DNA from: a virus
IMG/VR virus record: IMGVR_UViG_3300025141_000081
Location: 1 to 63,365 of that record
Direction: 5' to 3' (one strand)
Length of the DNA: 63,365 bases
The notes under the pieces were generated by a model, which saw nothing but the letters and a program-made list of their open reading frames with translations, searched no databases and was not told where the DNA came from. The position numbers were made by a program, and so were the translations under genes. Shown here in pieces: positions 1-63,365 of this stretch (position 1 is the first letter of the stretch; each line of letters opens with the position of its first letter).

Positions 1-363
1 TGGACCGGATCGGCCACCGACATCGACATCGCAAACAGCCAGGATACGGCGACCAAAGTGGAGACGACCGACGCGGTCACAGCCAAGCCACTCCGCATGG
101 ACGTTGCTTTCGACGCTTTGAGCGGGACCGCACCCGCTGCTGTGCTGGGGATGACGGTGCGGTGCAATGCATCGAAAGACACCTTCATTACTGATTTACA
201 GATGTCCGAGGACAACTTCGTCAGCGCGATCACAGATGCGACAACAACGCTCGGCGCGGGCGCAACTCCAGCCGAGATCTCCACCACGGTAAAGGCTGCG
301 GGTGGCGCGCTTGATGTGACTGCAATCGACGCTATGGAGCTTGGCTTTCGAGTGACAGCCTAG
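1..363 (+). CDS. C-terminal part of an unidentified (probably virion) protein, 5' truncated
   Basis: The reading frame is open from base 1, so the gene begins before the window; about 120 C-terminal residues are visible. A GTG at 58 is an internal Val rather than a convincing start. The sequence is rich in Ala, Thr and Asp and has no motif I recognise. Its TAG stop overlaps the GTG start of the next gene by one base, so the two are probably co-translated. Base composition is clearly GC-richer than from 1.7 kb onward, as in its neighbour. A structural role is inferred only from the neighbouring LamG/repeat protein. Confidence 0.6.
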   Translation, partial: WTGSATDIDIANSQDTATKVETTDAVTAKPLRMDVAFDALSGTAPAAVLGMTVRCNASKDTFITDLQMSEDNFVSAITDATTTLGAGATPAEISTTVKAAGGALDVTAIDAMELGFRVTA

Positions 364-1664
364 TGGCACGCGCCACACTATACGGGGCCGTCGCCCAGGT
401 CGCAGTCCTTGACTCACCATCGTATTCGGCGGCGCTCTATGGAGCCGTCGCCCAGGTTGCGGTCCTTGATTCACCCTCGTATTCGGCTGCGCTCTATGGG
501 GCTGTAGCCCAGGTCGCAGTCCTTGATTCACCCTCGTATTCGGCGGCGCTCTATGGGGCTGTAGCCCAGGTCGCAGTCCTTGACTCGCCGTCATATTCGG
601 CTGCGCTATATGGGACTGTCGGCCAGGTTGCGGTCATACCGCCCAGTCCCGTTGCGGTCCTGCCTGACATTTCTGGGGCACCGACAGTCCTTGCGACGTT
701 TGACGGATCTGGCTCGCAGTTCCACCACTACTACGCATGGGAATGGACCAGTCTTCCAGGCGGCTCGGCGATCAGCAACTATCCAATCGCGCTGCCCGAC
801 AACGGCGCAACCTCGATGATGGTCGATAATGAACTTCTCTGTCACTTTGAAGGGAACGCCAACGACACTTCGGGCAACTCTCGGAACGGCGCGGTCAGTG
901 GAGCCACGCAGGTCACCGGCAAGGTGGGCTTAAACGCCTATAGCTTCGATGGGTCGAACGACTACATCGACTATGGGTCGATTCTGGCCTTCACTACAGG
1001 TGACTTCACGTTCTCGTTCTGGATGAACCCCGACGCATCACAGGGCTCTTGGGTGAAAGTGTTCAGCAACAGGGTAGGCACCACAGGCGAGGGCTACAAC
1101 CTTGAGCGCTACGGGACAAACACTTACCGATTTCAGTCTGGTGATGGCTCAAGTTGGTATGCCAACAACAACACCATGACCATCCCAGCTGGGGTGTGGT
1201 CGCATATCACTCTTGTCCGAGTTGGGACCGCAATAACCGGCTATCTGGATGGCGCGGCAGTGTACACCGATGTAGCTCCTGCGACGATTGCCGGAACAGA
1301 TGACTTCATACTGGGGGCTAAAGCGGCGGGGGATACTACCTACGCATGGGATGGGCTACTGGATGAATTTGCTGTTTGGTCACGCGCTCTCTCCCCGACA
1401 GAGATCGGGGACATCTACGACCAGCAGAGTAAGACTGGCCTAGGCGTCTCGACAGCGACAGCAGCCTTCACGCCCGACATTGCCGGAACCTACACCGTCC
1501 AGCTAACTGTCGCGGATGGGGTATCGGTCACGGCTGATGCGGTGATTGTTGTACCGGGTGGTGGTGGACGCCGAAAAAGAAGAAGAGCAAGACGCGGAGG
1601 TCGAGGATTTTTTATTGTTGATGTCAATGCATCCGGACAGGGTTTTGGATCTGCGTTTGATTGA
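363..1664 (+). CDS. repeat-containing LamG-domain protein, probable tail fibre/surface protein
   Basis: 433 aa with a GTG start that overlaps the upstream stop. Residues 6-81 are four near-perfect copies of a 19-residue unit (LYGAVAQVAVLDSPSYSAA) followed by a degenerate fifth. Residues about 155-355 look like a LamG/concanavalin-type jelly roll: FSFDGSNDYI-like segment, FTFSFWM strand, WSHITLVRVG strand and LLDEFAVWSRALS near the end, the typical end of LamG_3 domains. A short PKD/Ig-like segment (FTPDIAGTYTVQLTVADG) follows, then a glycine-arginine cluster (RRKRRRARRGGR). LamG modules bind glycans, so adsorption or virion decoration is plausible. GC content sets this gene and the one before it apart from the rest of the window. 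Confidence 0.75.
   Translation: MARATLYGAVAQVAVLDSPSYSAALYGAVAQVAVLDSPSYSAALYGAVAQVAVLDSPSYSAALYGAVAQVAVLDSPSYSAALYGTVGQVAVIPPSPVAVLPDISGAPTVLATFDGSGSQFHHYYAWEWTSLPGGSAISNYPIALPDNGATSMMVDNELLCHFEGNANDTSGNSRNGAVSGATQVTGKVGLNAYSFDGSNDYIDYGSILAFTTGDFTFSFWMNPDASQGSWVKVFSNRVGTTGEGYNLERYGTNTYRFQSGDGSSWYANNNTMTIPAGVWSHITLVRVGTAITGYLDGAAVYTDVAPATIAGTDDFILGAKAAGDTTYAWDGLLDEFAVWSRALSPTEIGDIYDQQSKTGLGVSTATAAFTPDIAGTYTVQLTVADGVSVTADAVIVVPGGGGRRKRRRARRGGRGFFIVDVNASGQGFGSAFD
378..605 (+). repeat. four tandem 57-bp coding repeats
   Basis: Units at 378-434, 435-491, 492-548 and 549-605 each encode the same 19 residues; a diverged partial unit follows at 606. Copies differ mostly at synonymous positions (for example cccaggtcgc versus cccaggttgc), which suggests selection on the peptide or repeated gene conversion. 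The unit count could vary between relatives. Confidence 0.9.
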
Positions 1665-1731
1665 AGAATATAAGCCTTCCAACGCGAAATAGAAAGAATA
1701 ATTATATTTTAGTTTCTATATATTCTGGGGG

Positions 1732-1961
1732 ATGGGGATATAGAGGAAATAAACTATTTTGCATATTTTGTTGGTTGCGGGGACCCCAAAGGCTTATTTA
1801 AACGTGGCGAAGTGGGGGTTGGATACACTCATCTTAGCCCTGGTATACGAGATTGTCGCTACGGAACACTATATGTAATCCCAGGAAGCTTTATAAAGAT
1901 CATTCGGCCACAAGTTTCCACTATTAGACGGAATGTTTTGCTATACTATGGTGTAAATTGA
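1732..1961 (+). CDS. small hypothetical ORF with a disrupted start
   Basis: The 319-base gap between the LamG gene and the next clear gene holds an open frame from about 1713 to the TGA at 1959-1961 that reads like real protein (it includes VGCGDPKGLF and RYGTLYVIPGSF). In that frame there is no ATG, GTG or TTG near the start. The ATG at 1732 is one base out of frame, followed by a G run at 1734-1737; one extra G would give ATG-GGG-GAT-ATA-GAG and join it to the frame. So this is a gene with a one-base loss or a sequencing error, a non-standard start (CTG 1725, ATT 1722), or a remnant at the composition boundary. Function unknown. Confidence 0.4.
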
Positions 1962-1971
1962 AATCGTATAG

Positions 1972-1979
1972 ACTATTTA
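1972..1979 (+). promoter_or_regulatory. late-promoter-like octamer ACTATTTA
   Basis: Matches the (A/C)CTAnTTA word found in most intergenic gaps here. It lies only 12 bases before the ATG at 1984, too close for a normal leader for that gene, so it would serve the following genes or be fortuitous. Confidence 0.25.
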
Positions 1980-1983
1980 AGGT

Positions 1984-2262
1984 ATGGGAACAATAAACGG
2001 CAAACACGCAGAATGGATTTGGAAGATATTTACGATTGTCCTAGGGGTTCTGATAGTGCCACTAGGGGCCTGGGTTTGGAATACAAACGTTATGGTCGCT
2101 CAACTACAAAATGATCTTGGCGATGTTGAGTCCGGTGTTGTTGTTCTTGGGCAGAAGGTCAAAGAAGCCGAAAGTAACAGTAAGGCAATTATATCTATAG
2201 AAAAAGATATAGAGTATATGAGAGCTGCTCTAGAGCGGATTGAAAGACTGGTCGCAGAGTAA
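1984..2262 (+). CDS. small membrane-anchored coiled-coil protein (candidate inner-membrane spanin)
   Basis: 92 aa. A short polar N-terminus is followed by one transmembrane helix at about residues 12-32 (IFTIVLGVLIVPLGAWVW), then a heptad-rich helical tail (residues 36-92). This is the architecture of Rz-type i-spanins and of XhlA-like haemolysin-associated proteins. The stop overlaps the ATG of the next gene by one base, and that product starts with a hydrophobic export-like signal, so the pair could form a spanin complex. No sequence-level match is recalled; the assignment rests on architecture and gene order. Confidence 0.65.
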   Translation: MGTINGKHAEWIWKIFTIVLGVLIVPLGAWVWNTNVMVAQLQNDLGDVESGVVVLGQKVKEAESNSKAIISIEKDIEYMRAALERIERLVAE

Positions 2263-2561
2263 TGAGGTGGCTATTGTTTTTGATACCCACCGTAGTATGT
2301 GTTCAGGACCTCCCAGAGCCGTCTGAAGACGTTTCGGTTAAAGAAGAGAGTCAAGACACGGAAGAGGGTCTCCAAGACCGTCAGAAGGAGATTGAGGACC
2401 TTAAAGGCAATGTGTTTGGTTTAGAACTTTATCTGCAAGACAAAAAAGATTATAAATGTCTTTGCCCTGCTGTCAAATGGGAACAGCCCAAATTGGAGGA
2501 GTACAAAAAAGACCCCAAGTCCTATTTACCTAAGGGTTGTAAAAAGGTGGAGAACAAGTGA
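2262..2561 (+). CDS. small secreted or lipoprotein-like protein (candidate o-spanin partner)
   Basis: 99 aa. The N-terminus MRWLLFLIPTVVC is a short hydrophobic signal with a Cys at residue 13. The residues before it (TVV) are a poor lipobox, so lipidation is uncertain. The rest is acidic, helical (residues 25-60) and ends Lys-rich with three more Cys (CLCP and GCKK). It begins in the stop codon of the membrane/coiled-coil gene (TAATG) and ends in GTGA with the ParB-like gene, so it belongs to one operon. The o-spanin role is inference; it lacks the proline richness of many Rz1 proteins. Confidence 0.6.
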   Translation: MRWLLFLIPTVVCVQDLPEPSEDVSVKEESQDTEEGLQDRQKEIEDLKGNVFGLELYLQDKKDYKCLCPAVKWEQPKLEEYKKDPKSYLPKGCKKVENK

Positions 2562-2599
2562 AACTATTATTTGAAAGTTGGCGCAGATATATCAACGAA
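2558..2599 (+). repeat. copy 1 of a DNA repeat encoding the MKLLFESWRRY leader
   Basis: 42 bases that match 3097-3138 at all but about four positions, including silent ones. They encode MKLLFESWRRYINE. Preservation at DNA level suggests recent duplication or recombination that swaps the downstream gene body. Confidence 0.85.
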
Positions 2600-3100
2600 C
2601 AAGAGGGCCCCGGAAGGAACACCAGGGATGAGCTTGAGGCCGTTGCTCACCTCAATAATGAAGAGGGTGAAGAGGATAAATATTCTAGGGACGACTTTGA
2701 GACTATGTATTATGGTGAATTATACGCCGATGACCTTGCAAGTAGACTTGATGAAACTACAGAATGGCTAGTTCTGGACCCTGCTGATTTTAAACAGTTT
2801 TGGAAGCCCACTACGAGGTCTTTTGACACGGATGCAGCATCTGAATACCTAAGCAACAAGGTGGAATTCGATCGTGGTGAATTCGAAAACAGAATGGATT
2901 TTATCGATCGTGCGATGGAATGGGTCGAAGCAGGCGAACTGCCGCCAGTATATATGATTCAGAACAGTGAATATAAGGATATCTTGGGTGATGGGAGAGG
3001 CAGGCTAAATATAGCTCGCGCTTTTGGGCTCAAAGTTCCCGTTTACTATATGAGACTTATGACACGCGGGGGCCAAGAACAAGAGGAACTCGAACTATGA
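2558..3100 (+). CDS. ParB/Srx-like domain protein with capsid-targeting-like leader
   Basis: 180 aa, GTG start inside a GTGA overlap, with GGTGGAG upstream as ribosome binding site. Residues 1-14 are MKLLFESWRRYINE, a leader also present on the next gene product. The C-terminal half has ELPPVYMI, then GDGRGRLNIARAFGLKVPV at about residues 143-161, which has the layout of ParB/sulfiredoxin-fold proteins (hydrophobic strand, DG-RxR loop, helix, G-hydrophobic-PV strand). Such domains bind or cleave DNA, or hydrolyse CTP. Known: the fold. Inferred: packaging in the virion and action on host DNA after injection. The middle (20-120) is acidic and not recognised. Confidence 0.7.
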   Translation: MKLLFESWRRYINEQEGPGRNTRDELEAVAHLNNEEGEEDKYSRDDFETMYYGELYADDLASRLDETTEWLVLDPADFKQFWKPTTRSFDTDAASEYLSNKVEFDRGEFENRMDFIDRAMEWVEAGELPPVYMIQNSEYKDILGDGRGRLNIARAFGLKVPVYYMRLMTRGGQEQEELEL

Positions 3101-3138
3101 AATTATTATTTGAAAGTTGGCGCAGATATGTCAATGAA
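3097..3138 (+). repeat. copy 2 of the leader-encoding DNA repeat
   Basis: Encodes MKLLFESWRRYVNE and is nearly identical to 2558-2599. The similarity stops right after the leader, where the two proteins become unrelated. Confidence 0.85.
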
Positions 3139-4215
3139 GTAACTGAAAGCTTCGATGAGGTCGACAGTTTACTTGCTCAGGCCTACCCGGAGCAGGGCTG
3201 GTTTGTTGTCGAGAAGGCTGGCAGTGGGAAAGAGGGTGAAGTTTACATTATCCAAAGCGAAAAAACAATTGAAAAGAGAGCCCTAAAGAAGACTTCACCT
3301 GAAGTTGGCAACAAAGAAGCAGAGAACAACCTTTGGGTTTATGAGAATCGCAAGAGTTTACCCGAAGAGGCCCGGTCTTATTTACCAAAAGTTTATGATG
3401 TCAAGAGGGCGGAAGACGGAAGTGCTCTGATAATGATGGAAGTGTTGGAAGATTTGCCCCCAGAAATCCAAGATGATTTGTTTATGCCCAAGAGTGATGA
3501 GAAGGTCGACGGTCGAGTTGAGGGCATCCTAACGGGCAGGAAAGATTCAATAATCTTATCTGACTGGGATTCTGTTGAGGATATAATTAGCAGTTGTTTG
3601 AGACTAACGGACCAATTTGTAGAAGACGAAATCGTCAGTCCTAGAAGCTTGAACATAATGCGAAATAAAATTATTAAAGACTGGAAGGCATTTTATGATA
3701 GCTCCATCAACAAAACCAAGCAAGGCGAACTTTCAAGAGGGCACGAAATCTCGGACAACGCTGAACTTTACCCCGATTGGATATCTGACCCAAGAATTAA
3801 ACTGACGGAAATTATCACCCACCATATGAAGACTGGCTTGAGTATGATTCTCGACGCTATGGTCTCTAAGTACAAGCGGAGCGTCCAAAAGGGGATGAAA
3901 TCCTTCTATGGCAAACTTGTAGATAAAATGATCGAGAAGGCATCTGATATTATAAAATATAAGCTCAATAAATTTCCTATCCCTATCGCCCATCAAGGTA
4001 AGGCTCACCATTTAGATATGGAGAGAGACAAATCAGAGCTATTTCCGGAAGCTGCGGGCTTTCTTGAAGCAACAAATATCCTTGGTACATATGGTTTTTA
4101 TGCAAGAGATGTCCACAGTGAAAATGTGATGATGAGACCGAATACCAACCAACTGGTAATGGTCGACTTAGGCCAGTTTCAAATAAAGAAAAAACGAAGC
4201 CGAACCTCGAAATAG
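3097..4215 (+). CDS. protein-kinase-like protein with capsid-targeting-like leader
   Basis: 372 aa, ATGA overlap with the ParB-like gene. After the shared leader (residues 1-14) the hallmarks of a kinase-like fold appear in order: glycine-rich loop G42-S-G-K-E-G-E-V-Y, a VAIK-like ALKK with K64, a hydrophobic hinge ALIMMEVLEDLP (about 109-120), a catalytic loop ARDVHSEN with D338 and N343, and a DFG-equivalent D357-L-G. A long helical insert (about 150-310) separates the lobes, as in small-molecule and atypical kinases. All catalytic residues seem present, so activity on protein or a small molecule is plausible. A basic tail (KKKRSRTSK) ends it. The leader suggests delivery with the virion; the substrate is unknown. 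Confidence 0.75.
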   Translation: MKLLFESWRRYVNEVTESFDEVDSLLAQAYPEQGWFVVEKAGSGKEGEVYIIQSEKTIEKRALKKTSPEVGNKEAENNLWVYENRKSLPEEARSYLPKVYDVKRAEDGSALIMMEVLEDLPPEIQDDLFMPKSDEKVDGRVEGILTGRKDSIILSDWDSVEDIISSCLRLTDQFVEDEIVSPRSLNIMRNKIIKDWKAFYDSSINKTKQGELSRGHEISDNAELYPDWISDPRIKLTEIITHHMKTGLSMILDAMVSKYKRSVQKGMKSFYGKLVDKMIEKASDIIKYKLNKFPIPIAHQGKAHHLDMERDKSELFPEAAGFLEATNILGTYGFYARDVHSENVMMRPNTNQLVMVDLGQFQIKKKRSRTSK

Positions 4216-4238
4216 CTGAGAAATAACCCAAATAGTTC

Positions 4239-4246
4239 CCTAGTTA
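4239..4246 (+). promoter_or_regulatory. late-promoter-like octamer CCTAGTTA
   Basis: Lies in the 56-base gap before the lipoprotein gene, 33 bases upstream of its ATG. One of the (A/C)CTAnTTA series. Confidence 0.35.
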
Positions 4247-4271
4247 TTGTATAAAGGCCGGGGGGTTTAAT

Positions 4272-4643
4272 ATGAAACGTGTATTGGGAGTGATTTTATT
4301 GGGCTTGGTATCCTGTAAGCCTGGGGTTGTTTATTCGGAGATGTCGATAGATTTCTTTTTTGATAAATGGTGGGAACTTGATAAAAACAGCTTTTTTGAC
4401 GATGGAACTTGCTTTCATCTAAATTCTGAAGATCAGGCAATACGAGTACACTATCCGGGATATAAACCAGAAGTTGGGTATATTGAAGGATATTGGACTT
4501 TAGAAGAGGACTATGTTTTTATTGAAGATGTTTACGGCTTTGATATCTCATTGTGGCCATATGGGCAGTGCGGAGACTATACAGTGATAGTCTCTAGCAG
4601 CATCATTGAACAAAAAAGTAAACTGTATGAATGTGAATTTTGA
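4272..4643 (+). CDS. phage-encoded lipoprotein
   Basis: 123 aa. The N-terminus MKRVLGVILLGLVSC is a textbook lipoprotein signal: two basic residues, a hydrophobic stretch and the lipobox L-V-S-C with C15 as acylation site. The mature part is rich in Trp, Tyr, Phe and Asp and has two more Cys (GTCFHL and GQCGDY) plus a final Cys (YECEF). It looks like a small beta protein. Phage lipoproteins often act in superinfection exclusion or lysis; no family is recognised. It has its own short upstream gap with a candidate promoter, unlike its tightly packed neighbours, which would fit independent expression. Confidence 0.7.
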   Translation: MKRVLGVILLGLVSCKPGVVYSEMSIDFFFDKWWELDKNSFFDDGTCFHLNSEDQAIRVHYPGYKPEVGYIEGYWTLEEDYVFIEDVYGFDISLWPYGQCGDYTVIVSSSIIEQKSKLYECEF

Positions 4644-4644
4644 T

Positions 4645-4652
4645 ACTAATTA
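4645..4652 (+). promoter_or_regulatory. late-promoter-like octamer ACTAATTA
   Basis: Situated 38 bases before the ATG at 4683, in a 39-base AT-rich gap directly after the lipoprotein stop. Confidence 0.4.
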
Positions 4653-4682
4653 ATATGTAAATTTATCAAAAAGGGCACTATT

Positions 4683-4946
4683 ATGCAAAAACTATCTAAG
4701 GGTCTTGTTAAAAAACTTATCTATGAAGCTCGAAAAGAGGCAGTATTTGTCAAAGGAGACCCCAAAGGTGACATGACGCCCGAGGAACTTAAAAAATTTA
4801 AGGAAGATCCTGATGTAGATCCAGATGATATAACGACCAAAGAGGGTCTTAAACTCAATCCAGGGGTTCCGGCGAGTCTAACTCAAGAATCTCTAGATAG
4901 AATTGTAAGAGAAGAAGTTGAAGCATATTATGGGGCTAAGAAATGA
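4683..4946 (+). CDS. small acidic protein with the helix tag at both ends
   Basis: 87 aa. The N-terminal LSKGLVKKLIYEARKEA (from residue 4) and the C-terminal LTQESLDRIVREEVEAYY have the same spacing of hydrophobic and acidic positions: L, then S/T, then hydrophobics at 6, 9 and 10, then E/A. This helix recurs on other proteins in the window. The middle is acidic and Pro/Asp-rich with no domain. The gene ends in ATGA with the 1701-aa gene, implying translational coupling. It may be a bridging or scaffold-like peptide; no family recognised. Confidence 0.6.
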   Translation: MQKLSKGLVKKLIYEARKEAVFVKGDPKGDMTPEELKKFKEDPDVDPDDITTKEGLKLNPGVPASLTQESLDRIVREEVEAYYGAKK

Positions 4947-7900
4947 ACAGCAAACAATTAGAGAAATATCTACGAAATCGTACACTAATTGAATTAAAAG
5001 CCCACCCCTTAAGAGAACAACTTACTGAAGATCAATTGGGCCAAGTTGCCCTTTACCTAGCTAAAGATGATAAGCTCTTAAAAGAAGGTTTCTTTGGTAC
5101 TATTGGTGCCCTGTTGGGTGGGGGGATGTCCGAAACCAAGAGATTCTTGGCCAAGAGAGTAGTTTCTTTTCTAGGCATTCCCTCAGACCACCCGCTTAGC
5201 CAACCCTTGACGGACTTTATTACACGTTTGCCCACAAGAGATATCTATGGAATGTATCGTGGCAATCCAAGGATGAGGAAAAAGCTTGTCAACGTCCTCT
5301 CTAAGGCCACCGTGGATGCTTTCAGACGCGAAATGCCCTCTATTATGGGTCTTAAAGGAGGCTCGCTTGGGGGCCCAATTACGGACGCCATGGTTGATGT
5401 CGTAAGTACAAAAGAATTCAGTCAATCTGTGAGAAAATCTTTCGAGGATGCTCTGATAAATCTTCCTAGCTCCGATGCAGGTGATATAGAAGCAATGCAG
5501 CAGGAAATTGATATCATTAACAACAGAGTTGCTGATGCAGAGCAGACATTGAAACAACAAGCTGCCACCAGCACAGAGCTGGGAAAACCCAAAGCCCAAA
5601 CAGGAGTGGATGACCCCCTGAAGGCGGCTGATCCTACTGTTGATCCTACTGAAGTTCCTGCCGATGAAGTTCCTGCCGATGAAGTTCCTCCTGCCGATGA
5701 AGTTCCTGCCGATGAAGTTCCTGCCGATGAAGTTCCTGCCGATGAAGTTCCTCCTGCCGTTCCTCCTGCCGTTCCTCCTGCCACTGAAGATCCCACTGCC
5801 AACGAGGAGCCAGAAGCTGAACAATACTATTTCCACAAGGTGGAAGGCGATATTAGAGAGTTTCTAGGCAGAGTGCAGGAAGACCTTGTCGGTAAAGACA
5901 AGCAGTACAACGACTTGTTTGTGGATAAGTCTAATCTTAAAAGAATAGGCAAAAATCTAGTTCCAGCAACCAGGTTATTCCAGCCACCGAGTGGTCCTGA
6001 GAGCTGGTTTAGGAAATTGGCCACAGAAACCAACCGGCCCCTGACAGACTTGAAATTTAAGACGGCTGGGGGACTCCAAAGAAAAAAGGACGGATACCTG
6101 CGCAAAAATGGCACTTGGAAACCTCCTATACCCAAGACTGTTGTTACTTTGGGCCTCGCTAAACCAGAAATCGCCAAAGCTTTCTATGAAGCTCCCACAG
6201 ACAATGACAAATTAGAGGTTCTGAAGGCGGTTCTCGCTGCTGAACAAATAGGCGAGATTCAAAAGGCTCTAGTCGCTACCGCCAACGTTGAAGGCAGCCC
6301 AGAATCGCAGGCGGAAGCAGAGGGTGTGCCGACGCCTGTGCCCGATGAAAAAGACCCCATAGTAGATACAACAGCTACTGTTGATGCAGAGGGAGATGTT
6401 GAAATCGAAAATACGCCAGTCGTTCAACAGAAAAAGGGCGAGCCCGAGACGGCTATTACTGAGCGTGGGCTTCTTGAGGCTTTGGGAAAAACGAGATTGA
6501 GATCTCGCAACAAAGAAGAGTTCTTAAAGGAACTATTGGATAAAGGTGGACTTAATTTAGAGGGCGTCGAATTGGTGCGCTATGAAAAATTGACAAAGGA
6601 CAACAATGAGGACTTTTGGTTATTCCATGAAAGTGGCGACACTGCATGGTTAGTGCCAAACACTGATAGTTATAATGATGTAATGAGATTTTATGATGCC
6701 GACGCACCAGACCCAGCTATGAGTTTGCAGAAGGTTATTAGATTGGCTAAAGTTAGATTCCCTTTTACCGGCAATAAAGAGGAAATTATACAAATGGGCA
6801 AAGTCGCAAAATTTGGTGCTTCATTAGAACCGGGGGCGGCAGCTACTGTTGATACAGAGGGTGATACCTATGCAGCTCCCACTTTGGGACTAACTCAAGG
6901 ACCTGGTCAGACCGAAGACCAGATCACTAATGCAATAATAAATGCACTAACTAGTGCGGGCCCTAATGGGGCTTCTATAAATGATATCGTTCGTAAAACT
7001 AAATCCACACCTAATATTATCAGAAGAGTACTTGACTCGCTTGAGGATGTTGAGTTAGTCAAAGGTAGGTATAAGATAAAGGGAGAAGTGGAACCTGATG
7101 AGGTTGTCCCTGATGGAGTTGTCCCTGATGGGGTTGTCCAAGAGTACAGCCAAACTTTAAAAGAAATAATTGACAACTCAATGGACCCAAAGGAATTTGC
7201 TAATAAATTCTATACTGTCAAATATCACAAGAGTGGCAAAAAGAAAGGGAAACTGAGTAAGAGTATCCTTAATAAAAAGCTATTTGAGAAAGAAGTAGTT
7301 CAGCTTGACGCCGATGCTAAGGTCCCGATCCAAACTTATATAGATACGCTGTACGGGCTGGAAAAATATTTTAGACTAATTGGGGTTCACAAAGATGCCT
7401 TTATCCCTGCAAAAAAAGAACAGCTGCCCGATAATGCCAACAATAAGGCTAAATTAATAAATAAAATTGAGAACCTATTAGAAGTGTCTTCCAATAGGAT
7501 TGGGAGACTTCTTAATGAAGATAAGAAATCTATCATTTCTGCTATAGTGAGTTTGGAGGAAAGAAATATTAGATTAAACTTAGAAGACGGTTCAATGATG
7601 GTAATACCAGATGTTGATCTTTCTGGAGTAGAGCAGCCTAAATTTAAATCTATTGGGGAGTACCCTGGGGGATTTACATCGGCGAATGTTGACTGGGTTA
7701 AAAGAAAATTTTCATTAGAGAAAGGATTTGTTCCAGGGAAAACCTGGGGAGTCGATGGCGAGGCCGAGGATAAAAGTGTTGCGGGCGGGCTACCACCAGA
7801 TCTGCAAAAGGAAACTTTAAGCTTCCTATCCAAGCTTCCCATCCCCGATGTAACAAAATCTATTCTTGACTTTTCCGGTGAGAAAGGTATTTTTGAAACT

Positions 7901-10048
7901 TTCTTATTTGAAGTGCCCGAAGCTACACCAGGTGTGCCCGAAGTCCCACCTGAAGAGGTTGACGATAGTTCAGTCTCGCCCGAGGGAGAACAGCTTCCAG
8001 ATGAAGAGGCTGTTCCCAGTGGCGAACCTAGCTCCGGCGAAGAAGTATACGGCAATGATCTAGAAGATCGGTTGTACTTCATAGAAAAAGAAATTAAAGA
8101 GTTTCAGAAACAAGCCTATGGTAATGCCATGTATTTAGAAAGGCTTGCCGAAAAGGCAGATACATATGATAAGACAACCGAGGATACCGAAGCTGAACTG
8201 GAGAGGACAGCGTCCAACCTGAGGCGTACCAGAAGCGGAGAACTTGTGAGTGGAGACAAGGGCTTTGTTGTACCAAAACAAATGGCAAATGTGGTCCGAA
8301 GAGTAAAAACCCTGCAAGACGAATTAAAGAGCAGAGCAGAGAATAAAGAGGGGGCACTGAAGGAAGGCGAAGCAGCGAAAGCTGTTCTCGCAAAGCTTGA
8401 TGGACTCAAAAAAGAAGTCGAAGAGAGTTTTAAGAAGGGTTCCCCATTAACCAAAAAAGAGATTAGAGTAAGGCTCGGAAGGGCCACAGCGGCTACCAGA
8501 ACTGCCAGAAAACAACCTAAGTCGACAAGTGCTCGCCTTACCGCAACTAAAATAAAAGCTGCTGCTACTGCTCTAGACCCTAAGCGGTTCCCGAAATCTA
8601 AATCCTCCATGTCTGATGCGGACAGTTCTTTTCTAAAGAAAATGCATGAGAAATATAAAGGGAAACCCGATAACAGAAAAACAAGGGGAGACCTAGATTC
8701 AGACATTGGAGATTATCTACAAAATGACGGAGTCGATTTTGCTCCAGATAGCATGGACTTTGAAGGAGGGGACAGTGGACACGACCAAACAGGACTTGGA
8801 GACAGCGATTATGGTGAGGAATCTGGTGCGAAGGAATCAGAGGAAGAGTCGGAAGGAGGACTCACCAAAGAAACAATCCGTTCAAAAGTAGCTGAATTCT
8901 TCGATAAACACGGACTAGAAGACAGTTCAGACACGAGTGACGAAATGATAGAAGAATTTGAAGCAGGTGAGATAGAAAGTTTATCCGACTTAGAAACGAT
9001 GTTGGATGGAGTGTTGGAGTATAAAGATGAGGTAAAAGATGAAGAAGAAGGGAATCTAGAAGTCCCGGAAGAGGAGGCATATACAAGCGAAGCTCCAGAG
9101 ACTATTGAAGACACAAAACCCCCCGAGATGGACGAAGTCCCAGAAGTTCCTGTGGTTAACAGGCGTAGGGCTAGGAAACTCAATAAAACAGATGTTCAAT
9201 CTGAAATAGATTCCTACTTTAAAGAGATCAAAGATAAATACAAGGGGAAAAAGTCTGCTGATAGCGATAAAGTATTGTCCGAATTTAGAAAAAATTTGTT
9301 TAGGAATGGGATTACTAACGAAGATGGCAAAATAAAAGGGAAAGGCAAAAAGAGCGCTTTCACCGCCCAAGATCTGGAACAGAAATTAGAGTTGTCGAAA
9401 AAGGAAGCAGACGAGAGCTTTTCGGCCTCCGAGAGAGAGAAAAAAGTAAAAAATGCCTTCGCAGGTAATATCAATTCCATTGACTTGGTGTCCGAAAAGG
9501 GAGAGATATACCTAAGGACGACGCCTGTCAAAGGCAACTCTACTAAATTCTCCCTAAATCAAGAGGGTGATATTGCGACCGCTGTTAGAGAAGCCCAGTC
9601 TATCGGGAAACCAAGTGGAGAATCTGCCCTACTTAAGGCCCTTAATGCTTTCTCCGATGTTCCAGGAGGACTAAAAGACAGTGTCATCAATATTATTTCT
9701 GTCGAATATATTAAACAAATGAACACTGGCACTTTACCCAACGAAAGCCGTAAGAAAGTAAACCTATCCGACTTTAATGTAACAGATGTTGTCGGTGTGT
9801 TTGATGAGCAGATAGATATAACCCCCGAGGAAAGAGAAAAATACAAAAATTTAAAGCTTGACTACGCAGAATTTGCCACGCAACCTAAACGACAGAAAGG
9901 GATATTAAGGAAACTTTTGACTATGAGCGGCAAATTAAACTACGAAGATGCGATCGCACATTTAGAACCAATATACGGAACCAAAGACGAAAGTCTTGAA
10001 GAGGTCTTTAAGGTTTCTCGTGATTTACTAAGGAGGTTATTAGCATGA
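4943..10048 (+). CDS. 1701-aa acidic multidomain protein, probable virion-internal or core protein
   Basis: Begins ATGA-overlapped and ends ATGA-overlapped with its neighbours. The N-terminus (1-60) is a leader-like helix pair followed by a Gly-rich hydrophobic patch (FFGTIGALLGGG). Residues about 236-285 are (VPADE) repeats. A globular piece around 545-625 has FWLFHESG and WLVPN strands. Residues about 655-716 resemble a winged helix (NDIVRKTKSTPNIIRRVLDSLEDVELV then a strand). Acidic linkers with PEEV and EEEE runs connect several Lys-rich helical segments, and the C-terminus is helical (SRDLLRRLLA). No known family is recognised. Size, charge and linker architecture resemble virion-packaged phage proteins; scaffold or ejected protein are both possible. 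Confidence 0.65.
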   Translation: MNSKQLEKYLRNRTLIELKAHPLREQLTEDQLGQVALYLAKDDKLLKEGFFGTIGALLGGGMSETKRFLAKRVVSFLGIPSDHPLSQPLTDFITRLPTRDIYGMYRGNPRMRKKLVNVLSKATVDAFRREMPSIMGLKGGSLGGPITDAMVDVVSTKEFSQSVRKSFEDALINLPSSDAGDIEAMQQEIDIINNRVADAEQTLKQQAATSTELGKPKAQTGVDDPLKAADPTVDPTEVPADEVPADEVPPADEVPADEVPADEVPADEVPPAVPPAVPPATEDPTANEEPEAEQYYFHKVEGDIREFLGRVQEDLVGKDKQYNDLFVDKSNLKRIGKNLVPATRLFQPPSGPESWFRKLATETNRPLTDLKFKTAGGLQRKKDGYLRKNGTWKPPIPKTVVTLGLAKPEIAKAFYEAPTDNDKLEVLKAVLAAEQIGEIQKALVATANVEGSPESQAEAEGVPTPVPDEKDPIVDTTATVDAEGDVEIENTPVVQQKKGEPETAITERGLLEALGKTRLRSRNKEEFLKELLDKGGLNLEGVELVRYEKLTKDNNEDFWLFHESGDTAWLVPNTDSYNDVMRFYDADAPDPAMSLQKVIRLAKVRFPFTGNKEEIIQMGKVAKFGASLEPGAAATVDTEGDTYAAPTLGLTQGPGQTEDQITNAIINALTSAGPNGASINDIVRKTKSTPNIIRRVLDSLEDVELVKGRYKIKGEVEPDEVVPDGVVPDGVVQEYSQTLKEIIDNSMDPKEFANKFYTVKYHKSGKKKGKLSKSILNKKLFEKEVVQLDADAKVPIQTYIDTLYGLEKYFRLIGVHKDAFIPAKKEQLPDNANNKAKLINKIENLLEVSSNRIGRLLNEDKKSIISAIVSLEERNIRLNLEDGSMMVIPDVDLSGVEQPKFKSIGEYPGGFTSANVDWVKRKFSLEKGFVPGKTWGVDGEAEDKSVAGGLPPDLQKETLSFLSKLPIPDVTKSILDFSGEKGIFETFLFEVPEATPGVPEVPPEEVDDSSVSPEGEQLPDEEAVPSGEPSSGEEVYGNDLEDRLYFIEKEIKEFQKQAYGNAMYLERLAEKADTYDKTTEDTEAELERTASNLRRTRSGELVSGDKGFVVPKQMANVVRRVKTLQDELKSRAENKEGALKEGEAAKAVLAKLDGLKKEVEESFKKGSPLTKKEIRVRLGRATAATRTARKQPKSTSARLTATKIKAAATALDPKRFPKSKSSMSDADSSFLKKMHEKYKGKPDNRKTRGDLDSDIGDYLQNDGVDFAPDSMDFEGGDSGHDQTGLGDSDYGEESGAKESEEESEGGLTKETIRSKVAEFFDKHGLEDSSDTSDEMIEEFEAGEIESLSDLETMLDGVLEYKDEVKDEEEGNLEVPEEEAYTSEAPETIEDTKPPEMDEVPEVPVVNRRRARKLNKTDVQSEIDSYFKEIKDKYKGKKSADSDKVLSEFRKNLFRNGITNEDGKIKGKGKKSAFTAQDLEQKLELSKKEADESFSASEREKKVKNAFAGNINSIDLVSEKGEIYLRTTPVKGNSTKFSLNQEGDIATAVREAQSIGKPSGESALLKALNAFSDVPGGLKDSVINIISVEYIKQMNTGTLPNESRKKVNLSDFNVTDVVGVFDEQIDITPEEREKYKNLKLDYAEFATQPKRQKGILRKLLTMSGKLNYEDAIAHLEPIYGTKDESLEEVFKVSRDLLRRLLA
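5654..5788 (+). repeat. 15-bp PADEV-coding tandem repeat
   Basis: The unit gttcctgccgatgaa occurs at 5654, 5669, 5702, 5717 and 5732, with an 18-bp variant (extra cct) at 5684. The array closes with three gttcctcctgcc units at 5747-5782. It encodes a Pro-Ala-Asp-Glu-Val linker. Its even codon use suggests recent slippage expansion. Confidence 0.85.
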
Positions 10049-10419
10049 AACTATCTGAAGAATCAATCAGAGAACTCGTGGAAAGTGAATTAAAAGAATA
10101 TTTCTCCCTCACTGGCCCTTCATTACCCACGGGGACAGGTGCAGTGCATTCTGAGATTGGCCCATTTTCTCAGTATGTTAGATCTGCAGCTGATATTTTA
10201 GATAGAATTCTATCTATTGTTAATGATGACTCAGCAGATTTAGAAAAGTTAGATGTTCAAGAATTTCTTTATACCTCTGTTCCTCGTTTGTTGAAGAAAA
10301 TCGATACACTTACCGATGCAATTGAAAAGAAGACAGGCTATAAAAAGTTATCCAAAACTAGAAGAAAACCATTAACACCCCCTCATGAGAGAAAAAAGAC
10401 AAAAATAAAGATAGGTTAA
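10045..10419 (+). CDS. small helix-tagged hypothetical protein
   Basis: 124 aa, ATGA overlap with the 1701-aa gene. LSEESIRELVESELKEYF starts at residue 3 and matches the recurrent helix-tag spacing. After a Ser/Pro/Gly linker comes a helical domain (about 45-95, AADILDRILSIVNDDS and VPRLLKKIDTLTDAIEKK) and a basic C-terminus (RRKPLTPPHERKKTKIK). No family recognised. It may be a virion-internal nucleic-acid-binding protein, judging only from the tag and the basic tail. Confidence 0.6.
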   Translation: MKLSEESIRELVESELKEYFSLTGPSLPTGTGAVHSEIGPFSQYVRSAADILDRILSIVNDDSADLEKLDVQEFLYTSVPRLLKKIDTLTDAIEKKTGYKKLSKTRRKPLTPPHERKKTKIKIG

Positions 10420-10420
10420 T

Positions 10421-10651
10421 ATGCAAAGCTCTGACTCTCTCGGCGAGAACTCTTCATGTGACTTTGAGTGTGGCGATCTTGTTTCTTGGAAGAAATTGGG
10501 AGAAAAGACTAACATAGGCATGATATATGAAATATATAACGCACAGTTGGGTGGTAGGCAAATAAAAAAAGCTAGAGTTGCATCATTTAGAGATACATTC
10601 CACTATGAAGTCCTGGTTTTAGAATTAAATTTAGTTTCAAAAGCTAAATAG
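10421..10651 (+). CDS. small SH3-like hypothetical protein
   Basis: 76 aa, starting two bases after the previous stop. The pattern GDLVSWKKL, IGMIYEIYNAQLGGRQIKKARVASF, YEVLVLEL reads as a small five-strand beta barrel of SH3/KOW type, common in phages as uncharacterised proteins. It carries neither a leader nor a helix tag. Its function is unknown. Confidence 0.6.
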   Translation: MQSSDSLGENSSCDFECGDLVSWKKLGEKTNIGMIYEIYNAQLGGRQIKKARVASFRDTFHYEVLVLELNLVSKAK

Positions 10652-10656
10652 TAATG

Positions 10657-10664
10657 ACTATTTA
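10657..10664 (+). promoter_or_regulatory. late-promoter-like octamer ACTATTTA
   Basis: In the 33-base gap before the cell-wall hydrolase gene, 28 bases upstream of its ATG. It is followed by the ribosome binding site TAAGGA at 10671-10676. Confidence 0.4.
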
Positions 10665-10684
10665 TAGTGTTAAGGAACCTAAAC

Positions 10685-11986
10685 ATGAAATTTAAAGTTG
10701 TTAAACGTTGCCAAGAGGACCTTGACCCTATCCAGGGTCTCCTGAAAAGTTTTTTACCCTTTGCTCGGAAAAGAATGGAATTCAACAAGCCTCCAACTAT
10801 CTTCTTCCAATCGGACGCAAGAAACGCAGAAAGGTTACTTGGCAAAACGGCTCACTATGATCCAACCACTATGCATATAACACTTTATATTACGGGAAGA
10901 CATCCTAAAGACGTTCTAAGGTCCCTCTCGCACGAGCTAGTACATCATGGTCAAAACTGTAGGGGAGAGTTCGGAAAGACTCCTGACACGGCTCCTGGGT
11001 ACGCACAAACGGATGATCACTTAAGGGGTATGGAGGAAGAGGCCTATAAAGTCGGAAACCTATGCCTCAGAGATTGGGAAGATGGTATAAAAACAGGTAA
11101 AATACGCATATCTATGCCTCTCAAAGAAAGTTTAATGAGAGAGCAGGAGCCAGAAGAAGAGGATTTATATCAAGTTGTAGCAGGTGATACCCTGGCCGGT
11201 ATTTCGCAAAAACACTATGGCGATCTGCACAAGTGGCCTTTAATCTACAAGCATAACATTGATATTGTCGGTGGAGACCCAGATTATATTGAAGTGGGGA
11301 TGAAATTAAAAGTCCCTGAAGTCTCAGCCTGGAATTCTCTTTCCGATGCAGAAATAAAAAAGTTTTATTCCCTTAGCTCACACTATGGCGAAGAGGGGGA
11401 GATAAAATCAGTAAGTATGGAGGACTCACCAGTCTACTCTTCTGGAAATTATGTATTTCCGGTGGGTGGTGGCAGGATAACCAGCAGATTCGGAATGAGA
11501 GGCCCAATACACAAATTAGCTGCCGTTCATTGTGATAGAAACTCTGCTAAATATAATCCAAAGATGTGTAAGCGATATTCTAGTCCCCATAAACACGAAG
11601 GAGTAGACATTGGAGCCGCTATTGGAACTCCGGTAGTTGCCCCATTTGATGGAAAGATAATAAAGGTTAAAACTGGGAGTAAATCAGCAGGAAACTATAT
11701 TGTTCTCAAAACGAAAGAAGAGAGACCAATATTTCATACTTTTATGCATCTTGGGGATAATCTGCCGACTATTAACCAAGAATTTAAGTCTGGAGACGTA
11801 GTCGCTTATGTCGGAAGGACTGGGGCTGGAACGGGGGCTCATCTTCATTGGGAAACTTCTATGGGCCTACTCAGGAAGAAATTTGATCCCCTTAGCCTTT
11901 ATCAAAAACGATCATTACAAGAATGGAAAAATGCAGAGCTTAACAGACTTTTATTAGAAAAATTTAATTTAGGAGATAAAAAATGA
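10685..11986 (+). CDS. three-domain cell-wall hydrolase: HExxH metallopeptidase, LysM, M23 endopeptidase
   Basis: 433 aa from ATG 10685, chosen because TAAGGA lies eight bases upstream; a GTG at 10667 would place the site inside the gene. Residues 1-150 form a zincin-like domain with H83-E-L-V-H87 and a downstream EEEAY. Residues about 162-207 are a LysM peptidoglycan-binding module (VVAGDTLAGISQKHYG). Residues about 260-410 are an M23/LytM domain with H304, D308 and H386-L-H388. M23 enzymes cut peptide crosslinks of peptidoglycan. Two metallopeptidase domains in one protein are unusual. The C-terminus has EWKNAELNRLLLEKFNL, repeated at the start of the next gene product. It may be an endolysin or a virion-borne lysin. 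Confidence 0.88.
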   Translation: MKFKVVKRCQEDLDPIQGLLKSFLPFARKRMEFNKPPTIFFQSDARNAERLLGKTAHYDPTTMHITLYITGRHPKDVLRSLSHELVHHGQNCRGEFGKTPDTAPGYAQTDDHLRGMEEEAYKVGNLCLRDWEDGIKTGKIRISMPLKESLMREQEPEEEDLYQVVAGDTLAGISQKHYGDLHKWPLIYKHNIDIVGGDPDYIEVGMKLKVPEVSAWNSLSDAEIKKFYSLSSHYGEEGEIKSVSMEDSPVYSSGNYVFPVGGGRITSRFGMRGPIHKLAAVHCDRNSAKYNPKMCKRYSSPHKHEGVDIGAAIGTPVVAPFDGKIIKVKTGSKSAGNYIVLKTKEERPIFHTFMHLGDNLPTINQEFKSGDVVAYVGRTGAGTGAHLHWETSMGLLRKKFDPLSLYQKRSLQEWKNAELNRLLLEKFNLGDKK

Positions 11987-12180
11987 ATACCAAAGAGTGG
12001 AAACAAAATGAACTTAATCGTCTTTTGATGGAAAAGTTTAATTTAAAAGAAAAGGAAGAGGAAAAAGAGGAAGAATTGGATGAAGCACATCTTCATCCAG
12101 GCCAGAGTTGTGACGAGGCCCATGAGGGTATGGAACATGAAGATTATGCTAACAGCATAGCTATTAGGCTTGAGACGTAG
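11983..12180 (+). CDS. small acidic protein sharing the EWK-ELNRLL-EKFNL motif
   Basis: 65 aa, ATGA overlap with the hydrolase gene. Residues 5-20 are EWKQNELNRLLMEKFN, almost the same as the last residues of the upstream protein. Then comes a Glu/Lys-rich stretch and a His/Glu-rich end (DEAHLHPGQSCDEAHEGMEHEDY) that could bind metal. The duplicated motif across the gene boundary suggests the small gene arose by partial duplication, or that the motif is a shared targeting tag. Function unknown. Confidence 0.6.
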   Translation: MNTKEWKQNELNRLLMEKFNLKEKEEEKEEELDEAHLHPGQSCDEAHEGMEHEDYANSIAIRLET

Positions 12181-12190
12181 GGATTAAATT

Positions 12191-12388
12191 ATGCCTTCAC
12201 AAACAACCCCCTCTGAACATATATCTGACGACTATATCATTAATACTTCCGTAGTTGATAGGTTATCTTCACAGTACACTAGAGTAGGCGAGCAAGTCCC
12301 CATTTCCTTGGCGGTACCTGGCCCTAGGCACCTAAGGGGCAGAGCAACTTCTTATTCTCCGTCTTTAGGCAGTAAGGGCGAGAAGTAA
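12191..12388 (+). CDS. small hypothetical protein
   Basis: 65 aa, polar, Ser/Pro/Gly-rich and probably largely disordered (PGPRHLRGRATSYSPSLGSKGEK at the end). No clear ribosome binding site is visible. It is accepted because it fills the space between two genes in the same orientation and uses codons like its neighbours. No function suggested. Confidence 0.45.
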   Translation: MPSQTTPSEHISDDYIINTSVVDRLSSQYTRVGEQVPISLAVPGPRHLRGRATSYSPSLGSKGEK

Positions 12389-12395
12389 CTAATTA
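12388..12395 (+). promoter_or_regulatory. late-promoter-like octamer ACTAATTA
   Basis: Starts at the stop codon region of the 65-aa gene, 28 bases upstream of ATG 12416. Same spacing as the sites at 10657 and 56465. Confidence 0.4.
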
Positions 12396-12415
12396 TACCA
12401 AGAGGCTTGATTAAC

Positions 12416-12727
12416 ATGAAAATAGATTTTAATGCAATGACAAGAAGATTTTTAATGGGTGAAGGAAGACAAGACATAAGTCCCAATGCCTTACTCCAAG
12501 CATTAAATGAAGTTTTGTCCACAATGAGGCCAGCAACTAAAAGAGATGAGAATAAAATTGCTGTCGCCAGGAAACACCTTCAAGAAATTACAAGGTCGTT
12601 TAGAAGGCTACAGGAACAAGTTAGCGTACTAGAAGAAAAATTGCAAATACTAGAAGAAACGTCGTTTATGTCTGGGGGAAATGTGGGGGGCTTTGCGGGC
12701 CCAATTGGAGATGAAGAAAATGAGTAA
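12416..12727 (+). CDS. small coiled-coil protein with leader-like N-terminus
   Basis: 103 aa from ATG 12416, with AAGAGG about ten bases upstream; a TTG at 12407 is less likely. The N-terminus MKIDFNAMTRRFLMGEG is reminiscent of MKLLFESWRRYxNE (Met-Lys, aromatic, two Arg, aromatic, Glu), but weaker. Residues about 40-85 form a coiled coil (LQEITRSFRRLQEQVSVLEEK). The C-terminus is Gly-rich. It overlaps the next gene by eight bases. Possibly a virion-internal or scaffold component; no family recognised. Confidence 0.6.
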   Translation: MKIDFNAMTRRFLMGEGRQDISPNALLQALNEVLSTMRPATKRDENKIAVARKHLQEITRSFRRLQEQVSVLEEKLQILEETSFMSGGNVGGFAGPIGDEENE

Positions 12728-13583
12728 TATAGAAACTCTTAAAAAGGTGATAAACCACCTCTTAAAAGAAGATAAGTCTACAAGAAAAATGATGTTAAAA
12801 GAAGATAATAACCTTCTACGTTCATACCTTAGGCATTGTATATATGAAGTGAATCTTGAAATTAAGAATTATAATGAAAAAGAGAATTTAATTAGAGAAG
12901 CAGTTCGCAAGTTAATAATAGAAGCCGAGGCTACTGGGGGAGCACCAGAGGCTCCTTCGGATATAACAGCTATTAATTTCTTAAAGAACCTCCTTAAAAA
13001 TATCATCCCAAATCTTGAAGAAGATTATAAAGAACTCACCTCTGCTAAAAAACAAAGAGTTTCGTTTAGAAAGCATGTTTTAAATGCAACAGAAAATTTA
13101 CTTAATAGTCTTGATGCCGATCCAGAAGCTATTGAAGGTGAGATAGAAGAAATTACAATTAAAGTTGATAGTGAAAAACCTGAGGGCTTCATCGATATAT
13201 ACGGAGATGAGGATGATGACGAGCCAGAAGAAGAACTCCCTGCCGAGGAAGAGTTTGCTAAGGGTTTGGAAGCTAAAGAGTTAGACAAAACAGGAAGAAA
13301 CTCTGCCTATGAATCATTCAATAAAATCCAAAATCAAATTGAGAATGAATACTCTAAACTAGATGCAGACACTATAGTTGATGGGAGAGAGGAGACTGAG
13401 AGAGAAATATTCAGAGATTACCTACTTCTAAACCTCAAATTATATTTTGACAAGTTTGAAGAAGATATAACCCCTGACCTTGAGGAGCCTACAACCCCGT
13501 CTGAGGAGGAATATATTAAGGCAGGAGAAAGAAGAGAAGGTGGAGATGAACTAATACCTCCTGAAGAAGCACCAGGCATGTAG
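12720..13583 (+). CDS. acidic helical protein carrying the helix tag
   Basis: 287 aa from ATG 12720, with GGAG nine bases upstream; in-frame ATGs at 12681 and 12711 lie deeper inside the previous gene. Residues 57-70 contain LIREAVRKLIIEA, which fits the recurrent tag spacing. The rest is strongly acidic (YGDEDDDEPEEELPAEEE at about 153-170) with helical segments at 75-130 and 185-250. Charge and helicity are like prohead core or scaffold proteins, but no homology is claimed. The next gene starts directly after its stop. Confidence 0.6.
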   Translation: MSNIETLKKVINHLLKEDKSTRKMMLKEDNNLLRSYLRHCIYEVNLEIKNYNEKENLIREAVRKLIIEAEATGGAPEAPSDITAINFLKNLLKNIIPNLEEDYKELTSAKKQRVSFRKHVLNATENLLNSLDADPEAIEGEIEEITIKVDSEKPEGFIDIYGDEDDDEPEEELPAEEEFAKGLEAKELDKTGRNSAYESFNKIQNQIENEYSKLDADTIVDGREETEREIFRDYLLLNLKLYFDKFEEDITPDLEEPTTPSEEEYIKAGERREGGDELIPPEEAPGM

Positions 13584-13955
13584 ATGGCCTGGAAGACTAA
13601 GGTTGATAGAAAGACTAAAACAAAATATTATAGTATAATTAATAAATTAACAAAAGAAAATAAAATTAACAAACAATTTGAATCTATGTTATCAAATTTA
13701 TCTTTAGAGGATATCATAGCTTTAAAGCTAGAACTCTCCACAAGACCAATAAAAAATCGACTTTATGGGTTGCCAATATGGGATAATCTTGTTAGAATAA
13801 CACAAGAAGCCGTGTTAAAGTATGCAGTATCAGCAACCCGTTCACAGGGTGAAGCAATGAGATTCTTAGGGTTGAAACACGTTCAGTTTAATAGATTAAT
13901 GAAAAAATACCAAATTGATTCATTTTTTAATGATTATGGTAAAGAAGAAATATGA
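13584..13955 (+). CDS. Fis-like helix-turn-helix DNA-binding protein
   Basis: 123 aa, ATG immediately after the previous stop. The C-terminal part (about 80-115), ATRSQGEAMRFLGLKHVQF followed by NRLMKKY, matches the Fis/NtrC-type helix-turn-helix (variable helix, AA-xx-LG turn, recognition helix, (K/R)K(L/Y) end). The N-terminus is basic and helical, with the segment RLYGLPIWDNL preceding the motif. It is likely a transcription or DNA-architecture regulator of the phage. A 217-base non-coding gap and a terminator-like hairpin follow, so it closes the operon. Confidence 0.65.
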   Translation: MAWKTKVDRKTKTKYYSIINKLTKENKINKQFESMLSNLSLEDIIALKLELSTRPIKNRLYGLPIWDNLVRITQEAVLKYAVSATRSQGEAMRFLGLKHVQFNRLMKKYQIDSFFNDYGKEEI

Positions 13956-13973
13956 TATATGTATTTATCTATA

Positions 13974-13989
13974 ACTATATAACTATATA
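13974..13989 (+). promoter_or_regulatory. two tandem ACTATATA words
   Basis: Near matches to the (A/C)CTAnTTA late-promoter-like word at 13974-13981 and 13982-13989, in a very AT-rich tract (13956-14010). They could promote the DUF2061/tmRNA region but lie about 185 bases upstream. Weak. Confidence 0.2.
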
Positions 13990-14112
13990 GATATATATAT
14001 GAGATAGAATATAAGATTTTTTAGGTTCTATATCTCTAACGAACCTTGTTATCCTACCAAAGAAATAAAGATTCCAAAAAAGAGAAATATTATTTTGATA
14101 ACTAAAATAAAG

Positions 14113-14163
14113 TGAGGATAGCACAACGGCAATGCGAGTAAACCGTTTATCTCATTTTTTTTT
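14113..14163 (+). terminator. Rho-independent terminator-like hairpin
   Basis: TGAGGATA (14113-14120) pairs with TATCTCA (14148-14154) with one bulged G. The inner arm AACGG (14125-14129) pairs with CCGTT (14143-14147). Nine T residues follow at 14155-14163. It sits between the Fis-like gene and the DUF2061 gene and would end transcription of the upstream operon. The GC content of the stem is modest. Confidence 0.5.
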
Positions 14164-14172
14164 AAAGCATAT

Positions 14173-14457
14173 ATGACTAAGAAAGAAGCTCTTTTGAAAT
14201 CACTAATATGGAGATTTGGTGTCTCAATACCAGTCTCTTTAATATTAAATTATATCTTTCTTGAAGAGATTTTTACTTCAGTAGTCCTAACTACATTAGG
14301 AGCTATAGTAGGAATAGTCTTTTATTATCTATTTGATTTGTTCTGGTTTAGTTACTTAGGGGGTGCTTTTGGTTTCGACGAGGTAATAGAAAAGAATAGT
14401 GCAAGCAGTCGTGATGACTTTAAAGATCAAACACTTGATAATTGCCAACAACAATAA
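14173..14457 (+). CDS. DUF2061-like membrane protein whose end overlaps the tmRNA gene
   Basis: 94 aa. Residues 7-62, beginning LLKSLIWRFGVSIPVSLI and including AIVGIVFYYLFDLFW, match the DUF2061 family: a K-(S/T)-xxWR start, two transmembrane helices and a YY-x-(F/L)-(D/H)-xx-W end. That domain ends near residue 62. The last 33 residues (from GGAFGFDEV) are encoded by the 5' part of the tmRNA gene at 14359 onward, so they are probably incidental. The overlap is 99 bases. The function of the family is unknown; host membrane modification is possible. Confidence 0.7.
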   Translation: MTKKEALLKSLIWRFGVSIPVSLILNYIFLEEIFTSVVLTTLGAIVGIVFYYLFDLFWFSYLGGAFGFDEVIEKNSASSRDDFKDQTLDNCQQQ

Positions 14458-14714
14458 TCAATTTGAACTTGCTCTAGCAGCGTAGTTCATGGGGTCTCTG
14501 ATGACCTTATTTCCCTATATCAGATAGCAGGTAGACTCCTGCGAAAATAAAAAATCAAAAATGGTTACCCTGATGGTATTAGGTGGACTCAATGATCGTA
14601 AGAGTGGCTGGAACTCGATCATTTTTTGTCTATTTTGAAAAATAGAACAAGCTTGTGAATGACTTGAATTGGAAATTATTTCGGACAGCAGTTCGATTCT
14701 GCTCACCTCCACCA
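14359..14714 (+). ncRNA. ssrA: phage-encoded one-piece tmRNA
   Basis: 356 nt. The 5' acceptor strand GGGGGTG (14359-14365) pairs with CACCTCC (14704-14710; one G-U), followed by A and an encoded CCA at 14712-14714. The 5' part has the conserved GGTTTCGACGAGG of tmRNA D-loops. The T arm is AGCAG-TTCGATT-CTGCT (14687-14703). The tag frame GCC at 14444 to TAG at 14483-14485 encodes ANNNNQFELALAA, with the Ala-rich end read by ClpXP-type proteases. Hairpin/pseudoknot-like sequence fills 14490-14640. It rescues stalled ribosomes and tags nascent proteins; a phage copy may retune this during infection. All the tRNA-like parts are intact. A T run follows the CCA. Confidence 0.95.
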
Positions 14715-14768
14715 CTTTTTAAGAGTCTAACATGAACCGCATATTGTGGCTGAAAACGGAACTACAAG

Positions 14769-14776
14769 ACTAATTA
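14769..14776 (+). promoter_or_regulatory. late-promoter-like octamer ACTAATTA
   Basis: In the 140-base gap between tmRNA and the HNH gene, 86 bases upstream of the chosen ATG. No other feature is seen in that gap. Confidence 0.3.
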
Positions 14777-14854
14777 CTACGACACTGCTGAGAAAATGAG
14801 GCTTGACAAAGCTTGGAAACAAGATTATATATGGAAAAGAAAGGAACATATTCC

Positions 14855-15151
14855 ATGTGTAAAAGATCTGAACGTAGAGAAGATACAAGAAGAAAGATGA
14901 TGGAATTTTATAAACTCCATCCTTGTATTGATTGTGGAGAATCCGATCCTAGAGTTTTAGATTTTGATCATATCAATAATAAAAAACATAATATTAGTAC
15001 ATTATTAAGAAAAGAATATTCTTGGGAATCCATTCTAAAAGAAGCAGAGAAGTGTCAGATTAGGTGTGCCAATTGCCATAGAAAAAAGACGGCTGTTGAG
15101 CAAAATCACTATACGAACAGAATGTTAAATGAGTTTTTTAATTCAAATTAG
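14855..15151 (+). CDS. HNH endonuclease, possibly a homing enzyme
   Basis: 98 aa from ATG 14855, with AAGGA at 14841-14845 and nine bases between; the frame extends upstream to a TTG at 14813. It has the compact zinc-stabilised HNH layout: HPCIDCGESDP, then LDFDHINNKKHNIS with the catalytic His, then SWESILKEAEKC and RCANCHRKKT with the second Cys pair and final His. Such enzymes nick or cut DNA and are often free-standing homing endonucleases. Position right next to the tmRNA gene is typical of a mobile insertion site. It has its own leader and strong ribosome binding site. Confidence 0.85.
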   Translation: MCKRSERREDTRRKMMEFYKLHPCIDCGESDPRVLDFDHINNKKHNISTLLRKEYSWESILKEAEKCQIRCANCHRKKTAVEQNHYTNRMLNEFFNSN

Positions 15152-15172
15152 CAGAAAAGGAGGGAATATAAA

Positions 15173-15370
15173 ATGTTATCTAAACTTGGTAAATTTGTTA
15201 AGTTTGAAGTTGGGCTCCTATTGGGAACCATAATGGGGGCGGTAGTGGCTACCTTAGTTAGTACATTTATTTATAGTGCCTTTGGATATGACAGTGGGGA
15301 TATATTCTTAATAAAAGATTGCTTAGAAGAAGAAATAGCTGAAAGGGTACAGCTACCGGAGACAAAATAA
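15173..15370 (+). CDS. small single-span membrane protein
   Basis: 65 aa with a strong ribosome binding site (AAAGGAGGG, spacing eight). A transmembrane helix at about 14-38 (LLLGTIMGAVVATLVSTFIYSAF) is flanked by a basic N-terminus and an acidic, soluble C-terminus (KDCLEEEIAERVQL). It could be a holin-like or membrane-targeting protein; no family recognised. Its stop overlaps the next ATG by one base (TAATG). Confidence 0.6.
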   Translation: MLSKLGKFVKFEVGLLLGTIMGAVVATLVSTFIYSAFGYDSGDIFLIKDCLEEEIAERVQLPETK

Positions 15371-15630
15371 TGCATTCTTCTAAAACGAAGATGGTCAGGA
15401 AAGGGACAACTTGTTATGGAACACTGGTGGGGTGGGGTGCCTTTTATTATCCTGACCAAGATAAAAAATGTATTTTTGTTTCTGACGCGGTGGTAATGAA
15501 ATTACCATGGGTTAGTTCGCAGAAGCTTGTAGCTGTCAAAGTGGCTAAAGGATTTATAGAAGGCGATATAGGCATCGGCGGGGAAAAAGATGTTGTGTGG
15601 ATTAAGCCCGATGATATACGAACGTATTAA
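15370..15630 (+). CDS. small beta-rich hypothetical protein
   Basis: 86 aa, TAATG overlap with the membrane gene. The sequence alternates strands and turns (GTTCYGTLVGWGAF, KKCIFVSDAVV, KLVAVKVAKGFI, KDVVWIKPDDI), suggesting a small barrel. Two Cys are present. No family recognised. Confidence 0.55.
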   Translation: MHSSKTKMVRKGTTCYGTLVGWGAFYYPDQDKKCIFVSDAVVMKLPWVSSQKLVAVKVAKGFIEGDIGIGGEKDVVWIKPDDIRTY

Positions 15631-15637
15631 CTACTTA
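15630..15637 (+). promoter_or_regulatory. late-promoter-like octamer ACTACTTA
   Basis: Begins at the stop of the previous gene, 36 bases before the phoH ATG. One mismatch to ACTA(A/T)TTA, within the looser (A/C)CTAnTTA. Confidence 0.3.
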
Positions 15638-15665
15638 CAATAGTAACCCCAGCAGGAAGGAATTA

Positions 15666-17021
15666 ATGGCGAAAAAAACTTATGTCTTTGACACAAGTGT
15701 ATGTTTGACAGATGCGGAATGTATTCACAATTATGGATATAATGATATCATGCTTCCTTTGAAGGTATTAGAGGAAATTGATAACCATAAAAAACGTCAA
15801 GACAGCGCAGGAGTTAATGCTAGAAGAATTATTAGGGAACTAGATGACCTACGGAAAAAGGGGCCACTACAGGCCGGTGTTCGCCTAGGGAAAGGAAAGG
15901 GCATTTTAAAGATTCGATCCCGAAATCTCGATCTTTTACCGGGTGACCTACAAAAAAATCTTGCTGATCATATTATAATATCGACAGCCCTAGCTGAGAA
16001 TTCAGATAATGGGAATAGAAAAACTATTCTTGTAAGTCGAGATATCAATATGCGTGTAATCTGTGATTCTGTTGGCTTGACTAGCGAGGATTACACCGAG
16101 AATCGAGCAATTAATAAAGAATCAGACTTATACTCAGGATTCTCTACCTGCCTAGTGGATGACCAAACAATAGATTTCTTCTATGAAGGCGAGGCAGTCT
16201 TTATGGAAGAAGAGGAATATCCAAATCTAAATCCAAATCAATTTGTAATGCTAGTATCCAGTTCAAACGAAAAGAAGACTGCCTTATCAAAATTTGTAAG
16301 CTATCCTACGGCCTTAGAAAAAGTAATTCAATTTAGGGATGGGGTGTGGGGAGTTAAAGCAAAGAACAAAGAGCAGGCGTTTGCTCTGGACCTCTTGATG
16401 GATCCAGACATTAAGGTTGTTTCCTTAACTGGTAAGGCTGGGTCTGGTAAGACTTTAATAGCGATAGCCGCAGGCTTAGACCAGGTTGTATATAACAAAA
16501 AAGTTAAGGATAAACTAAAAGATGATTCTTTTTGTAGAACTCCCTATAAACGTCTTTTAGTTTCTAGGCCTGTTATGCCCATGGGCCGCGATATAGGGTT
16601 CTTACCAGGCTCAATAAATGAAAAGATGGCACCTTGGCTTGCACCTGTACAAGATAATCTTAAGTTCCTTACGGGAGATGATCAAACTACACTAGATGAT
16701 TACATGGAGCGTGGCCTCATAGAAATAGAAGCTCTAACATATATTAGAGGCCGATCAATAGCTAACGCATATATCGTTGTAGACGAGGCCCAGAACCTCA
16801 CAGCGCACGAAATTAAGACAATCCTTACCCGAGTGGGGGAAGGGACCAAGATTGTTCTAACAGGCGATATCGAACAAATAGATAATGTTTATATCAATGA
16901 AATGTCTTCAGGGCTCACCCATGCTATAGAAAAGATGAAAAGTTTTGACCTGTCAGGGCACGTAACTCTAGAGAAAGGCGAACGTTCTAAGGTGGCCACT
17001 TTAGCAGCCAAAGTATTATAA
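15666..17021 (+). CDS. phoH: PIN-PhoH fusion ATPase
   Basis: 451 aa. Residues about 5-155 are a PIN ribonuclease domain: YVFDTSV with the first Asp, LKVLEEIDNHK, and acidic residues at ADHIIISTA and VSRDINMR. Residues about 235-451 are the PhoH ATPase with Walker A GKAGSGKT (about 256-263), VSRPVMPMGRDIGFLPG, Walker B-like VVDEAQN (about 371-377), and LTGDIEQID. This PhoH2-type arrangement is known as an RNA helicase/ribonuclease in bacteria. phoH is frequent in marine phages; its role in infection is unsettled. Length fits the fused family. AGGAAGG lies upstream of the ATG. Confidence 0.93.
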   Translation: MAKKTYVFDTSVCLTDAECIHNYGYNDIMLPLKVLEEIDNHKKRQDSAGVNARRIIRELDDLRKKGPLQAGVRLGKGKGILKIRSRNLDLLPGDLQKNLADHIIISTALAENSDNGNRKTILVSRDINMRVICDSVGLTSEDYTENRAINKESDLYSGFSTCLVDDQTIDFFYEGEAVFMEEEEYPNLNPNQFVMLVSSSNEKKTALSKFVSYPTALEKVIQFRDGVWGVKAKNKEQAFALDLLMDPDIKVVSLTGKAGSGKTLIAIAAGLDQVVYNKKVKDKLKDDSFCRTPYKRLLVSRPVMPMGRDIGFLPGSINEKMAPWLAPVQDNLKFLTGDDQTTLDDYMERGLIEIEALTYIRGRSIANAYIVVDEAQNLTAHEIKTILTRVGEGTKIVLTGDIEQIDNVYINEMSSGLTHAIEKMKSFDLSGHVTLEKGERSKVATLAAKVL

Positions 17022-17029
17022 ATTTCTTG

Positions 17030-17037
17030 ACTAATTA
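17030..17037 (+). promoter_or_regulatory. late-promoter-like octamer ACTAATTA, with overlapping TTGACT
   Basis: Lies 40 bases before ATG 17070. The same gap contains TTGACT (17028-17033) and, 16 bases on, TACTAT, so a sigma70-type promoter is an alternative reading. Confidence 0.35.
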
Positions 17038-17069
17038 AGACAACGTGTTACTATGTTATAGGAGATGAA

Positions 17070-17330
17070 ATGAGTTTAGACATAGAATGGAAGGACGACC
17101 CCGAACGGGCTGGTTGTAAATTTCTTAATAATGAAACTTCTCCCTTGAAAGAGATGATGGTTTCTTATGTAGGGGAGAAGTTAAACCCAAAGAATGATGA
17201 TGTGACTATCGATATGATTGTTGAAGTTATGGCAGAAGAGTTTCCTGAGTTGACTCTACTGTTGGCTGAAGAAAATTGGGTACGAGGATACAAGCAAGCT
17301 TTTCAAGACTTAAGAGACGAGAGTAAGTGA
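17070..17330 (+). CDS. small hypothetical protein
   Basis: 86 aa with a good ribosome binding site (ATAGGAGAT). Acidic and helical; the C-terminal half (VTIDMIVEVMAEEFPELTLLLAEENWVRGY) looks like a small helical bundle. It is the first gene after the phoH gap and is followed with one base between by the zincin gene. No family recognised. Confidence 0.6.
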   Translation: MSLDIEWKDDPERAGCKFLNNETSPLKEMMVSYVGEKLNPKNDDVTIDMIVEVMAEEFPELTLLLAEENWVRGYKQAFQDLRDESK

Positions 17331-17331
17331 G

Positions 17332-18024
17332 ATGCCTAACGATATGAAAAATTTTATAAGGAACTCCTCACAAAAAAGCCAAAGAAGTCAAAAATGTCTT
17401 AAAATATTTAACACAATTGACCTTTTTATAAAAGATCCGTTGCCTAGTGGGGTAAATATCTTAGAAGTAATTAGAGAAGTGGAAAAAAGGGTCCCTTTCC
17501 ACCTCACAAGCGAAATTGATGTATTCTATGTGGGTAATTTTAAAGAGTTTCAGGAGAAACAAGTAAATGCTATGTATCGGGACGGGGCGGTATACGTTAC
17601 AAACGATCAAGATGACGTGATGGATATGGTGGATGATATTGTCCACGAAATCGCACATGCGACAGAACATATATACGTCCAAGTTATTTATTCGGATGGG
17701 AGGCTACAGGAGGAGTTTTTTGGGAAAAGGAAGAGACTTGAAGGCATGATACGAGAGTATGGATATCTCGACGGGCGAAAGGTATCCTTTGCCAACCTAG
17801 AATATTCTAAAGAATTAGACGATTATTTATATAAAGATTTGGGCTACGACAAACTAGAAACTTTCTGCTCAGGCCTCTTCATAAGGCCTTATGCGGTAAC
17901 TGATATAAGAGAATATTTCGCTACAGCATTAGAAGAGTATTTAATAGGAGACCCAAAGTATATGAGAAGAATATGTCCTGTTGCCTATGAAAAGATCCAT
18001 TATCTTTGTAAGAGCGGGGTGTAG
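17332..18024 (+). CDS. zincin-like metallopeptidase domain protein
   Basis: 230 aa. The core is VDDIVHEIAHATEH with the zinc motif H105-E-I-A-H109. A downstream acidic helix (REYFATALEEYLIGD, about 195-209) could supply the third ligand as in gluzincins. The N-terminal 30 residues are basic and Ser/Gln-rich. An alpha/beta region precedes the motif (SEIDVFYVGNF, AVYVTNDQDD). The fold class is a peptidase; the substrate is unknown. Two HExxH proteins occur in this window, here and in the cell-wall hydrolase, with no obvious similarity beyond the motif. Confidence 0.7.
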   Translation: MPNDMKNFIRNSSQKSQRSQKCLKIFNTIDLFIKDPLPSGVNILEVIREVEKRVPFHLTSEIDVFYVGNFKEFQEKQVNAMYRDGAVYVTNDQDDVMDMVDDIVHEIAHATEHIYVQVIYSDGRLQEEFFGKRKRLEGMIREYGYLDGRKVSFANLEYSKELDDYLYKDLGYDKLETFCSGLFIRPYAVTDIREYFATALEEYLIGDPKYMRRICPVAYEKIHYLCKSGV

Positions 18025-18025
18025 G

Positions 18026-18799
18026 TTGCCGCATATTTCTTATTCAGAAGTAAAAAATTGGTCAGAATGTACTTGGAGACACAAATTACTTTATATAGAT
18101 AGGGTCATAGTAAGACAGGGCAATGAGCACACTGCTTTTGGTACGTCTGTTCATGAAACCGTTGAGAATATGCTCCTGGGCAAAATTGAGAATCCATATA
18201 CATACTTTGATAAGGTTTTTACAGGAGAGCTTCGCAAGATAGGTCTAGAAGAGGACTCAGAGTTGGCATCTGGAATGAGAACTCAAATCGTTGGGCTTTT
18301 CGAAGAAGTTGTCCCGGCCCTAAATGAATATTTTGCCAGTAAGGGCGGCTGGGAGGTTTTCGCTACGGAAGAAGCCCTTAAAGAACCGATCACCGAAACC
18401 AAGATTATGAACTATGATTTCAAGGGGTTTATTGATCTCGTCTTAAAAGACGGGAATGGTCACTACCATGTGATAGATTGGAAAACCTGCTCATGGGGTT
18501 GGCATGCTCGTAAGAAAAACGATATTCTGTTTACCAGACAGCTGGTGCTATACAAATATTATTATTCCAAAAAACATAATTTGAATCCACGAGTAATCTC
18601 AACACACTTTGGATTGCTTAAGCGGACAAGTAAGAAAAGCAGAGTAGAATTATTTAGAGTTACGAGTGGGGAAAGAAAAACGAAAAATTCACTTGACTTT
18701 TTGAACAAAGCGTTATATAATATCACAAATAAAAGATATATTAAAAACAGATTATCTTGTAAGTATTGTCCGTTCATTGAAACAGAACATTGCCCCTGA
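18026..18799 (+). CDS. PD-(D/E)XK nuclease of the RecB/Cas4 type
   Basis: 257 aa if it starts at TTG 18026, just after the upstream stop; ATGs at 17981 and 17987 lie inside the zincin gene and would add 15 or 13 residues. The N-terminal motif is ISYSEVKNWSECTWRHKLLYID, shared by PDDEXK_1 proteins. It is followed by AFGTSVHETVENML, the catalytic pair D137 and D151-W-K153 (VIDWKT), and the QLVLYKYYY helix. One early Cys (C15) and three at the C-terminus (SCKYCPFIETEHC) are placed as in 4Fe-4S nucleases such as Cas4 and AddB. It would trim or process DNA ends in recombination or replication. The start is uncertain. Confidence 0.82.
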   Translation: MPHISYSEVKNWSECTWRHKLLYIDRVIVRQGNEHTAFGTSVHETVENMLLGKIENPYTYFDKVFTGELRKIGLEEDSELASGMRTQIVGLFEEVVPALNEYFASKGGWEVFATEEALKEPITETKIMNYDFKGFIDLVLKDGNGHYHVIDWKTCSWGWHARKKNDILFTRQLVLYKYYYSKKHNLNPRVISTHFGLLKRTSKKSRVELFRVTSGERKTKNSLDFLNKALYNITNKRYIKNRLSCKYCPFIETEHCP

Positions 18800-18806
18800 G
18801 GATTTA

Positions 18807-20069
18807 ATGGAAGAGAAAAAAATTAAGGTTCTGACCCTGTCAGACCACCCCTTGTCACCATCTGGTGTTGGAATTCAAACGAAATACTTCATTGAAGCTC
18901 TCCTGAAGACTGGAAAGTTTCAATTTATTTGTTTGGGGGGTGCTGTGAAGCATGACAATTATGAGGCCCAAAAGATTGCCCCCTTTGAAGATGATTGGAT
19001 GGTCATACCCATTGACGGGTATGGTGATGCTGAAAAGATCAGATCAGTTATTCGAAACGAGAAGCCAGACATTCTATGGTTTATGACTGACCCTCGTTTC
19101 TATGAATGGCTTTGGTTTATTGAAAATGAAGTTCGTCCGTTAGTTCCTATGGTATATTACCATGTTTGGGATAACCACCCTGCTCCAATGTTTAACCGTC
19201 CATTCTATTTATCAAATGACCTGATCGTTTCAATTTCTAAGGTCACAAGGGACGTTGTAGCGGAAGCAGCACCGGAGGTTGATAATATCTATCATCCCCA
19301 TGCAGTTGACTCAAGCATCTTTAAGGCCAAGACAGATGAAGAGAGAAAGGAGCTAAGAAAGAACAACTTCCCACAGGACAAAGAAGATAGGATGTTGTTC
19401 TTTTGGAATAATAGAAACGCACGCCGTAAGCAAAGTGGTTCTTTACTGTTCTGGTTTGACGAGTTTGCTAATGAAGTGGGCCGAGACAAGGTTCGGTTAA
19501 TAATGCACACAGACCCCAACGATGTACATGGACAGCCACTTCAGCATATTATTGAAAAGCTTGATAATGATGGCACAATGATGATATCTAGCACCAAGGT
19601 TCCACCGCAGATATTATCGGACATGTATAACATGTCCTCATGTACAATCAACATTTCTGATGCTGAGGGCTTTGGCCTAGCCACGCTAGAATCTCTTTCA
19701 TGTGAAACACCTATTGTCGTTACTATGACTGGTGGATTGCAAGAGCAAGTGACAGATGGCGAGGATTGGTTTGGTGTGGGTATTGAGCCATCATCAAAGA
19801 CTGTCATTGGCTCCCAACAGGTGCCCTACATCTACGAAGATCGGATAAATAAGGAAGATTTTAAAGCCGCATTGCATAAAATTTACAACATGACTCCCGA
19901 AGAACGCAGAGAGTTAGGCAGAAAGGGCAGACAGCATGTTGAGAGGAACTATAGCTTTGAAAAATATTGTGAAGGTTGGGTAAAAATAATGACAGATGTA
20001 CATGAAAAGCATGGCTCTTGGGACAGTAGAAGTGGTTACAAGAGTTGGGAAATGAGGGAGCTGGCATGA
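18807..20069 (+). CDS. GT-B glycosyltransferase (GT4-like)
   Basis: 420 aa from ATG 18807, with GAGG five bases upstream; an in-frame ATG at 18777 lies inside the nuclease gene. The N-terminus VLTLSDHPLSPSGVGIQTKY is the Gly-rich acceptor-side motif of GT-B enzymes. The C-terminal donor site is DAEGFGLATLESLSCETPIV (about 285-304), with the E-x7-E pattern, followed by TGGLQEQV. It transfers sugar from a nucleotide sugar. It is the first of five consecutive transferases and ends ATGA-overlapped with the second. Product and acceptor are unknown; virion or host surface glycan is likely. Confidence 0.88.
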   Translation: MEEKKIKVLTLSDHPLSPSGVGIQTKYFIEALLKTGKFQFICLGGAVKHDNYEAQKIAPFEDDWMVIPIDGYGDAEKIRSVIRNEKPDILWFMTDPRFYEWLWFIENEVRPLVPMVYYHVWDNHPAPMFNRPFYLSNDLIVSISKVTRDVVAEAAPEVDNIYHPHAVDSSIFKAKTDEERKELRKNNFPQDKEDRMLFFWNNRNARRKQSGSLLFWFDEFANEVGRDKVRLIMHTDPNDVHGQPLQHIIEKLDNDGTMMISSTKVPPQILSDMYNMSSCTINISDAEGFGLATLESLSCETPIVVTMTGGLQEQVTDGEDWFGVGIEPSSKTVIGSQQVPYIYEDRINKEDFKAALHKIYNMTPEERRELGRKGRQHVERNYSFEKYCEGWVKIMTDVHEKHGSWDSRSGYKSWEMRELA

Positions 20070-21325
20070 TTAAGAAAGTATTGGTAAGAGGCCCAGCACT
20101 AACTCAATCCGGGTATGGTGAACATACTCGTTTTCTTCTACGCTCTTTGAGGGCTAATCCTGATAAGTTCGATGTCTATCTAATTTCTGTTAACTGGGGT
20201 CAGACTGGCTGGCTATCTGAAGATACAGAAGAGAGGAAATGGATTGATGAGATTATCCTAAAGACACACCGTTATACCCAGTCTGGGGGCTATCTTGACA
20301 TGTCTGTACAGGTTACTATACCCAATGAGTGGGAGAGGTTAGCTATGTACAATATAGGCGTCACAGCAGGCATAGAGACAACTAAAGTTGCACCAGTGTG
20401 GCTGGAGCGCTGCAACGTGATGGATAAAGTAATTACAATCTCGGAGCATTCTAAGCAGGTGCTAGAAAACACAGCGTATCAGGGTATGCATAGCGAAACT
20501 AAACAGCCAATGACTCTTAAATGTGAAGTCCCAGTAGAGATAGTACACTACCCAGTGAAAAAAGTAAAGCCAGAGAGTCTAGATATTAAGTTAAAATACG
20601 ATTTTAATTATTTGTTGGTTTCCCAATGGGGACCTAGAAAGAATATGGAGAACGCCGTAAAGTGGTGGATTGAAGAAAACTATGACCAAGAAGTTGGGCT
20701 AATTGTCAAGACATCACTAAAAAACAATTCTATAATGGATAGAGAGCACACACACAAGGGTTTAAGCACAATTGTAAATAGTTTTCTACCTGATGACGCA
20801 AAGTGTAAAGTATACCTACTTCACGGTGACCTCGCGGAAGCACAAATGCAGTCTCTCTATATACATGAGAAAGTTAAGGCACTAATTAGTCTTAGTCATG
20901 GTGAGGGCTTTGGCTTACCTATTTTCGATGCCGCGTGTCATGGGGTGCCTGTCATTGCCCCAGGGTGGTCAGGTCATTGTGATTTCTTGTACATGCCTCA
21001 AAAAAATGGTAAGAATAAAGCTATGTTTGCTGATGTTAATTATGATATTGCACCAGTACAGGACTCTGCTGTTTGGGACGGTGTTGTTCAGAAGGACAGT
21101 ATGTGGTGTTACCCTCATGAAGGTCACTACAAGATGCGTCTGCGGCAAGTTCGTAAGAACTACGACAAATGGGTTAAGAAGGCTAAGACCCTACAAGAAT
21201 GGGTTCTTGAAGCGTTTAACTCGGACAACCAGCATCAGTTGTTTGCAGATTCGGTATACGGAGAAGTAGTTGATGTAGAGTCCTGGCTTGAAGAATTAAA
21301 TACCGATTTGGTAGAGCATGGCTGA
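20066..21325 (+). CDS. GT-B glycosyltransferase
   Basis: 419 aa from ATG 20066 (ATGA overlap). N-terminal VLVRGPALTQSGYGEHTRF is again the acceptor-side motif. The donor-site motif is LSHGEGFGLPIFDAACHGVPV (about 279-299), followed by APGWSGHCDF. The middle has TAGIETTKVAPVW and VITISEHSKQV, typical of a phage/bacterial transferase subfamily. It overlaps the next gene by eight bases. Same cassette as the neighbouring transferases. Confidence 0.87.
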   Translation: MIKKVLVRGPALTQSGYGEHTRFLLRSLRANPDKFDVYLISVNWGQTGWLSEDTEERKWIDEIILKTHRYTQSGGYLDMSVQVTIPNEWERLAMYNIGVTAGIETTKVAPVWLERCNVMDKVITISEHSKQVLENTAYQGMHSETKQPMTLKCEVPVEIVHYPVKKVKPESLDIKLKYDFNYLLVSQWGPRKNMENAVKWWIEENYDQEVGLIVKTSLKNNSIMDREHTHKGLSTIVNSFLPDDAKCKVYLLHGDLAEAQMQSLYIHEKVKALISLSHGEGFGLPIFDAACHGVPVIAPGWSGHCDFLYMPQKNGKNKAMFADVNYDIAPVQDSAVWDGVVQKDSMWCYPHEGHYKMRLRQVRKNYDKWVKKAKTLQEWVLEAFNSDNQHQLFADSVYGEVVDVESWLEELNTDLVEHG

Positions 21326-22154
21326 TATACTTTTTATAGCTGACTTCTTTGTTAACCAAGTACTTGGTGGTGGGGAGTTAAATGACGATGTTTTGATGAA
21401 CAAATTGCGCCATCGAGGCCACACTGTTCGAAGTATCCATAGTCACAAAGTCAGTGACCTGGATTTATTACACAGTAAACACACTATTGTCTCAAGCTTC
21501 GCACATTTAATTGAAAGTTATCAAAAAATACTACAAGGCAGAAACTACATCATTTACGAGCACGATCACAAATACCTCGCCAACAGGAACCCCAACGTCT
21601 ACCCCAATTACCAGGCTCCCAAGGAGCATATTATCAATAGAGAATTTTATGCAAATGCGAAAGCTGTGCTGTGCCAGAGCAATTTTCATGCCGAAATAGT
21701 TAGAAAGAATTTAGAATTGGACAATATTATTAGTTTGGGCGGTAATTTATGGTCCGAAGAACATTTTGTTCTATTGGGAAAACTTAGTAAACAACCTAAA
21801 ACTGATACATATGCAATTATGAATTCTCCAGTGTTTCACAAGAACACTCAAGAGGCAGTGCAATACTGTGAGGCTCTGGGGCTGGACTATGCACTTATAC
21901 CACCCTCAGACTCCACCACCTTCTTATCTGAGTTAGGTAGACACACTACTTTGGTCTTCTTACCTAAGACTCCTGAAACTCTCTCTAGGATTGTCGTAGA
22001 GGCTAGGATGATGGGGATGAAGACAAGGACTACTAATAATATAGGCGCTATTCATGAAGAATGGTTTTCAAAAAAAGGACTTGACTTAATCGAATATATG
22101 CGTTATAGGCAAGAAGAAATAATAAATATTGTTTTGGAAAGTTTAAATGCATAG
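21318..22154 (+). CDS. GT-B-like glycosyltransferase, short
   Basis: 278 aa. ILFIADFFVNQVLGGGELNDDVL is the N-terminal Gly-rich loop. The middle has AKAVLCQSNFHAEIV, where transferases change lobe, and the donor half has FLPKTPETLSRIVVEARMMGM with the Glu of the donor site. It is about 100 residues shorter than the two upstream transferases but appears complete. It overlaps both neighbours by eight bases. Confidence 0.75.
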   Translation: MADILFIADFFVNQVLGGGELNDDVLMNKLRHRGHTVRSIHSHKVSDLDLLHSKHTIVSSFAHLIESYQKILQGRNYIIYEHDHKYLANRNPNVYPNYQAPKEHIINREFYANAKAVLCQSNFHAEIVRKNLELDNIISLGGNLWSEEHFVLLGKLSKQPKTDTYAIMNSPVFHKNTQEAVQYCEALGLDYALIPPSDSTTFLSELGRHTTLVFLPKTPETLSRIVVEARMMGMKTRTTNNIGAIHEEWFSKKGLDLIEYMRYRQEEIINIVLESLNA

Positions 22155-22911
22155 CCCAAGAGTTTCAATCATCACATCATTATATAACGCAGACGATCAA
22201 ATAGAGGACTTTCTAGAGGATATAGTAAAACAGACATACTTTGATAAATGCGAACTTGTTATAATTGATGGAGCATCGCCTGGGGAAGAATCTGATGTGA
22301 TAGCTAAATATCAAAAGCAATACAGCAATATTCTTTATCATCGCCTGGAAGAAGACCCAGGTATATACGGCTGTTGGAACTACGCAATAGAAAATAGTTC
22401 TGGTGATTATTTAACAAATGCAAATGTGGACGATAGAAGGGCATACAACCAAATAGAAAGATTTGTATCTGCTCTGGATAGTGACGCAGGTCTCGATTTG
22501 GCTTACAGTCACACATTTGTTACCCACAAGCCCTATGAGACGTTTTATCAAAACTCTTCCGGGTATCAAATGTATCCATCCTTCCCGTTTTCTAAGGAGA
22601 TGATGGTTAAATGCCTACCAGGCTGTCAGCCATTGTGGAGGCGGGCCATGCATAAAAAGGCAGGACTTTTTGATGATAGCTATAAATTTGCAGGCGATTG
22701 GGAGATGTGGCTAAGAGCCGTTCGCAATGGTAGCAGGTTTATGATGATTGAGGGTGTTTATGGTTTATATTACCACAACCCCACTGGGCTTACGACCGAC
22801 CCGAAAAAACGTAAGCATAAATTTTTAGAAGAGAAAAAAGTGTTTTGGGAATACACAGACGTGTATGGCCAGAAAGCTGTTGCACAATATGGAGAGCACT
22901 TCAAAAGATGA
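22147..22911 (+). CDS. family 2 glycosyltransferase (GT-A)
   Basis: 254 aa. Canonical GT2 signature: VSIITSLYNADDQIEDFLEDI, then ELVIIDGASPG, the DxD-like segment NANVDDRR (about 97-104), and the later GDWEMWLRAVRNG acceptor-side motif. Length is usual for GT2 domains. It may be the enzyme that adds one sugar to the glycan made by this cassette. It overlaps the next gene by four bases (ATGA). Confidence 0.88.
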   Translation: MHSPRVSIITSLYNADDQIEDFLEDIVKQTYFDKCELVIIDGASPGEESDVIAKYQKQYSNILYHRLEEDPGIYGCWNYAIENSSGDYLTNANVDDRRAYNQIERFVSALDSDAGLDLAYSHTFVTHKPYETFYQNSSGYQMYPSFPFSKEMMVKCLPGCQPLWRRAMHKKAGLFDDSYKFAGDWEMWLRAVRNGSRFMMIEGVYGLYYHNPTGLTTDPKKRKHKFLEEKKVFWEYTDVYGQKAVAQYGEHFKR

Positions 22912-23735
22912 GGAAAGTACATGCAAATGTTATGATTAAAGATGAGAGCCTTTTATTAGAGCAAGTATTGCCTCATTGGAACTCATACCCGATTGACGAG
23001 TGGGTTATTTATAACGATTCTTCTACCGATAATACAATTGACTTAATCAACAGCGAGATTGATTCAAAAGTTACTGTCTTAAACGACAACCTACCAGTTT
23101 TTGACGAGACCCATTATAGGTCTAGGATGCTCGAACATAGCAGGAACCAGGGCGCTGACTATGTTATTGCCATTGATGCGGATGAGCTTTTATCTTCTAA
23201 TTTCGTTGATAACTTTAAAGATGTTTTGCATATAAATGGCAAATATAATATACAATATTATTGGTACAATGTAGTTGATAGTTTGCAATTTATGCGCCAA
23301 GACCCCTTATATCTTGAAAACTATAAATCATTTATAATGCCCGTGAAGCATACGATGACATTCGACAAATACAGGGACATAAAAATTCACACACCCCGTA
23401 CAGCACCCATTAATTTGCCTCTGGCAAGGACAAAAGAGTATGGCCTTATCCACCTCCAGGCAATTAACAGGAAATTCTATGCTCTCAAGCAGCTAAGGTA
23501 TAAGCATTACGAATATCATACGTTTAATCAGTCAACTAAAACATTAAACGCTAAGTACGACCCAGTTGTTAATGGGCTAAACTTTATGGAAGTTAACACA
23601 CCGAGGCAGATAATAGATGGTATTAATTTTGACCCTTCTGTGTACGAAGAGATGCTATTATTAAAGGGCTATGAGAAATATATTAAAAATAATATGGTAG
23701 AAGACTTAATGACATTTGGCAAGGAGTACCTGTAG
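22908..23735 (+). CDS. GT2-like/GT92-like glycosyltransferase
   Basis: 275 aa from ATG 22908. VHANVMIKDESLLLEQVLPHW and EWVIYNDSSTDNT give the nucleotide-sugar fold; YVIAIDADELL has the DxD metal site (about 86-91). The arrangement NVMIKDE...W...G-(x)-ND-(S) is typical of GT92/GT2 proteins sometimes annotated DUF23. The stop is followed after one base by the GDP-fucose synthase ATG. Function as in the rest of the cassette. Confidence 0.8.
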   Translation: MRKVHANVMIKDESLLLEQVLPHWNSYPIDEWVIYNDSSTDNTIDLINSEIDSKVTVLNDNLPVFDETHYRSRMLEHSRNQGADYVIAIDADELLSSNFVDNFKDVLHINGKYNIQYYWYNVVDSLQFMRQDPLYLENYKSFIMPVKHTMTFDKYRDIKIHTPRTAPINLPLARTKEYGLIHLQAINRKFYALKQLRYKHYEYHTFNQSTKTLNAKYDPVVNGLNFMEVNTPRQIIDGINFDPSVYEEMLLLKGYEKYIKNNMVEDLMTFGKEYL

Positions 23736-23736
23736 T

Positions 23737-24663
23737 ATGGACCTATTAGTGACAGGAGGCTCAGGAATGGTAGGCTCAGCATTCCTGCGTGTATATCCAG
23801 ATGCCATTTATCCAACTCGCCAAGAACTACACTTTATATTAAAAAGCAATTTCCATAAACAAGAGTTTGGAGGGAAAAACATAATCCATCTTGCGGCAAA
23901 GGTTGGCGGGGTCAAGGCAAACACAGAACAAGTGGCAGATTTTTATAACCAAAACTCTGCGCTAAATGAAAAGGTATTGTCCGCATCCCACCTTGGGGGA
24001 GCAAATAAGGTAGTATCTCTTCTTTCTACCTGTATTTATCCTGATGCTCCTTATGCAGCCTACCCCCTTACCGAGGATCAACTGCATCTCGGACCACCAC
24101 ACCCGTCTAACTTTGGCTATGCATACGCAAAAAGAATGGTAGACGTTATGTCTCGTGCGTACCGCCAACAATACGGATGTAACTTTATCACAGCTATTCC
24201 AAACAACCTTTACGGTGAAAATGATAATTTTGATTTAGAGAATGGTCACGTCATACCAGCGATTATAAGAAAAGTGTGGGAAGCTAAAATAGATAATAAG
24301 CCATTTATAGGATGCTGGGGGGATGGCTCACCATTAAGAGAATTCACATATTCTGAAGACATCGTTAAAATACTAATGTTTTTGTTAGAAAACTATGATG
24401 AGCCGGAACCAATTAATATCGGAAACACCGAAGAGTATTCTATCAAGCAAGTTGTAGAAATGATTTGTTTTATCTTAGAATATGACGGCAAGGTAAGATG
24501 GGATACACAAATGCCAACTGGGCAGCATAGGAAACCTAGTTCTAATAAAAAACTTTTAGATTTAGGCTGGGATAGAAGATGGTATACTTCTTTAGAAAAA
24601 GGTTTGACCAAAACATGCTTGTGGGTTAAAAATAATTATCCCTTAATAAGGGGTGTTATATGA
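23737..24663 (+). CDS. fcl: GDP-L-fucose synthase
   Basis: 308 aa from ATG 23737. SDR fold with [14 protein letters not shown] (NAD(P)-binding), [12 protein letters not shown], the Ser/Thr site LLSTCIYPD, and Y128-A-Y-A-K132 (YxxxK). The segment [11 protein letters not shown] is characteristic of fucose synthases. The enzyme converts GDP-4-keto-6-deoxy-mannose to GDP-L-fucose by epimerisation and reduction. It acts directly after Gmd, encoded next. Length is usual. It ends in ATGA with gmd. Confidence 0.93.
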
Positions 24664-25637
24664 AAACAGCGCTAGTGACAGGTGTAACTGGCCAAGACGG
24701 CTCTTATTTATCTGAATTGCTACTGGGTAAGGGTTATAGAGTAATTGGCCTTAAAAGAAGGACTTCTACTATTTGCACTGAACGTATAGACCATATTTTT
24801 AATCATCCAAATTTTAGTATGAGATATTTCGAATTAAACGATTCTGGGTGCATGTGGAGATTGTTAAGCGAGTATAGGCCTGATGAAATTTACAACCTCG
24901 CCGCGCAGTCTCACGTTAGAGTTTCATTTGAAATACCAGAGAGTACAACGGACACTATCGCGATGGGTACAATCAGGATGTTAGAGGCAATAAGACATGT
25001 AGTTCCTAGTGCAAGATTTTATCAAGCTTCGTCATCTGAAATGTTTGGCGACAACCCACAGATCCCACAGAATGAGCTAACAGCTTTGCAGCCAGCATCT
25101 CCTTATGCTTGTGCTAAAGTTTACGCTCATCATTTAGTGAGAAATTATAGGGAATCTTATGATCTGCACGCATCATCTGGTATACTTTTTAATCACGAGT
25201 CCCCAAGAAGGGGTGAAACCTTCGTAACTCGCAAAATAACAAAAGCAGCTGCTCGAATAAAATTAGGACTCCAAGGCAAACTGCATCTAGGTAACTTAGA
25301 TGCCAAAAGGGATTGGGGGTTTGCTGGTGACTATACCAGGGCTATGTGGCTTATGCTGCAACAAGACCAGCCAGATGACTATGTTATCGCGACAGGAGAA
25401 ACGCACACAGTCAAGGAGTTTTTAGAAGAGGTGTTTAGATTAGCGGGATTAGGCATTGAAAAGCATGTGAGGATAAGCGAGAGATTGTTTAGGCCACATG
25501 AGGTCCCATTGTTACTGGGAGATGCAACAAAAGCTAAGCTTAATTTGGGGTGGGAACCAAAAATAAAATTTAAAGAACTAGCAAAGCTTATGTATGAAGA
25601 AGATTATAATTTGATTAAAGGAGTTAAAAATGAGTAA
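24660..25637 (+). CDS. gmd: GDP-mannose 4,6-dehydratase
   Basis: 325 aa. [19 protein letters not shown] is the family-specific NADP loop; LKRRTST is the dinucleotide specificity segment. The catalytic set is SSSEMFG plus Y149-A-C-A-K153. [20 protein letters not shown] is diagnostic for Gmd. It makes GDP-4-keto-6-deoxy-D-mannose from GDP-mannose, the substrate of the upstream Fcl. Length fits the family (about 320-370). The gene order is fcl then gmd, reversed relative to reaction order. It overlaps the next small gene by eight bases. Confidence 0.95.
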
Positions 25638-25830
25638 TAACGAAGATATACAGCTGACTGAGCAAGCCATGGGCGCTTTAATGATGGCACTACAAAAATC
25701 TCTGATGGAGCAGTCTGACATCGTCCCTGTTCTTAGGGGATTTAAGTTTAGGCTGTGTCGAGCTGGCCTGATGGTCATGAATCCACCGCTCGTTAAATTT
25801 GGTGAGGAAGAAGAGGATGCCGAAGTATAA
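25630..25830 (+). CDS. small conserved hypothetical protein
   Basis: 66 aa. A helical N-terminal half ([20 protein letters not shown]) is followed by [21 protein letters not shown] and an acidic tail. It overlaps gmd upstream and the zinc-ribbon gene by 14 bases. It belongs to the short chain of small genes leading to the sigma factor. No known function. Confidence 0.6.
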
Positions 25831-26059
25831 TTATAAGTGTTCTGAGTGTGGTGAAGAATTCCAAGTATATCATTCTATGCTAGAAAGAACAGAGAAGTGT
25901 GGTTATTGTGAGAGCACACAACTACAAAGAATTCCGTTCTTATCTTTTTCTGTCTGTAAACCCAATAAAGCGGGCAAGCTTGTAAATGAATTTATACGCG
26001 ATGCGAAGCAGGATGTGGAAGCAGAAAAGCAAAAACTAAAAGAGGAGCATAATGATTGA
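25817..26059 (+). CDS. FmdB-type zinc-ribbon protein
   Basis: 80 aa from ATG 25817, with GAGGAAGAAGAGG upstream; a TTG at 25799 also opens the frame but places this site inside. Two CxxC pairs, YKCSECGEEF and EKCGYCES, form a zinc ribbon of the FmdB/Zn_ribbon_8 type (about residues 1-40). The C-terminal half is charged and helical. Such proteins are thought to be regulatory or nucleic-acid binding. Close to gp55, it may act in transcription, but this is inference. Confidence 0.75.
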   Translation: MPKYNYKCSECGEEFQVYHSMLERTEKCGYCESTQLQRIPFLSFSVCKPNKAGKLVNEFIRDAKQDVEAEKQKLKEEHND

Positions 26060-26366
26060 AATAATATTTTTAGTGTTATCTATACTTCTGAATATATTTT
26101 TAATATGGTACACACGAAATACATTAAAAAATCTTTTGTATTTATCGGAAAACTTAGGTCTGCTGCATGATGTGATATCGGAGTTTGGGGAACATTTAGG
26201 AGAGGTATATGAGCTTGAGAGGTTCTATGGTGATCCTACCTTAACTCGTTTGTTAGAACACTCCAAAGCAGTAAAGGGGGAACTAGATAAGTACGAAGAT
26301 GTTTTTCTTTTATCTGAACCCCTTGACGAAGAGGGGGATTTGCTTGATGGCAAGGAAGAGGTCTAA
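26052..26366 (+). CDS. small membrane-anchored hypothetical protein
   Basis: 104 aa with an N-terminal transmembrane helix (residues about 2-20, IEIIFLVLSILLNIFLIWY) and an acidic helical cytoplasmic or periplasmic part. It overlaps the zinc-ribbon gene by eight bases and the sigma-factor gene by 20 bases. No family named with certainty. Confidence 0.6.
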   Translation: MIEIIFLVLSILLNIFLIWYTRNTLKNLLYLSENLGLLHDVISEFGEHLGEVYELERFYGDPTLTRLLEHSKAVKGELDKYEDVFLLSEPLDEEGDLLDGKEEV

Positions 26367-27042
26367 ACGTAAGAAGAGACAATATTTCACTCAAGTACAT
26401 GAAGACGCTATAATTCAATATAACGCCACTTCAGATTCAAGAGAGAGGACCACTTTATACATAACCTATATCCAGCCAGCTTTCAATGAGATGGTTGATA
26501 AAATTGTGTTTACATATAAGTTTACTACTTTGCCTAATATAGACAATCTTAGAGAGGAATGTAAAATACATTTGACAACCATACTGGACAAGTACAACCC
26601 AAAGAAAGGATCTAAAGCATTTTCTTATTTTAGTGTTATAACCAAAAATTGGTTCATACAGAAAGTTAAAAAAACTAATTTACAAAATAAACGGGAGATG
26701 AATATCGAAGATTTAAGTGTTGACCACCAGCTAAGGTATGCGTCCGTAGAAATTGAATATGATGAACGTAGACAAGAAGCGGAGTTTTGGGGGCTTCTGT
26801 GGAAGGAAATAGAAGGTTGGGAAAAAATGAAATTGAAAGTAAATGAGGAAAAGGTGCTCCAGGCAATAAAAATCCTCCTTAAGGACAAGGATAATCCTAA
26901 TCTAATTTTTAACAAAAAGGCTATTTATTTATACATTAGAGAAATTACGGGTTTGAATACTAAGCAAGTTGTGAACAACTTAAATAAACTAAGAACTAAA
27001 TACAAAGTATTCAAACATCGTTGGGATGAGGGACAATTGTGA
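26347..27042 (+). CDS. 55: T4 gp55-like late sigma factor
   Basis: 231 aa from ATG 26347, with GAGGGGGAT upstream; an ATG at 26299 lies deep in the previous gene. The central part, EECKIHLTTILDKYNPKKGS, AFSYFSVITKNWFIQKVKK and NLQNKREMN, is the gp55 pattern corresponding to sigma region 2 (dimension of helix, Y-(N/D)-P-xKGS-xAFxYF). gp55 directs host RNA polymerase to late promoters of TATAAATA type, aided by gp33 and the sliding clamp. A very basic N-terminus (ARKRSKRKKRQ) is extra. The gene just precedes the baseplate module it would transcribe. Confidence 0.85.
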   Translation: MARKRSKRKKRQYFTQVHEDAIIQYNATSDSRERTTLYITYIQPAFNEMVDKIVFTYKFTTLPNIDNLREECKIHLTTILDKYNPKKGSKAFSYFSVITKNWFIQKVKKTNLQNKREMNIEDLSVDHQLRYASVEIEYDERRQEAEFWGLLWKEIEGWEKMKLKVNEEKVLQAIKILLKDKDNPNLIFNKKAIYLYIREITGLNTKQVVNNLNKLRTKYKVFKHRWDEGQL

Positions 27043-27323
27043 AAAAATTAGATCATTACTTAGAAAAGACAATTAAGAATATCGAAAGTGATCGTAAGAT
27101 TACAAGAGAACTGCTTGATGATGTCGTTAGATATTTAAGTAAAGATGAGGCTCGACATGGAGAGGTAGGAATGATTGCATCAAAATATGTAGAGACGCTC
27201 CAAAGGTCCAACGAACAGTTGGTAAAGGTTGCAACCCTTATCCATAAGAAAGAAGAAAAGGGCATAGGCTTATCCGAGGAAGACAAAGAAGAGATATTTA
27301 GCTTGATTCAGGAGGATAACTAA
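27039..27323 (+). CDS. small helical conserved hypothetical protein
   Basis: 94 aa, GTG start in GTGA with the gp55 gene. Fully helical: LDHYLEKTIKNIESDRK, then LLDDVVRYLSKDEARHGEVG, then SKYVETLQRSNEQLVKVATL. Position after gp55 suggests a co-activator such as gp33, but I see no sequence support; a DNA-packaging or capsid role is equally open. It ends TAATG with the next gene. Confidence 0.6.
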   Translation: MKKLDHYLEKTIKNIESDRKITRELLDDVVRYLSKDEARHGEVGMIASKYVETLQRSNEQLVKVATLIHKKEEKGIGLSEEDKEEIFSLIQEDN

Positions 27324-28045
27324 TGCCCACTTTAGCGGAATTGATCGATGAGACCCCTATGGGCAAGTTAAACGATAATACTTATGAAAGGTTTGGGATA
27401 AGGAAAGACAAATATAATCTTAATAATGTAGCTTCTATGCGACAAGCATTGTCGGCTGTTTATTCAAATGCTCTTAAAGACAATAGCACTGGGCCTTACG
27501 AAGCAATTTGTTTAGCTGCCAGCAATGATCCCACAAACGAGATCCCACTACAAGTCCAACCAAAAACACCAGGATTTTTATTGCGAGTTATTGCGAGGAT
27601 ACCCGAATTTCATGCAAGTCTCCCAAAGCCAGACGATGCTTTAGGTTGTGTGGAACTTAGAAATTTAGCGATATTGATGCACCCGGTGTTTTATAGTGTT
27701 TTGAAGAATAATGAAACTGTTCCTAAGCCGGGCAACAAAATTAAAGTTGATCTATTTTCTTCTAATGGCGGGCAATATGGAGAGTATCTTGGCATTGTAA
27801 ATTCGTCTGAATCGGCTTCGCCCTGCTCATCTTCTAGTCCTGAAGAAATAATGAACAACCCAGAGATCGCACCCACGACTTTGGCAGTCCTCGATGCAGC
27901 GGTCGCCCTCGTAGAAGAAGTAGCCGCCGCTAAGAATGCCGCCCAAGACCGGGAGATCGAGGCTGAATATGGGTTTAGCCCTGGGCCTGGAGAAGAGTAC
28001 AACTTTAGTGAGCCTGAAGAAGAGTTTACATTTAACGGAGGTTAA
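27323..28045 (+). CDS. probable baseplate or spike-associated protein
   Basis: 240 aa. The N-terminal half resembles phage hub/spike OB-fold proteins (LRVIARIPEFHASLPKP, VFYSVLKNNETVPKPGNKIKVDLF, QYGEYLGIV). The C-terminal 90 residues are Ala/Ser/Glu-rich and end acidic and aromatic (FSEPEEEFTFNGG). It opens the baseplate module and precedes the spike-like gene. Assignment by position and beta pattern. Confidence 0.5.
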   Translation: MPTLAELIDETPMGKLNDNTYERFGIRKDKYNLNNVASMRQALSAVYSNALKDNSTGPYEAICLAASNDPTNEIPLQVQPKTPGFLLRVIARIPEFHASLPKPDDALGCVELRNLAILMHPVFYSVLKNNETVPKPGNKIKVDLFSSNGGQYGEYLGIVNSSESASPCSSSSPEEIMNNPEIAPTTLAVLDAAVALVEEVAAAKNAAQDREIEAEYGFSPGPGEEYNFSEPEEEFTFNGG

Positions 28046-28050
28046 GAATA

Positions 28051-29088
28051 GTGACGAAACAAATTGCTAGAAAGGGAACTAAAGCTCAAAATGAAAGAGA
28101 TGAGGAATGCTTGGCCAGAAAGGCCAGCGGAGAAGATGTTAACTTAGACGGCCAAGGGGGCATCGGTGATGTTGAGGAGCCAATGGTCACCTATGAAAAG
28201 GTAGACAGTGAAATAGTTTTGCCAAGAAAGAATACCCATTGGGGTAGGCATAGGATAGCATTTGGCCGCGATAGGCACACGAGAGAGGCCCTCAGTGGGT
28301 ATGGAGGGCGGGGCTGTACTGCTGCCGGGTCAATAGACATCGTAGTGGGTAGCGGAGGTCCTGAGCCCAAAGCAGGGACTGTGGTGGGACCTAATTTTTT
28401 TACTGATGCTGCTAGAATTTATTTGACCCAAAGGGGAGATATAGATCGATATTTTAATTTATCTCCTGATGACGCTAACGGGATATTACCATCGGAAAAT
28501 AGGTCAGCAATAGGCATAAAAGCAGACGCGGTAAGGATAATCGGTAGAGAGGGAGTAAGAATTTATACTAATGCCCGCACAAAGGGTTCAGGAAAGGTAG
28601 AAGAAACAACTTCTCAAGGCGGAAATATTCAGTCCCATAATGGTATTCATCTTATAGCCAATTGCAGTACTGGAGTTATCGGTGAATTGGACCCCACCGT
28701 GCAATCGGCAAACTTACTATATGGTGGACCATTTAATAAGGTTCAGCCAATGGTAAGGGGTGATTTGTTGGTTGCATTTTTAAAAGATTTAATAGAAGAT
28801 ATACAAAATTTATCAGACGCAGTAAATAATTTTGCCATGTATCAATTAAAATACAATACGCGAATCGCAGAACATTCTCACACTGTGGCCTCAGCGACTC
28901 CTGGCGTTGCAGTGCCGGATTTTGCATCGCTGATTCCGGGATCTGCATCGTCCACCATAAAGATTATTCAAGATACTCTAGTGAAAAATTCTCTAAATGT
29001 TGCAAATATGAAAATTGCAACTCAATTTAACTGGCTGGAAGCTAGTAGTCCTCTTTGTATTCTCTCTCCAAACAACAAAACTAATTAA
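28051..29088 (+). CDS. probable baseplate central spike protein
   Basis: 345 aa, GTG start with GGAGG nine bases upstream. The middle has short beta turns typical of a spike beta-helix: SAIGIKADAVRIIGREGVRI then GNIQSHNGIHLIA. LQPMVRGDLLVAFLKDLIEDI (about 228-250) is the trimerisation-type helix found after such spikes. The C-terminal region is helical and Thr/Ser-rich. It would pierce the outer membrane at the tail tip. It lies between a hub-like protein and the giant 2398-aa protein. gp5-like by role, not by clear homology; no lysozyme domain seen. Confidence 0.5.
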   Translation: MTKQIARKGTKAQNERDEECLARKASGEDVNLDGQGGIGDVEEPMVTYEKVDSEIVLPRKNTHWGRHRIAFGRDRHTREALSGYGGRGCTAAGSIDIVVGSGGPEPKAGTVVGPNFFTDAARIYLTQRGDIDRYFNLSPDDANGILPSENRSAIGIKADAVRIIGREGVRIYTNARTKGSGKVEETTSQGGNIQSHNGIHLIANCSTGVIGELDPTVQSANLLYGGPFNKVQPMVRGDLLVAFLKDLIEDIQNLSDAVNNFAMYQLKYNTRIAEHSHTVASATPGVAVPDFASLIPGSASSTIKIIQDTLVKNSLNVANMKIATQFNWLEASSPLCILSPNNKTN

Positions 29089-29098
29089 GGATTAAGCT

Positions 29099-32000
29099 AT
29101 GGCACAATGCCCAGAAATTGAAATTTATGATGATGATCCTTTTATTTATTATGCAAGAGCTTTAATCGATGCGTTCAAGCAGAGGTATGGCACAGAACTT
29201 AGCTCACATACTAATAAAAATGTTTTTGAAGAAGGTCTAGAAATAAACATAGATACAGATAGCGGCACCCCTTTTGACGACCCACTTCCGGAGACCTATT
29301 ATTATAGTACTATAGAAGCTGGTGGGTTTAGTGACTGGAGTGGGGCTTTGCCTTACTATATAAAGGGTCCTAAATATACTATATTTAGCGATTATAGTAT
29401 AAAGGAATGGTCAGTGGATGCAACGAGGACGACGACAGACGAGGAGGACGATTGGATAAGCATGGCCGGGTGTTTGGTTGTTCACCCTATGTTAAGAGTA
29501 GACTATGAAAGATATGTAGAAAAGGGTAGATCTGACACATACTGGGAAAACTGGTTCTCGACTGAAGAAGAGCTGCGAGAGGATGTTTTTAAAGAGGGGC
29601 CAGGCAGCCTTGGAAGTACTTCTGACGATCCAATGACTGATGCCCTTCAGTTTGCTTTCTTACTAGAAGTATTAGATTCCTTTCTGCACATTAATGAAGA
29701 CAAGAAAACCTCAGATGAGCATTGGCTTAAAACTAGTATGCAAAAATTCACTTGGTGTCAGATGTTTTGGTATGGCTATGAAACGCATGATGTGGAGACT
29801 ACAACAGTGCCTGGGATTGGGGAATTTGCTGACAGAACACAGTTAGGAAAACAAGCTGGCTCTCCAAGCGCACCAAATGTTGGAAGCGGCGCTGGACTCC
29901 CAGTATGGGCTGGCGAATTAGACCCTGAACCACAGGGTTCCCACACAACTTCTATTAGGTATTATCCCAAAAAAGGTGCCCGAAAAACAGTTAGCTCGGT
30001 CGACGACGGCGTAACAAACATTGATGGTCGTGGGTGGGGAGCAATTCATTCCAATTGGTGCCCAGATAGGGATGAACACTTTCTAGGACACTCAGTAAGA
30101 ATTGTGGATGCTGATTACAGGGCATTCGTAACATGGTTGGAAAAAGCTATAACTATTCTGGATGATGCTGGGATAGGTCCCGGTTCGTCGTGGTACGACG
30201 GAATCCTAGAAGATGCAGGGTACGGTAACCTAACTCAGACTGAATGCAGCCTCCCTCCTTATGGGGGCTCTATGGATTATGATGCTCTTAGCGATTCTTG
30301 GACCAACTCTTGCAGCATGAAAGTATTTCGTTCCATGGTGGATAAGATCTATTTTAGCGGAAGTGCTTCGCTCGATGAGATACTCCACCCTGATTCATTA
30401 GATTTTTGGTATTCTTTTTTGGAAGGCCATAACGCATCCCCAGCGTTGTCCACTGAAATCCTAAACCAAGCAATAATGAATTCTGGAGTTATTGGGGTAG
30501 AGTGCGACTCAATAGGGTCGGCTATAGATATTGGCTTAGACTTCCAACCGATTAATGCAAGCGATTGTAAAGATATAGTAGGCCCTCCTATAGTTGAAAC
30601 TTACATGACTTGTATCCCAAACCCGCAAGCCTTGACTCCCAACTGGCTAAACCAGACAGAGGAAGAACCGTTTTTAAATCAAAAAACTTGCGAATACTCT
30701 ATTGTTATGTTGGCCGATCCTCCCGATTGTAGCCAAGCATACTTAGATTCTTTTATTCCATCTGCGATGGACAAGCTTTTAAGCTACTATAATAAAGAGA
30801 AAACAACGACTTTCTTAGACTTATCAGATGGTACTGGGGTCAATTTGAATTCAAAAGATTCATTGATAGACGGAAGCAGTGGTTTCTATTTGGATGGTAT
30901 AGTCTTTTCTGGCACGGCAAGAGTTAAGGATTTTTATATTCCCCCAAGACCATTGGCCAAAACAAAGGTTCTTATAACTGTATCTGCCGAAGAATTTAAT
31001 AGAATACTCGATAAGACACCCTCAGTAGAGGAGCAACCTCTATCCTCTGTCCATTACGACGGAGAATCTTCTTTTGTTGTTTTTCTGGTATCAGAGATGC
31101 AGAGCATATTTGATAAAGTAAGCTATGGCCTTGAGTTATACGAAAATTCTTATGCTCATTGGCATTTGGAGACAGGAAGAACCATAAAGGGTCTGAATCT
31201 AACCGCAGAATCCAGTAGGATTATGAATTTCTACAAAGAACTAATGCTTTTGTTTAGAGAATCTGGGTACCCCAAAGATGATTTAGAGTGGGTAGAGATA
31301 GGGTTTTCACCAACTTATAAGATTGAGTATATAAAAGTACAAAAGCCATTTAGCCCTCCGTTTAGTCTGGAAAAAGGAGTTGATTCTTTTATAAATCGCC
31401 CTGTGGCAGCAGATGCCACAGCAATGGCCTATATTTCACAATTGCCAAATATAAAAACAGATATGATGGCAAGGAATTCTATGACATGGTACGATATGGT
31501 GAAAAAATATCGATACCCTGAGATAGAAGAGAGCTATGGTCTCAATTTAACCTCCCCAGTGGTTGAGGGGAATGAGGGCATTAAAAAACTTTCTGAAGTG
31601 GCTTGTCCTGGGGGAACCTCCGCTGGTGTATTCGAGGGTAAAGCAACTGCTGGCGAATGGGCAATGAGCCAAGTAAACGATATCAAAAGCGCTCTCCTTT
31701 CCCAATTAAGCGCAAATCCTTGCGTCCTGGTTGATCATAAAATCCTTGAGCACCAGGGCAGAGAAGACTTTGCTATGCAAATAACAGATATGACTCTTAA
31801 GGAATACTTGACGAGCGATAGGTTTATTAACGATCTCCCAGAGCTTTTGGTGAGGGGAAGATATGATGATATTAACGCTTTATACGGTGGCATGTTAAAC
31901 AATCTTGGTATGTGTGGCTTATTTGACTTAATTAAAGCTGCTGTGGATTGTGCACTTAACGCCTTGGGATACGATGATTCGGTTAGCATTATTGTGGCAG

Positions 32001-35000
32001 CAGCTATTAGGGGGATGGGCGACGAATTTATTGGTAATTTTATCAATAGCATGTCTCCTGAGATGCAAGAGGTGGTTATAAATAAAATACTTGTTTCCGA
32101 ATTGGGCGGGGCAATTCTTAACGAAGCTACGCCGCAGTTACTGCCATTATTGGCTGGCTTTACTAGCATTCCTATAGTAGATAGCGAGGGGGCCGTTATA
32201 GAGCCAATCTTCGACAACAGGGCAAGTTATACAAGTACAGATGTACCTTTTGGTAGTTTAGGAGACCAGTCTTTCAGAGGGATTACTCAAAGTCCTGGTG
32301 CCGTTACTGCTGAGGTCTCCTTAAGCAATCCACCAGGCTCTATAGGGTCTATTGGGGGAGACAATCGATACCCAACACCTCAAGATTACGGCGAACTAAA
32401 AAATGTTGTTGCTGACTTGGTAATGAACGATCTTCTAAACGCAGATGATTTATTAGACATCTTGAATACCTTGCCGGGAGCTGGGATAGCCATGTCTATC
32501 CTAGAAAAAATAGATAAATTTTGTGCTGTTCCTCCTTTGTTCTACCCACCGCTTAAGGAATTTATTAAAATTCCTGGTGTGAATATAGACGTTTGTGAAT
32601 TGCAAGTCGGAATAACCGTGCCTATAATGCCAAAGATAAGGTTTAATAGTCTAGGAAAAATATTAATTGATAACGCATGGAGGGTTCTAAAAGAATTATT
32701 AATTCGTCTTCTGATTTTAATATTAAAGAAAATTCTTGAGATAATAGCGGAGGAACTATGTAAAACGAGGGTTGGCGCAGATCCATTGAATTTGCGTGAA
32801 GCTATGCTTAATGGAATATGTGGGGACCTCAACGTAGACTCTGCGGTCATGGATGACGCTTTAGGAAATATTATGGGGTCCATAGGTTCTTGTTCTGACC
32901 CAGTAGCTCTTGGTAGGTACATAGACAATGTAGCTTCAGTAGTCACACAGTGCGAACTACTTGACCTTATTACCGGGGAAGGTTCGGATAATCTCTATGA
33001 TCTTGTTATTGAAATAACTAAAAATGATCCTGTTACTGAGCCCCTCTCGGAGTGTTTATATGATAAACCCTCTGTCCACCAGTTTTTCAAATCAATCGGC
33101 GTATTTGTTGATTTAGAGGCTCTTTGTATTGATGACGCAACAAACCTTCCGGTTAGCAAAGAAGTATGTGATAATCTTGGCCTTCTCAATGTATTCAGAT
33201 CGGTTCGAGCAGATGCACTCCGCGAAAAGGGAGTAGACGAGGAATGTATAGAAGACCAGCTATGCAAATTAAGGGAAAGAACCGTATCAGATTTAGAAGA
33301 CCTTATGGGCCTATTACAAGCTGGTATATTTGACAGTGTTATTCCAAATATTTTTCATGATGTTAACGATCCAGATAAGCCTTCGTTGCTGCCAGCGGCA
33401 TTACCGGATGAAAGTATAGCTATGGATACAATGTTTAATTCTATGTTTGATGCCATGGCTGTTTCTTTTACAGAAGATATAATAGGTCGTCGTGGTTTTC
33501 TGAATATGGTCTTAGCCGATTCGAGAGGTCGTGGATATAACCAGCATTTAAAATTTGAACAAATGTTTGGTCCTTCTTTCTTTAACCTTTACGGTTCTTA
33601 TGGGACAAGAGCACATCCTCCTCGCGATGAGTGGGGCAAGGGAGCAGAGGGCAACAAGGTGCAAGACCATAATGGCTGGGTCACAGGGCCTCTTAATTTT
33701 ACTGACGACGCAGCAAATTTCTTCTGGTTGCCTTTCTTGTTTAACCCACTTAGTGCTGACGGGACTCAGCCAGAAGCTGAGGGTGATCCTGATAATGATC
33801 AAAACGGGGACGGGGCGCCGGAAACACATGGTCGTCCCCCAGCTATTGGTGGCCTGCCCGACAAGGTCGCAGGACATTTACAATATACTTTAGAAAATTT
33901 CTCTGTATCTTATAGTCTTGCCCCTGCTGACCCCTACTCTGTGGTTATACCTTGGATCGGATATGAAGAAGAAAATCCCTTAACATTTATGTTTAGTTAT
34001 GATTATTGGACTCCCCCTCCAGAAGGACAGGAGTATACATGGGATGGTCATCGAATGAAGGTAGTTATGACTTCTGAGGACTGGGAAGGCACGGGAGACT
34101 CCTTTACCGAAACTCTTGCTTATATGGATGTAAATTCTTCTGTTTCCCCAGGGGTGGCCGATTTTAAGGAGACTGTATTGGATCTTGATCTTAAATTTAC
34201 CTCGCCTGACTATTCTTGGTTAGAATTGCTTAAATATAAGGTAGACTTAGCATTTGGGGGCGAAATTTCCCCTAGTGCTAGAGGCTCTACCTTTAAACCT
34301 ATTAACAGAAATCTTATAAATCAATTAGCGGCTAAACTAGCTTCGAATGATCGTATATTCAACTATGGGTTTAGGGACGCAGATGGTGAAGTCGAACCGC
34401 CAAAAGTTGTGTACTTTCACCAGACTGCCGAATTTGACGACATAGCCGCCGCTATTGAAAGGTATGGAGGTTCCGAAGGTAATCCGCCATTCTATATTAG
34501 ATATCCTGATCCTCAAGGGTTTTTAAAGATAGCACAAGATATAATTCCTTCATTTAAGCCATGTGAGACACCTGACGGGTCTACGAATTTTCCAAAATTT
34601 AAGGAATTAGCTAAAGTAGCTGATGCTTTCGCTGGCAAAATAAAAGATGATCCACGAGGATGGAGAAAGGTTGACGGGGTTACAACTGAAGTAGAATCTC
34701 CTTTCGACAGAATACTACCCAAAGCGGCTCTTGGAGTAGTAGAGGGTACAATAGCAGCGACTATAAGAGTTTATGCTGTTGAATTTATGTTAAAAGCTTT
34801 GCCTGCTCTTAGCGTGCTAGGCATGGAAAAAGGGAATTATGGTGATGTTTTTGCTGACTATATCATAGAAAATATGGAGAAGGGCCTTCTTACCTCTGGT
34901 CGGGGCAAAAGATATAACAAGAAGTATGAAGATTATTGGTGGTTATTCTTAGAACAGGTGGTTCAGAATTTTGGCCTAAAAGTTCAGCAAGGAATAATAT

Positions 35001-36295
35001 TGGACGAGACTCCAGAGGAAAAAGAGGCGAGAGATTTAATTAACCAACATGTAAAAAATAATTGGACGTACACTCCACCGGAAGTGTTTACTGGGCTGTT
35101 CTCAGCTAAAAAAACCTCAACAGATAGAAAAGAAAAGTGGGACGCTGTTTTCCAAGGTGCGGTTGCAAGCCCAACCGCAGGCCTTCCGGTTTATATTCCC
35201 TCGCCAGTCATTGGTTACTGCAAGACAATATTAAGAAGATATGTTTTAGAAGAATTTGAAAGAACCTCGGAAATCTTTCAGGAGGTTGTTAAATCAGACT
35301 ATACAGATATAGATGACTTCATATTAAAAAATAGAAGCCTTATTGGCGGGGCAATAGACACGTCGACGAATGGTGGAGACGGTGGCCCATTAGATGTGCC
35401 TTCTGCTTCATATTATGCCTCATTGGCGGCAGGAGCCTCAGCTGATCATCCTCTAGAGAGGCTGGAAGACCCAGACCCAGGGGGTAGGGGCCTTCCATTT
35501 ATTCTTGAAAGATATGTTGTCATTGGCGGAACGCTCACAGACGCCAGTGCGAACGCCAGACAACTTGGGTATGTAGCTAATCTTGCCGACTTGGAAAATA
35601 TACTCTCTGGCCACTCGATCGTCGCAGATGATGGGTGGAGGTTTGGTTTAAGACTAACATTTATTCCGGAAATGTTAGGAGCTTCTGTAGCAAGCGATTT
35701 TGAATTCCCAGCAGCCTCGGATTTGACCGCAGATTTTGGTTATATGAATAAAGCCTACCACTCATACTATAAAAATGCAATTCCCTTAGCAGAAGCCGAG
35801 TTGGAAATAAATGAAGGGGAACTCTATACAGCGCAGCTTTACAACGATTATTTACAAAATCTAATTTGCAAACTCATAGAAACCCCAGAGTATAAGATGT
35901 TGTTTGAGCATTGTTTCCCAATGCCAAAGTACATGGCGTTATTAGCTATCTATTGTGGAACGACATTTGTTCCTTCTCTGGCTAATGTTGAAGATGGCTG
36001 GGCTGCTAAGAACGATGGTTCTGGTGGTGGTCGCTGGATAGGTCTGGGCAAATTTGGTGGAATGAATACTTGGAGAGGGAATGAGGGGATGGTGAATTCC
36101 TTTCAAAATACTAAAAGAACGGCTCGACAGATACTAGAAGCTACTTGCTACACTAATTACGATTATGTGGACAGAGATGGTATGACCCCCGAAGAAGTAT
36201 ATATAGAAAATGATAGTCCAACTAGAAATAGTGGGGTAGACTTAAAGTGGTGGCAATGGAGTTCGTTACGCCCCTCACCGTGTAAGGAGGAATAA
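29099..36295 (+). CDS. 2398-aa virion protein of unknown function
   Basis: ATG with AAGGATT upstream. Mixed composition with long ordered stretches. Residues about 1190-1230 contain a hydrophobic helix (LKELLIRLLILILKKILEIIAEEL) followed by a Cys-containing region; several other Cys appear throughout. DPDNDQNGDGAPE (about 1562-1574) looks like a calcium loop. No domain is recognised. Being before gp25 and gp6, it is most likely a baseplate/tail-tip or tape-measure-like protein; length is compatible with a tape measure but the rest of the sequence is not repetitive or predominantly helical as those are. Confidence 0.6.
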   Translation: MAQCPEIEIYDDDPFIYYARALIDAFKQRYGTELSSHTNKNVFEEGLEINIDTDSGTPFDDPLPETYYYSTIEAGGFSDWSGALPYYIKGPKYTIFSDYSIKEWSVDATRTTTDEEDDWISMAGCLVVHPMLRVDYERYVEKGRSDTYWENWFSTEEELREDVFKEGPGSLGSTSDDPMTDALQFAFLLEVLDSFLHINEDKKTSDEHWLKTSMQKFTWCQMFWYGYETHDVETTTVPGIGEFADRTQLGKQAGSPSAPNVGSGAGLPVWAGELDPEPQGSHTTSIRYYPKKGARKTVSSVDDGVTNIDGRGWGAIHSNWCPDRDEHFLGHSVRIVDADYRAFVTWLEKAITILDDAGIGPGSSWYDGILEDAGYGNLTQTECSLPPYGGSMDYDALSDSWTNSCSMKVFRSMVDKIYFSGSASLDEILHPDSLDFWYSFLEGHNASPALSTEILNQAIMNSGVIGVECDSIGSAIDIGLDFQPINASDCKDIVGPPIVETYMTCIPNPQALTPNWLNQTEEEPFLNQKTCEYSIVMLADPPDCSQAYLDSFIPSAMDKLLSYYNKEKTTTFLDLSDGTGVNLNSKDSLIDGSSGFYLDGIVFSGTARVKDFYIPPRPLAKTKVLITVSAEEFNRILDKTPSVEEQPLSSVHYDGESSFVVFLVSEMQSIFDKVSYGLELYENSYAHWHLETGRTIKGLNLTAESSRIMNFYKELMLLFRESGYPKDDLEWVEIGFSPTYKIEYIKVQKPFSPPFSLEKGVDSFINRPVAADATAMAYISQLPNIKTDMMARNSMTWYDMVKKYRYPEIEESYGLNLTSPVVEGNEGIKKLSEVACPGGTSAGVFEGKATAGEWAMSQVNDIKSALLSQLSANPCVLVDHKILEHQGREDFAMQITDMTLKEYLTSDRFINDLPELLVRGRYDDINALYGGMLNNLGMCGLFDLIKAAVDCALNALGYDDSVSIIVAAAIRGMGDEFIGNFINSMSPEMQEVVINKILVSELGGAILNEATPQLLPLLAGFTSIPIVDSEGAVIEPIFDNRASYTSTDVPFGSLGDQSFRGITQSPGAVTAEVSLSNPPGSIGSIGGDNRYPTPQDYGELKNVVADLVMNDLLNADDLLDILNTLPGAGIAMSILEKIDKFCAVPPLFYPPLKEFIKIPGVNIDVCELQVGITVPIMPKIRFNSLGKILIDNAWRVLKELLIRLLILILKKILEIIAEELCKTRVGADPLNLREAMLNGICGDLNVDSAVMDDALGNIMGSIGSCSDPVALGRYIDNVASVVTQCELLDLITGEGSDNLYDLVIEITKNDPVTEPLSECLYDKPSVHQFFKSIGVFVDLEALCIDDATNLPVSKEVCDNLGLLNVFRSVRADALREKGVDEECIEDQLCKLRERTVSDLEDLMGLLQAGIFDSVIPNIFHDVNDPDKPSLLPAALPDESIAMDTMFNSMFDAMAVSFTEDIIGRRGFLNMVLADSRGRGYNQHLKFEQMFGPSFFNLYGSYGTRAHPPRDEWGKGAEGNKVQDHNGWVTGPLNFTDDAANFFWLPFLFNPLSADGTQPEAEGDPDNDQNGDGAPETHGRPPAIGGLPDKVAGHLQYTLENFSVSYSLAPADPYSVVIPWIGYEEENPLTFMFSYDYWTPPPEGQEYTWDGHRMKVVMTSEDWEGTGDSFTETLAYMDVNSSVSPGVADFKETVLDLDLKFTSPDYSWLELLKYKVDLAFGGEISPSARGSTFKPINRNLINQLAAKLASNDRIFNYGFRDADGEVEPPKVVYFHQTAEFDDIAAAIERYGGSEGNPPFYIRYPDPQGFLKIAQDIIPSFKPCETPDGSTNFPKFKELAKVADAFAGKIKDDPRGWRKVDGVTTEVESPFDRILPKAALGVVEGTIAATIRVYAVEFMLKALPALSVLGMEKGNYGDVFADYIIENMEKGLLTSGRGKRYNKKYEDYWWLFLEQVVQNFGLKVQQGIILDETPEEKEARDLINQHVKNNWTYTPPEVFTGLFSAKKTSTDRKEKWDAVFQGAVASPTAGLPVYIPSPVIGYCKTILRRYVLEEFERTSEIFQEVVKSDYTDIDDFILKNRSLIGGAIDTSTNGGDGGPLDVPSASYYASLAAGASADHPLERLEDPDPGGRGLPFILERYVVIGGTLTDASANARQLGYVANLADLENILSGHSIVADDGWRFGLRLTFIPEMLGASVASDFEFPAASDLTADFGYMNKAYHSYYKNAIPLAEAELEINEGELYTAQLYNDYLQNLICKLIETPEYKMLFEHCFPMPKYMALLAIYCGTTFVPSLANVEDGWAAKNDGSGGGRWIGLGKFGGMNTWRGNEGMVNSFQNTKRTARQILEATCYTNYDYVDRDGMTPEEVYIENDSPTRNSGVDLKWWQWSSLRPSPCKEE

Positions 36296-36297
36296 AA

Positions 36298-36681
36298 ATG
36301 GCTGGTTTTTCGCCAAAGTTGCCGCTAACGCTAGACCCAGATGATGGATATACCTTGACTAAAACGCTTAAGGAAGTCGCTAAACAAAACTTTAAAATGC
36401 TTGTTTTGACGAACCCAGGGGAAAGAATGATGGATCCTGAGTTTGGAGTTGGCATATTGGCCTATTTATTCGAGAACAATACCAGGACGACACAGGGGAG
36501 GATAGATGCTAGGATAAGAGAACAGACATCCAAGTATCTACCATATATTCAGATTGAGAACATTCTATTTAAATCTATGGAAGATAGGCCAGAGTTGGCA
36601 GAAAATTTCTTAGGAGTTTCAATAGCCTATAGCATAAAGAAGCTGGCCGTTAGAGATGTCTTAGAAATTCCAACAAATTAA
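36298..36681 (+). CDS. 25: gp25-like baseplate wedge protein
   Basis: 127 aa. NFKMLVLTNPGERMMDPEFG then VGILAYLFENN is the diagnostic GPW/gp25 signature, followed by IREQTSKYLPYIQIENI. It forms part of the inner wedge of contractile-tail baseplates. The family is labelled lysozyme-like but has no proven activity. Its ribosome site AAGGAGG lies at 36286, inside the preceding gene's end. Confidence 0.93.
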   Translation: MAGFSPKLPLTLDPDDGYTLTKTLKEVAKQNFKMLVLTNPGERMMDPEFGVGILAYLFENNTRTTQGRIDARIREQTSKYLPYIQIENILFKSMEDRPELAENFLGVSIAYSIKKLAVRDVLEIPTN

Positions 36682-36689
36682 TTTCAACT

Positions 36690-36697
36690 ACTAATTA
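36690..36697 (+). promoter_or_regulatory. late-promoter-like octamer ACTAATTA
   Basis: In the 39-base gap between the gp25 and gp6 genes, 31 bases upstream of ATG 36721. Confidence 0.45.
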
Positions 36698-36720
36698 TTA
36701 AAGAATTGGGGACCTAATAG

Positions 36721-38514
36721 ATGCCGTCTCGTAAAACACCGATAAAGTACACAAGCAGAGAATTCGATTCGATTAAAAGAGATTTGATCGAACATGCCAA
36801 GCGATACTACCCAGATACCTTTAAAGATTTTAACGAAGCTTCGTTTGGGGCTTTAATGATTGACACCGTAGCGTATGTTGGGGACATCTTGTCTTTTTAC
36901 CTCGACTACCAAGTTAATGAATCCTTTATCGATTCTGCGATAGAATACAACAATATTATCAGACTCAGCCGCCAGATGGGGTTTAAATATAAAGCAAACC
37001 CATCATCCTATGGCACCGTCGCTATATACGCAATAGTGCCAGCAAGCACATCTGGTCTCGGTCCAGATAGCGCTTATCTGCCAATCCTTAAAAAGGGAAG
37101 CGAGCTATCATCTACGTCAGGGAACACGTTTATACTAGATGAGGATGTAAGATTCGATGACCCTGCAAATGAAATAGTGGCAGCCAGGACCGATACCTCA
37201 ACAGGGCTTCCTACATACTATGCTGTAAGGGCTTACGGAAGAATCGTTTCTGGCATCTTTGGAGTTGAAAAGATTAGTATTGGATCTTTTGAGAGATTTC
37301 GACGGACAAAACTTGATTCCGATACAATAACAGAGGTTCTATCTGTTGTGGATTCGGAAGGGAACGAGTATCTTGAGGTTGAGCACTTGTCACAGAACAC
37401 TGTGTATAAGGAAGTCGTAAATAAAGGAGATAATAAAGAAACCGTGCCCTCCTTATTGAGACCCATGATAGTCCCAAGAAGATTTGTGGTTGAAAGAGAG
37501 CAGGATAACATCTTCCTGCAATTTGGCTATGGAGGCCCCTCGGAAATACGAAGTCCCTCGGTAGCCGATCCAAAAAATGTCGTCCTACAATTAAACGGGA
37601 GAGACTATATTACAGATAAGTCATTTGATCCTTATCGGCTTTTGACTACTGACAAATTTGGGATTGCTCCTGCAAACACTACTCTGACCATCACCTATAG
37701 AACAAATACGGCGGCTAACGTTAACGCTGCTGCGGGTTCGGTAACTAAAGTTATTCGGCCAATTCTAGAATTCAGCAACAGATCGGATCTGACAGATTCC
37801 AAGGTTACAAACATATCTACATCTTTAGAGTCTTATAATAATGAGCCAATAACGGGTGATACTTCACTGCCGTCCGCAGAAGAGTTAAGGAGAAGAACTA
37901 TTGATTTCTTTGCAACTCAAAATAGGGCTGTGACACAACTTGACTATGAAGCGCTGGTGTATGCAATGCCAGAAAAGTTTGGTTCTGTCAAGAGGTGTAG
38001 AATTGTTAGAGATTCCGATTCTCTTAGACGAAACCTAAATTTGTATTTAATTTCTGAAGACTCCGCTGGTAAGCTTACGGCCACCAACAGTACTATTAAG
38101 GAAAATATTAAAGTTTGGCTAAATAGGAATAAAATGATTAGCGATACAGTTGATATTTTAGACGCTAAAATAGTCAATATTGGTGTTGAATACGAAGTTG
38201 TTGTTGATGAAGAAGTCAATCGATTTAAGGTTCTGTCTGACTGCACGCAGGCAATAAAGAAATTATTTTCTGTTGCTCCGTTTATCGGAGAGCCTCTTTA
38301 TCTTACAGATATGTATAGCGCACTAAATAAGGTAAGTGGGGTTGTGGATACTAAGAGGGTCAACATAATCAAGAAAAAGGGTGCAAACTATTCAAGCACA
38401 ATGTTTGATATAAACGAAGCGCTGTCTGCTGATGGTCGCTATTTGTCGGTTCCTATTAATGTTGCGCTAGAACTAAAGTATCCAAATTCTGACATAACAG
38501 GAGCAATTTCGTAA
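36721..38514 (+). CDS. 6: gp6-like baseplate wedge protein (Baseplate_J type)
   Basis: 597 aa, slightly shorter than T4 gp6 (660). The N-terminal region IKYTSREFDSIKRDLIEHAK, FNEASFGALMIDTVAYVGD and ILSFYLDYQVNESFIDSA is the conserved start of gp6/baseplate-J proteins. The middle includes LPSAEELRRRTIDFFATQNRAVTQLDYEAL (about 380-409), also typical. It forms wedge dimers linking baseplate sixths. It ends TAATG with the following gene. Confidence 0.93.
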   Translation: MPSRKTPIKYTSREFDSIKRDLIEHAKRYYPDTFKDFNEASFGALMIDTVAYVGDILSFYLDYQVNESFIDSAIEYNNIIRLSRQMGFKYKANPSSYGTVAIYAIVPASTSGLGPDSAYLPILKKGSELSSTSGNTFILDEDVRFDDPANEIVAARTDTSTGLPTYYAVRAYGRIVSGIFGVEKISIGSFERFRRTKLDSDTITEVLSVVDSEGNEYLEVEHLSQNTVYKEVVNKGDNKETVPSLLRPMIVPRRFVVEREQDNIFLQFGYGGPSEIRSPSVADPKNVVLQLNGRDYITDKSFDPYRLLTTDKFGIAPANTTLTITYRTNTAANVNAAAGSVTKVIRPILEFSNRSDLTDSKVTNISTSLESYNNEPITGDTSLPSAEELRRRTIDFFATQNRAVTQLDYEALVYAMPEKFGSVKRCRIVRDSDSLRRNLNLYLISEDSAGKLTATNSTIKENIKVWLNRNKMISDTVDILDAKIVNIGVEYEVVVDEEVNRFKVLSDCTQAIKKLFSVAPFIGEPLYLTDMYSALNKVSGVVDTKRVNIIKKKGANYSSTMFDINEALSADGRYLSVPINVALELKYPNSDITGAIS

Positions 38515-40094
38515 TGGCTATTAAAAGGTATTTTGCCTCAAAAGACAATACTATTACAAATGCTTTTAAACCTGATTTGAGTACTCGTGCGACCTCCTCA
38601 AATATGGGACTGTCAGACGTTTCAGAAATATTTTCCATTTATGGGCAAACCTCCAGCTCGTTAGGTCTTAGCTTGGAAGAGGCTAGAATTCTTATTAGCT
38701 TTCCGACGACCACTATGGCCACTGACAGGACTAGCGGTGCTATCCCGGCTAGTGGTAGTGTGTCTTTTTATCTAAAGATGTTCAATGCGGATCATGGACA
38801 AACCCTGCCACAAAACTATTATATGGAAGTCAAAGCTGTGACTGGGTCCGATGCTAATTCTAGAGATTGGCAAGAGGGGTATGGCCTTGATATGGAAAGC
38901 TACTCTGATTCTACGCAGGATATTACCGGTTCTAACTGGATAAATATGACTGGAAGTGAGGCATGGACTACTGCTGGTGGGGATTACGCGGACCCAGACA
39001 CGGATTTATCTTCTTCTTTCACACAGTATTTTGATGATGGCGTAGAAGATTTAGAAATTGACATCACAACTCTTGTAGAGCAGTGGCTAAGTTCGTCGGC
39101 AAACTCAGAGACTGCTGTGAATATGGGTCTTAAACAAAATTATGGTGTTGGTGTGATGCTATCGTCTAGCCATACCGCAGAGTTCAGGTCCTTTTACACT
39201 AAAAAGTTCTTCGCTAGAGGTTCAGAATTTTATTTCAAAAGGCCCGTGTTAGAAGCCCGGTGGGATTCTAGAAAAAGAGATAACAGAGGAAACTTTATCT
39301 ATAGTAGTTCTTTGGCGACACCTGACGAAAACTTAAATAAAATTTATCTATATAATTATTTCCGTGGCCAACTGAGGAACATACCTGATGTTGGAACTGG
39401 AAATATTTATATTAGTTTTTACTCTGGGTCAGCTGACGATTCCGCTCCTTATGGTAGCGCCTTAGAGTTGGTCGTGGATGGCACCCATGTGACTGATGCA
39501 GCACGCAACACAGTCGTCACAGGGTCTTATTCGACTACAGGTATCTATACGGGGAGCGTGTCCCTCACGGGCGCGTCAACGCCTCTCACGACGATTTATG
39601 ATGTATGGTTTAAAGGTGGGGATACCATCACCAACGCTTCAGACGCATTAGTCCGATATCATACTGGCTCCATTAGACCAAAAACTTTAGATTCTTACGA
39701 TGTTGCTCCATCTGATAAGTATGTAACGAGTATCACAAACCTTAAGTCTGTTTACTCAAATACTGAGACCGCTAGATTTAGGGTGTTCGCCAGGACTAAG
39801 GATTGGTCTCCAACAATTTATACTGTCGCCACTACAGTAGTTGAAAGCACGGAGATAGAAAGTGGTTCTTATAAAGTATTTAGGGTTATTGATGAACTTG
39901 ACGTTATACCTTATGGAACTGGTAGTGATTTACATACGGCAATGAGTTATGATCTATCTGGCAACTACTTTGATCTTGACATGTCAATACTACAAGTAGA
40001 TTATATGTATGGAATTAAATTTACTTATTACAATAACTCAATAGGAGATTGGGTGGAACAACCTGAGGTATTTAAATTTAGGGTTGAGAAATGA
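38514..40094 (+). CDS. tail/baseplate protein with a DNRLRE-like domain
   Basis: 526 aa. Residues about 50-240 resemble the DNRLRE fold of surface proteins: EARILISFP, SVSFYLKMFNA, WQEGYGLDMES, VEQWLSSS and AEFRSFYTKKF. The second half is beta-rich (VTDAARNTVVTGSYST). It begins with MAIKRYF, close to MAIKKYI of the 1222-aa protein. Its place behind gp6 suggests a wedge or tail-fibre attachment protein. It ends ATGA-overlapped. Confidence 0.65.
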   Translation: MAIKRYFASKDNTITNAFKPDLSTRATSSNMGLSDVSEIFSIYGQTSSSLGLSLEEARILISFPTTTMATDRTSGAIPASGSVSFYLKMFNADHGQTLPQNYYMEVKAVTGSDANSRDWQEGYGLDMESYSDSTQDITGSNWINMTGSEAWTTAGGDYADPDTDLSSSFTQYFDDGVEDLEIDITTLVEQWLSSSANSETAVNMGLKQNYGVGVMLSSSHTAEFRSFYTKKFFARGSEFYFKRPVLEARWDSRKRDNRGNFIYSSSLATPDENLNKIYLYNYFRGQLRNIPDVGTGNIYISFYSGSADDSAPYGSALELVVDGTHVTDAARNTVVTGSYSTTGIYTGSVSLTGASTPLTTIYDVWFKGGDTITNASDALVRYHTGSIRPKTLDSYDVAPSDKYVTSITNLKSVYSNTETARFRVFARTKDWSPTIYTVATTVVESTEIESGSYKVFRVIDELDVIPYGTGSDLHTAMSYDLSGNYFDLDMSILQVDYMYGIKFTYYNNSIGDWVEQPEVFKFRVEK

Positions 40095-43000
40095 GCACTA
40101 AAAACCTTTTTGACAAAGGGAAATCATATAAAGTACTCTCTTCGGTTGACCCAGACACTTTGGGGCTGGATGCGGAGTCTTATAGGAATGTTCGAGCTAA
40201 AGTTTTAGATAAAAATAGATTTGTTCCAAATGTAGATTTTTCTTCTGCCTCCAACTTTGTCAAATATGGCTCTGCAAAAAAGTATTATGAGACTGCTTTT
40301 GATAGAATTACCAATGAATACCCTTATGATGGGTCAAGTGCAGAGAAGCATGAATTCTTTAATAGCTCTTCGTATTTAGATTTACATCTTTTTGATAATG
40401 ACTATCCAACCACAACAGGGTATATAACCCTAACCTCAGATCAATGGGGCACTTCTACGATTAAGGGTACCGGAGCAGGCACCGACGATGCGTGGGGGGT
40501 AACGGATGATACTGAATATCTTCATATTATAGGTGGCCCGCACACAGCTTCAGGTGGAATGATAGGAGAAACTATACACTCCAGATTCTCAGGATCGAAT
40601 ATTTACGATGGAGACATATACGATACTGAGGGAGTTCTCTCCTTGGGCAAACAAGGAACTAGAGAATCAAATTTAAAGTTTGATCTCACCAGAGGCGTGA
40701 CTACGGAGTTTTGGATAAATAAGGGAACATGGCTTGGATCTTCACTGAGTGATAAGGAAGTTATTTTCGATTTCTGGAATGGAGAGGCCTCTTCAAGCGC
40801 AGGGTATGGCAGACTTCTCATCTACCTAACCGGTAGTTCCAATGGAGAAGACCCGATTAGGGCCCATCTGGCTTCTGGATCAAATGTCTGGGATATCTCT
40901 TATGGAGGATCCACAGTATTAACCTCATCTTTAACTAGCAATTGGAAGCACGTAGCTTTAACATTTGTTACTGGCTCCACGCAGCTAAAATCTGATTTTT
41001 ATTATGATGGGGCGTTACAAGAAACCAAAACTAATACTTCTTTGACTTCTTTTGGAGAGATTACCGGATCTTTAAACGCTTTCGTAGGGGCACTGCAAAC
41101 AACCCCGTCAGGCAATATTTATCATGGCGAAACCATGATTGGCGCTGGCAAACTTTCAGCTTCGTTGGATGAGTTTAGATACTGGAAGGCTGAGAGGACA
41201 CACGAAGAGGTAGCAAAGAATTATTTTAGACATGTCGATGGCGGGGCTAATGCCGACATAGCCAACACAGAACTCGGCGTATACTTTAAATTTAACGAAG
41301 GGATAACAACTATTGCTGCTACAGACGCATCTGTTTTGGACTATTCCGGTAGGATTAGTAATGGAGTCTGGGTTGGATACCCAGCCGGGACTGCAAGGAA
41401 TACGGGCTCTGCTATTGTGTCTTCAAGCGCCGCTTCTTATGAGCTAGAAGATCCGATTATATATTCAATCCATCCCGATGTTACGGCCAAAAGGGCTGAG
41501 TTGGTTATAAGCGGCTCTGCCTATGACCATCAGAATAACTCTTCAATTTATTATACTTTGCCTTCTTGGATTATAGAGGAAGATGATGAAAGTGGAGAAA
41601 TATTAAATCTTACCCAGGTTGTGGCAAGCTATTTTGATACCCTTCACGCTCAAATGGCAGAAGTCCCAAGGCTTAAAGACATTTCTTACTTAAGTTCTAG
41701 CTTAAAACCTTATCCATTTTCTAATAGACTTTTGGAATCAGCGGGTCTTTTTGCTCCTGAGATTTTTGTTGACGCCTCAGTCCTAGAGCACATAAAAGGT
41801 CAAAGCGAAACAAGATTTTATGATAAGGATCTATCCGAGATTAAAAATCTCATCTACCAGAATATATACAATAATTTAGTTTATATTTATAAGACAAAGG
41901 GCACAGAAAAGTCATTTAGAAATGTTATTCGATGTTATGGGGTTGACGACGAATTAATTAAGGTCAATCTTTATGGAAATAATGTAACACATAAACTAAG
42001 AGACAACTTTAGATCGTCAGTCACAAAGAAAACGTATGCGGACTTTAATCATCCGACTAGGTTTGAATCCACAATAACTCACCAAACTTCTAGTACGAAT
42101 ATAAATACGCTAGATGTCACCTATATATCCGGGACAACTGGGAATTCCCGAACTGCTGAGGTCGAGGTTATCTTTCCTAAAAAGTTCAGACCAAGCGACG
42201 AACAGTATTTCAAAACTGATTTTTTAAGTTCTTCTGTCTTTGGCTACCATCGAGTTAAAACAAGTTTAGATATACAAGATTTTTCTGGCTATTCTACTTC
42301 TGCTGATAGAAGCCTACAACTTTATGCTGTTCGTCCATTTGTAGAATCAAAAGATGCTTATTTTGTACTAGAGAATCCCGCCCAGACCATTAGACTAACA
42401 AGTAGTGTATACCAAGACTTATACGATGACACTAAATGGAATTTTGCCATCAGAACGTACCTTTCCAAGAAGGAGCAAGCTGATTATGTTTCAGGTTCGG
42501 CGGGAACGGCAGGCGAAAGCGATATTATATTTGAGCTTTATGGCTGTAATGTTGAATTGGGCATTGTGAAGAACCAGTTTTCGGTTACTGCTTCAACGGC
42601 TCAGTCTGCTACGGCAAATGGATACATAACTAGTCCAAGAAGATATTATGCAGGGGCACACAGAGTAGACTTTACCGGGTCTATAACGACAAAATCTGAC
42701 ATAAAAGTTTCATCCGTGAGGCACTGGGAATCTTTTTTAACTAATGAAGAGGTAACCTCTCATGCTAAAAACACTAATGCTTATGGGGTCTTGGACCCTC
42801 TTGAAAGCACACACCTATATGATGTTGGGACACAAGGGCATCATATTCCCAAGATAGAAACTTTATCCCTATCCTGGGCTCTAGACGATGTGACTGGGTC
42901 TGATACTGATGGGGAATTTCTAATTAATGATTTTTCATCTGGCTCTATAGAGAAGAGAACAAGATATCCAGGGGACTATGGCGAATCAGTCGGCAACCAA

Positions 43001-46000
43001 CACACAGGACGTGGTTTTTTCTTCCCAGCCAGCTCCACAAGCTCTGTCTCTGTCGAGTATGTGCAGACAGCAGTCCAGTCATTGCCAGAGGTTGTTACAA
43101 GCTATGACATGACAAATATCATGGATTTTGACGATGAGATTTTTGAAAAAGATAGTAGAACTATTAATCATTTCTTTGCGATCGAAAAGAGTATGTATCA
43201 AACCATTTCTGAAGAAATGCTTAATATGTTTAGTACAATTGTTGGTTTCAACAATTTAATTGGCGAACCTGTTAACAGGTATCGCCAAGAATACAAAGAT
43301 ATGGCTAAGCTGCGTAATCTCTTTTTTGAGAATGTAGAGAACGTCCCAGACTTAGATAAGTACGTTGATTTTTATAGGTGGATCGACTCTTCACTCTCCA
43401 TTATTCTGAGACAGTTAATCCCTGCTTCTGCAAATACATCAGAAGATGTTCGGACCATGATTGAAAGTCACGTCTTAGAAAGAAACAAATATTACAACAA
43501 GTTCCCAGCCCTAGAGCTTAAATCTGGTGAGATTATTGCTGGCCTAAATGGGATTAATAAGTTTGAACCAGATGAAATACCAAACTGGAGATATGCATAT
43601 GCTCCCATCTCTGACAGCGAAGCTGACAATACAATCTATTGGAAATATGCAGAGGCTACCCATCCTATTCTTTCTTCTAGCAATGCTGATGTAAACTTAT
43701 CAAGAAATGCAATAATACGATCTAAGAGAGGGGTGAGAGATAGAAGATACAGAACACCATATAAACTTAGTGCCGAAGTGGGTATAGAGGATAAAGTATC
43801 AAGACACGGCACAGGACGTAGAGTTATTCATGGCGGGATAAATTCAGCTCGCAGCAAGAAGGTCGGCTCTTATAGGGACGTGGTGAGCTTTGGAACCGCA
43901 GATGGATTTGTATTTGATAATATTAAGAATGTGATTGATGTGAACGATGTCATACACCCTATGCATAAAAAATATCAAGTTTTTGAAGAAACTAATAATA
44001 GTTTAAAAGGAGAAACGTTTGCTCCATTTAGAGTCTTAAGTGGATCAGCAGATGGGTATAACTCTAGTTTCGGCACCTTTCAGGCTGTAAACCTTCATAC
44101 TGATGCCTACCATGCTGGTGGAGAAATTCCATTGCAAAGTCCATTCACGGAGAAGTTTGTCGGAGGCCATGTTTCAAGACATACCCCAATTAATAGTGGG
44201 TCAGATGATATAACTAACCGTGCTGAGTCGTGGAAACTTACAACTACTTCTACTTCCCTTACGTTTGCTCACCCAGATACAGATAAACCGCGAGACACTA
44301 TTACTAGAAATGTAAAGGCTAAACGTCCCGTAAACATAGAGAATTTAAAAATTACTGGTAGTAGTGCTTTGGGCAACTATTCTAACATTAGAGAAGTTGT
44401 GCAAGTCGCTGGCAGGGCTGGAAATAATAGTCAATTTGTCAGGAACGAAGGCGTATCCATAAGCCACATAGTGTCAGGAGACATCACAGGAATTGTGGAC
44501 CACGAGATATCTCAATTTAGCAGCTCAGCCCACGTAATAGCGGAAATATTTTCTGCTCCTGGGGGGCCTGACGTATCGCGAGGCGGGCTTGACGCAGAGA
44601 CGGGGCAGTACAGTGTATATAATGTTTTGCCGTATAGGAACCTCCTAGTTAGAGTCCCACTCAGGACGATGCTATCTGCTTCTACCTCACAGTTTGGATT
44701 CAGGCCAGGAGCGACAGCAACATCGGCAGATTATTCTGGGACTGCCAATTTCCATAAAATAAATAGAAATACTTTAAACAGAATTTTATATAGCAATGCT
44801 TACACGGGAGATTTGGGCACAGTGGCTACGGCTTCTGTGAATGATAACAGTTTTATAACACGCCCCATACCACAAAGTGATTTACAATATGTATGGCTGA
44901 CAGGCTCCTATGAGTCAACAGCATTGGGCGGCACACGCTCAAGTGGCAGGACAATGCTTGGGTACGCCCCTAGAGATTTTGAGGTTTCCACTTCAGCCGG
45001 TTATGTGAACGCCATTACATTTGCAAGTCAAAGTCATATCGCAGCCGCGAACACCGGAATCCCAGTAGATTTGATTGGGCTGAATACAGTGGTAAACGAG
45101 CCGATATCGGCTTCGCAGCAAACGTTGGGCTACCCGCTAACCACAGATGCAGGATCCACTAGTAGTCCCTACAACACAAATCCCACCAATAATGTCGGAA
45201 GTGGTCAAGTTCTTTCGGCTCTTATGGCCCATCGAAGAAGCCTTTCTGGGTTCAGTACATGGAGACAAATAAGGACTGGAGAACATCCTGTTGCTAGGGT
45301 GCTAAGAGAAAGCCACATTATATCTATAGAAAATAACGACAAGCAAACGTTTTCATCAGGTGGAAGAGTCTTGCCTGCGCAAAGACACGGAGGGTTTACC
45401 CAGTACAGAGAGTCTCCAGTTATTTCTAAACATAAACCCATAATTCAGTCTATGGCTGACTTAAATATCGGCTCTACATATGGAAACAATATATCTTATT
45501 ATTCTAATCTTGCTCTCAACAGGAATTACGCTCCTCCGCAACAACCACAATTATATGATAAGATTAAGTCAGCTTATGGCGCAGACTTTAATTATTTGAG
45601 ATATTCAGAATCGGTGTACCCAGCTGAAAAGAATGCATATGATAATAGAATTAGACTCAGAAAGGGATATACAATCGACTATTGGCATTCTAATAGGCAA
45701 ACTCGGGAGGATAATAAAGCTAACAAGATAAGTTTAGGAAGTCGAAGTAAATATAGTATTTGGGCGATGGATGCAAAAAATGGATTCGCAACGAGTACGA
45801 CAGTTACCGCTCAAACGGATGGCACCTCCCCAGCCGGGGAGCTGCAAAACTACGGAACTTATGGCCATTATGGAAACAAGCAATATATAACAGCTTCTGC
45901 TTTATATTCTCTTAAGCATTGGGTTGCTACGACAGCATCCGTTGCTGCACCGTCTGGCATTGCTATAGCTGAGTCTGCTGGTGCGGCTGGTACGGGTGAT

Positions 46001-48472
46001 CGTATTTTTGGATTCTTAACTGTCGGTGGGGGGAATGCTTTATGGGAAGCTGGCTCGCTCTCTGGTCGTATCGAAGACGGTGCTTTTGTCTCAAGCTCGG
46101 CAGGTAGACAAAGTCCTGCTTATGATTCTTATGAGGATTATGCTCTGGAATTGCGAGGCAAGAACAAGGATTTTTCAATCGTCCCTGAGTTCAGGATTAG
46201 CGATCACCTAGACTTCTATATTAACAAAAGCCGAGGAGATTTTCTAGCTGCTAATAGCGCTTCTTTTGATATATTTGGAGCGACAAGCTCAGCTGATTTC
46301 CCAACAGAAAGCAGTCAAGAACAATTCTACAACGTCTATACCAATTCAGATTTCTTGAAATATTTTGAAGTTGTGAAGAGAGATCATGAAGGAATAGCAG
46401 ACGATCAATCGGTTACTTTAAAATGTAAGGCTTTAATGAAGTTTCTTCCATATAATGGATTCTATCCGGCAGAAAGAACTCTTCAAATGGCGACACAATT
46501 CTCTTCTTCCTATGCGAATCACGTAGAATATACCGGGGCGGATTCTACATATGAAAATGCAAAGATAAGGCCATTCTTGGAAACTATGTTCGCTCCAGGG
46601 GTGGTTTATAACTCTATTAAATCCGGTATTGGCGTTCCATATCCTGTACTTACATCAAGTTATGATGTACAAGCCTTGGGTAGTTACTATGCGATTAGTT
46701 CAAGCAATAATGGTAGCAGTTTTAGGATGATTGACTTTGAAGCGGCAGTAGAGCCAGAAAAGTATCTCTCTAGGGTTCCCTTGGTAGATATGGAAGCACA
46801 CCCTAGTGCTTCACTTAATTTAACCGCATCTTGGAGTGGTCGAGGAGACCCCCTCTATAGCATGATGGCACACAACTTCTTTGGAGAGGTACCAGAATTC
46901 TTCTTGCCACAAGGAAATGTAACAACAATAACCTCCCTCCCGGAAAGTGATCCGAGATTTGGCAATGCTATAAGCGGTAGTGTTTATGCAATGAGAATAA
47001 AAATGTTTAGAAGTATGAACGCAGCTCGATCATCTTCGGCGGGTACATATGACATGCCGCAAGACAATCCCTTGCAAGACAATCTTCGCGAAACGTTTAC
47101 TATGTACAGCAGGCCCACAGCCTTTTTCCATGCCGTCACAGGAAGAGAAGCACTCACTGCTGCCACAGATCATGATGGAAACTATGGGCAAAGGATGCTA
47201 GATAGTTATAGCGGCTATAACTGGGTAGCAACTCCACCATACTATCATGGGGAAGCTTGGCTGGACATACAGTTTACAGCCGATACAACTAAAAAATATA
47301 CATTGGCTGAGGTCTTGGGTGACATAGACACAGTTTTCGAATCGAGATTTGACAACAACACAATTACTCCTGGGAATGACGCAGGATATTACCACGAAAG
47401 TCGCCTTAGGGACAACATACTAAAACTTACGGATACTCTTATAACTGATGGTAGGGCAAGGATTAAATCTGTTGATTTTGACCCGGTTACTGGCAGACCA
47501 ACAGCTGTTAGGGACGACCCAACAGCAAACCATGTGGCCTGGGTTGTCCAGCCTAAATGGGAGACTCCAATGTTTGATTTTGGAGATACTGGGGTCCGAC
47601 CCATAACCAATGCCGCTGGAAATCTAACATTAACCCCCGACCATTCTGGATCTATTCCTAGAGGGATGTGGCACCAGTTTGGACTTCCACCAGACTCCCC
47701 AGATAAGGGAATCTTTTTGCAAATAACCGATATTCCTCAAGATTGGTTAGAGAACCACCCAGGAGTTAGTGCTCAGTATTATAATAATGGCAGCGTCAAA
47801 TCCTTAGTAGATGTTTTTGGATTCGATCAGACCCCCCATAGACTTGGGGAGGTGGCTTTACACAAAACTGTTAGCGAGGCCGTTATAGCTGTACCTTTTG
47901 TCGAGAAGGGGACAACTAAAAAGTTTTTTCCAATATCAAGAGGGATTATAAACAAGGCTTTAGCGGGTGATCTTGAAGAAGACAATTCTATTCGTCAAAT
48001 GGTTGAAAAGTTACAAAATTATGTTTTGCCGCCCAAGATGGATTTCTTAACGTGTAAGCATGTGAAACCATTTGCTATGTATGTTTTTGAATTTGAACAC
48101 ATCTTCGATAAAGACGACTTAGCTCATATTTGGCAGAATCTGCCACCAAAATCTATAGATAGAATAGAGGAGAAGCAGGCTACTGTCACACATAAGCTTC
48201 TGTCTAGTGAGTTACTCGGAATTGATGGAATGCCAACCGGGCTTAGGTGGATGGTCTTCAAAGTGAAGAAGAAGGCAATTAAAAACTATTTTTCCAAGAC
48301 AGCATCAAAGCATGGAGATAATTTAGATGATAAAAGGTATAAATTTGAATTCGAGATAGCTGGGAGAACAAAGGAGATAGACTATAGTTACAACTGGCCT
48401 TATGATTTCTTTTCTCTTGTTGAGATGGTCAAGATAGATGCAGAGGTTGAGTTTAGGGGAGAGGACGAATAA
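40091..48472 (+). CDS. 2793-aa tail protein with LamG domain and gpI-like segment
   Basis: Residues about 197-380 form a LamG domain (TTEFWINKGTW, SNWKHVALTFV, LSASLDEFRYWKAERTHEEV). Around residue 600, VYIYKTKGTEKSFRNVIRCYG followed by VDDELIKV resembles the KGT...RLYG element of phage tail protein I-type wedge proteins. Repeated Ser/Thr beta segments extend to about 2300, and the last 250 residues are more globular (FKVKKKAIKNYF). Probably the wedge protein that carries the fibres and contacts the host; gp7 of T4 holds the same position. It ends TAATG. Confidence 0.65.
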   Translation: MSTKNLFDKGKSYKVLSSVDPDTLGLDAESYRNVRAKVLDKNRFVPNVDFSSASNFVKYGSAKKYYETAFDRITNEYPYDGSSAEKHEFFNSSSYLDLHLFDNDYPTTTGYITLTSDQWGTSTIKGTGAGTDDAWGVTDDTEYLHIIGGPHTASGGMIGETIHSRFSGSNIYDGDIYDTEGVLSLGKQGTRESNLKFDLTRGVTTEFWINKGTWLGSSLSDKEVIFDFWNGEASSSAGYGRLLIYLTGSSNGEDPIRAHLASGSNVWDISYGGSTVLTSSLTSNWKHVALTFVTGSTQLKSDFYYDGALQETKTNTSLTSFGEITGSLNAFVGALQTTPSGNIYHGETMIGAGKLSASLDEFRYWKAERTHEEVAKNYFRHVDGGANADIANTELGVYFKFNEGITTIAATDASVLDYSGRISNGVWVGYPAGTARNTGSAIVSSSAASYELEDPIIYSIHPDVTAKRAELVISGSAYDHQNNSSIYYTLPSWIIEEDDESGEILNLTQVVASYFDTLHAQMAEVPRLKDISYLSSSLKPYPFSNRLLESAGLFAPEIFVDASVLEHIKGQSETRFYDKDLSEIKNLIYQNIYNNLVYIYKTKGTEKSFRNVIRCYGVDDELIKVNLYGNNVTHKLRDNFRSSVTKKTYADFNHPTRFESTITHQTSSTNINTLDVTYISGTTGNSRTAEVEVIFPKKFRPSDEQYFKTDFLSSSVFGYHRVKTSLDIQDFSGYSTSADRSLQLYAVRPFVESKDAYFVLENPAQTIRLTSSVYQDLYDDTKWNFAIRTYLSKKEQADYVSGSAGTAGESDIIFELYGCNVELGIVKNQFSVTASTAQSATANGYITSPRRYYAGAHRVDFTGSITTKSDIKVSSVRHWESFLTNEEVTSHAKNTNAYGVLDPLESTHLYDVGTQGHHIPKIETLSLSWALDDVTGSDTDGEFLINDFSSGSIEKRTRYPGDYGESVGNQHTGRGFFFPASSTSSVSVEYVQTAVQSLPEVVTSYDMTNIMDFDDEIFEKDSRTINHFFAIEKSMYQTISEEMLNMFSTIVGFNNLIGEPVNRYRQEYKDMAKLRNLFFENVENVPDLDKYVDFYRWIDSSLSIILRQLIPASANTSEDVRTMIESHVLERNKYYNKFPALELKSGEIIAGLNGINKFEPDEIPNWRYAYAPISDSEADNTIYWKYAEATHPILSSSNADVNLSRNAIIRSKRGVRDRRYRTPYKLSAEVGIEDKVSRHGTGRRVIHGGINSARSKKVGSYRDVVSFGTADGFVFDNIKNVIDVNDVIHPMHKKYQVFEETNNSLKGETFAPFRVLSGSADGYNSSFGTFQAVNLHTDAYHAGGEIPLQSPFTEKFVGGHVSRHTPINSGSDDITNRAESWKLTTTSTSLTFAHPDTDKPRDTITRNVKAKRPVNIENLKITGSSALGNYSNIREVVQVAGRAGNNSQFVRNEGVSISHIVSGDITGIVDHEISQFSSSAHVIAEIFSAPGGPDVSRGGLDAETGQYSVYNVLPYRNLLVRVPLRTMLSASTSQFGFRPGATATSADYSGTANFHKINRNTLNRILYSNAYTGDLGTVATASVNDNSFITRPIPQSDLQYVWLTGSYESTALGGTRSSGRTMLGYAPRDFEVSTSAGYVNAITFASQSHIAAANTGIPVDLIGLNTVVNEPISASQQTLGYPLTTDAGSTSSPYNTNPTNNVGSGQVLSALMAHRRSLSGFSTWRQIRTGEHPVARVLRESHIISIENNDKQTFSSGGRVLPAQRHGGFTQYRESPVISKHKPIIQSMADLNIGSTYGNNISYYSNLALNRNYAPPQQPQLYDKIKSAYGADFNYLRYSESVYPAEKNAYDNRIRLRKGYTIDYWHSNRQTREDNKANKISLGSRSKYSIWAMDAKNGFATSTTVTAQTDGTSPAGELQNYGTYGHYGNKQYITASALYSLKHWVATTASVAAPSGIAIAESAGAAGTGDRIFGFLTVGGGNALWEAGSLSGRIEDGAFVSSSAGRQSPAYDSYEDYALELRGKNKDFSIVPEFRISDHLDFYINKSRGDFLAANSASFDIFGATSSADFPTESSQEQFYNVYTNSDFLKYFEVVKRDHEGIADDQSVTLKCKALMKFLPYNGFYPAERTLQMATQFSSSYANHVEYTGADSTYENAKIRPFLETMFAPGVVYNSIKSGIGVPYPVLTSSYDVQALGSYYAISSSNNGSSFRMIDFEAAVEPEKYLSRVPLVDMEAHPSASLNLTASWSGRGDPLYSMMAHNFFGEVPEFFLPQGNVTTITSLPESDPRFGNAISGSVYAMRIKMFRSMNAARSSSAGTYDMPQDNPLQDNLRETFTMYSRPTAFFHAVTGREALTAATDHDGNYGQRMLDSYSGYNWVATPPYYHGEAWLDIQFTADTTKKYTLAEVLGDIDTVFESRFDNNTITPGNDAGYYHESRLRDNILKLTDTLITDGRARIKSVDFDPVTGRPTAVRDDPTANHVAWVVQPKWETPMFDFGDTGVRPITNAAGNLTLTPDHSGSIPRGMWHQFGLPPDSPDKGIFLQITDIPQDWLENHPGVSAQYYNNGSVKSLVDVFGFDQTPHRLGEVALHKTVSEAVIAVPFVEKGTTKKFFPISRGIINKALAGDLEEDNSIRQMVEKLQNYVLPPKMDFLTCKHVKPFAMYVFEFEHIFDKDDLAHIWQNLPPKSIDRIEEKQATVTHKLLSSELLGIDGMPTGLRWMVFKVKKKAIKNYFSKTASKHGDNLDDKRYKFEFEIAGRTKEIDYSYNWPYDFFSLVEMVKIDAEVEFRGEDE

Positions 48473-49548
48473 TGAAATTTATGAACAAAAAAGAACAAGT
48501 TTTAGACATTCAGCTAACTCCTTATGGGGAATACCTGATCTCTCAAGGTCGGTTTAAGCCGGAATATTATTCATTTTATGATGACAACATTCTTTATGAG
48601 TCCCAGTACGCCGGTTATGCTGACTCTCAAAATAATATTGAACCCAGAACTCAAGAAGATACGCCACAATTAGAAACACAAGTTGTCTTCTCAGATAGAG
48701 AAGGGTTTGTCAAGAGAGCGCTCGCTGACGTGGATACAGTAGTGGGAGCCACTATAACAGTCCCCATCCGCCATCCTCTTATAAACTCCCACAACATCTC
48801 TCAGGATCCCAGAGAGATCACTGATTCCTTCTTTGAACGTTACAAGTACGGACTACAGCATTGTCTAGGCAGATCAGATATTCTTAAAACAGACGCCCCA
48901 GCTTGGTCAGTGAGTATGCTAAGAGGAGAAATAACCGGTTCAGCGAAAGCCATAACTGGGTCCAATACGCCTGTGATAAACATCCCTCAACTAGATGTAA
49001 CCCTGACTTACAAGATTAATACTGTGTCGGATAGGCAATTTATATCCGACACGGAGTTGGCCATACAATACCCAAATGGACAATATTTAGATGTTAAACC
49101 TGAGATTCTGCTCGCCCAGGTCCTGGAAAAGAACGCAGAGTTCACAAAAGAAAACTTTGACATTGAAGTGTTTGAGGTCTTATCCGGCCCCCTCCCAGGG
49201 ATGATAGACTCGACAGTAGAAGAGTTAAGGCCCTTAAAATTCAAAAGACCGTACAGTTTGATACAAGACAACGTGCTACTGGACAAAGATGAGGTGGATA
49301 TCTCCACACAGCCCTTAACCCCTGAATATGTAGAATACTACTTTGACGTGAAGGTAGGCAGAAAAATCAATAAACAACTTATTTGCTCTTCTCTTGATGA
49401 ACTCAAATTAAAGGGCTTATATGTAGATACAGATGTTGAATGTAAAGATACTAAAAATATTTCTTTAGTTGATATTTACAGTACGGATGCTGCTTCTGAA
49501 CCGTGTCCTGAATTGAATGACCCATGTGAACCCGGAACTGTATACTAA
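48472..49548 (+). CDS. tail-associated protein with the LTxxG N-terminal motif
   Basis: 358 aa. The start is KKEQVLDIQLTPYGEYLISQ, then GRFKPEYYSFYDDNILYES, which parallels ILDAVLTDVGRRRLARGDG...FKIAKFALGDDEINY of the 300-aa protein at 56493. The shared pattern is D-(I/A)-x-LT-xx-G-xxxL-xx-G-xFK...F-(G)DD. The rest is beta-rich and ends with Cys-Pro-Glu motifs (EPCPELNDPCEPG). Structural role by position; TAATG junctions on both sides. Confidence 0.6.
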   Translation: MKFMNKKEQVLDIQLTPYGEYLISQGRFKPEYYSFYDDNILYESQYAGYADSQNNIEPRTQEDTPQLETQVVFSDREGFVKRALADVDTVVGATITVPIRHPLINSHNISQDPREITDSFFERYKYGLQHCLGRSDILKTDAPAWSVSMLRGEITGSAKAITGSNTPVINIPQLDVTLTYKINTVSDRQFISDTELAIQYPNGQYLDVKPEILLAQVLEKNAEFTKENFDIEVFEVLSGPLPGMIDSTVEELRPLKFKRPYSLIQDNVLLDKDEVDISTQPLTPEYVEYYFDVKVGRKINKQLICSSLDELKLKGLYVDTDVECKDTKNISLVDIYSTDAASEPCPELNDPCEPGTVY

Positions 49549-52500
49549 TGGCCAGTAAGAGTCAGATAATCCAAAGCTTAATAGGCGATATAGTGCCTTA
49601 TGTTTTTATAGGAAGCATAAAGTTTAAAAATTTTGCTTCCTTAAGAGAGGAAGATACCTTAGTGTCTAAGACAAGCAGCCCTTCTTTTCGTAGAAATCGA
49701 TTTGGAAAAAAAATACCTTTTGCTCGATCTGAGGATAGTCAAGGAAAGGTAGAGAAACCTTATATCGCGGAGGTTACTTTTGTCTTAAATGATTTACTCA
49801 ATAATAGTCATTGGTACAATACTGGGATAGCACCTTCGATGAACATAAAAGTTCTACAAAGTGATAGTGAGAAGACCACAAAGCTGATAAAGGATGGTAG
49901 CATAACAGATATATCTGATTTGAAAGAAAAGTACAGGGATCGTGTTACTCAAAAAATTATTAAAATCCCAAGTGAAAAAGCATTAAGTGATCACGTATCC
50001 AAGGAACTAGAGGATTATAATGATAAATTATGTTCACTATACATAACAGAAAAATTCTTAGTGAAATCAAATCATTTGACATTTTTTGCATTTTGCGAGG
50101 TAGAAGGTCTTGGTCAACCTGGGAGAAGGACGATCCAAAGAGTACTGCATAATAATAAAAAAATTAGAAAGTCACATGTGTATTACCTACCAGATGGTAA
50201 AGTCTGGAAAGGACCGATTCACAAGCACTCAAGTAAAGGATGGATGGCAGGAGCAAAGCACACTTCTCGTTATCATCCAACGTTGGAGCGAGTAGAACAT
50301 CTAAATAACAAAATACAAGATTATCATATATTTGATATTTTAGAAGAAAAACAACAAAATATAATTTTAACCCAAGATATCAAAGAAAAAGGAAAGCTTT
50401 ATTCGGATTTGAGTTTGTCTAGAGACCAGCTTGGTCAAGCTAGGGGGTTATTCGTTTTTGATATTATTGGGTTTCTTAGGCATTATTCCCGTTTAAATGG
50501 ACTGATATCCAAGAGAAATGTAAAGGAGATGCTGTTTCTATCAGAGATAAAGAAATTAAGTATCATTAGAACAAAAGTGGTCAAAGGCTCGCCAGGCGAT
50601 TTTGGGGTAGAGGACCAAAGAGATTTATATGATGTAGTCTGTACGTCCCGTGATATTCCGCACAAATCCACACTGGCTAAAGTCCAAAATAGAATAGATT
50701 CGAATAAGGATGGCGTCATAGACAAAACCATTGGTGCGATAAGGGAAATAAAACTAGCAGGCACAGGCAATAAACGAACATTCACTTTCGTAGACTCCGA
50801 AATTGCAGAGTTTGAATCAGGCAAATATAAATATGGTTTTGAAATATCTGTTGAAGATCCGACTACAAAATTCATCAAAACACAGATACAAAGCCTAGAA
50901 ATGGCAAAAAGAATCATAATCAGCTATTACAATAGAGCTAATAGGAAAAGAAATTTTATACCAGGCACAACGAGGTTTTCTCCTGAGTTTTTAAAATATA
51001 TTAGAACAATATATAATCTAGGTAGCAAGGTAACGACTAGCAAGAGAAAGAAGAAGATAAAGGCTCCTTGGAGGGCTGCGGCAGTGCTTTATATTAAAGT
51101 GCTAGAAAATTTAACGGATACAAGATTCACAAAGTCTGAGAAGCTTGATTTGTACACTACTTTATATCCCGTTTCTGGGGATCTTGAGGGAGTTGAAAAA
51201 TTCATTTTGCTTTTAGATGGTTTGATAAATAAATTATCTTTTTATGATTTAGGAACGGAAACCACAAGAAGGGGCTCGGTTCAGAGACATGGCAGTAAAA
51301 TGAGTAATTTGTTGTTAGACGAAAAAACATTTAAACCAATATTCAATGCCGCACTAGATAAAAATTATGGTTTTAACTATTTTAGGAAAACATTAACTTA
51401 TAATAGCGATAGTTTACCTGTTACTACAAGACGTTCTCTTATAAATAGGTTCAATGTTGAAGTGGGAAAATTCTTTCCCGAGGCTGTGGGGAAGCGTAAA
51501 AACGAGATTAATGATCCATATTTAGAGGGTTTTCGAAGGAACTACTACTCTTATTTATCTCCGATGGCAGTCAATTATCCATCAGGTGAGATTTCTTTTG
51601 CCAAGTTATCCAAGCTAAATGAAAAAGAACAAAAGGATTTGTTATCACATGCTCACGTTCTTTCCCTTAAGAAGAAAAACGGAAAAGACCTACCAAATAG
51701 CGGCATACTAAGTGATGTGAGAGGAGAAGAGACGGAAGAAACATTATCTTTTCTCTTAAGCGAACTGGGAAGCGTAGGTGCAACGATAACCTCTGGAGTC
51801 ACACAACAGGGTCAGTCTGGGAATAATGACGATTTTGTTGACTCTGTCGAATATGTTGGAGAAACAGACAACTTTAAAGAAAAAGAAACGCAAGAACCAT
51901 CTAATATAGAAAATCAGGATTTTGATGATCGTTCACTCCAAGCGATGAAAAGAGTTTTCGGAGGTACGGGCAGAGATTCTACTGCTGATTTTTTGGGAGC
52001 CTCAAGAGATAACGAAAAAATAGATTTAAACCCAAATCAAAAAGATAGCATACAAGCAAGATCATACAAAAAGAAAACAAATGAAGGAATAGACATCCCG
52101 CCCGAACAAAATGATTTAGTCTATAATAGCACAGTCAAAGTTGAGTATACCATAGGGTACGATAGTAAAATGCAGCCAATAATTAAAGCTGACCCCCCTT
52201 TGACAGCCTTACCGTTTGTAGCAACTGTAAAAACCAAGCAGACAGACAGTACTGGCAACTTTGTTGATGAAATATATATCTACGATAATTCTATTTTGGT
52301 TTATGGGAGCGGCCAAGATGTTACTGAAACAATTATAAAAGATGAAGAGCCATGCGATGAAATAGAGCGAGGACCAGAAGAAGAAGAAATAGATTCCCTA
52401 CCTCCACCCCCTACTAATGACCCTTGTCCACCTGGAATGAGCTGGAATGTGTTGACGGGCAGGTGCGAAGACGTTAAGGTAACCCCACCGGGCGATGGTG

Positions 52501-52784
52501 AAACTAGCGTGGTTGTACCTACCCCGCCACCAGATGACTTTGACATACCCGACATGCCAGATGACGATGACGGGGGAGATGACAGTGGAGACAGTAGCGA
52601 GGATACAGTGGTAACAACAAATCCAGAAGAGGAAATGATTATAGTTTCGCAACCATCTACCGTAGTCCAGACGGTCGAAGCCCAGACTATACCTACAGCA
52701 ACAAGTGAGCAGCAGCAGGCTTATTTCAGAAGGGTCAGGGTAGAAAACGACACCCCCAGCGGAGGAAGCTCAAATGGCTATTAA
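49548..52784 (+). CDS. 1078-aa virion protein with a conserved His cluster and disordered tail
   Basis: Residues about 206-245 hold the segments VYYLPDGKVWKGPIHKHSS and GWMAGAKHTSRYHPTLERV, dense in His and Gly and likely to be a folded metal-binding or processing element. DSNKDGVIDKT (about 384-394) is an EF-hand/dockerin-type calcium loop. About 300 residues from 480 are Lys-rich and helical. The C-terminal 260 residues are Pro/Asp/Glu-rich with several Cys (EPCDEIERGPEEEE, NDPCPPGMSW). It overlaps the next gene by 11 bases. Function unknown; position says tail or baseplate. Confidence 0.6.
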   Translation: MASKSQIIQSLIGDIVPYVFIGSIKFKNFASLREEDTLVSKTSSPSFRRNRFGKKIPFARSEDSQGKVEKPYIAEVTFVLNDLLNNSHWYNTGIAPSMNIKVLQSDSEKTTKLIKDGSITDISDLKEKYRDRVTQKIIKIPSEKALSDHVSKELEDYNDKLCSLYITEKFLVKSNHLTFFAFCEVEGLGQPGRRTIQRVLHNNKKIRKSHVYYLPDGKVWKGPIHKHSSKGWMAGAKHTSRYHPTLERVEHLNNKIQDYHIFDILEEKQQNIILTQDIKEKGKLYSDLSLSRDQLGQARGLFVFDIIGFLRHYSRLNGLISKRNVKEMLFLSEIKKLSIIRTKVVKGSPGDFGVEDQRDLYDVVCTSRDIPHKSTLAKVQNRIDSNKDGVIDKTIGAIREIKLAGTGNKRTFTFVDSEIAEFESGKYKYGFEISVEDPTTKFIKTQIQSLEMAKRIIISYYNRANRKRNFIPGTTRFSPEFLKYIRTIYNLGSKVTTSKRKKKIKAPWRAAAVLYIKVLENLTDTRFTKSEKLDLYTTLYPVSGDLEGVEKFILLLDGLINKLSFYDLGTETTRRGSVQRHGSKMSNLLLDEKTFKPIFNAALDKNYGFNYFRKTLTYNSDSLPVTTRRSLINRFNVEVGKFFPEAVGKRKNEINDPYLEGFRRNYYSYLSPMAVNYPSGEISFAKLSKLNEKEQKDLLSHAHVLSLKKKNGKDLPNSGILSDVRGEETEETLSFLLSELGSVGATITSGVTQQGQSGNNDDFVDSVEYVGETDNFKEKETQEPSNIENQDFDDRSLQAMKRVFGGTGRDSTADFLGASRDNEKIDLNPNQKDSIQARSYKKKTNEGIDIPPEQNDLVYNSTVKVEYTIGYDSKMQPIIKADPPLTALPFVATVKTKQTDSTGNFVDEIYIYDNSILVYGSGQDVTETIIKDEEPCDEIERGPEEEEIDSLPPPPTNDPCPPGMSWNVLTGRCEDVKVTPPGDGETSVVVPTPPPDDFDIPDMPDDDDGGDDSGDSSEDTVVTTNPEEEMIIVSQPSTVVQTVEAQTIPTATSEQQQAYFRRVRVENDTPSGGSSNGY

Positions 52785-55700
52785 AAAATATATTAGCCCT
52801 GATGTCACATTTGGTACGATTCGGGATAACTTTAGAAAAACAATGGGCCAATACTGGGTGGTCAATACTAGTGGGGATTTAGAATATAACCCTGATGCAA
52901 AGAAAATACCAGATCCGGGAATTGGGTTTACTGGCGGTTTTGCCGATCCTGCCGTCCTGCTCATCGAGCCAGAAAACTCTTATGAAAGTATTAGGCAACT
53001 AGAAGTTAGAAGAATAGAAAATTCTTTAGACATTCCACACGAAGAGTATGGTCTTGCTAGAAACGCTCTTCTTGGCATGGCCCAACTAAAATTGAAAGTA
53101 ACCGGCACCGCAGCAGACTATGATTCATTAGGCAAATTTAGGGATGATCTGGCTTTTTTATTCGGCAACTCAGAAGGATTCTATCATGATCGTTGCTTTA
53201 GTTATACGGTACCGGATGTAGATTCCTATTCGTCTACATCGACTTATAATTATTTTGTCGAATCCTATGAAGCGCTGATTCCATCCGTGTACGAAACGGC
53301 TCTTCCAAACCATTATAATATTAATATTATAGACAGAACAGAAGATGAATTTGGATTAACTTTGTTTCCTGGTGGCGCTGGGGTTCTGTCGTCGGTGCCC
53401 ACTACAGTTACCACATATCAGGAAAACCTGGATCATGCGTTGTTATATGGGAAAATCGATTCAAGTATTATAACAGATGATGGACTTTATGAGGATTCTT
53501 ATACTGTACCTGACATTGTTCTTAGCGGGTTAAGCCTTGCAGAATATATAGATGCCGACCTGGAAGCCACTCTTAACTTAAAATATACAAAATACATTGA
53601 GGAGTGGACTAAAAATTATGTAGAATTAGACTCTAGAGAGGCACAGGAAATTGAAGATAGAAGTAAAAATATTATTATATCTACTTTGGGTACCGCCGTT
53701 ATAGAAGAGGATATGAATAACATACTTCCTGTAAAGGATAAAATGCCCTTCTACTCATCGGTCTCTTTCCCATCGGAAGAGTACAAAGCTGGTTTAGATA
53801 ATATTCTTCCTGCCCACACAATCGACCCGATAGCAAAAGTTATATCAGGGAATTCACTTTTTTCTTCTTTTGGTTCACATATAGCTGGGGTTTATGATTC
53901 TTCTTATCAGGATCCGAATCTTGGATTAAACATAGATAATGAATATGCCTTTTCAGGGATGACTTTTTATGACGAATCAGGAGAAGAAACTAGATTATTG
54001 GTCTCTTCATTCTTGGATGTCTATGAAACAGGGCTTCCTACCTTCTCAAACACAAATGCAAAATATAATTCATTTACTTCCGCATTAACATATCCTTTCT
54101 CAGTTTTTAGCTTTTTGTCCAATACTCCTCCGAGTTCTGCTAAATCTTTCGATATAACAAATAAATTATTTATAGATTACGAAACGTATGAAACAAATTT
54201 TGCTAGGGATTTGGCTAGAATAGACGACCCAACCGATCCATTTGTGCCAAACATCGCACAGTATTTGGCTTTTAAAAATTATGAGATGCAAACCACTCGA
54301 TTATCCCACGACGAGCCTGGTCTTGCATCACTTTTGGGAGCCGGATTTGAAGGGGGAATAGTAAATCAAGCAAACTTTTCTTTTGGTTATGAAGACTCAA
54401 CAGATATTGGTCGACTATACACAGGGGCTTTTGAGGATGGCCAAACAGCTTATAACGAAACCGTTATGTATAGAATAGCAAAATATCGAGGAACGGATAC
54501 AACTGCTGCGCCTATACAAAATATGTGGATCCCAAATTCTAAAGCCGACCTGGGAGGTACAAGTATATTAGCCCCTTATAGTGTAGGATCTTACGGATCA
54601 AACATTGAATATATCGACACGCAAGTTAGATACGGACAAGTATACACTTATAAAGTCTCGGCGTTTAAATATTTGTTTGGATTGAAATATCAATACAAAG
54701 AACACAAAGCGCCTGGGATATCTGTGGTAGAAACCGTCCTTGACGAGAGCGCAACAGTAATTGGCTATATAGTCAAATGGACAGGGATGTCAAATTTGTT
54801 TGATGATTGGGAGGCGGCTACTGACTCGATGGCCCCAAACCCTGGAAGTAGCCCCGCTTATCCACACCACGTCTATGCTGAATTAGCAAACCCTGGAGTA
54901 GGTAGCGAATTGGAAATGGCCAATGACTACGCTACATATAGTGATGAAAATATTTATTATCTATCAATAGTCAGGCTTAATGAGATTTTGAAAAGATCCT
55001 GGACCCTCTCTATATTGCCCCAGGGGTTTCCATATGTTGATCCCATGAGGGGTGATTTCCTTAAAGTCCAGGATCTCCTTAACCCAGACTATGATACGAA
55101 TGCGAGTCTACAAGAATTTTTTAGCTCTAACTTGACTTGGGAGGAGTTGACGAGCCCAGGCCCTTTTCCTACAACGGTTATCGATAGAGATATGATCACT
55201 GAATCCACACCAGTAAATTTTACAGAGGGCTCTGCCGATATAGACCTCGCCACCAAGATGGTAGATGGCGAATGGAACTTAGGGCCAAACACTAAAAGTA
55301 AGGTTAAAAACTTTAGCGTAGAAGGCTGGCTAAGATTATGGTTTGGAGCAATTGAGGGAGAGGATTATTCACATTTAAACGATCTGGGGGCGAGGGTAAA
55401 AAAAATGTGGTGCCCTCCTTCGGGACATGTTCTGCCTATATCATCCGGAATCCTCTCGACACCCGTGGCCCTGGTTACCGGGTTTGAAAATCGCTATAGG
55501 ACTGGTAATCCGACTGTAGGAAGTGTGGAGGCTGTTGAACCAGGAGCAGGTTTAACGACCGTGACTACCACAGGGTATGAGGCAGAATATAATCTTAATA
55601 TGTACCCAACAGCTGAAATAGTAGAGGTTCCTTACTTTACTTCTACCACATCTATCTTGTCAAACCCACCTCCACCACCAGAAATATCGGTTATACCTTA

Positions 55701-56442
55701 TCGCGGAGTGAACGATACTTTATTATTCAGTTTTATAGCGACAGACATGGAGATCATAGCCAGTCCAGTCATAATAGAAGAGAGTGAAAAAAACCTATTC
55801 CTCCACCATTCCAAGGCCCAGGGCGTAAATTATGGAGATCCTCTTTTATTCAAGGTAGACGACATTCCATCATTCTTCCAAGTACTCAGAGTGGATAAAG
55901 CACCTTCAAGCTATTCTGATTTTTCTGGTAAACTCCAAGCTACCATATCAACTTTGATACCCGATTCGGATGAGTTTATCAGATCTACTTCGGCCAACTA
56001 TAAAGAAGAATTACAGCCCAATATAAAGTATTATTATACCTTTAGGGCAGTAGACTTCCATGGAAACCTATCAAACCCAACGGCTGTTTACGAAATAGAA
56101 TTGGTTGATGATGGCGGCGCAGTGTATTTGCTTATGCAGACCTACGAATTTCCAATTATATCTGATAAGGTTCCTTCCAAAACAATGAAGAAATTTATTG
56201 AGATTCTCCCTAGACTAGAACAAGTCACCGCAGATGTAAGCCAAAATTTCTTAGATGGCGTCGGGAATGCAGCAGAAGATCCGGACGATCCCATTGATAT
56301 CACGCTCGGCTCAGACTCTATAGCTGATGAAGATAGAATTTGGGACAAGAAATTTAAGATGAGACTAACTTCCAAAAAGACTGGGAAAAAGATTGATTTT
56401 AATATGACCTTTAATAAAAAGGACGAAAGAGGACTTACTTAA
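52774..56442 (+). CDS. 1222-aa tail protein, beta-rich
   Basis: ATG inside the end of the preceding gene. Two parts are seen: 1-650 mixed, with WTKNYVELDSREAQEIE and repeated YDESGEETRLLVSSF-type turns, and 650-1130 beta-rich with Fn3-like phrases (YTYKVSAFKYLFGLKYQY, YYYTFRAVDFHGNLSNPTAVY). The final 90 residues are charged (KKTGKKIDFNMTFNKKD). It opens with MAIKKYI, as the DNRLRE-like protein opens with MAIKRYF. Likely a fibre-network or tail-connector component. No catalytic motif seen. Confidence 0.6.
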   Translation: MAIKKYISPDVTFGTIRDNFRKTMGQYWVVNTSGDLEYNPDAKKIPDPGIGFTGGFADPAVLLIEPENSYESIRQLEVRRIENSLDIPHEEYGLARNALLGMAQLKLKVTGTAADYDSLGKFRDDLAFLFGNSEGFYHDRCFSYTVPDVDSYSSTSTYNYFVESYEALIPSVYETALPNHYNINIIDRTEDEFGLTLFPGGAGVLSSVPTTVTTYQENLDHALLYGKIDSSIITDDGLYEDSYTVPDIVLSGLSLAEYIDADLEATLNLKYTKYIEEWTKNYVELDSREAQEIEDRSKNIIISTLGTAVIEEDMNNILPVKDKMPFYSSVSFPSEEYKAGLDNILPAHTIDPIAKVISGNSLFSSFGSHIAGVYDSSYQDPNLGLNIDNEYAFSGMTFYDESGEETRLLVSSFLDVYETGLPTFSNTNAKYNSFTSALTYPFSVFSFLSNTPPSSAKSFDITNKLFIDYETYETNFARDLARIDDPTDPFVPNIAQYLAFKNYEMQTTRLSHDEPGLASLLGAGFEGGIVNQANFSFGYEDSTDIGRLYTGAFEDGQTAYNETVMYRIAKYRGTDTTAAPIQNMWIPNSKADLGGTSILAPYSVGSYGSNIEYIDTQVRYGQVYTYKVSAFKYLFGLKYQYKEHKAPGISVVETVLDESATVIGYIVKWTGMSNLFDDWEAATDSMAPNPGSSPAYPHHVYAELANPGVGSELEMANDYATYSDENIYYLSIVRLNEILKRSWTLSILPQGFPYVDPMRGDFLKVQDLLNPDYDTNASLQEFFSSNLTWEELTSPGPFPTTVIDRDMITESTPVNFTEGSADIDLATKMVDGEWNLGPNTKSKVKNFSVEGWLRLWFGAIEGEDYSHLNDLGARVKKMWCPPSGHVLPISSGILSTPVALVTGFENRYRTGNPTVGSVEAVEPGAGLTTVTTTGYEAEYNLNMYPTAEIVEVPYFTSTTSILSNPPPPPEISVIPYRGVNDTLLFSFIATDMEIIASPVIIEESEKNLFLHHSKAQGVNYGDPLLFKVDDIPSFFQVLRVDKAPSSYSDFSGKLQATISTLIPDSDEFIRSTSANYKEELQPNIKYYYTFRAVDFHGNLSNPTAVYEIELVDDGGAVYLLMQTYEFPIISDKVPSKTMKKFIEILPRLEQVTADVSQNFLDGVGNAAEDPDDPIDITLGSDSIADEDRIWDKKFKMRLTSKKTGKKIDFNMTFNKKDERGLT

Positions 56443-56448
56443 TTAGAG

Positions 56449-56472
56449 ACTATTTAGTATAAGGACTATTTA
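56449..56472 (+). promoter_or_regulatory. two late-promoter-like octamers ACTATTTA
   Basis: Words at 56449-56456 and 56465-56472 are 16 bases apart, each preceded by G. They occupy the 50-base gap before the 300-aa gene, 44 and 28 bases upstream of ATG 56493. The repeat of a ten-base string gactatttag makes this the clearest of the candidate sites. Confidence 0.5.
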
Positions 56473-56492
56473 GAAAATGGAGAGACATAAAT

Positions 56493-57395
56493 ATGGCTTT
56501 TTTAGATAACAGTGGCGATATCATACTTGATGCCGTTTTAACTGATGTGGGGAGAAGAAGATTAGCTAGAGGAGATGGCAGTTTTAAAATTGCAAAATTT
56601 GCTTTGGGTGATGATGAGATAAACTATAGACTCTATAATCCAAGTCATGCAAGTGGCTCGGCATATTATGACTTAGAGATCCTACAAACCCCTGTGCTAG
56701 AGGCGTTTACAGATCCTGAAGCTCAAATGCACCATAGACTTATTTCTTTAAGAAGGAATGACCTTTTGTACCTTCCCATTTTGGAACTATTTGAAAGTGG
56801 CGATAGCACAAGACACGCTGGTACCAATTCCTTTTTAGTTGCGGTTGATACCGATACGGAAGATGCCCTTGGCGATTTAGGTGGACTTATCTACGGTGCC
56901 GAGGTTGGCTCCGTGTTGAGCAGCTTCGTGCAAATTGATCAAGGTGTGGATGCAAATGGTGTTTTGGCCGTCTCTGCTCTGTCGGGAGATTTGTTAGAGA
57001 CTCAATATCAGGTAGAATTAGATAATAGATTTGGTTCGATATATAACTCTGGCGGATCTCGTGCCCGTGTTTCATTCGTCAACGAACATAGCATGGCTAG
57101 TTACTATGTAGGACTCGGAACAGACGCAACTTATGTATCTAGGATTACGGATCTGAGCGCAGGAGCCTCTTCTATTAATGGCAGGCGAGGCACGAGGCTA
57201 AGCTTTAAGATAGGAGCTTCACTAGATTTAAATGGTAGTACGTCTTTGTTCACAAAGTTTGGCGGTACTTCAACAATTACCGCTGCTGATGCTAGTAGCG
57301 TATCTGTCTATCATATTGATTCTGTTGCAAGAGTAACTGGTGTCACTACTGGCTACAGTATGGATATCCCCATTAGATTCATTAAAAAAGTATAA
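56493..57395 (+). CDS. tail-associated protein with the LTxxG N-terminal motif
   Basis: 300 aa, GGAGA upstream of the ATG. The N-terminus ILDAVLTDVGRRRLARGDG then FKIAKFALGDDEINYRLY matches the start of the protein at 48472. The rest is beta-rich and Gly/Ser-rich, ending VTTGYSMDIPIRFIKKV. It heads the last group of tail genes and has a doubled promoter-like element. Structural role inferred. Confidence 0.65.
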   Translation: MAFLDNSGDIILDAVLTDVGRRRLARGDGSFKIAKFALGDDEINYRLYNPSHASGSAYYDLEILQTPVLEAFTDPEAQMHHRLISLRRNDLLYLPILELFESGDSTRHAGTNSFLVAVDTDTEDALGDLGGLIYGAEVGSVLSSFVQIDQGVDANGVLAVSALSGDLLETQYQVELDNRFGSIYNSGGSRARVSFVNEHSMASYYVGLGTDATYVSRITDLSAGASSINGRRGTRLSFKIGASLDLNGSTSLFTKFGGTSTITAADASSVSVYHIDSVARVTGVTTGYSMDIPIRFIKKV

Positions 57396-57411
57396 TATAG
57401 GAAGGTAAAAT

Positions 57412-58566
57412 ATGGCAACGACATTTAAAAGCTTAGGTAGTGGTGATGTAACAACGACAAGAACTTTGTTGCATGAATCTATTCCAATTACCGGTTCGAT
57501 AGTTTCTGGTACATATGGTGGAGACGCGGTAGCGCTGGGAGCGGAAGGGCACGTTAAGACATACTCCCATGGAATGTTTGAGAGCGTTTTTGATTATCCC
57601 TATCTAAGCTCTTCTGCCAATCATATTTTTGATATTACTGCTGGGTATGCCTCTACTTCTGTTTTATCGGGAGCGAGCAACACCCAAAATTCTAAGAAAA
57701 TCAATATCTATAATCAGATGGCTCAGGTCCTTGTAGGATATGACATAACTGGAGCAGTTCGCTTATTTGACGAAGACGGAGATATTGTTTCTGGTGGTAC
57801 TAAGCTTAATGAGTGTTACTTCTTAAACTTTACTAGACTACTCACTAAGGATGAAATTAAGAAGGGCTCATTTGAATTAGAGCTTGGGGTTAACAGCGAC
57901 CATGACCAAGCCGGTGGAGTATTCACGAAAAGAATTAAGTTGACAGACACGAGCGGTTCAAATGGATACTTTGTTAATTCGCCAGCTGGCGAATATGGAG
58001 TGCTATTCGCCTCTTCCTCTGTCGGAACTTCTGCTTTGCTAACGAGCGAAACGCTAGGAGACGCAACTACCAATCCAGCATGCGGTTTGATTTTTTATCA
58101 AGCTGGTGTGGCCGTTATTTCGGGTTCTGTGTTTAATGATACCGAAATTGGTGGCATTCTACACAATACCAATACCGACGCTATGGAAATGATAGACGGA
58201 CTTGGTTACAATGGGTTTGATTTTATCACAGGCTCAACTAATGATGTTGTTGCCGACCAGATTAGAAACAGAATTTATAATATCTCTTTCAACAACACTA
58301 CGGAACTTAATTCAACAATCTATTTCTGTAGGGCCAACAATACAGACTTTAATTATAGTGCCAATCCAACGTACCTCTCTACCTCCAATGGGCCTAGTGA
58401 GATTGTTATTAAGGATGGCACGAGAACAAATGATCCATTAACGTATATCACAACTGTCGGTCTTTACTCTGCCGATAACGAATTGTTAGCGGTTGCTAAA
58501 GTTTCTGAGCCCCTAAAAAAGGACCCGTCGAACGAGTTAACATTAAGGGTCCGCTTAGATTACTAA
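57412..58566 (+). CDS. tail protein, paralogue of the next gene
   Basis: 384 aa, good ribosome binding site (AGGAAGG). The C-terminal 100 residues, FNYSANPTYLSTSNG then YITTVGLYSADNELLAVAKVS and LTLRVRLDY, are matched by the 475-aa protein downstream (LNYSNNPTYLTHST, YISRIGLYDENRNLIGVTTVA, FTFKMKLDI). The N-terminal parts differ more. Such a shared C-terminal module suggests a common docking surface in the virion. Probably a fibre or decoration protein. Confidence 0.7.
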   Translation: MATTFKSLGSGDVTTTRTLLHESIPITGSIVSGTYGGDAVALGAEGHVKTYSHGMFESVFDYPYLSSSANHIFDITAGYASTSVLSGASNTQNSKKINIYNQMAQVLVGYDITGAVRLFDEDGDIVSGGTKLNECYFLNFTRLLTKDEIKKGSFELELGVNSDHDQAGGVFTKRIKLTDTSGSNGYFVNSPAGEYGVLFASSSVGTSALLTSETLGDATTNPACGLIFYQAGVAVISGSVFNDTEIGGILHNTNTDAMEMIDGLGYNGFDFITGSTNDVVADQIRNRIYNISFNNTTELNSTIYFCRANNTDFNYSANPTYLSTSNGPSEIVIKDGTRTNDPLTYITTVGLYSADNELLAVAKVSEPLKKDPSNELTLRVRLDY

Positions 58567-58575
58567 GGAGGGCTT

Positions 58576-60003
58576 ATGGCTTTTTATAAATTTTCAGATA
58601 ATGATTTGTTCGTTAACCATATAAAAACGAACCCATCATGTAAATTTGATATGTACGACTCCAAGACTTATTATAATAATAAGTCAGAAATGGTAGGAGC
58701 GTTTGTCAGTAATGTACCTGGAATTCCTACTGGGCACATCAGTCTTCATGAAATAAATGTAGATAGAAACTCCACAGACACTGGACTTGTTTTTCCGTTT
58801 CTGCAAAGAGACAGTTCTTTAACAACCTTTAAAACAATCTCCACAAGTGATTACTATTCCACTGATTATGGTTCTTCAATTAATGCTGTGAGTGGTGCTG
58901 AGTATCCCTTGTCTGCTTCTATAACAAGGGAATTCTTTGATGATAATCATTTTTCTACAATGAAAACGAATAACGAGACAACAGTTGATACCGAACGCAC
59001 AGATCATGGGGGAGAACTAGCGTTGTCAGACCCACCGTTAACCGGAGATGGATTACCTAATTATAAAATAGATGATGATTTTACTTATGCTCCGACAGGA
59101 CTAGCAGGTTCAAGTAGTCTTGATAGATACATAAGACTTAAAGGATTATTGTCCTCTTCTCATGTGAACACACTTGCAAGTACGATTAACCATTATTCGA
59201 ACATGAGCCCTCATTTTAAATATTCGGCTAGTTTCGGATCCGGACATCAAAGAGATTTAGACACAGTACCAGTAAACCTTATAAGCATTCCAAGCATTTT
59301 TTATGGCTCAAATCTTGAGAGAGGGACAATAAGTTTAAAATATTATCTTACTGGCACTTTAATCGGAGAGATCAAAGATGAAAATAAAAATGGAGAACTA
59401 ATCCAAGTAGGCCCTGAAGGGAGCACGGGATCCGGCAGTGTAGCTGGGATTGCCCTATACAGCCAAGGATTTGTTCTACTTACAGGTAGTTGGGACCTAC
59501 AAACTACTGGTCCGTCTAGTGATGCTCAATTGGATTATAAAAACACTGGAACAGCTGTTACCTCATCATGGCTTTACTTTGCTGCTGGAACGAATGACGG
59601 TATACCTGCGGACGGTGATAGCTTGGGAACAAGATATTCTGCAAGCTACTCCATGCATTTCTCAGGCACAAATGAAGTACCGGTTATAACTATGTTTGCC
59701 CATGCAGCAAAAGGTCACCTTAACTATTCTAATAATCCGACGTATTTAACCCACAGTACGGCAGAAAGCGATTACAATGCCATAACAAGTTCAATTTCGT
59801 ATTTAGAGCCAGACTTAGCAACAACAAATATTGTTAGCTCTTCCTTTTCAAACCCAACGGCCAGTTTCGCCAAGGAGACTTATATTTCAAGGATTGGCCT
59901 TTATGATGAAAATAGAAATTTAATTGGCGTGACAACTGTAGCGAAACCGGTTAAGAAGACAGAGGACAGGGAGTTTACGTTTAAAATGAAGTTAGATATA
60001 TGA
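58576..60003 (+). CDS. tail protein, paralogue of the previous gene
   Basis: 475 aa, very strong ribosome binding site (AAGGAGG). N-terminal MAFYKFSDNDLFVNHIKTNP is followed by a beta-rich middle; the C-terminal module is shared with the previous protein. About 90 residues longer than its paralogue, mostly in the N-terminal half. It ends ATGA-overlapped with the RuvC-like gene, which would link structural and nuclease genes in one transcript. Confidence 0.7.
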   Translation: MAFYKFSDNDLFVNHIKTNPSCKFDMYDSKTYYNNKSEMVGAFVSNVPGIPTGHISLHEINVDRNSTDTGLVFPFLQRDSSLTTFKTISTSDYYSTDYGSSINAVSGAEYPLSASITREFFDDNHFSTMKTNNETTVDTERTDHGGELALSDPPLTGDGLPNYKIDDDFTYAPTGLAGSSSLDRYIRLKGLLSSSHVNTLASTINHYSNMSPHFKYSASFGSGHQRDLDTVPVNLISIPSIFYGSNLERGTISLKYYLTGTLIGEIKDENKNGELIQVGPEGSTGSGSVAGIALYSQGFVLLTGSWDLQTTGPSSDAQLDYKNTGTAVTSSWLYFAAGTNDGIPADGDSLGTRYSASYSMHFSGTNEVPVITMFAHAAKGHLNYSNNPTYLTHSTAESDYNAITSSISYLEPDLATTNIVSSSFSNPTASFAKETYISRIGLYDENRNLIGVTTVAKPVKKTEDREFTFKMKLDI

Positions 60004-60533
60004 TACTAGGATTGGATGTTAGCACTTCAGTGACAGGATATACAATTTTAGATGAAGATGCAAACATAATAAAATGTGAAGCATGGGACTTAAGGAACAA
60101 GCGATACTTTCCGGATCTCTATAGTAAAGGATCGCTTATTAACGAACAGTTAAAAGAAGTGAACGCTTCTTATCAAATTAAGCATGTTTATATTGAAGAA
60201 CCCTTCACCTTCTTTCGAACAGGAGGCTCAACAGGCAAGACAATGGCAAAGCTACAAGCATTTAATGGAATAGTATCCTGGTTGTGTCGTGACATTTTTA
60301 ACTTTAATCCGACACACATCTCTTCTGCCAAAGCAAGAAAGTTAAATGGTATCAAAGTATCAAGAGGACAAAAGGCAAAAGAAGTTGTTTTGAACTATTT
60401 ATTGAAGAATGAAGAGTCTTTTACTATCGAATATACTAATAGGGGAAACCCTAAACCCGTTTCATACGATAGAGCAGACAGTTTAATTATAGCGAGAGCC
60501 GGTTCTCGACTGCTTGGAGAAAAACCAGAATGA
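60000..60533 (+). CDS. RuvC-like Holliday-junction resolvase/nuclease
   Basis: 177 aa. RNase H-fold signature: GLDVSTSVTGY with D6, VYIEEPF with E66 (and E67), and C-terminal YDRADSLIIARAG with D157 and D160. This is the acidic set of RuvC/poxvirus A22-type resolvases; length fits. T4-like phages usually have endonuclease VII (gp49) for debranching before packaging; this enzyme could replace it. ATGA overlaps on both sides, embedded between virion genes. Confidence 0.85.
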   Translation: MILGLDVSTSVTGYTILDEDANIIKCEAWDLRNKRYFPDLYSKGSLINEQLKEVNASYQIKHVYIEEPFTFFRTGGSTGKTMAKLQAFNGIVSWLCRDIFNFNPTHISSAKARKLNGIKVSRGQKAKEVVLNYLLKNEESFTIEYTNRGNPKPVSYDRADSLIIARAGSRLLGEKPE

Positions 60534-63365
60534 GTCTAAAATTAACGGAAGCCCAGATACAGAGTATCATTCTTGAAGAGGCAAAGGCAATCTTGTTGGA
60601 GGGGCCCGAAAAAGACTCCATTGAAGTTAATAGAGCTATTGATAGTATAAAACAAGAAGATTATGCAAAAAATATTCCACCGTTTTTTGCAAATACAAGA
60701 AAACAATTTACTTATTGGGGCGTTATTTCCGACGTTTGGGTTCCTTATTTCAGAAAAAATCCAGACATTAATGCTGAACAATTTTTGACTAGCGAAGATT
60801 CGAAATCTAAAGAGCTAGAAGAGTGGCTGGGGGAATCTGAATTGGGGGCAAATACAGCTTCTTTTGCTGAACAAATTATAATATGGTATCTTCTTGGAGG
60901 CTTTACCGGAGCGCTACGAGCGCTCATGACTAAGCTTGGAGTGGTGAACCCTAGAGACCTTAAGGACGAGGTGGGGAAAGCGGCAGAAAAGTTTAAATCA
61001 ATTTTTATTGATTTTCCGCTACTAGAAAAAGACGTTCAAGCCCTTATAGACAAAGTACAAACAGGTACAGGACCAGAACCAGCAGCTGAAGAGGAACCAG
61101 CAGCTGAAGCGGAACCAACAGCTACTCCTGCTTCTACACCTGCTCTTGCTCAGAGAGGGAGAATCTTATTCCCTAAAAGCGAAGCGGTTGGACAAGTTCA
61201 GGCAATCTTGAATAGGAGAGGCGCAGACCTTACTCCAGATCGGTTGTTCGGCCCTAAGACTTTGGCTGCATGGCAGAAGGCTACAAAAAGGACAGACGTA
61301 CCGAATACGGCGAAAGAAGCTCTAAAAGCTCTAAAAGCTCTAGCCCCACAGACAGCCGCACAGACAGCCGCACAGACAGCCGCACAGACAGCCGCACAGA
61401 CAGCTAGTGCTCCTGCGTATAAAGTTCCCCCAAGAGAGATTCAAGCCCAGATTTTTGCTTACGACAAAGCAATAAGACTAAGTACGAATGGTTGGAGGCC
61501 CAAGGGCACAGGAATTGATTATAGTAATCCAAGCGATGAGGACTTCAATAATCCGAATTACTATGCCCAGGATAGTTTAAAAGCCCTTAAAAACAGAATA
61601 ACTGGATTCAACGACACGCTAAGAAATAAAGAAATCGATAAAAAAGTAAAGAAAGAACTTATTAAGCGACGAAATGCAGCAACCACAAATTATAATGAAA
61701 GAGTCAAGCGTATCTTTAATGCGAAGCAAGAGCGAGAGAAATTGGAAAGAAAATATTCTACATCTTCCCTTAGCAAAGCGCAGATACAAGAGATCATCCA
61801 GGAAGAGACTCTTAAGGTATTAAAAAAAAAACTAGATGAAGACATGGGGGCACCGTTGGGCACTGCCGAGAAAAGCTCGGCTCGTGGGTTGGGTTCCATG
61901 GGAGCTAAGAAAGGAACCTTCGCTTCAAAAGTATCGACAGCAGCCAAAGGAGCTTATGGTGCTACAAAGACTGCTGGCCAGGCCATGGGATTCATCGGGG
62001 ATAGAGGTAGCAAAGCTCTAGTAGCGGCAGCCGGGAGTGCCAAGAAGGGGACCGGGTCAGCTCTACTCAGATTTCTTGGTGTTGGTATAGTAGGTAGACT
62101 GGTAGGTTGGTTCTTTTCCTGGCCTGTGATGGTTGGCTGGCAGGTGTGGGATGAGCTTGTATCCCCATTTACAATAGAGGCAGAGCGCGGAGACATAACA
62201 AAAACTTACAAGCAAATGGCTAATTCACAGGAGGCCTCTCAAAAGAGAGACAATATAGATAAATTCTCTGGGAGCTTCCTTATCAAGGTCCAGGAGTACG
62301 TGAAGGGCTATAAAGGCTTTAGCTTCTTAGACCTCGTTTTAGACCTTACGGGTGGCTTGACAAATATAATTCTTAATTTTAACACCGATTTGGTTGGGTT
62401 TATCACTTCTAAATTCACAGACAATCCCGTGTCAGCTGCGATTAAGAAGAGGAGAGTCGAAGCTTCTGTGCAATTCTTTAAGGTTTTGCAAGAGTACGGA
62501 CCCGAAGTTAGAGACAGCGAAGGAAACATCGTTCCCAACACCCCCCAAAAGGTACAGAGTTTAGAACAAGCCCTTAGTACTAAGATTGATGAATTTCTTA
62601 AGCAAGAATACGATATCCTGTTAACAACTGATATGGCGGATTTAATAGGAGATTCTATTCCCACCAAAGACGAAGCGAAAGCAGAATTGCAAGCATCGGC
62701 CAATCCATTAATCAAAGCGTGCTTAGACTATTATAGTTTTATAGGAGGGGCACAGGCTTCCCAAGGCAGAAAAGCTTCTGCCACTACTACAGCAGGCCCC
62801 ACAGCAGGCCCCACAGCAACTGGGGCAGCAGCAGGGACCGCTGTTGCAGCCACCACTAGAACAACACCTAAGCCTGCTACCTACTCTGGCAGAGCTAGGG
62901 AGCTGACGCAGAAAGTTGTTGATCTTCTTAAGTCACACGGGGTTAAGGACAGCGACCAGCAAGGTGCTTGGATTTCTTGGTCGAAGCGAGTGACCAAGAG
63001 GGACAACACTGTTAGAGACCAAACTATACTCTCTGTTATAGAGGAATGGTTTGGTCTCACAGGTGAAAAAACTATGAGAGAAAACCGCGAACTCATGGAA
63101 GCTGTTGGTCTTATTTTGCCTGTGAAAGGTGAATATGAATTCGAAGATTTTGTTCGCTGGCTTGAAGACAACAATGAGCAGTCTGGTTTGCCACCCAAAT
63201 ATGGGCTCTGGGATCCCAGACATCTTCGGAGATATTTAAACTATGTTCGCACCTTCAAGAGAAGTGAAGCCCGTGCTGCAAGGCAAGACAAAAGGTCAGA
63301 AAGAATTTCTAACAGGGCCAAAGAAAATAGAGAAGAAATCTTGTCCTTAGCCCGTGAGCTTGAAA
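60530..63365 (+). CDS. large helix-tagged multidomain protein, 3' truncated by the window
   Basis: ATGA overlap with the RuvC-like gene; open to the window edge, at least 945 aa. Residue 5 starts LTEAQIQSIILEEAKAILLE, and a second tag, LSKAQIQEIIQEETLKVLKK, begins at residue 414. Residues about 205-260 resemble a peptidoglycan-binding domain (GQVQAILNRRGADLTPDRLFG then PKTLAAWQKAT). AQTA repeats follow at 274-292. Residues about 510-545 are hydrophobic (FLGVGIVGRLVGWFFSWPVM). Ala/Thr/Gly-rich linkers sit near 755-785, then a helical part. The plan resembles the 1701-aa protein: tag, linkers, small domains. Likely a virion-internal or injected protein with a cell-wall link. Confidence 0.7.
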   Translation, partial: MSLKLTEAQIQSIILEEAKAILLEGPEKDSIEVNRAIDSIKQEDYAKNIPPFFANTRKQFTYWGVISDVWVPYFRKNPDINAEQFLTSEDSKSKELEEWLGESELGANTASFAEQIIIWYLLGGFTGALRALMTKLGVVNPRDLKDEVGKAAEKFKSIFIDFPLLEKDVQALIDKVQTGTGPEPAAEEEPAAEAEPTATPASTPALAQRGRILFPKSEAVGQVQAILNRRGADLTPDRLFGPKTLAAWQKATKRTDVPNTAKEALKALKALAPQTAAQTAAQTAAQTAAQTASAPAYKVPPREIQAQIFAYDKAIRLSTNGWRPKGTGIDYSNPSDEDFNNPNYYAQDSLKALKNRITGFNDTLRNKEIDKKVKKELIKRRNAATTNYNERVKRIFNAKQEREKLERKYSTSSLSKAQIQEIIQEETLKVLKKKLDEDMGAPLGTAEKSSARGLGSMGAKKGTFASKVSTAAKGAYGATKTAGQAMGFIGDRGSKALVAAAGSAKKGTGSALLRFLGVGIVGRLVGWFFSWPVMVGWQVWDELVSPFTIEAERGDITKTYKQMANSQEASQKRDNIDKFSGSFLIKVQEYVKGYKGFSFLDLVLDLTGGLTNIILNFNTDLVGFITSKFTDNPVSAAIKKRRVEASVQFFKVLQEYGPEVRDSEGNIVPNTPQKVQSLEQALSTKIDEFLKQEYDILLTTDMADLIGDSIPTKDEAKAELQASANPLIKACLDYYSFIGGAQASQGRKASATTTAGPTAGPTATGAAAGTAVAATTRTTPKPATYSGRARELTQKVVDLLKSHGVKDSDQQGAWISWSKRVTKRDNTVRDQTILSVIEEWFGLTGEKTMRENRELMEAVGLILPVKGEYEFEDFVRWLEDNNEQSGLPPKYGLWDPRHLRRYLNYVRTFKRSEARAARQDKRSERISNRAKENREEILSLARELE
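61349..61405 (+). repeat. 12-bp AQTA-coding tandem repeat
   Basis: The unit cagacagccgca occurs four times from 61349 to 61396 and a truncated fifth (cagacagct) follows. Just upstream, gctctaaaa is also repeated. It encodes a Gln-Thr-Ala-Ala linker and looks like recent slippage. Confidence 0.85.

Follow-up and report, generated by a model that had tools for sequence, protein, structure and literature searches.

A complete one-piece tmRNA gene in a lineage of uncultured aquatic phages

The IMG/VR virus record analysed here over its entire 63,365 bases (hereafter, the window) carries a complete one-piece tmRNA gene, which in all likelihood provides the phage with a working rescue RNA of its own. 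The evidence comprises the gene, its structure, the covariation of its helices, the conservation of the tag at the peptide level, the inheritance of the gene in a phage lineage and the absence of SmpB from the searched records; from these we infer its expression, charging, tagging activity and benefit. The presence of tmRNAs in phages is already known, and what is new here is the lineage-wide conservation of the gene, together with a stop-less gene immediately upstream.

The record is very probably a fragment of a larger phage genome, and related phage records reach 160-205 kb. Because baseplate wedge proteins were found (PHROGs 261 and 219, at 36298-36681 and 36721-38514), we assign the phage to the contractile-tail type with a T4-type baseplate. 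The gene order is regulator-like gene, DUF2061-like gene, tmRNA, HNH endonuclease, PIN-PhoH, sugar/glycosyltransferase genes and tail genes (Table 1). The regulator-like protein gave no significant Pfam or PHROG family, and the HNH endonuclease also lies downstream of the tmRNA in four relatives (L002, L003, L004 and L007). Near the contig start, the gene at 363-1664 encodes a perfectly repeated protein unit, YGAVAQVAVLDSPSYSAAL, and the G+C content around it is 51%, versus about 40% in the rest of the contig.

Table 1 Features of the window in and around the tmRNA gene
Feature	Position	Strand	Evidence or remark
Small conserved protein, helix-turn-helix regulator-like in appearance	13584..13955	+	In relatives, likewise found in synteny upstream of the tmRNA
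DUF2061-like small membrane protein ORF	14173..14457	+	62 codons up to 14358, no stop before tmRNA base 14359
One-piece tmRNA gene (ssrA), 356 nt, CCA encoded	14359..14714	+	ARAGORN; Rfam RF00023
Acceptor stem, 5' half	14359..14365	+	Pairs with 14704-14710; G3·U70 wobble
Pseudoknot PK1 (AGUC/GACU, UGAU/AUCA)	14407..14429	+	Drawn from sequence; relatives
Tag reading frame, 13 codons plus stop, ANNNNQFELALAA	14444..14485	+	ARAGORN coding part 86-127
Hairpin H5, contains tag-frame end and stop	14464..14489	+	Drawn from sequence
Pseudoknot PK2 (AUGGGGUC/GACCUUAU, UCUGAU/AUCAGA)	14489..14524	+	Covarying stems in relatives
3' pseudoknot (ACUC/GAGU, AAUGAUCG/CGAUCAUU)	14587..14623	+	Best-scoring pseudoknot of the region
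T arm AGCAG-TTCGATT-CTGCT	14687..14703	+	Sequence
HNH endonuclease, just 3' of the tmRNA	14813..15151	+	PHROG 2255, E 8e-24
PIN-PhoH protein	15666..17021	+	Pfam PF02562, PF13638; bait for fetching the phage lineage

Structure of the tmRNA and its tag

ARAGORN and Rfam, two independent detectors, gave identical ends for the gene. The RF00023 match covers the full length of the model (positions 1-374) with a score of 108.4 bits (E 2e-41), compared with a gathering score of 47 bits, and the pseudoknots are present. The preliminary description had placed a complete one-piece phage tmRNA at exactly these coordinates, and every part that it listed is borne out by ARAGORN, Rfam and the sequence: the acceptor stem, GGTTTCGACGAGG, the T stem AGCAG/CTGCT and the tag frame. 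The acceptor, GGGGGTG...CACCTCC-A-CCA, forms seven pairs including G3·U70, which is the alanine identity element, and ends in an encoded CCA. All seven pairs, with G3·U70, recur in 51 of 51 unique relatives. The parts stand in one-piece order in the window, where the permuted acceptor halves of a two-piece tmRNA are not seen. No promoter or terminator stands out near the tmRNA. In three related phage tmRNAs (L132; L133, 1501-1834; L134, 1501-1871, minus strand), the T loop is GCAGTAC instead of the usual TTCGAxT; these tmRNAs were missed by ARAGORN and found by Infernal at 86-87 bits.

Across an alignment of 47 relatives, the helices of PK1, PK2 and the 3' pseudoknot are formed by different base pairs, and the stems of PK1 and PK2 are preserved through compensatory change, stem 1 of PK1 being AGGU/ACCU, AGGA/UCCU or AGCC/GGCU in relatives. 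The final helix ahead of the 3' half of H2 appears in the window to be a simple hairpin (UCUAUUUU/AAAAUAGA), while a pseudoknot is possible there in relatives. The free-energy fold of the tmRNA is only mildly unusual (z -1.4).

The window tag is encoded by GCC AAC AAC AAT AAT CAA TTT GAA CTT GCT CTA GCA GCG TAG, a frame with an Ala resume codon, a stop and a protease-type end. We derived tag statistics from the 51 unique relatives, which were fetched without regard to the tag. The Ala resume codon is present in all 51, in three codon forms, and Asn occupies tag positions 2, 3 and 4 in 51, 48 and 48 of them, respectively, with both AAT and AAC in use. All but one of the tags (50/51) end in LAA, 39 as RLAA and 11 as ALAA, the latter, rarer ending being that of the window. 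This synonymous codon variation at largely constant tag residues points to selection on the tag as a peptide. The lineage style can be written as ANNNxHFE...RLAA/LALAA, and no other IMG/VR contig was found to carry the window's own style (ANNNxQFE). A length of 13 residues, initially thought unusual, is not exceptional, as one scan returned tags of 9 to 25 residues.

With PhoH as bait, we fetched 80 related viral contigs, many of which are fragments. RF00023 exceeded its cut-off in 63 of them (38/50 and 25/30 records), and a scan with the tag pattern returned at least 118 stretches. In many relatives, the tmRNA is found at the same position, with the regulator-like gene on one side and phoH on the other. 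Across a large group of uncultured aquatic phages, the tmRNA is near-core and passed on by inheritance.

Ribosome rescue and the upstream gene without a stop

As a working rescue RNA, the tmRNA would be transcribed together with the neighbouring phage genes, its ends would be matured by host enzymes, with RNase P acting at base 14359, and host AlaRS would charge it with alanine via G3·U70. Bound by host SmpB, it would enter ribosomes stalled on stop-less mRNAs and append ANNNNQFELALAA, the LAA end of which would direct the product to host Clp-type proteases. The phage tmRNA would thereby supplement or replace host trans-translation while infection yields broken mRNAs. The search for SmpB, positive in 10 bacterial control genomes, found none in the window or among 49 related records, mostly fragments; host SmpB must therefore serve, barring a phage copy in the unsequenced parts. 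The neighbourhood of the tmRNA contains nothing pointing to a role in late lysis or to redirected degradation of host proteins, both of which had been suggested at first.

ClpP-like proteins occur in 9 of 32 records, including all seven searched records of 160 kb or more. The large relatives L312, L313 and L314 (records G072, G012 and G006) each have a ClpP-like protease, with an adjoining GroEL-like chaperonin in L312 and L314; several records have two ClpP-like genes, and in a few, one lies about 2-6 kb from the tmRNA. We do not claim a tie between ClpP and tagging: one type stands beside a chaperonin and may be a prohead protease.

The frame of the DUF2061-like ORF continues into the tmRNA and meets a stop at 14455, inside the tag region. 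Its DUF2061 match is below the cut-off (17.5 versus 23.1 bits). L002 and L364 have such an ORF arranged as in the window, and that of L002 differs from the window's by 20 synonymous and 15 non-synonymous codon changes. The upstream slot in most relatives is filled by a distinct family, which we call MWK (consensus MWKVYKWNGHYIQGDLISKHSSE...). In 47 of 59 loci its stop lies within the tmRNA or straddles its edge, in all three frames, at tmRNA base 6 (24 loci), 25 (11 loci), 8, 38 and other positions. The same applies to three of the four loci with the DUF2061-like family, including the window, and in L397 the regulator-like gene likewise overlaps the tmRNA. The MWK protein structure (pLDDT 93) has an unnamed 71-aa protein as its best viral match, and comparison with solved structures gave no informative match.

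An ORF of 45 or more codons in sense orientation runs into the gene in 54 of 114 unique viral tmRNAs, versus 21 of 125 viral tRNAs, and some of these tRNA overlaps are chance frames. The bacterial control gave 20/106; on inspection by eye, these overlaps resemble chance frames arising from high GC content and do not involve a conserved family, so that the raw Fisher values are only a guide. In the same phages, protein genes often end inside the next tRNA, with the stop at tRNA base 8 or about 21 (L019:1709-2521, L020:2421-3278, L043:2110-2430 and others).

The plain reading of the overlap is extreme packing, in which the conserved stretch of the protein stops a few codons short of the tmRNA and the stop codon drifts. 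If the transcript is shared, the upstream mRNA would be non-stop after RNase P cleavage, because no stop precedes the tmRNA, and this lack may be tolerated because trans-translation is at hand. We consider it unlikely that, in this phage group, the tmRNA is processed from the 3' end of a protein gene, each maturation leaving a stop-less mRNA as a substrate for that very tmRNA; if true, this self-made substrate would tie the level of a phage protein to the ribosome-rescue state of the infected cell. Another reading places a regulatory circuit on top of rescue: RNase P maturation of the shared transcript would remove the stop of the upstream gene, and the protein would be tagged and destroyed while trans-translation works, accumulating only under rescue overload. 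The overlaps in the MWK and DUF2061-like loci and in L397, and the higher share of overlaps at viral tmRNAs than at viral tRNAs, speak for such a circuit. However, the distances are short, and chance could easily leave the final few codons free of a stop; a stop lies upstream of the tmRNA in 13 of 63 loci, and stops directly abutting it are also common, as tight packing predicts. Moreover, the tRNAs of these phages overlap too, if less often, the sequences are related and their counts not independent, and no rescue function is known for the upstream families, the MWK fold matching nothing informative. Taken together, we regard the circuit as quite unlikely. ArfA is a rescue factor produced from a non-stop mRNA; the likeness to it is confined to the logic of a non-stop mRNA feeding the tmRNA, if the overlap is used. 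In the phages it is the tmRNA gene itself that is overlapped, and the upstream proteins show no relation to ArfA.

The tmRNA might instead be a decoy or inhibitor that titrates SmpB away from host trans-translation. The DS6A phage tmRNA consists of little beyond the tRNA-like domain, and such a molecule is inhibitory (PMC4131195), but the tag frame, stop, resume context and pseudoknots, all under selection here, would be superfluous for a decoy, which makes this reading very improbable.

Origin of the lineage and relation to known tmRNAs

The rescue RNA of the window belongs to a single tree clade (support 0.77) that holds 117 of 119 viral tmRNAs and a copy from a WOR-3 island, apart from the sampled bacterial tmRNAs. 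Judged from these sequences, this is a phage-only tmRNA lineage. The bacterial side of the tree comprises about 90 tmRNAs, most of them chosen because their tags start similarly, together with those of Neomarinimicrobiota, and a donor beyond the sampled bacteria is therefore possible; since the viral tmRNAs form a separate clade, no donor can be named. The preliminary description had argued from the one-piece form against an alphaproteobacterial donor; the one-piece form holds, but the argument about the donor is weak, as no donor is visible at all. Capture of a host gene left behind by integration at ssrA, without a role, has in its favour that ssrA is a known integration site (PMC9004378, PMC3146451), but is scarcely credible for a full gene, rather than a 3' fragment, that in many relatives keeps a constant position, flanked by the regulator-like gene and phoH, forms its own clade and is conserved through a diverse lineage.

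The tag had also been proposed as a pointer to the donor or host, which our results do not support. In a scan for ANNN-type tags across 84,980 bacterial and archaeal species genomes, the HFE...RLAA style occurred on just two contigs, a phage contig of 9,956 bases binned in a Neomarinimicrobiota MAG and a contig of 4,669 bases in a Flavobacteriales MAG, while a WOR-3 MAG had a related tag within a phage-like island; the style of the window lineage was absent from bacterial chromosomes outside such phage-like stretches. The chromosomal tags of Neomarinimicrobiota (ADYGYMAAA, ANYGNVAYA) are unlike the phage tags. The 9,956-base contig (L251, G081:C9), which carries PhoH, the MWK protein and the tmRNA, was binned in MED589, which hints weakly at the host. 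Of 245 Neomarinimicrobiota genomes, one had a phage-type PhoH (62% identity); among 395 genomes from the phylum of the Flavobacteriales MAG, no PhoH exceeded the level of about 40% typical of cellular PhoH. These counts are insufficient, and we rejected naming a host via phage DNA in bacterial bins. On the chromosome of the WOR-3 MAG (L252, G083:C1:1256600-1276500), a second, phage-type tmRNA (ANNNANFDVALAA) lies near regulator-like and ClpP-like genes. This may be a prophage-like island or an assembly join; because runs of N adjoin it, we dropped it as host evidence.

A 2022 survey reported tmRNAs in 402 of 18,146 phage genomes (PMC9004378), about 2% of phages generally, compared with about 80% of the relatives fetched here. 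They are listed for mycobacteriophages and phage G (PMC4131195), and in huge phages they are reported along with SmpB (PMC7162821). The mycobacteriophage Bxz1 group and Bacillus phage G likewise have a complete one-piece ssrA with a canonical tRNA-like domain and a tag frame (PMC4131195, PMC9004378); the present lineage is distinguished from known phage tmRNAs by its tag style. Methylophilales phage Melnitz, which is marine, is likewise a myovirus with its own tmRNA, but that tmRNA is two-piece, resembles those of alphaproteobacteria and is accompanied by a glutamine riboswitch (PMC9004378), whereas the window tmRNA is one-piece and no riboswitch exceeded the Rfam thresholds in the window. The roles proposed for Melnitz resemble those first suggested for the window tmRNA and are sustaining the hijacked translation machinery and tagging host proteins for recycling (PMC9004378). 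Bacterial tmRNAs (RF00023) share all structural parts with the window tmRNA, but the sampled copies fall outside the phage clade, and tags such as ADYGYMAAA in Neomarinimicrobiota differ. Among named phages, in a collection of 50,697 records, matches to the window tmRNA went no further than 35-42 bases located at the T arm and 3' end, and we found no paper on the tmRNA of this phage group in the open-licence literature.

Phage tmRNAs are usually regarded as sporadic cargo, whereas in this lineage the gene is near-core and its tag appears to be selected as a peptide. The benefit that a phage may draw from its own tmRNA thus becomes testable across a whole lineage.
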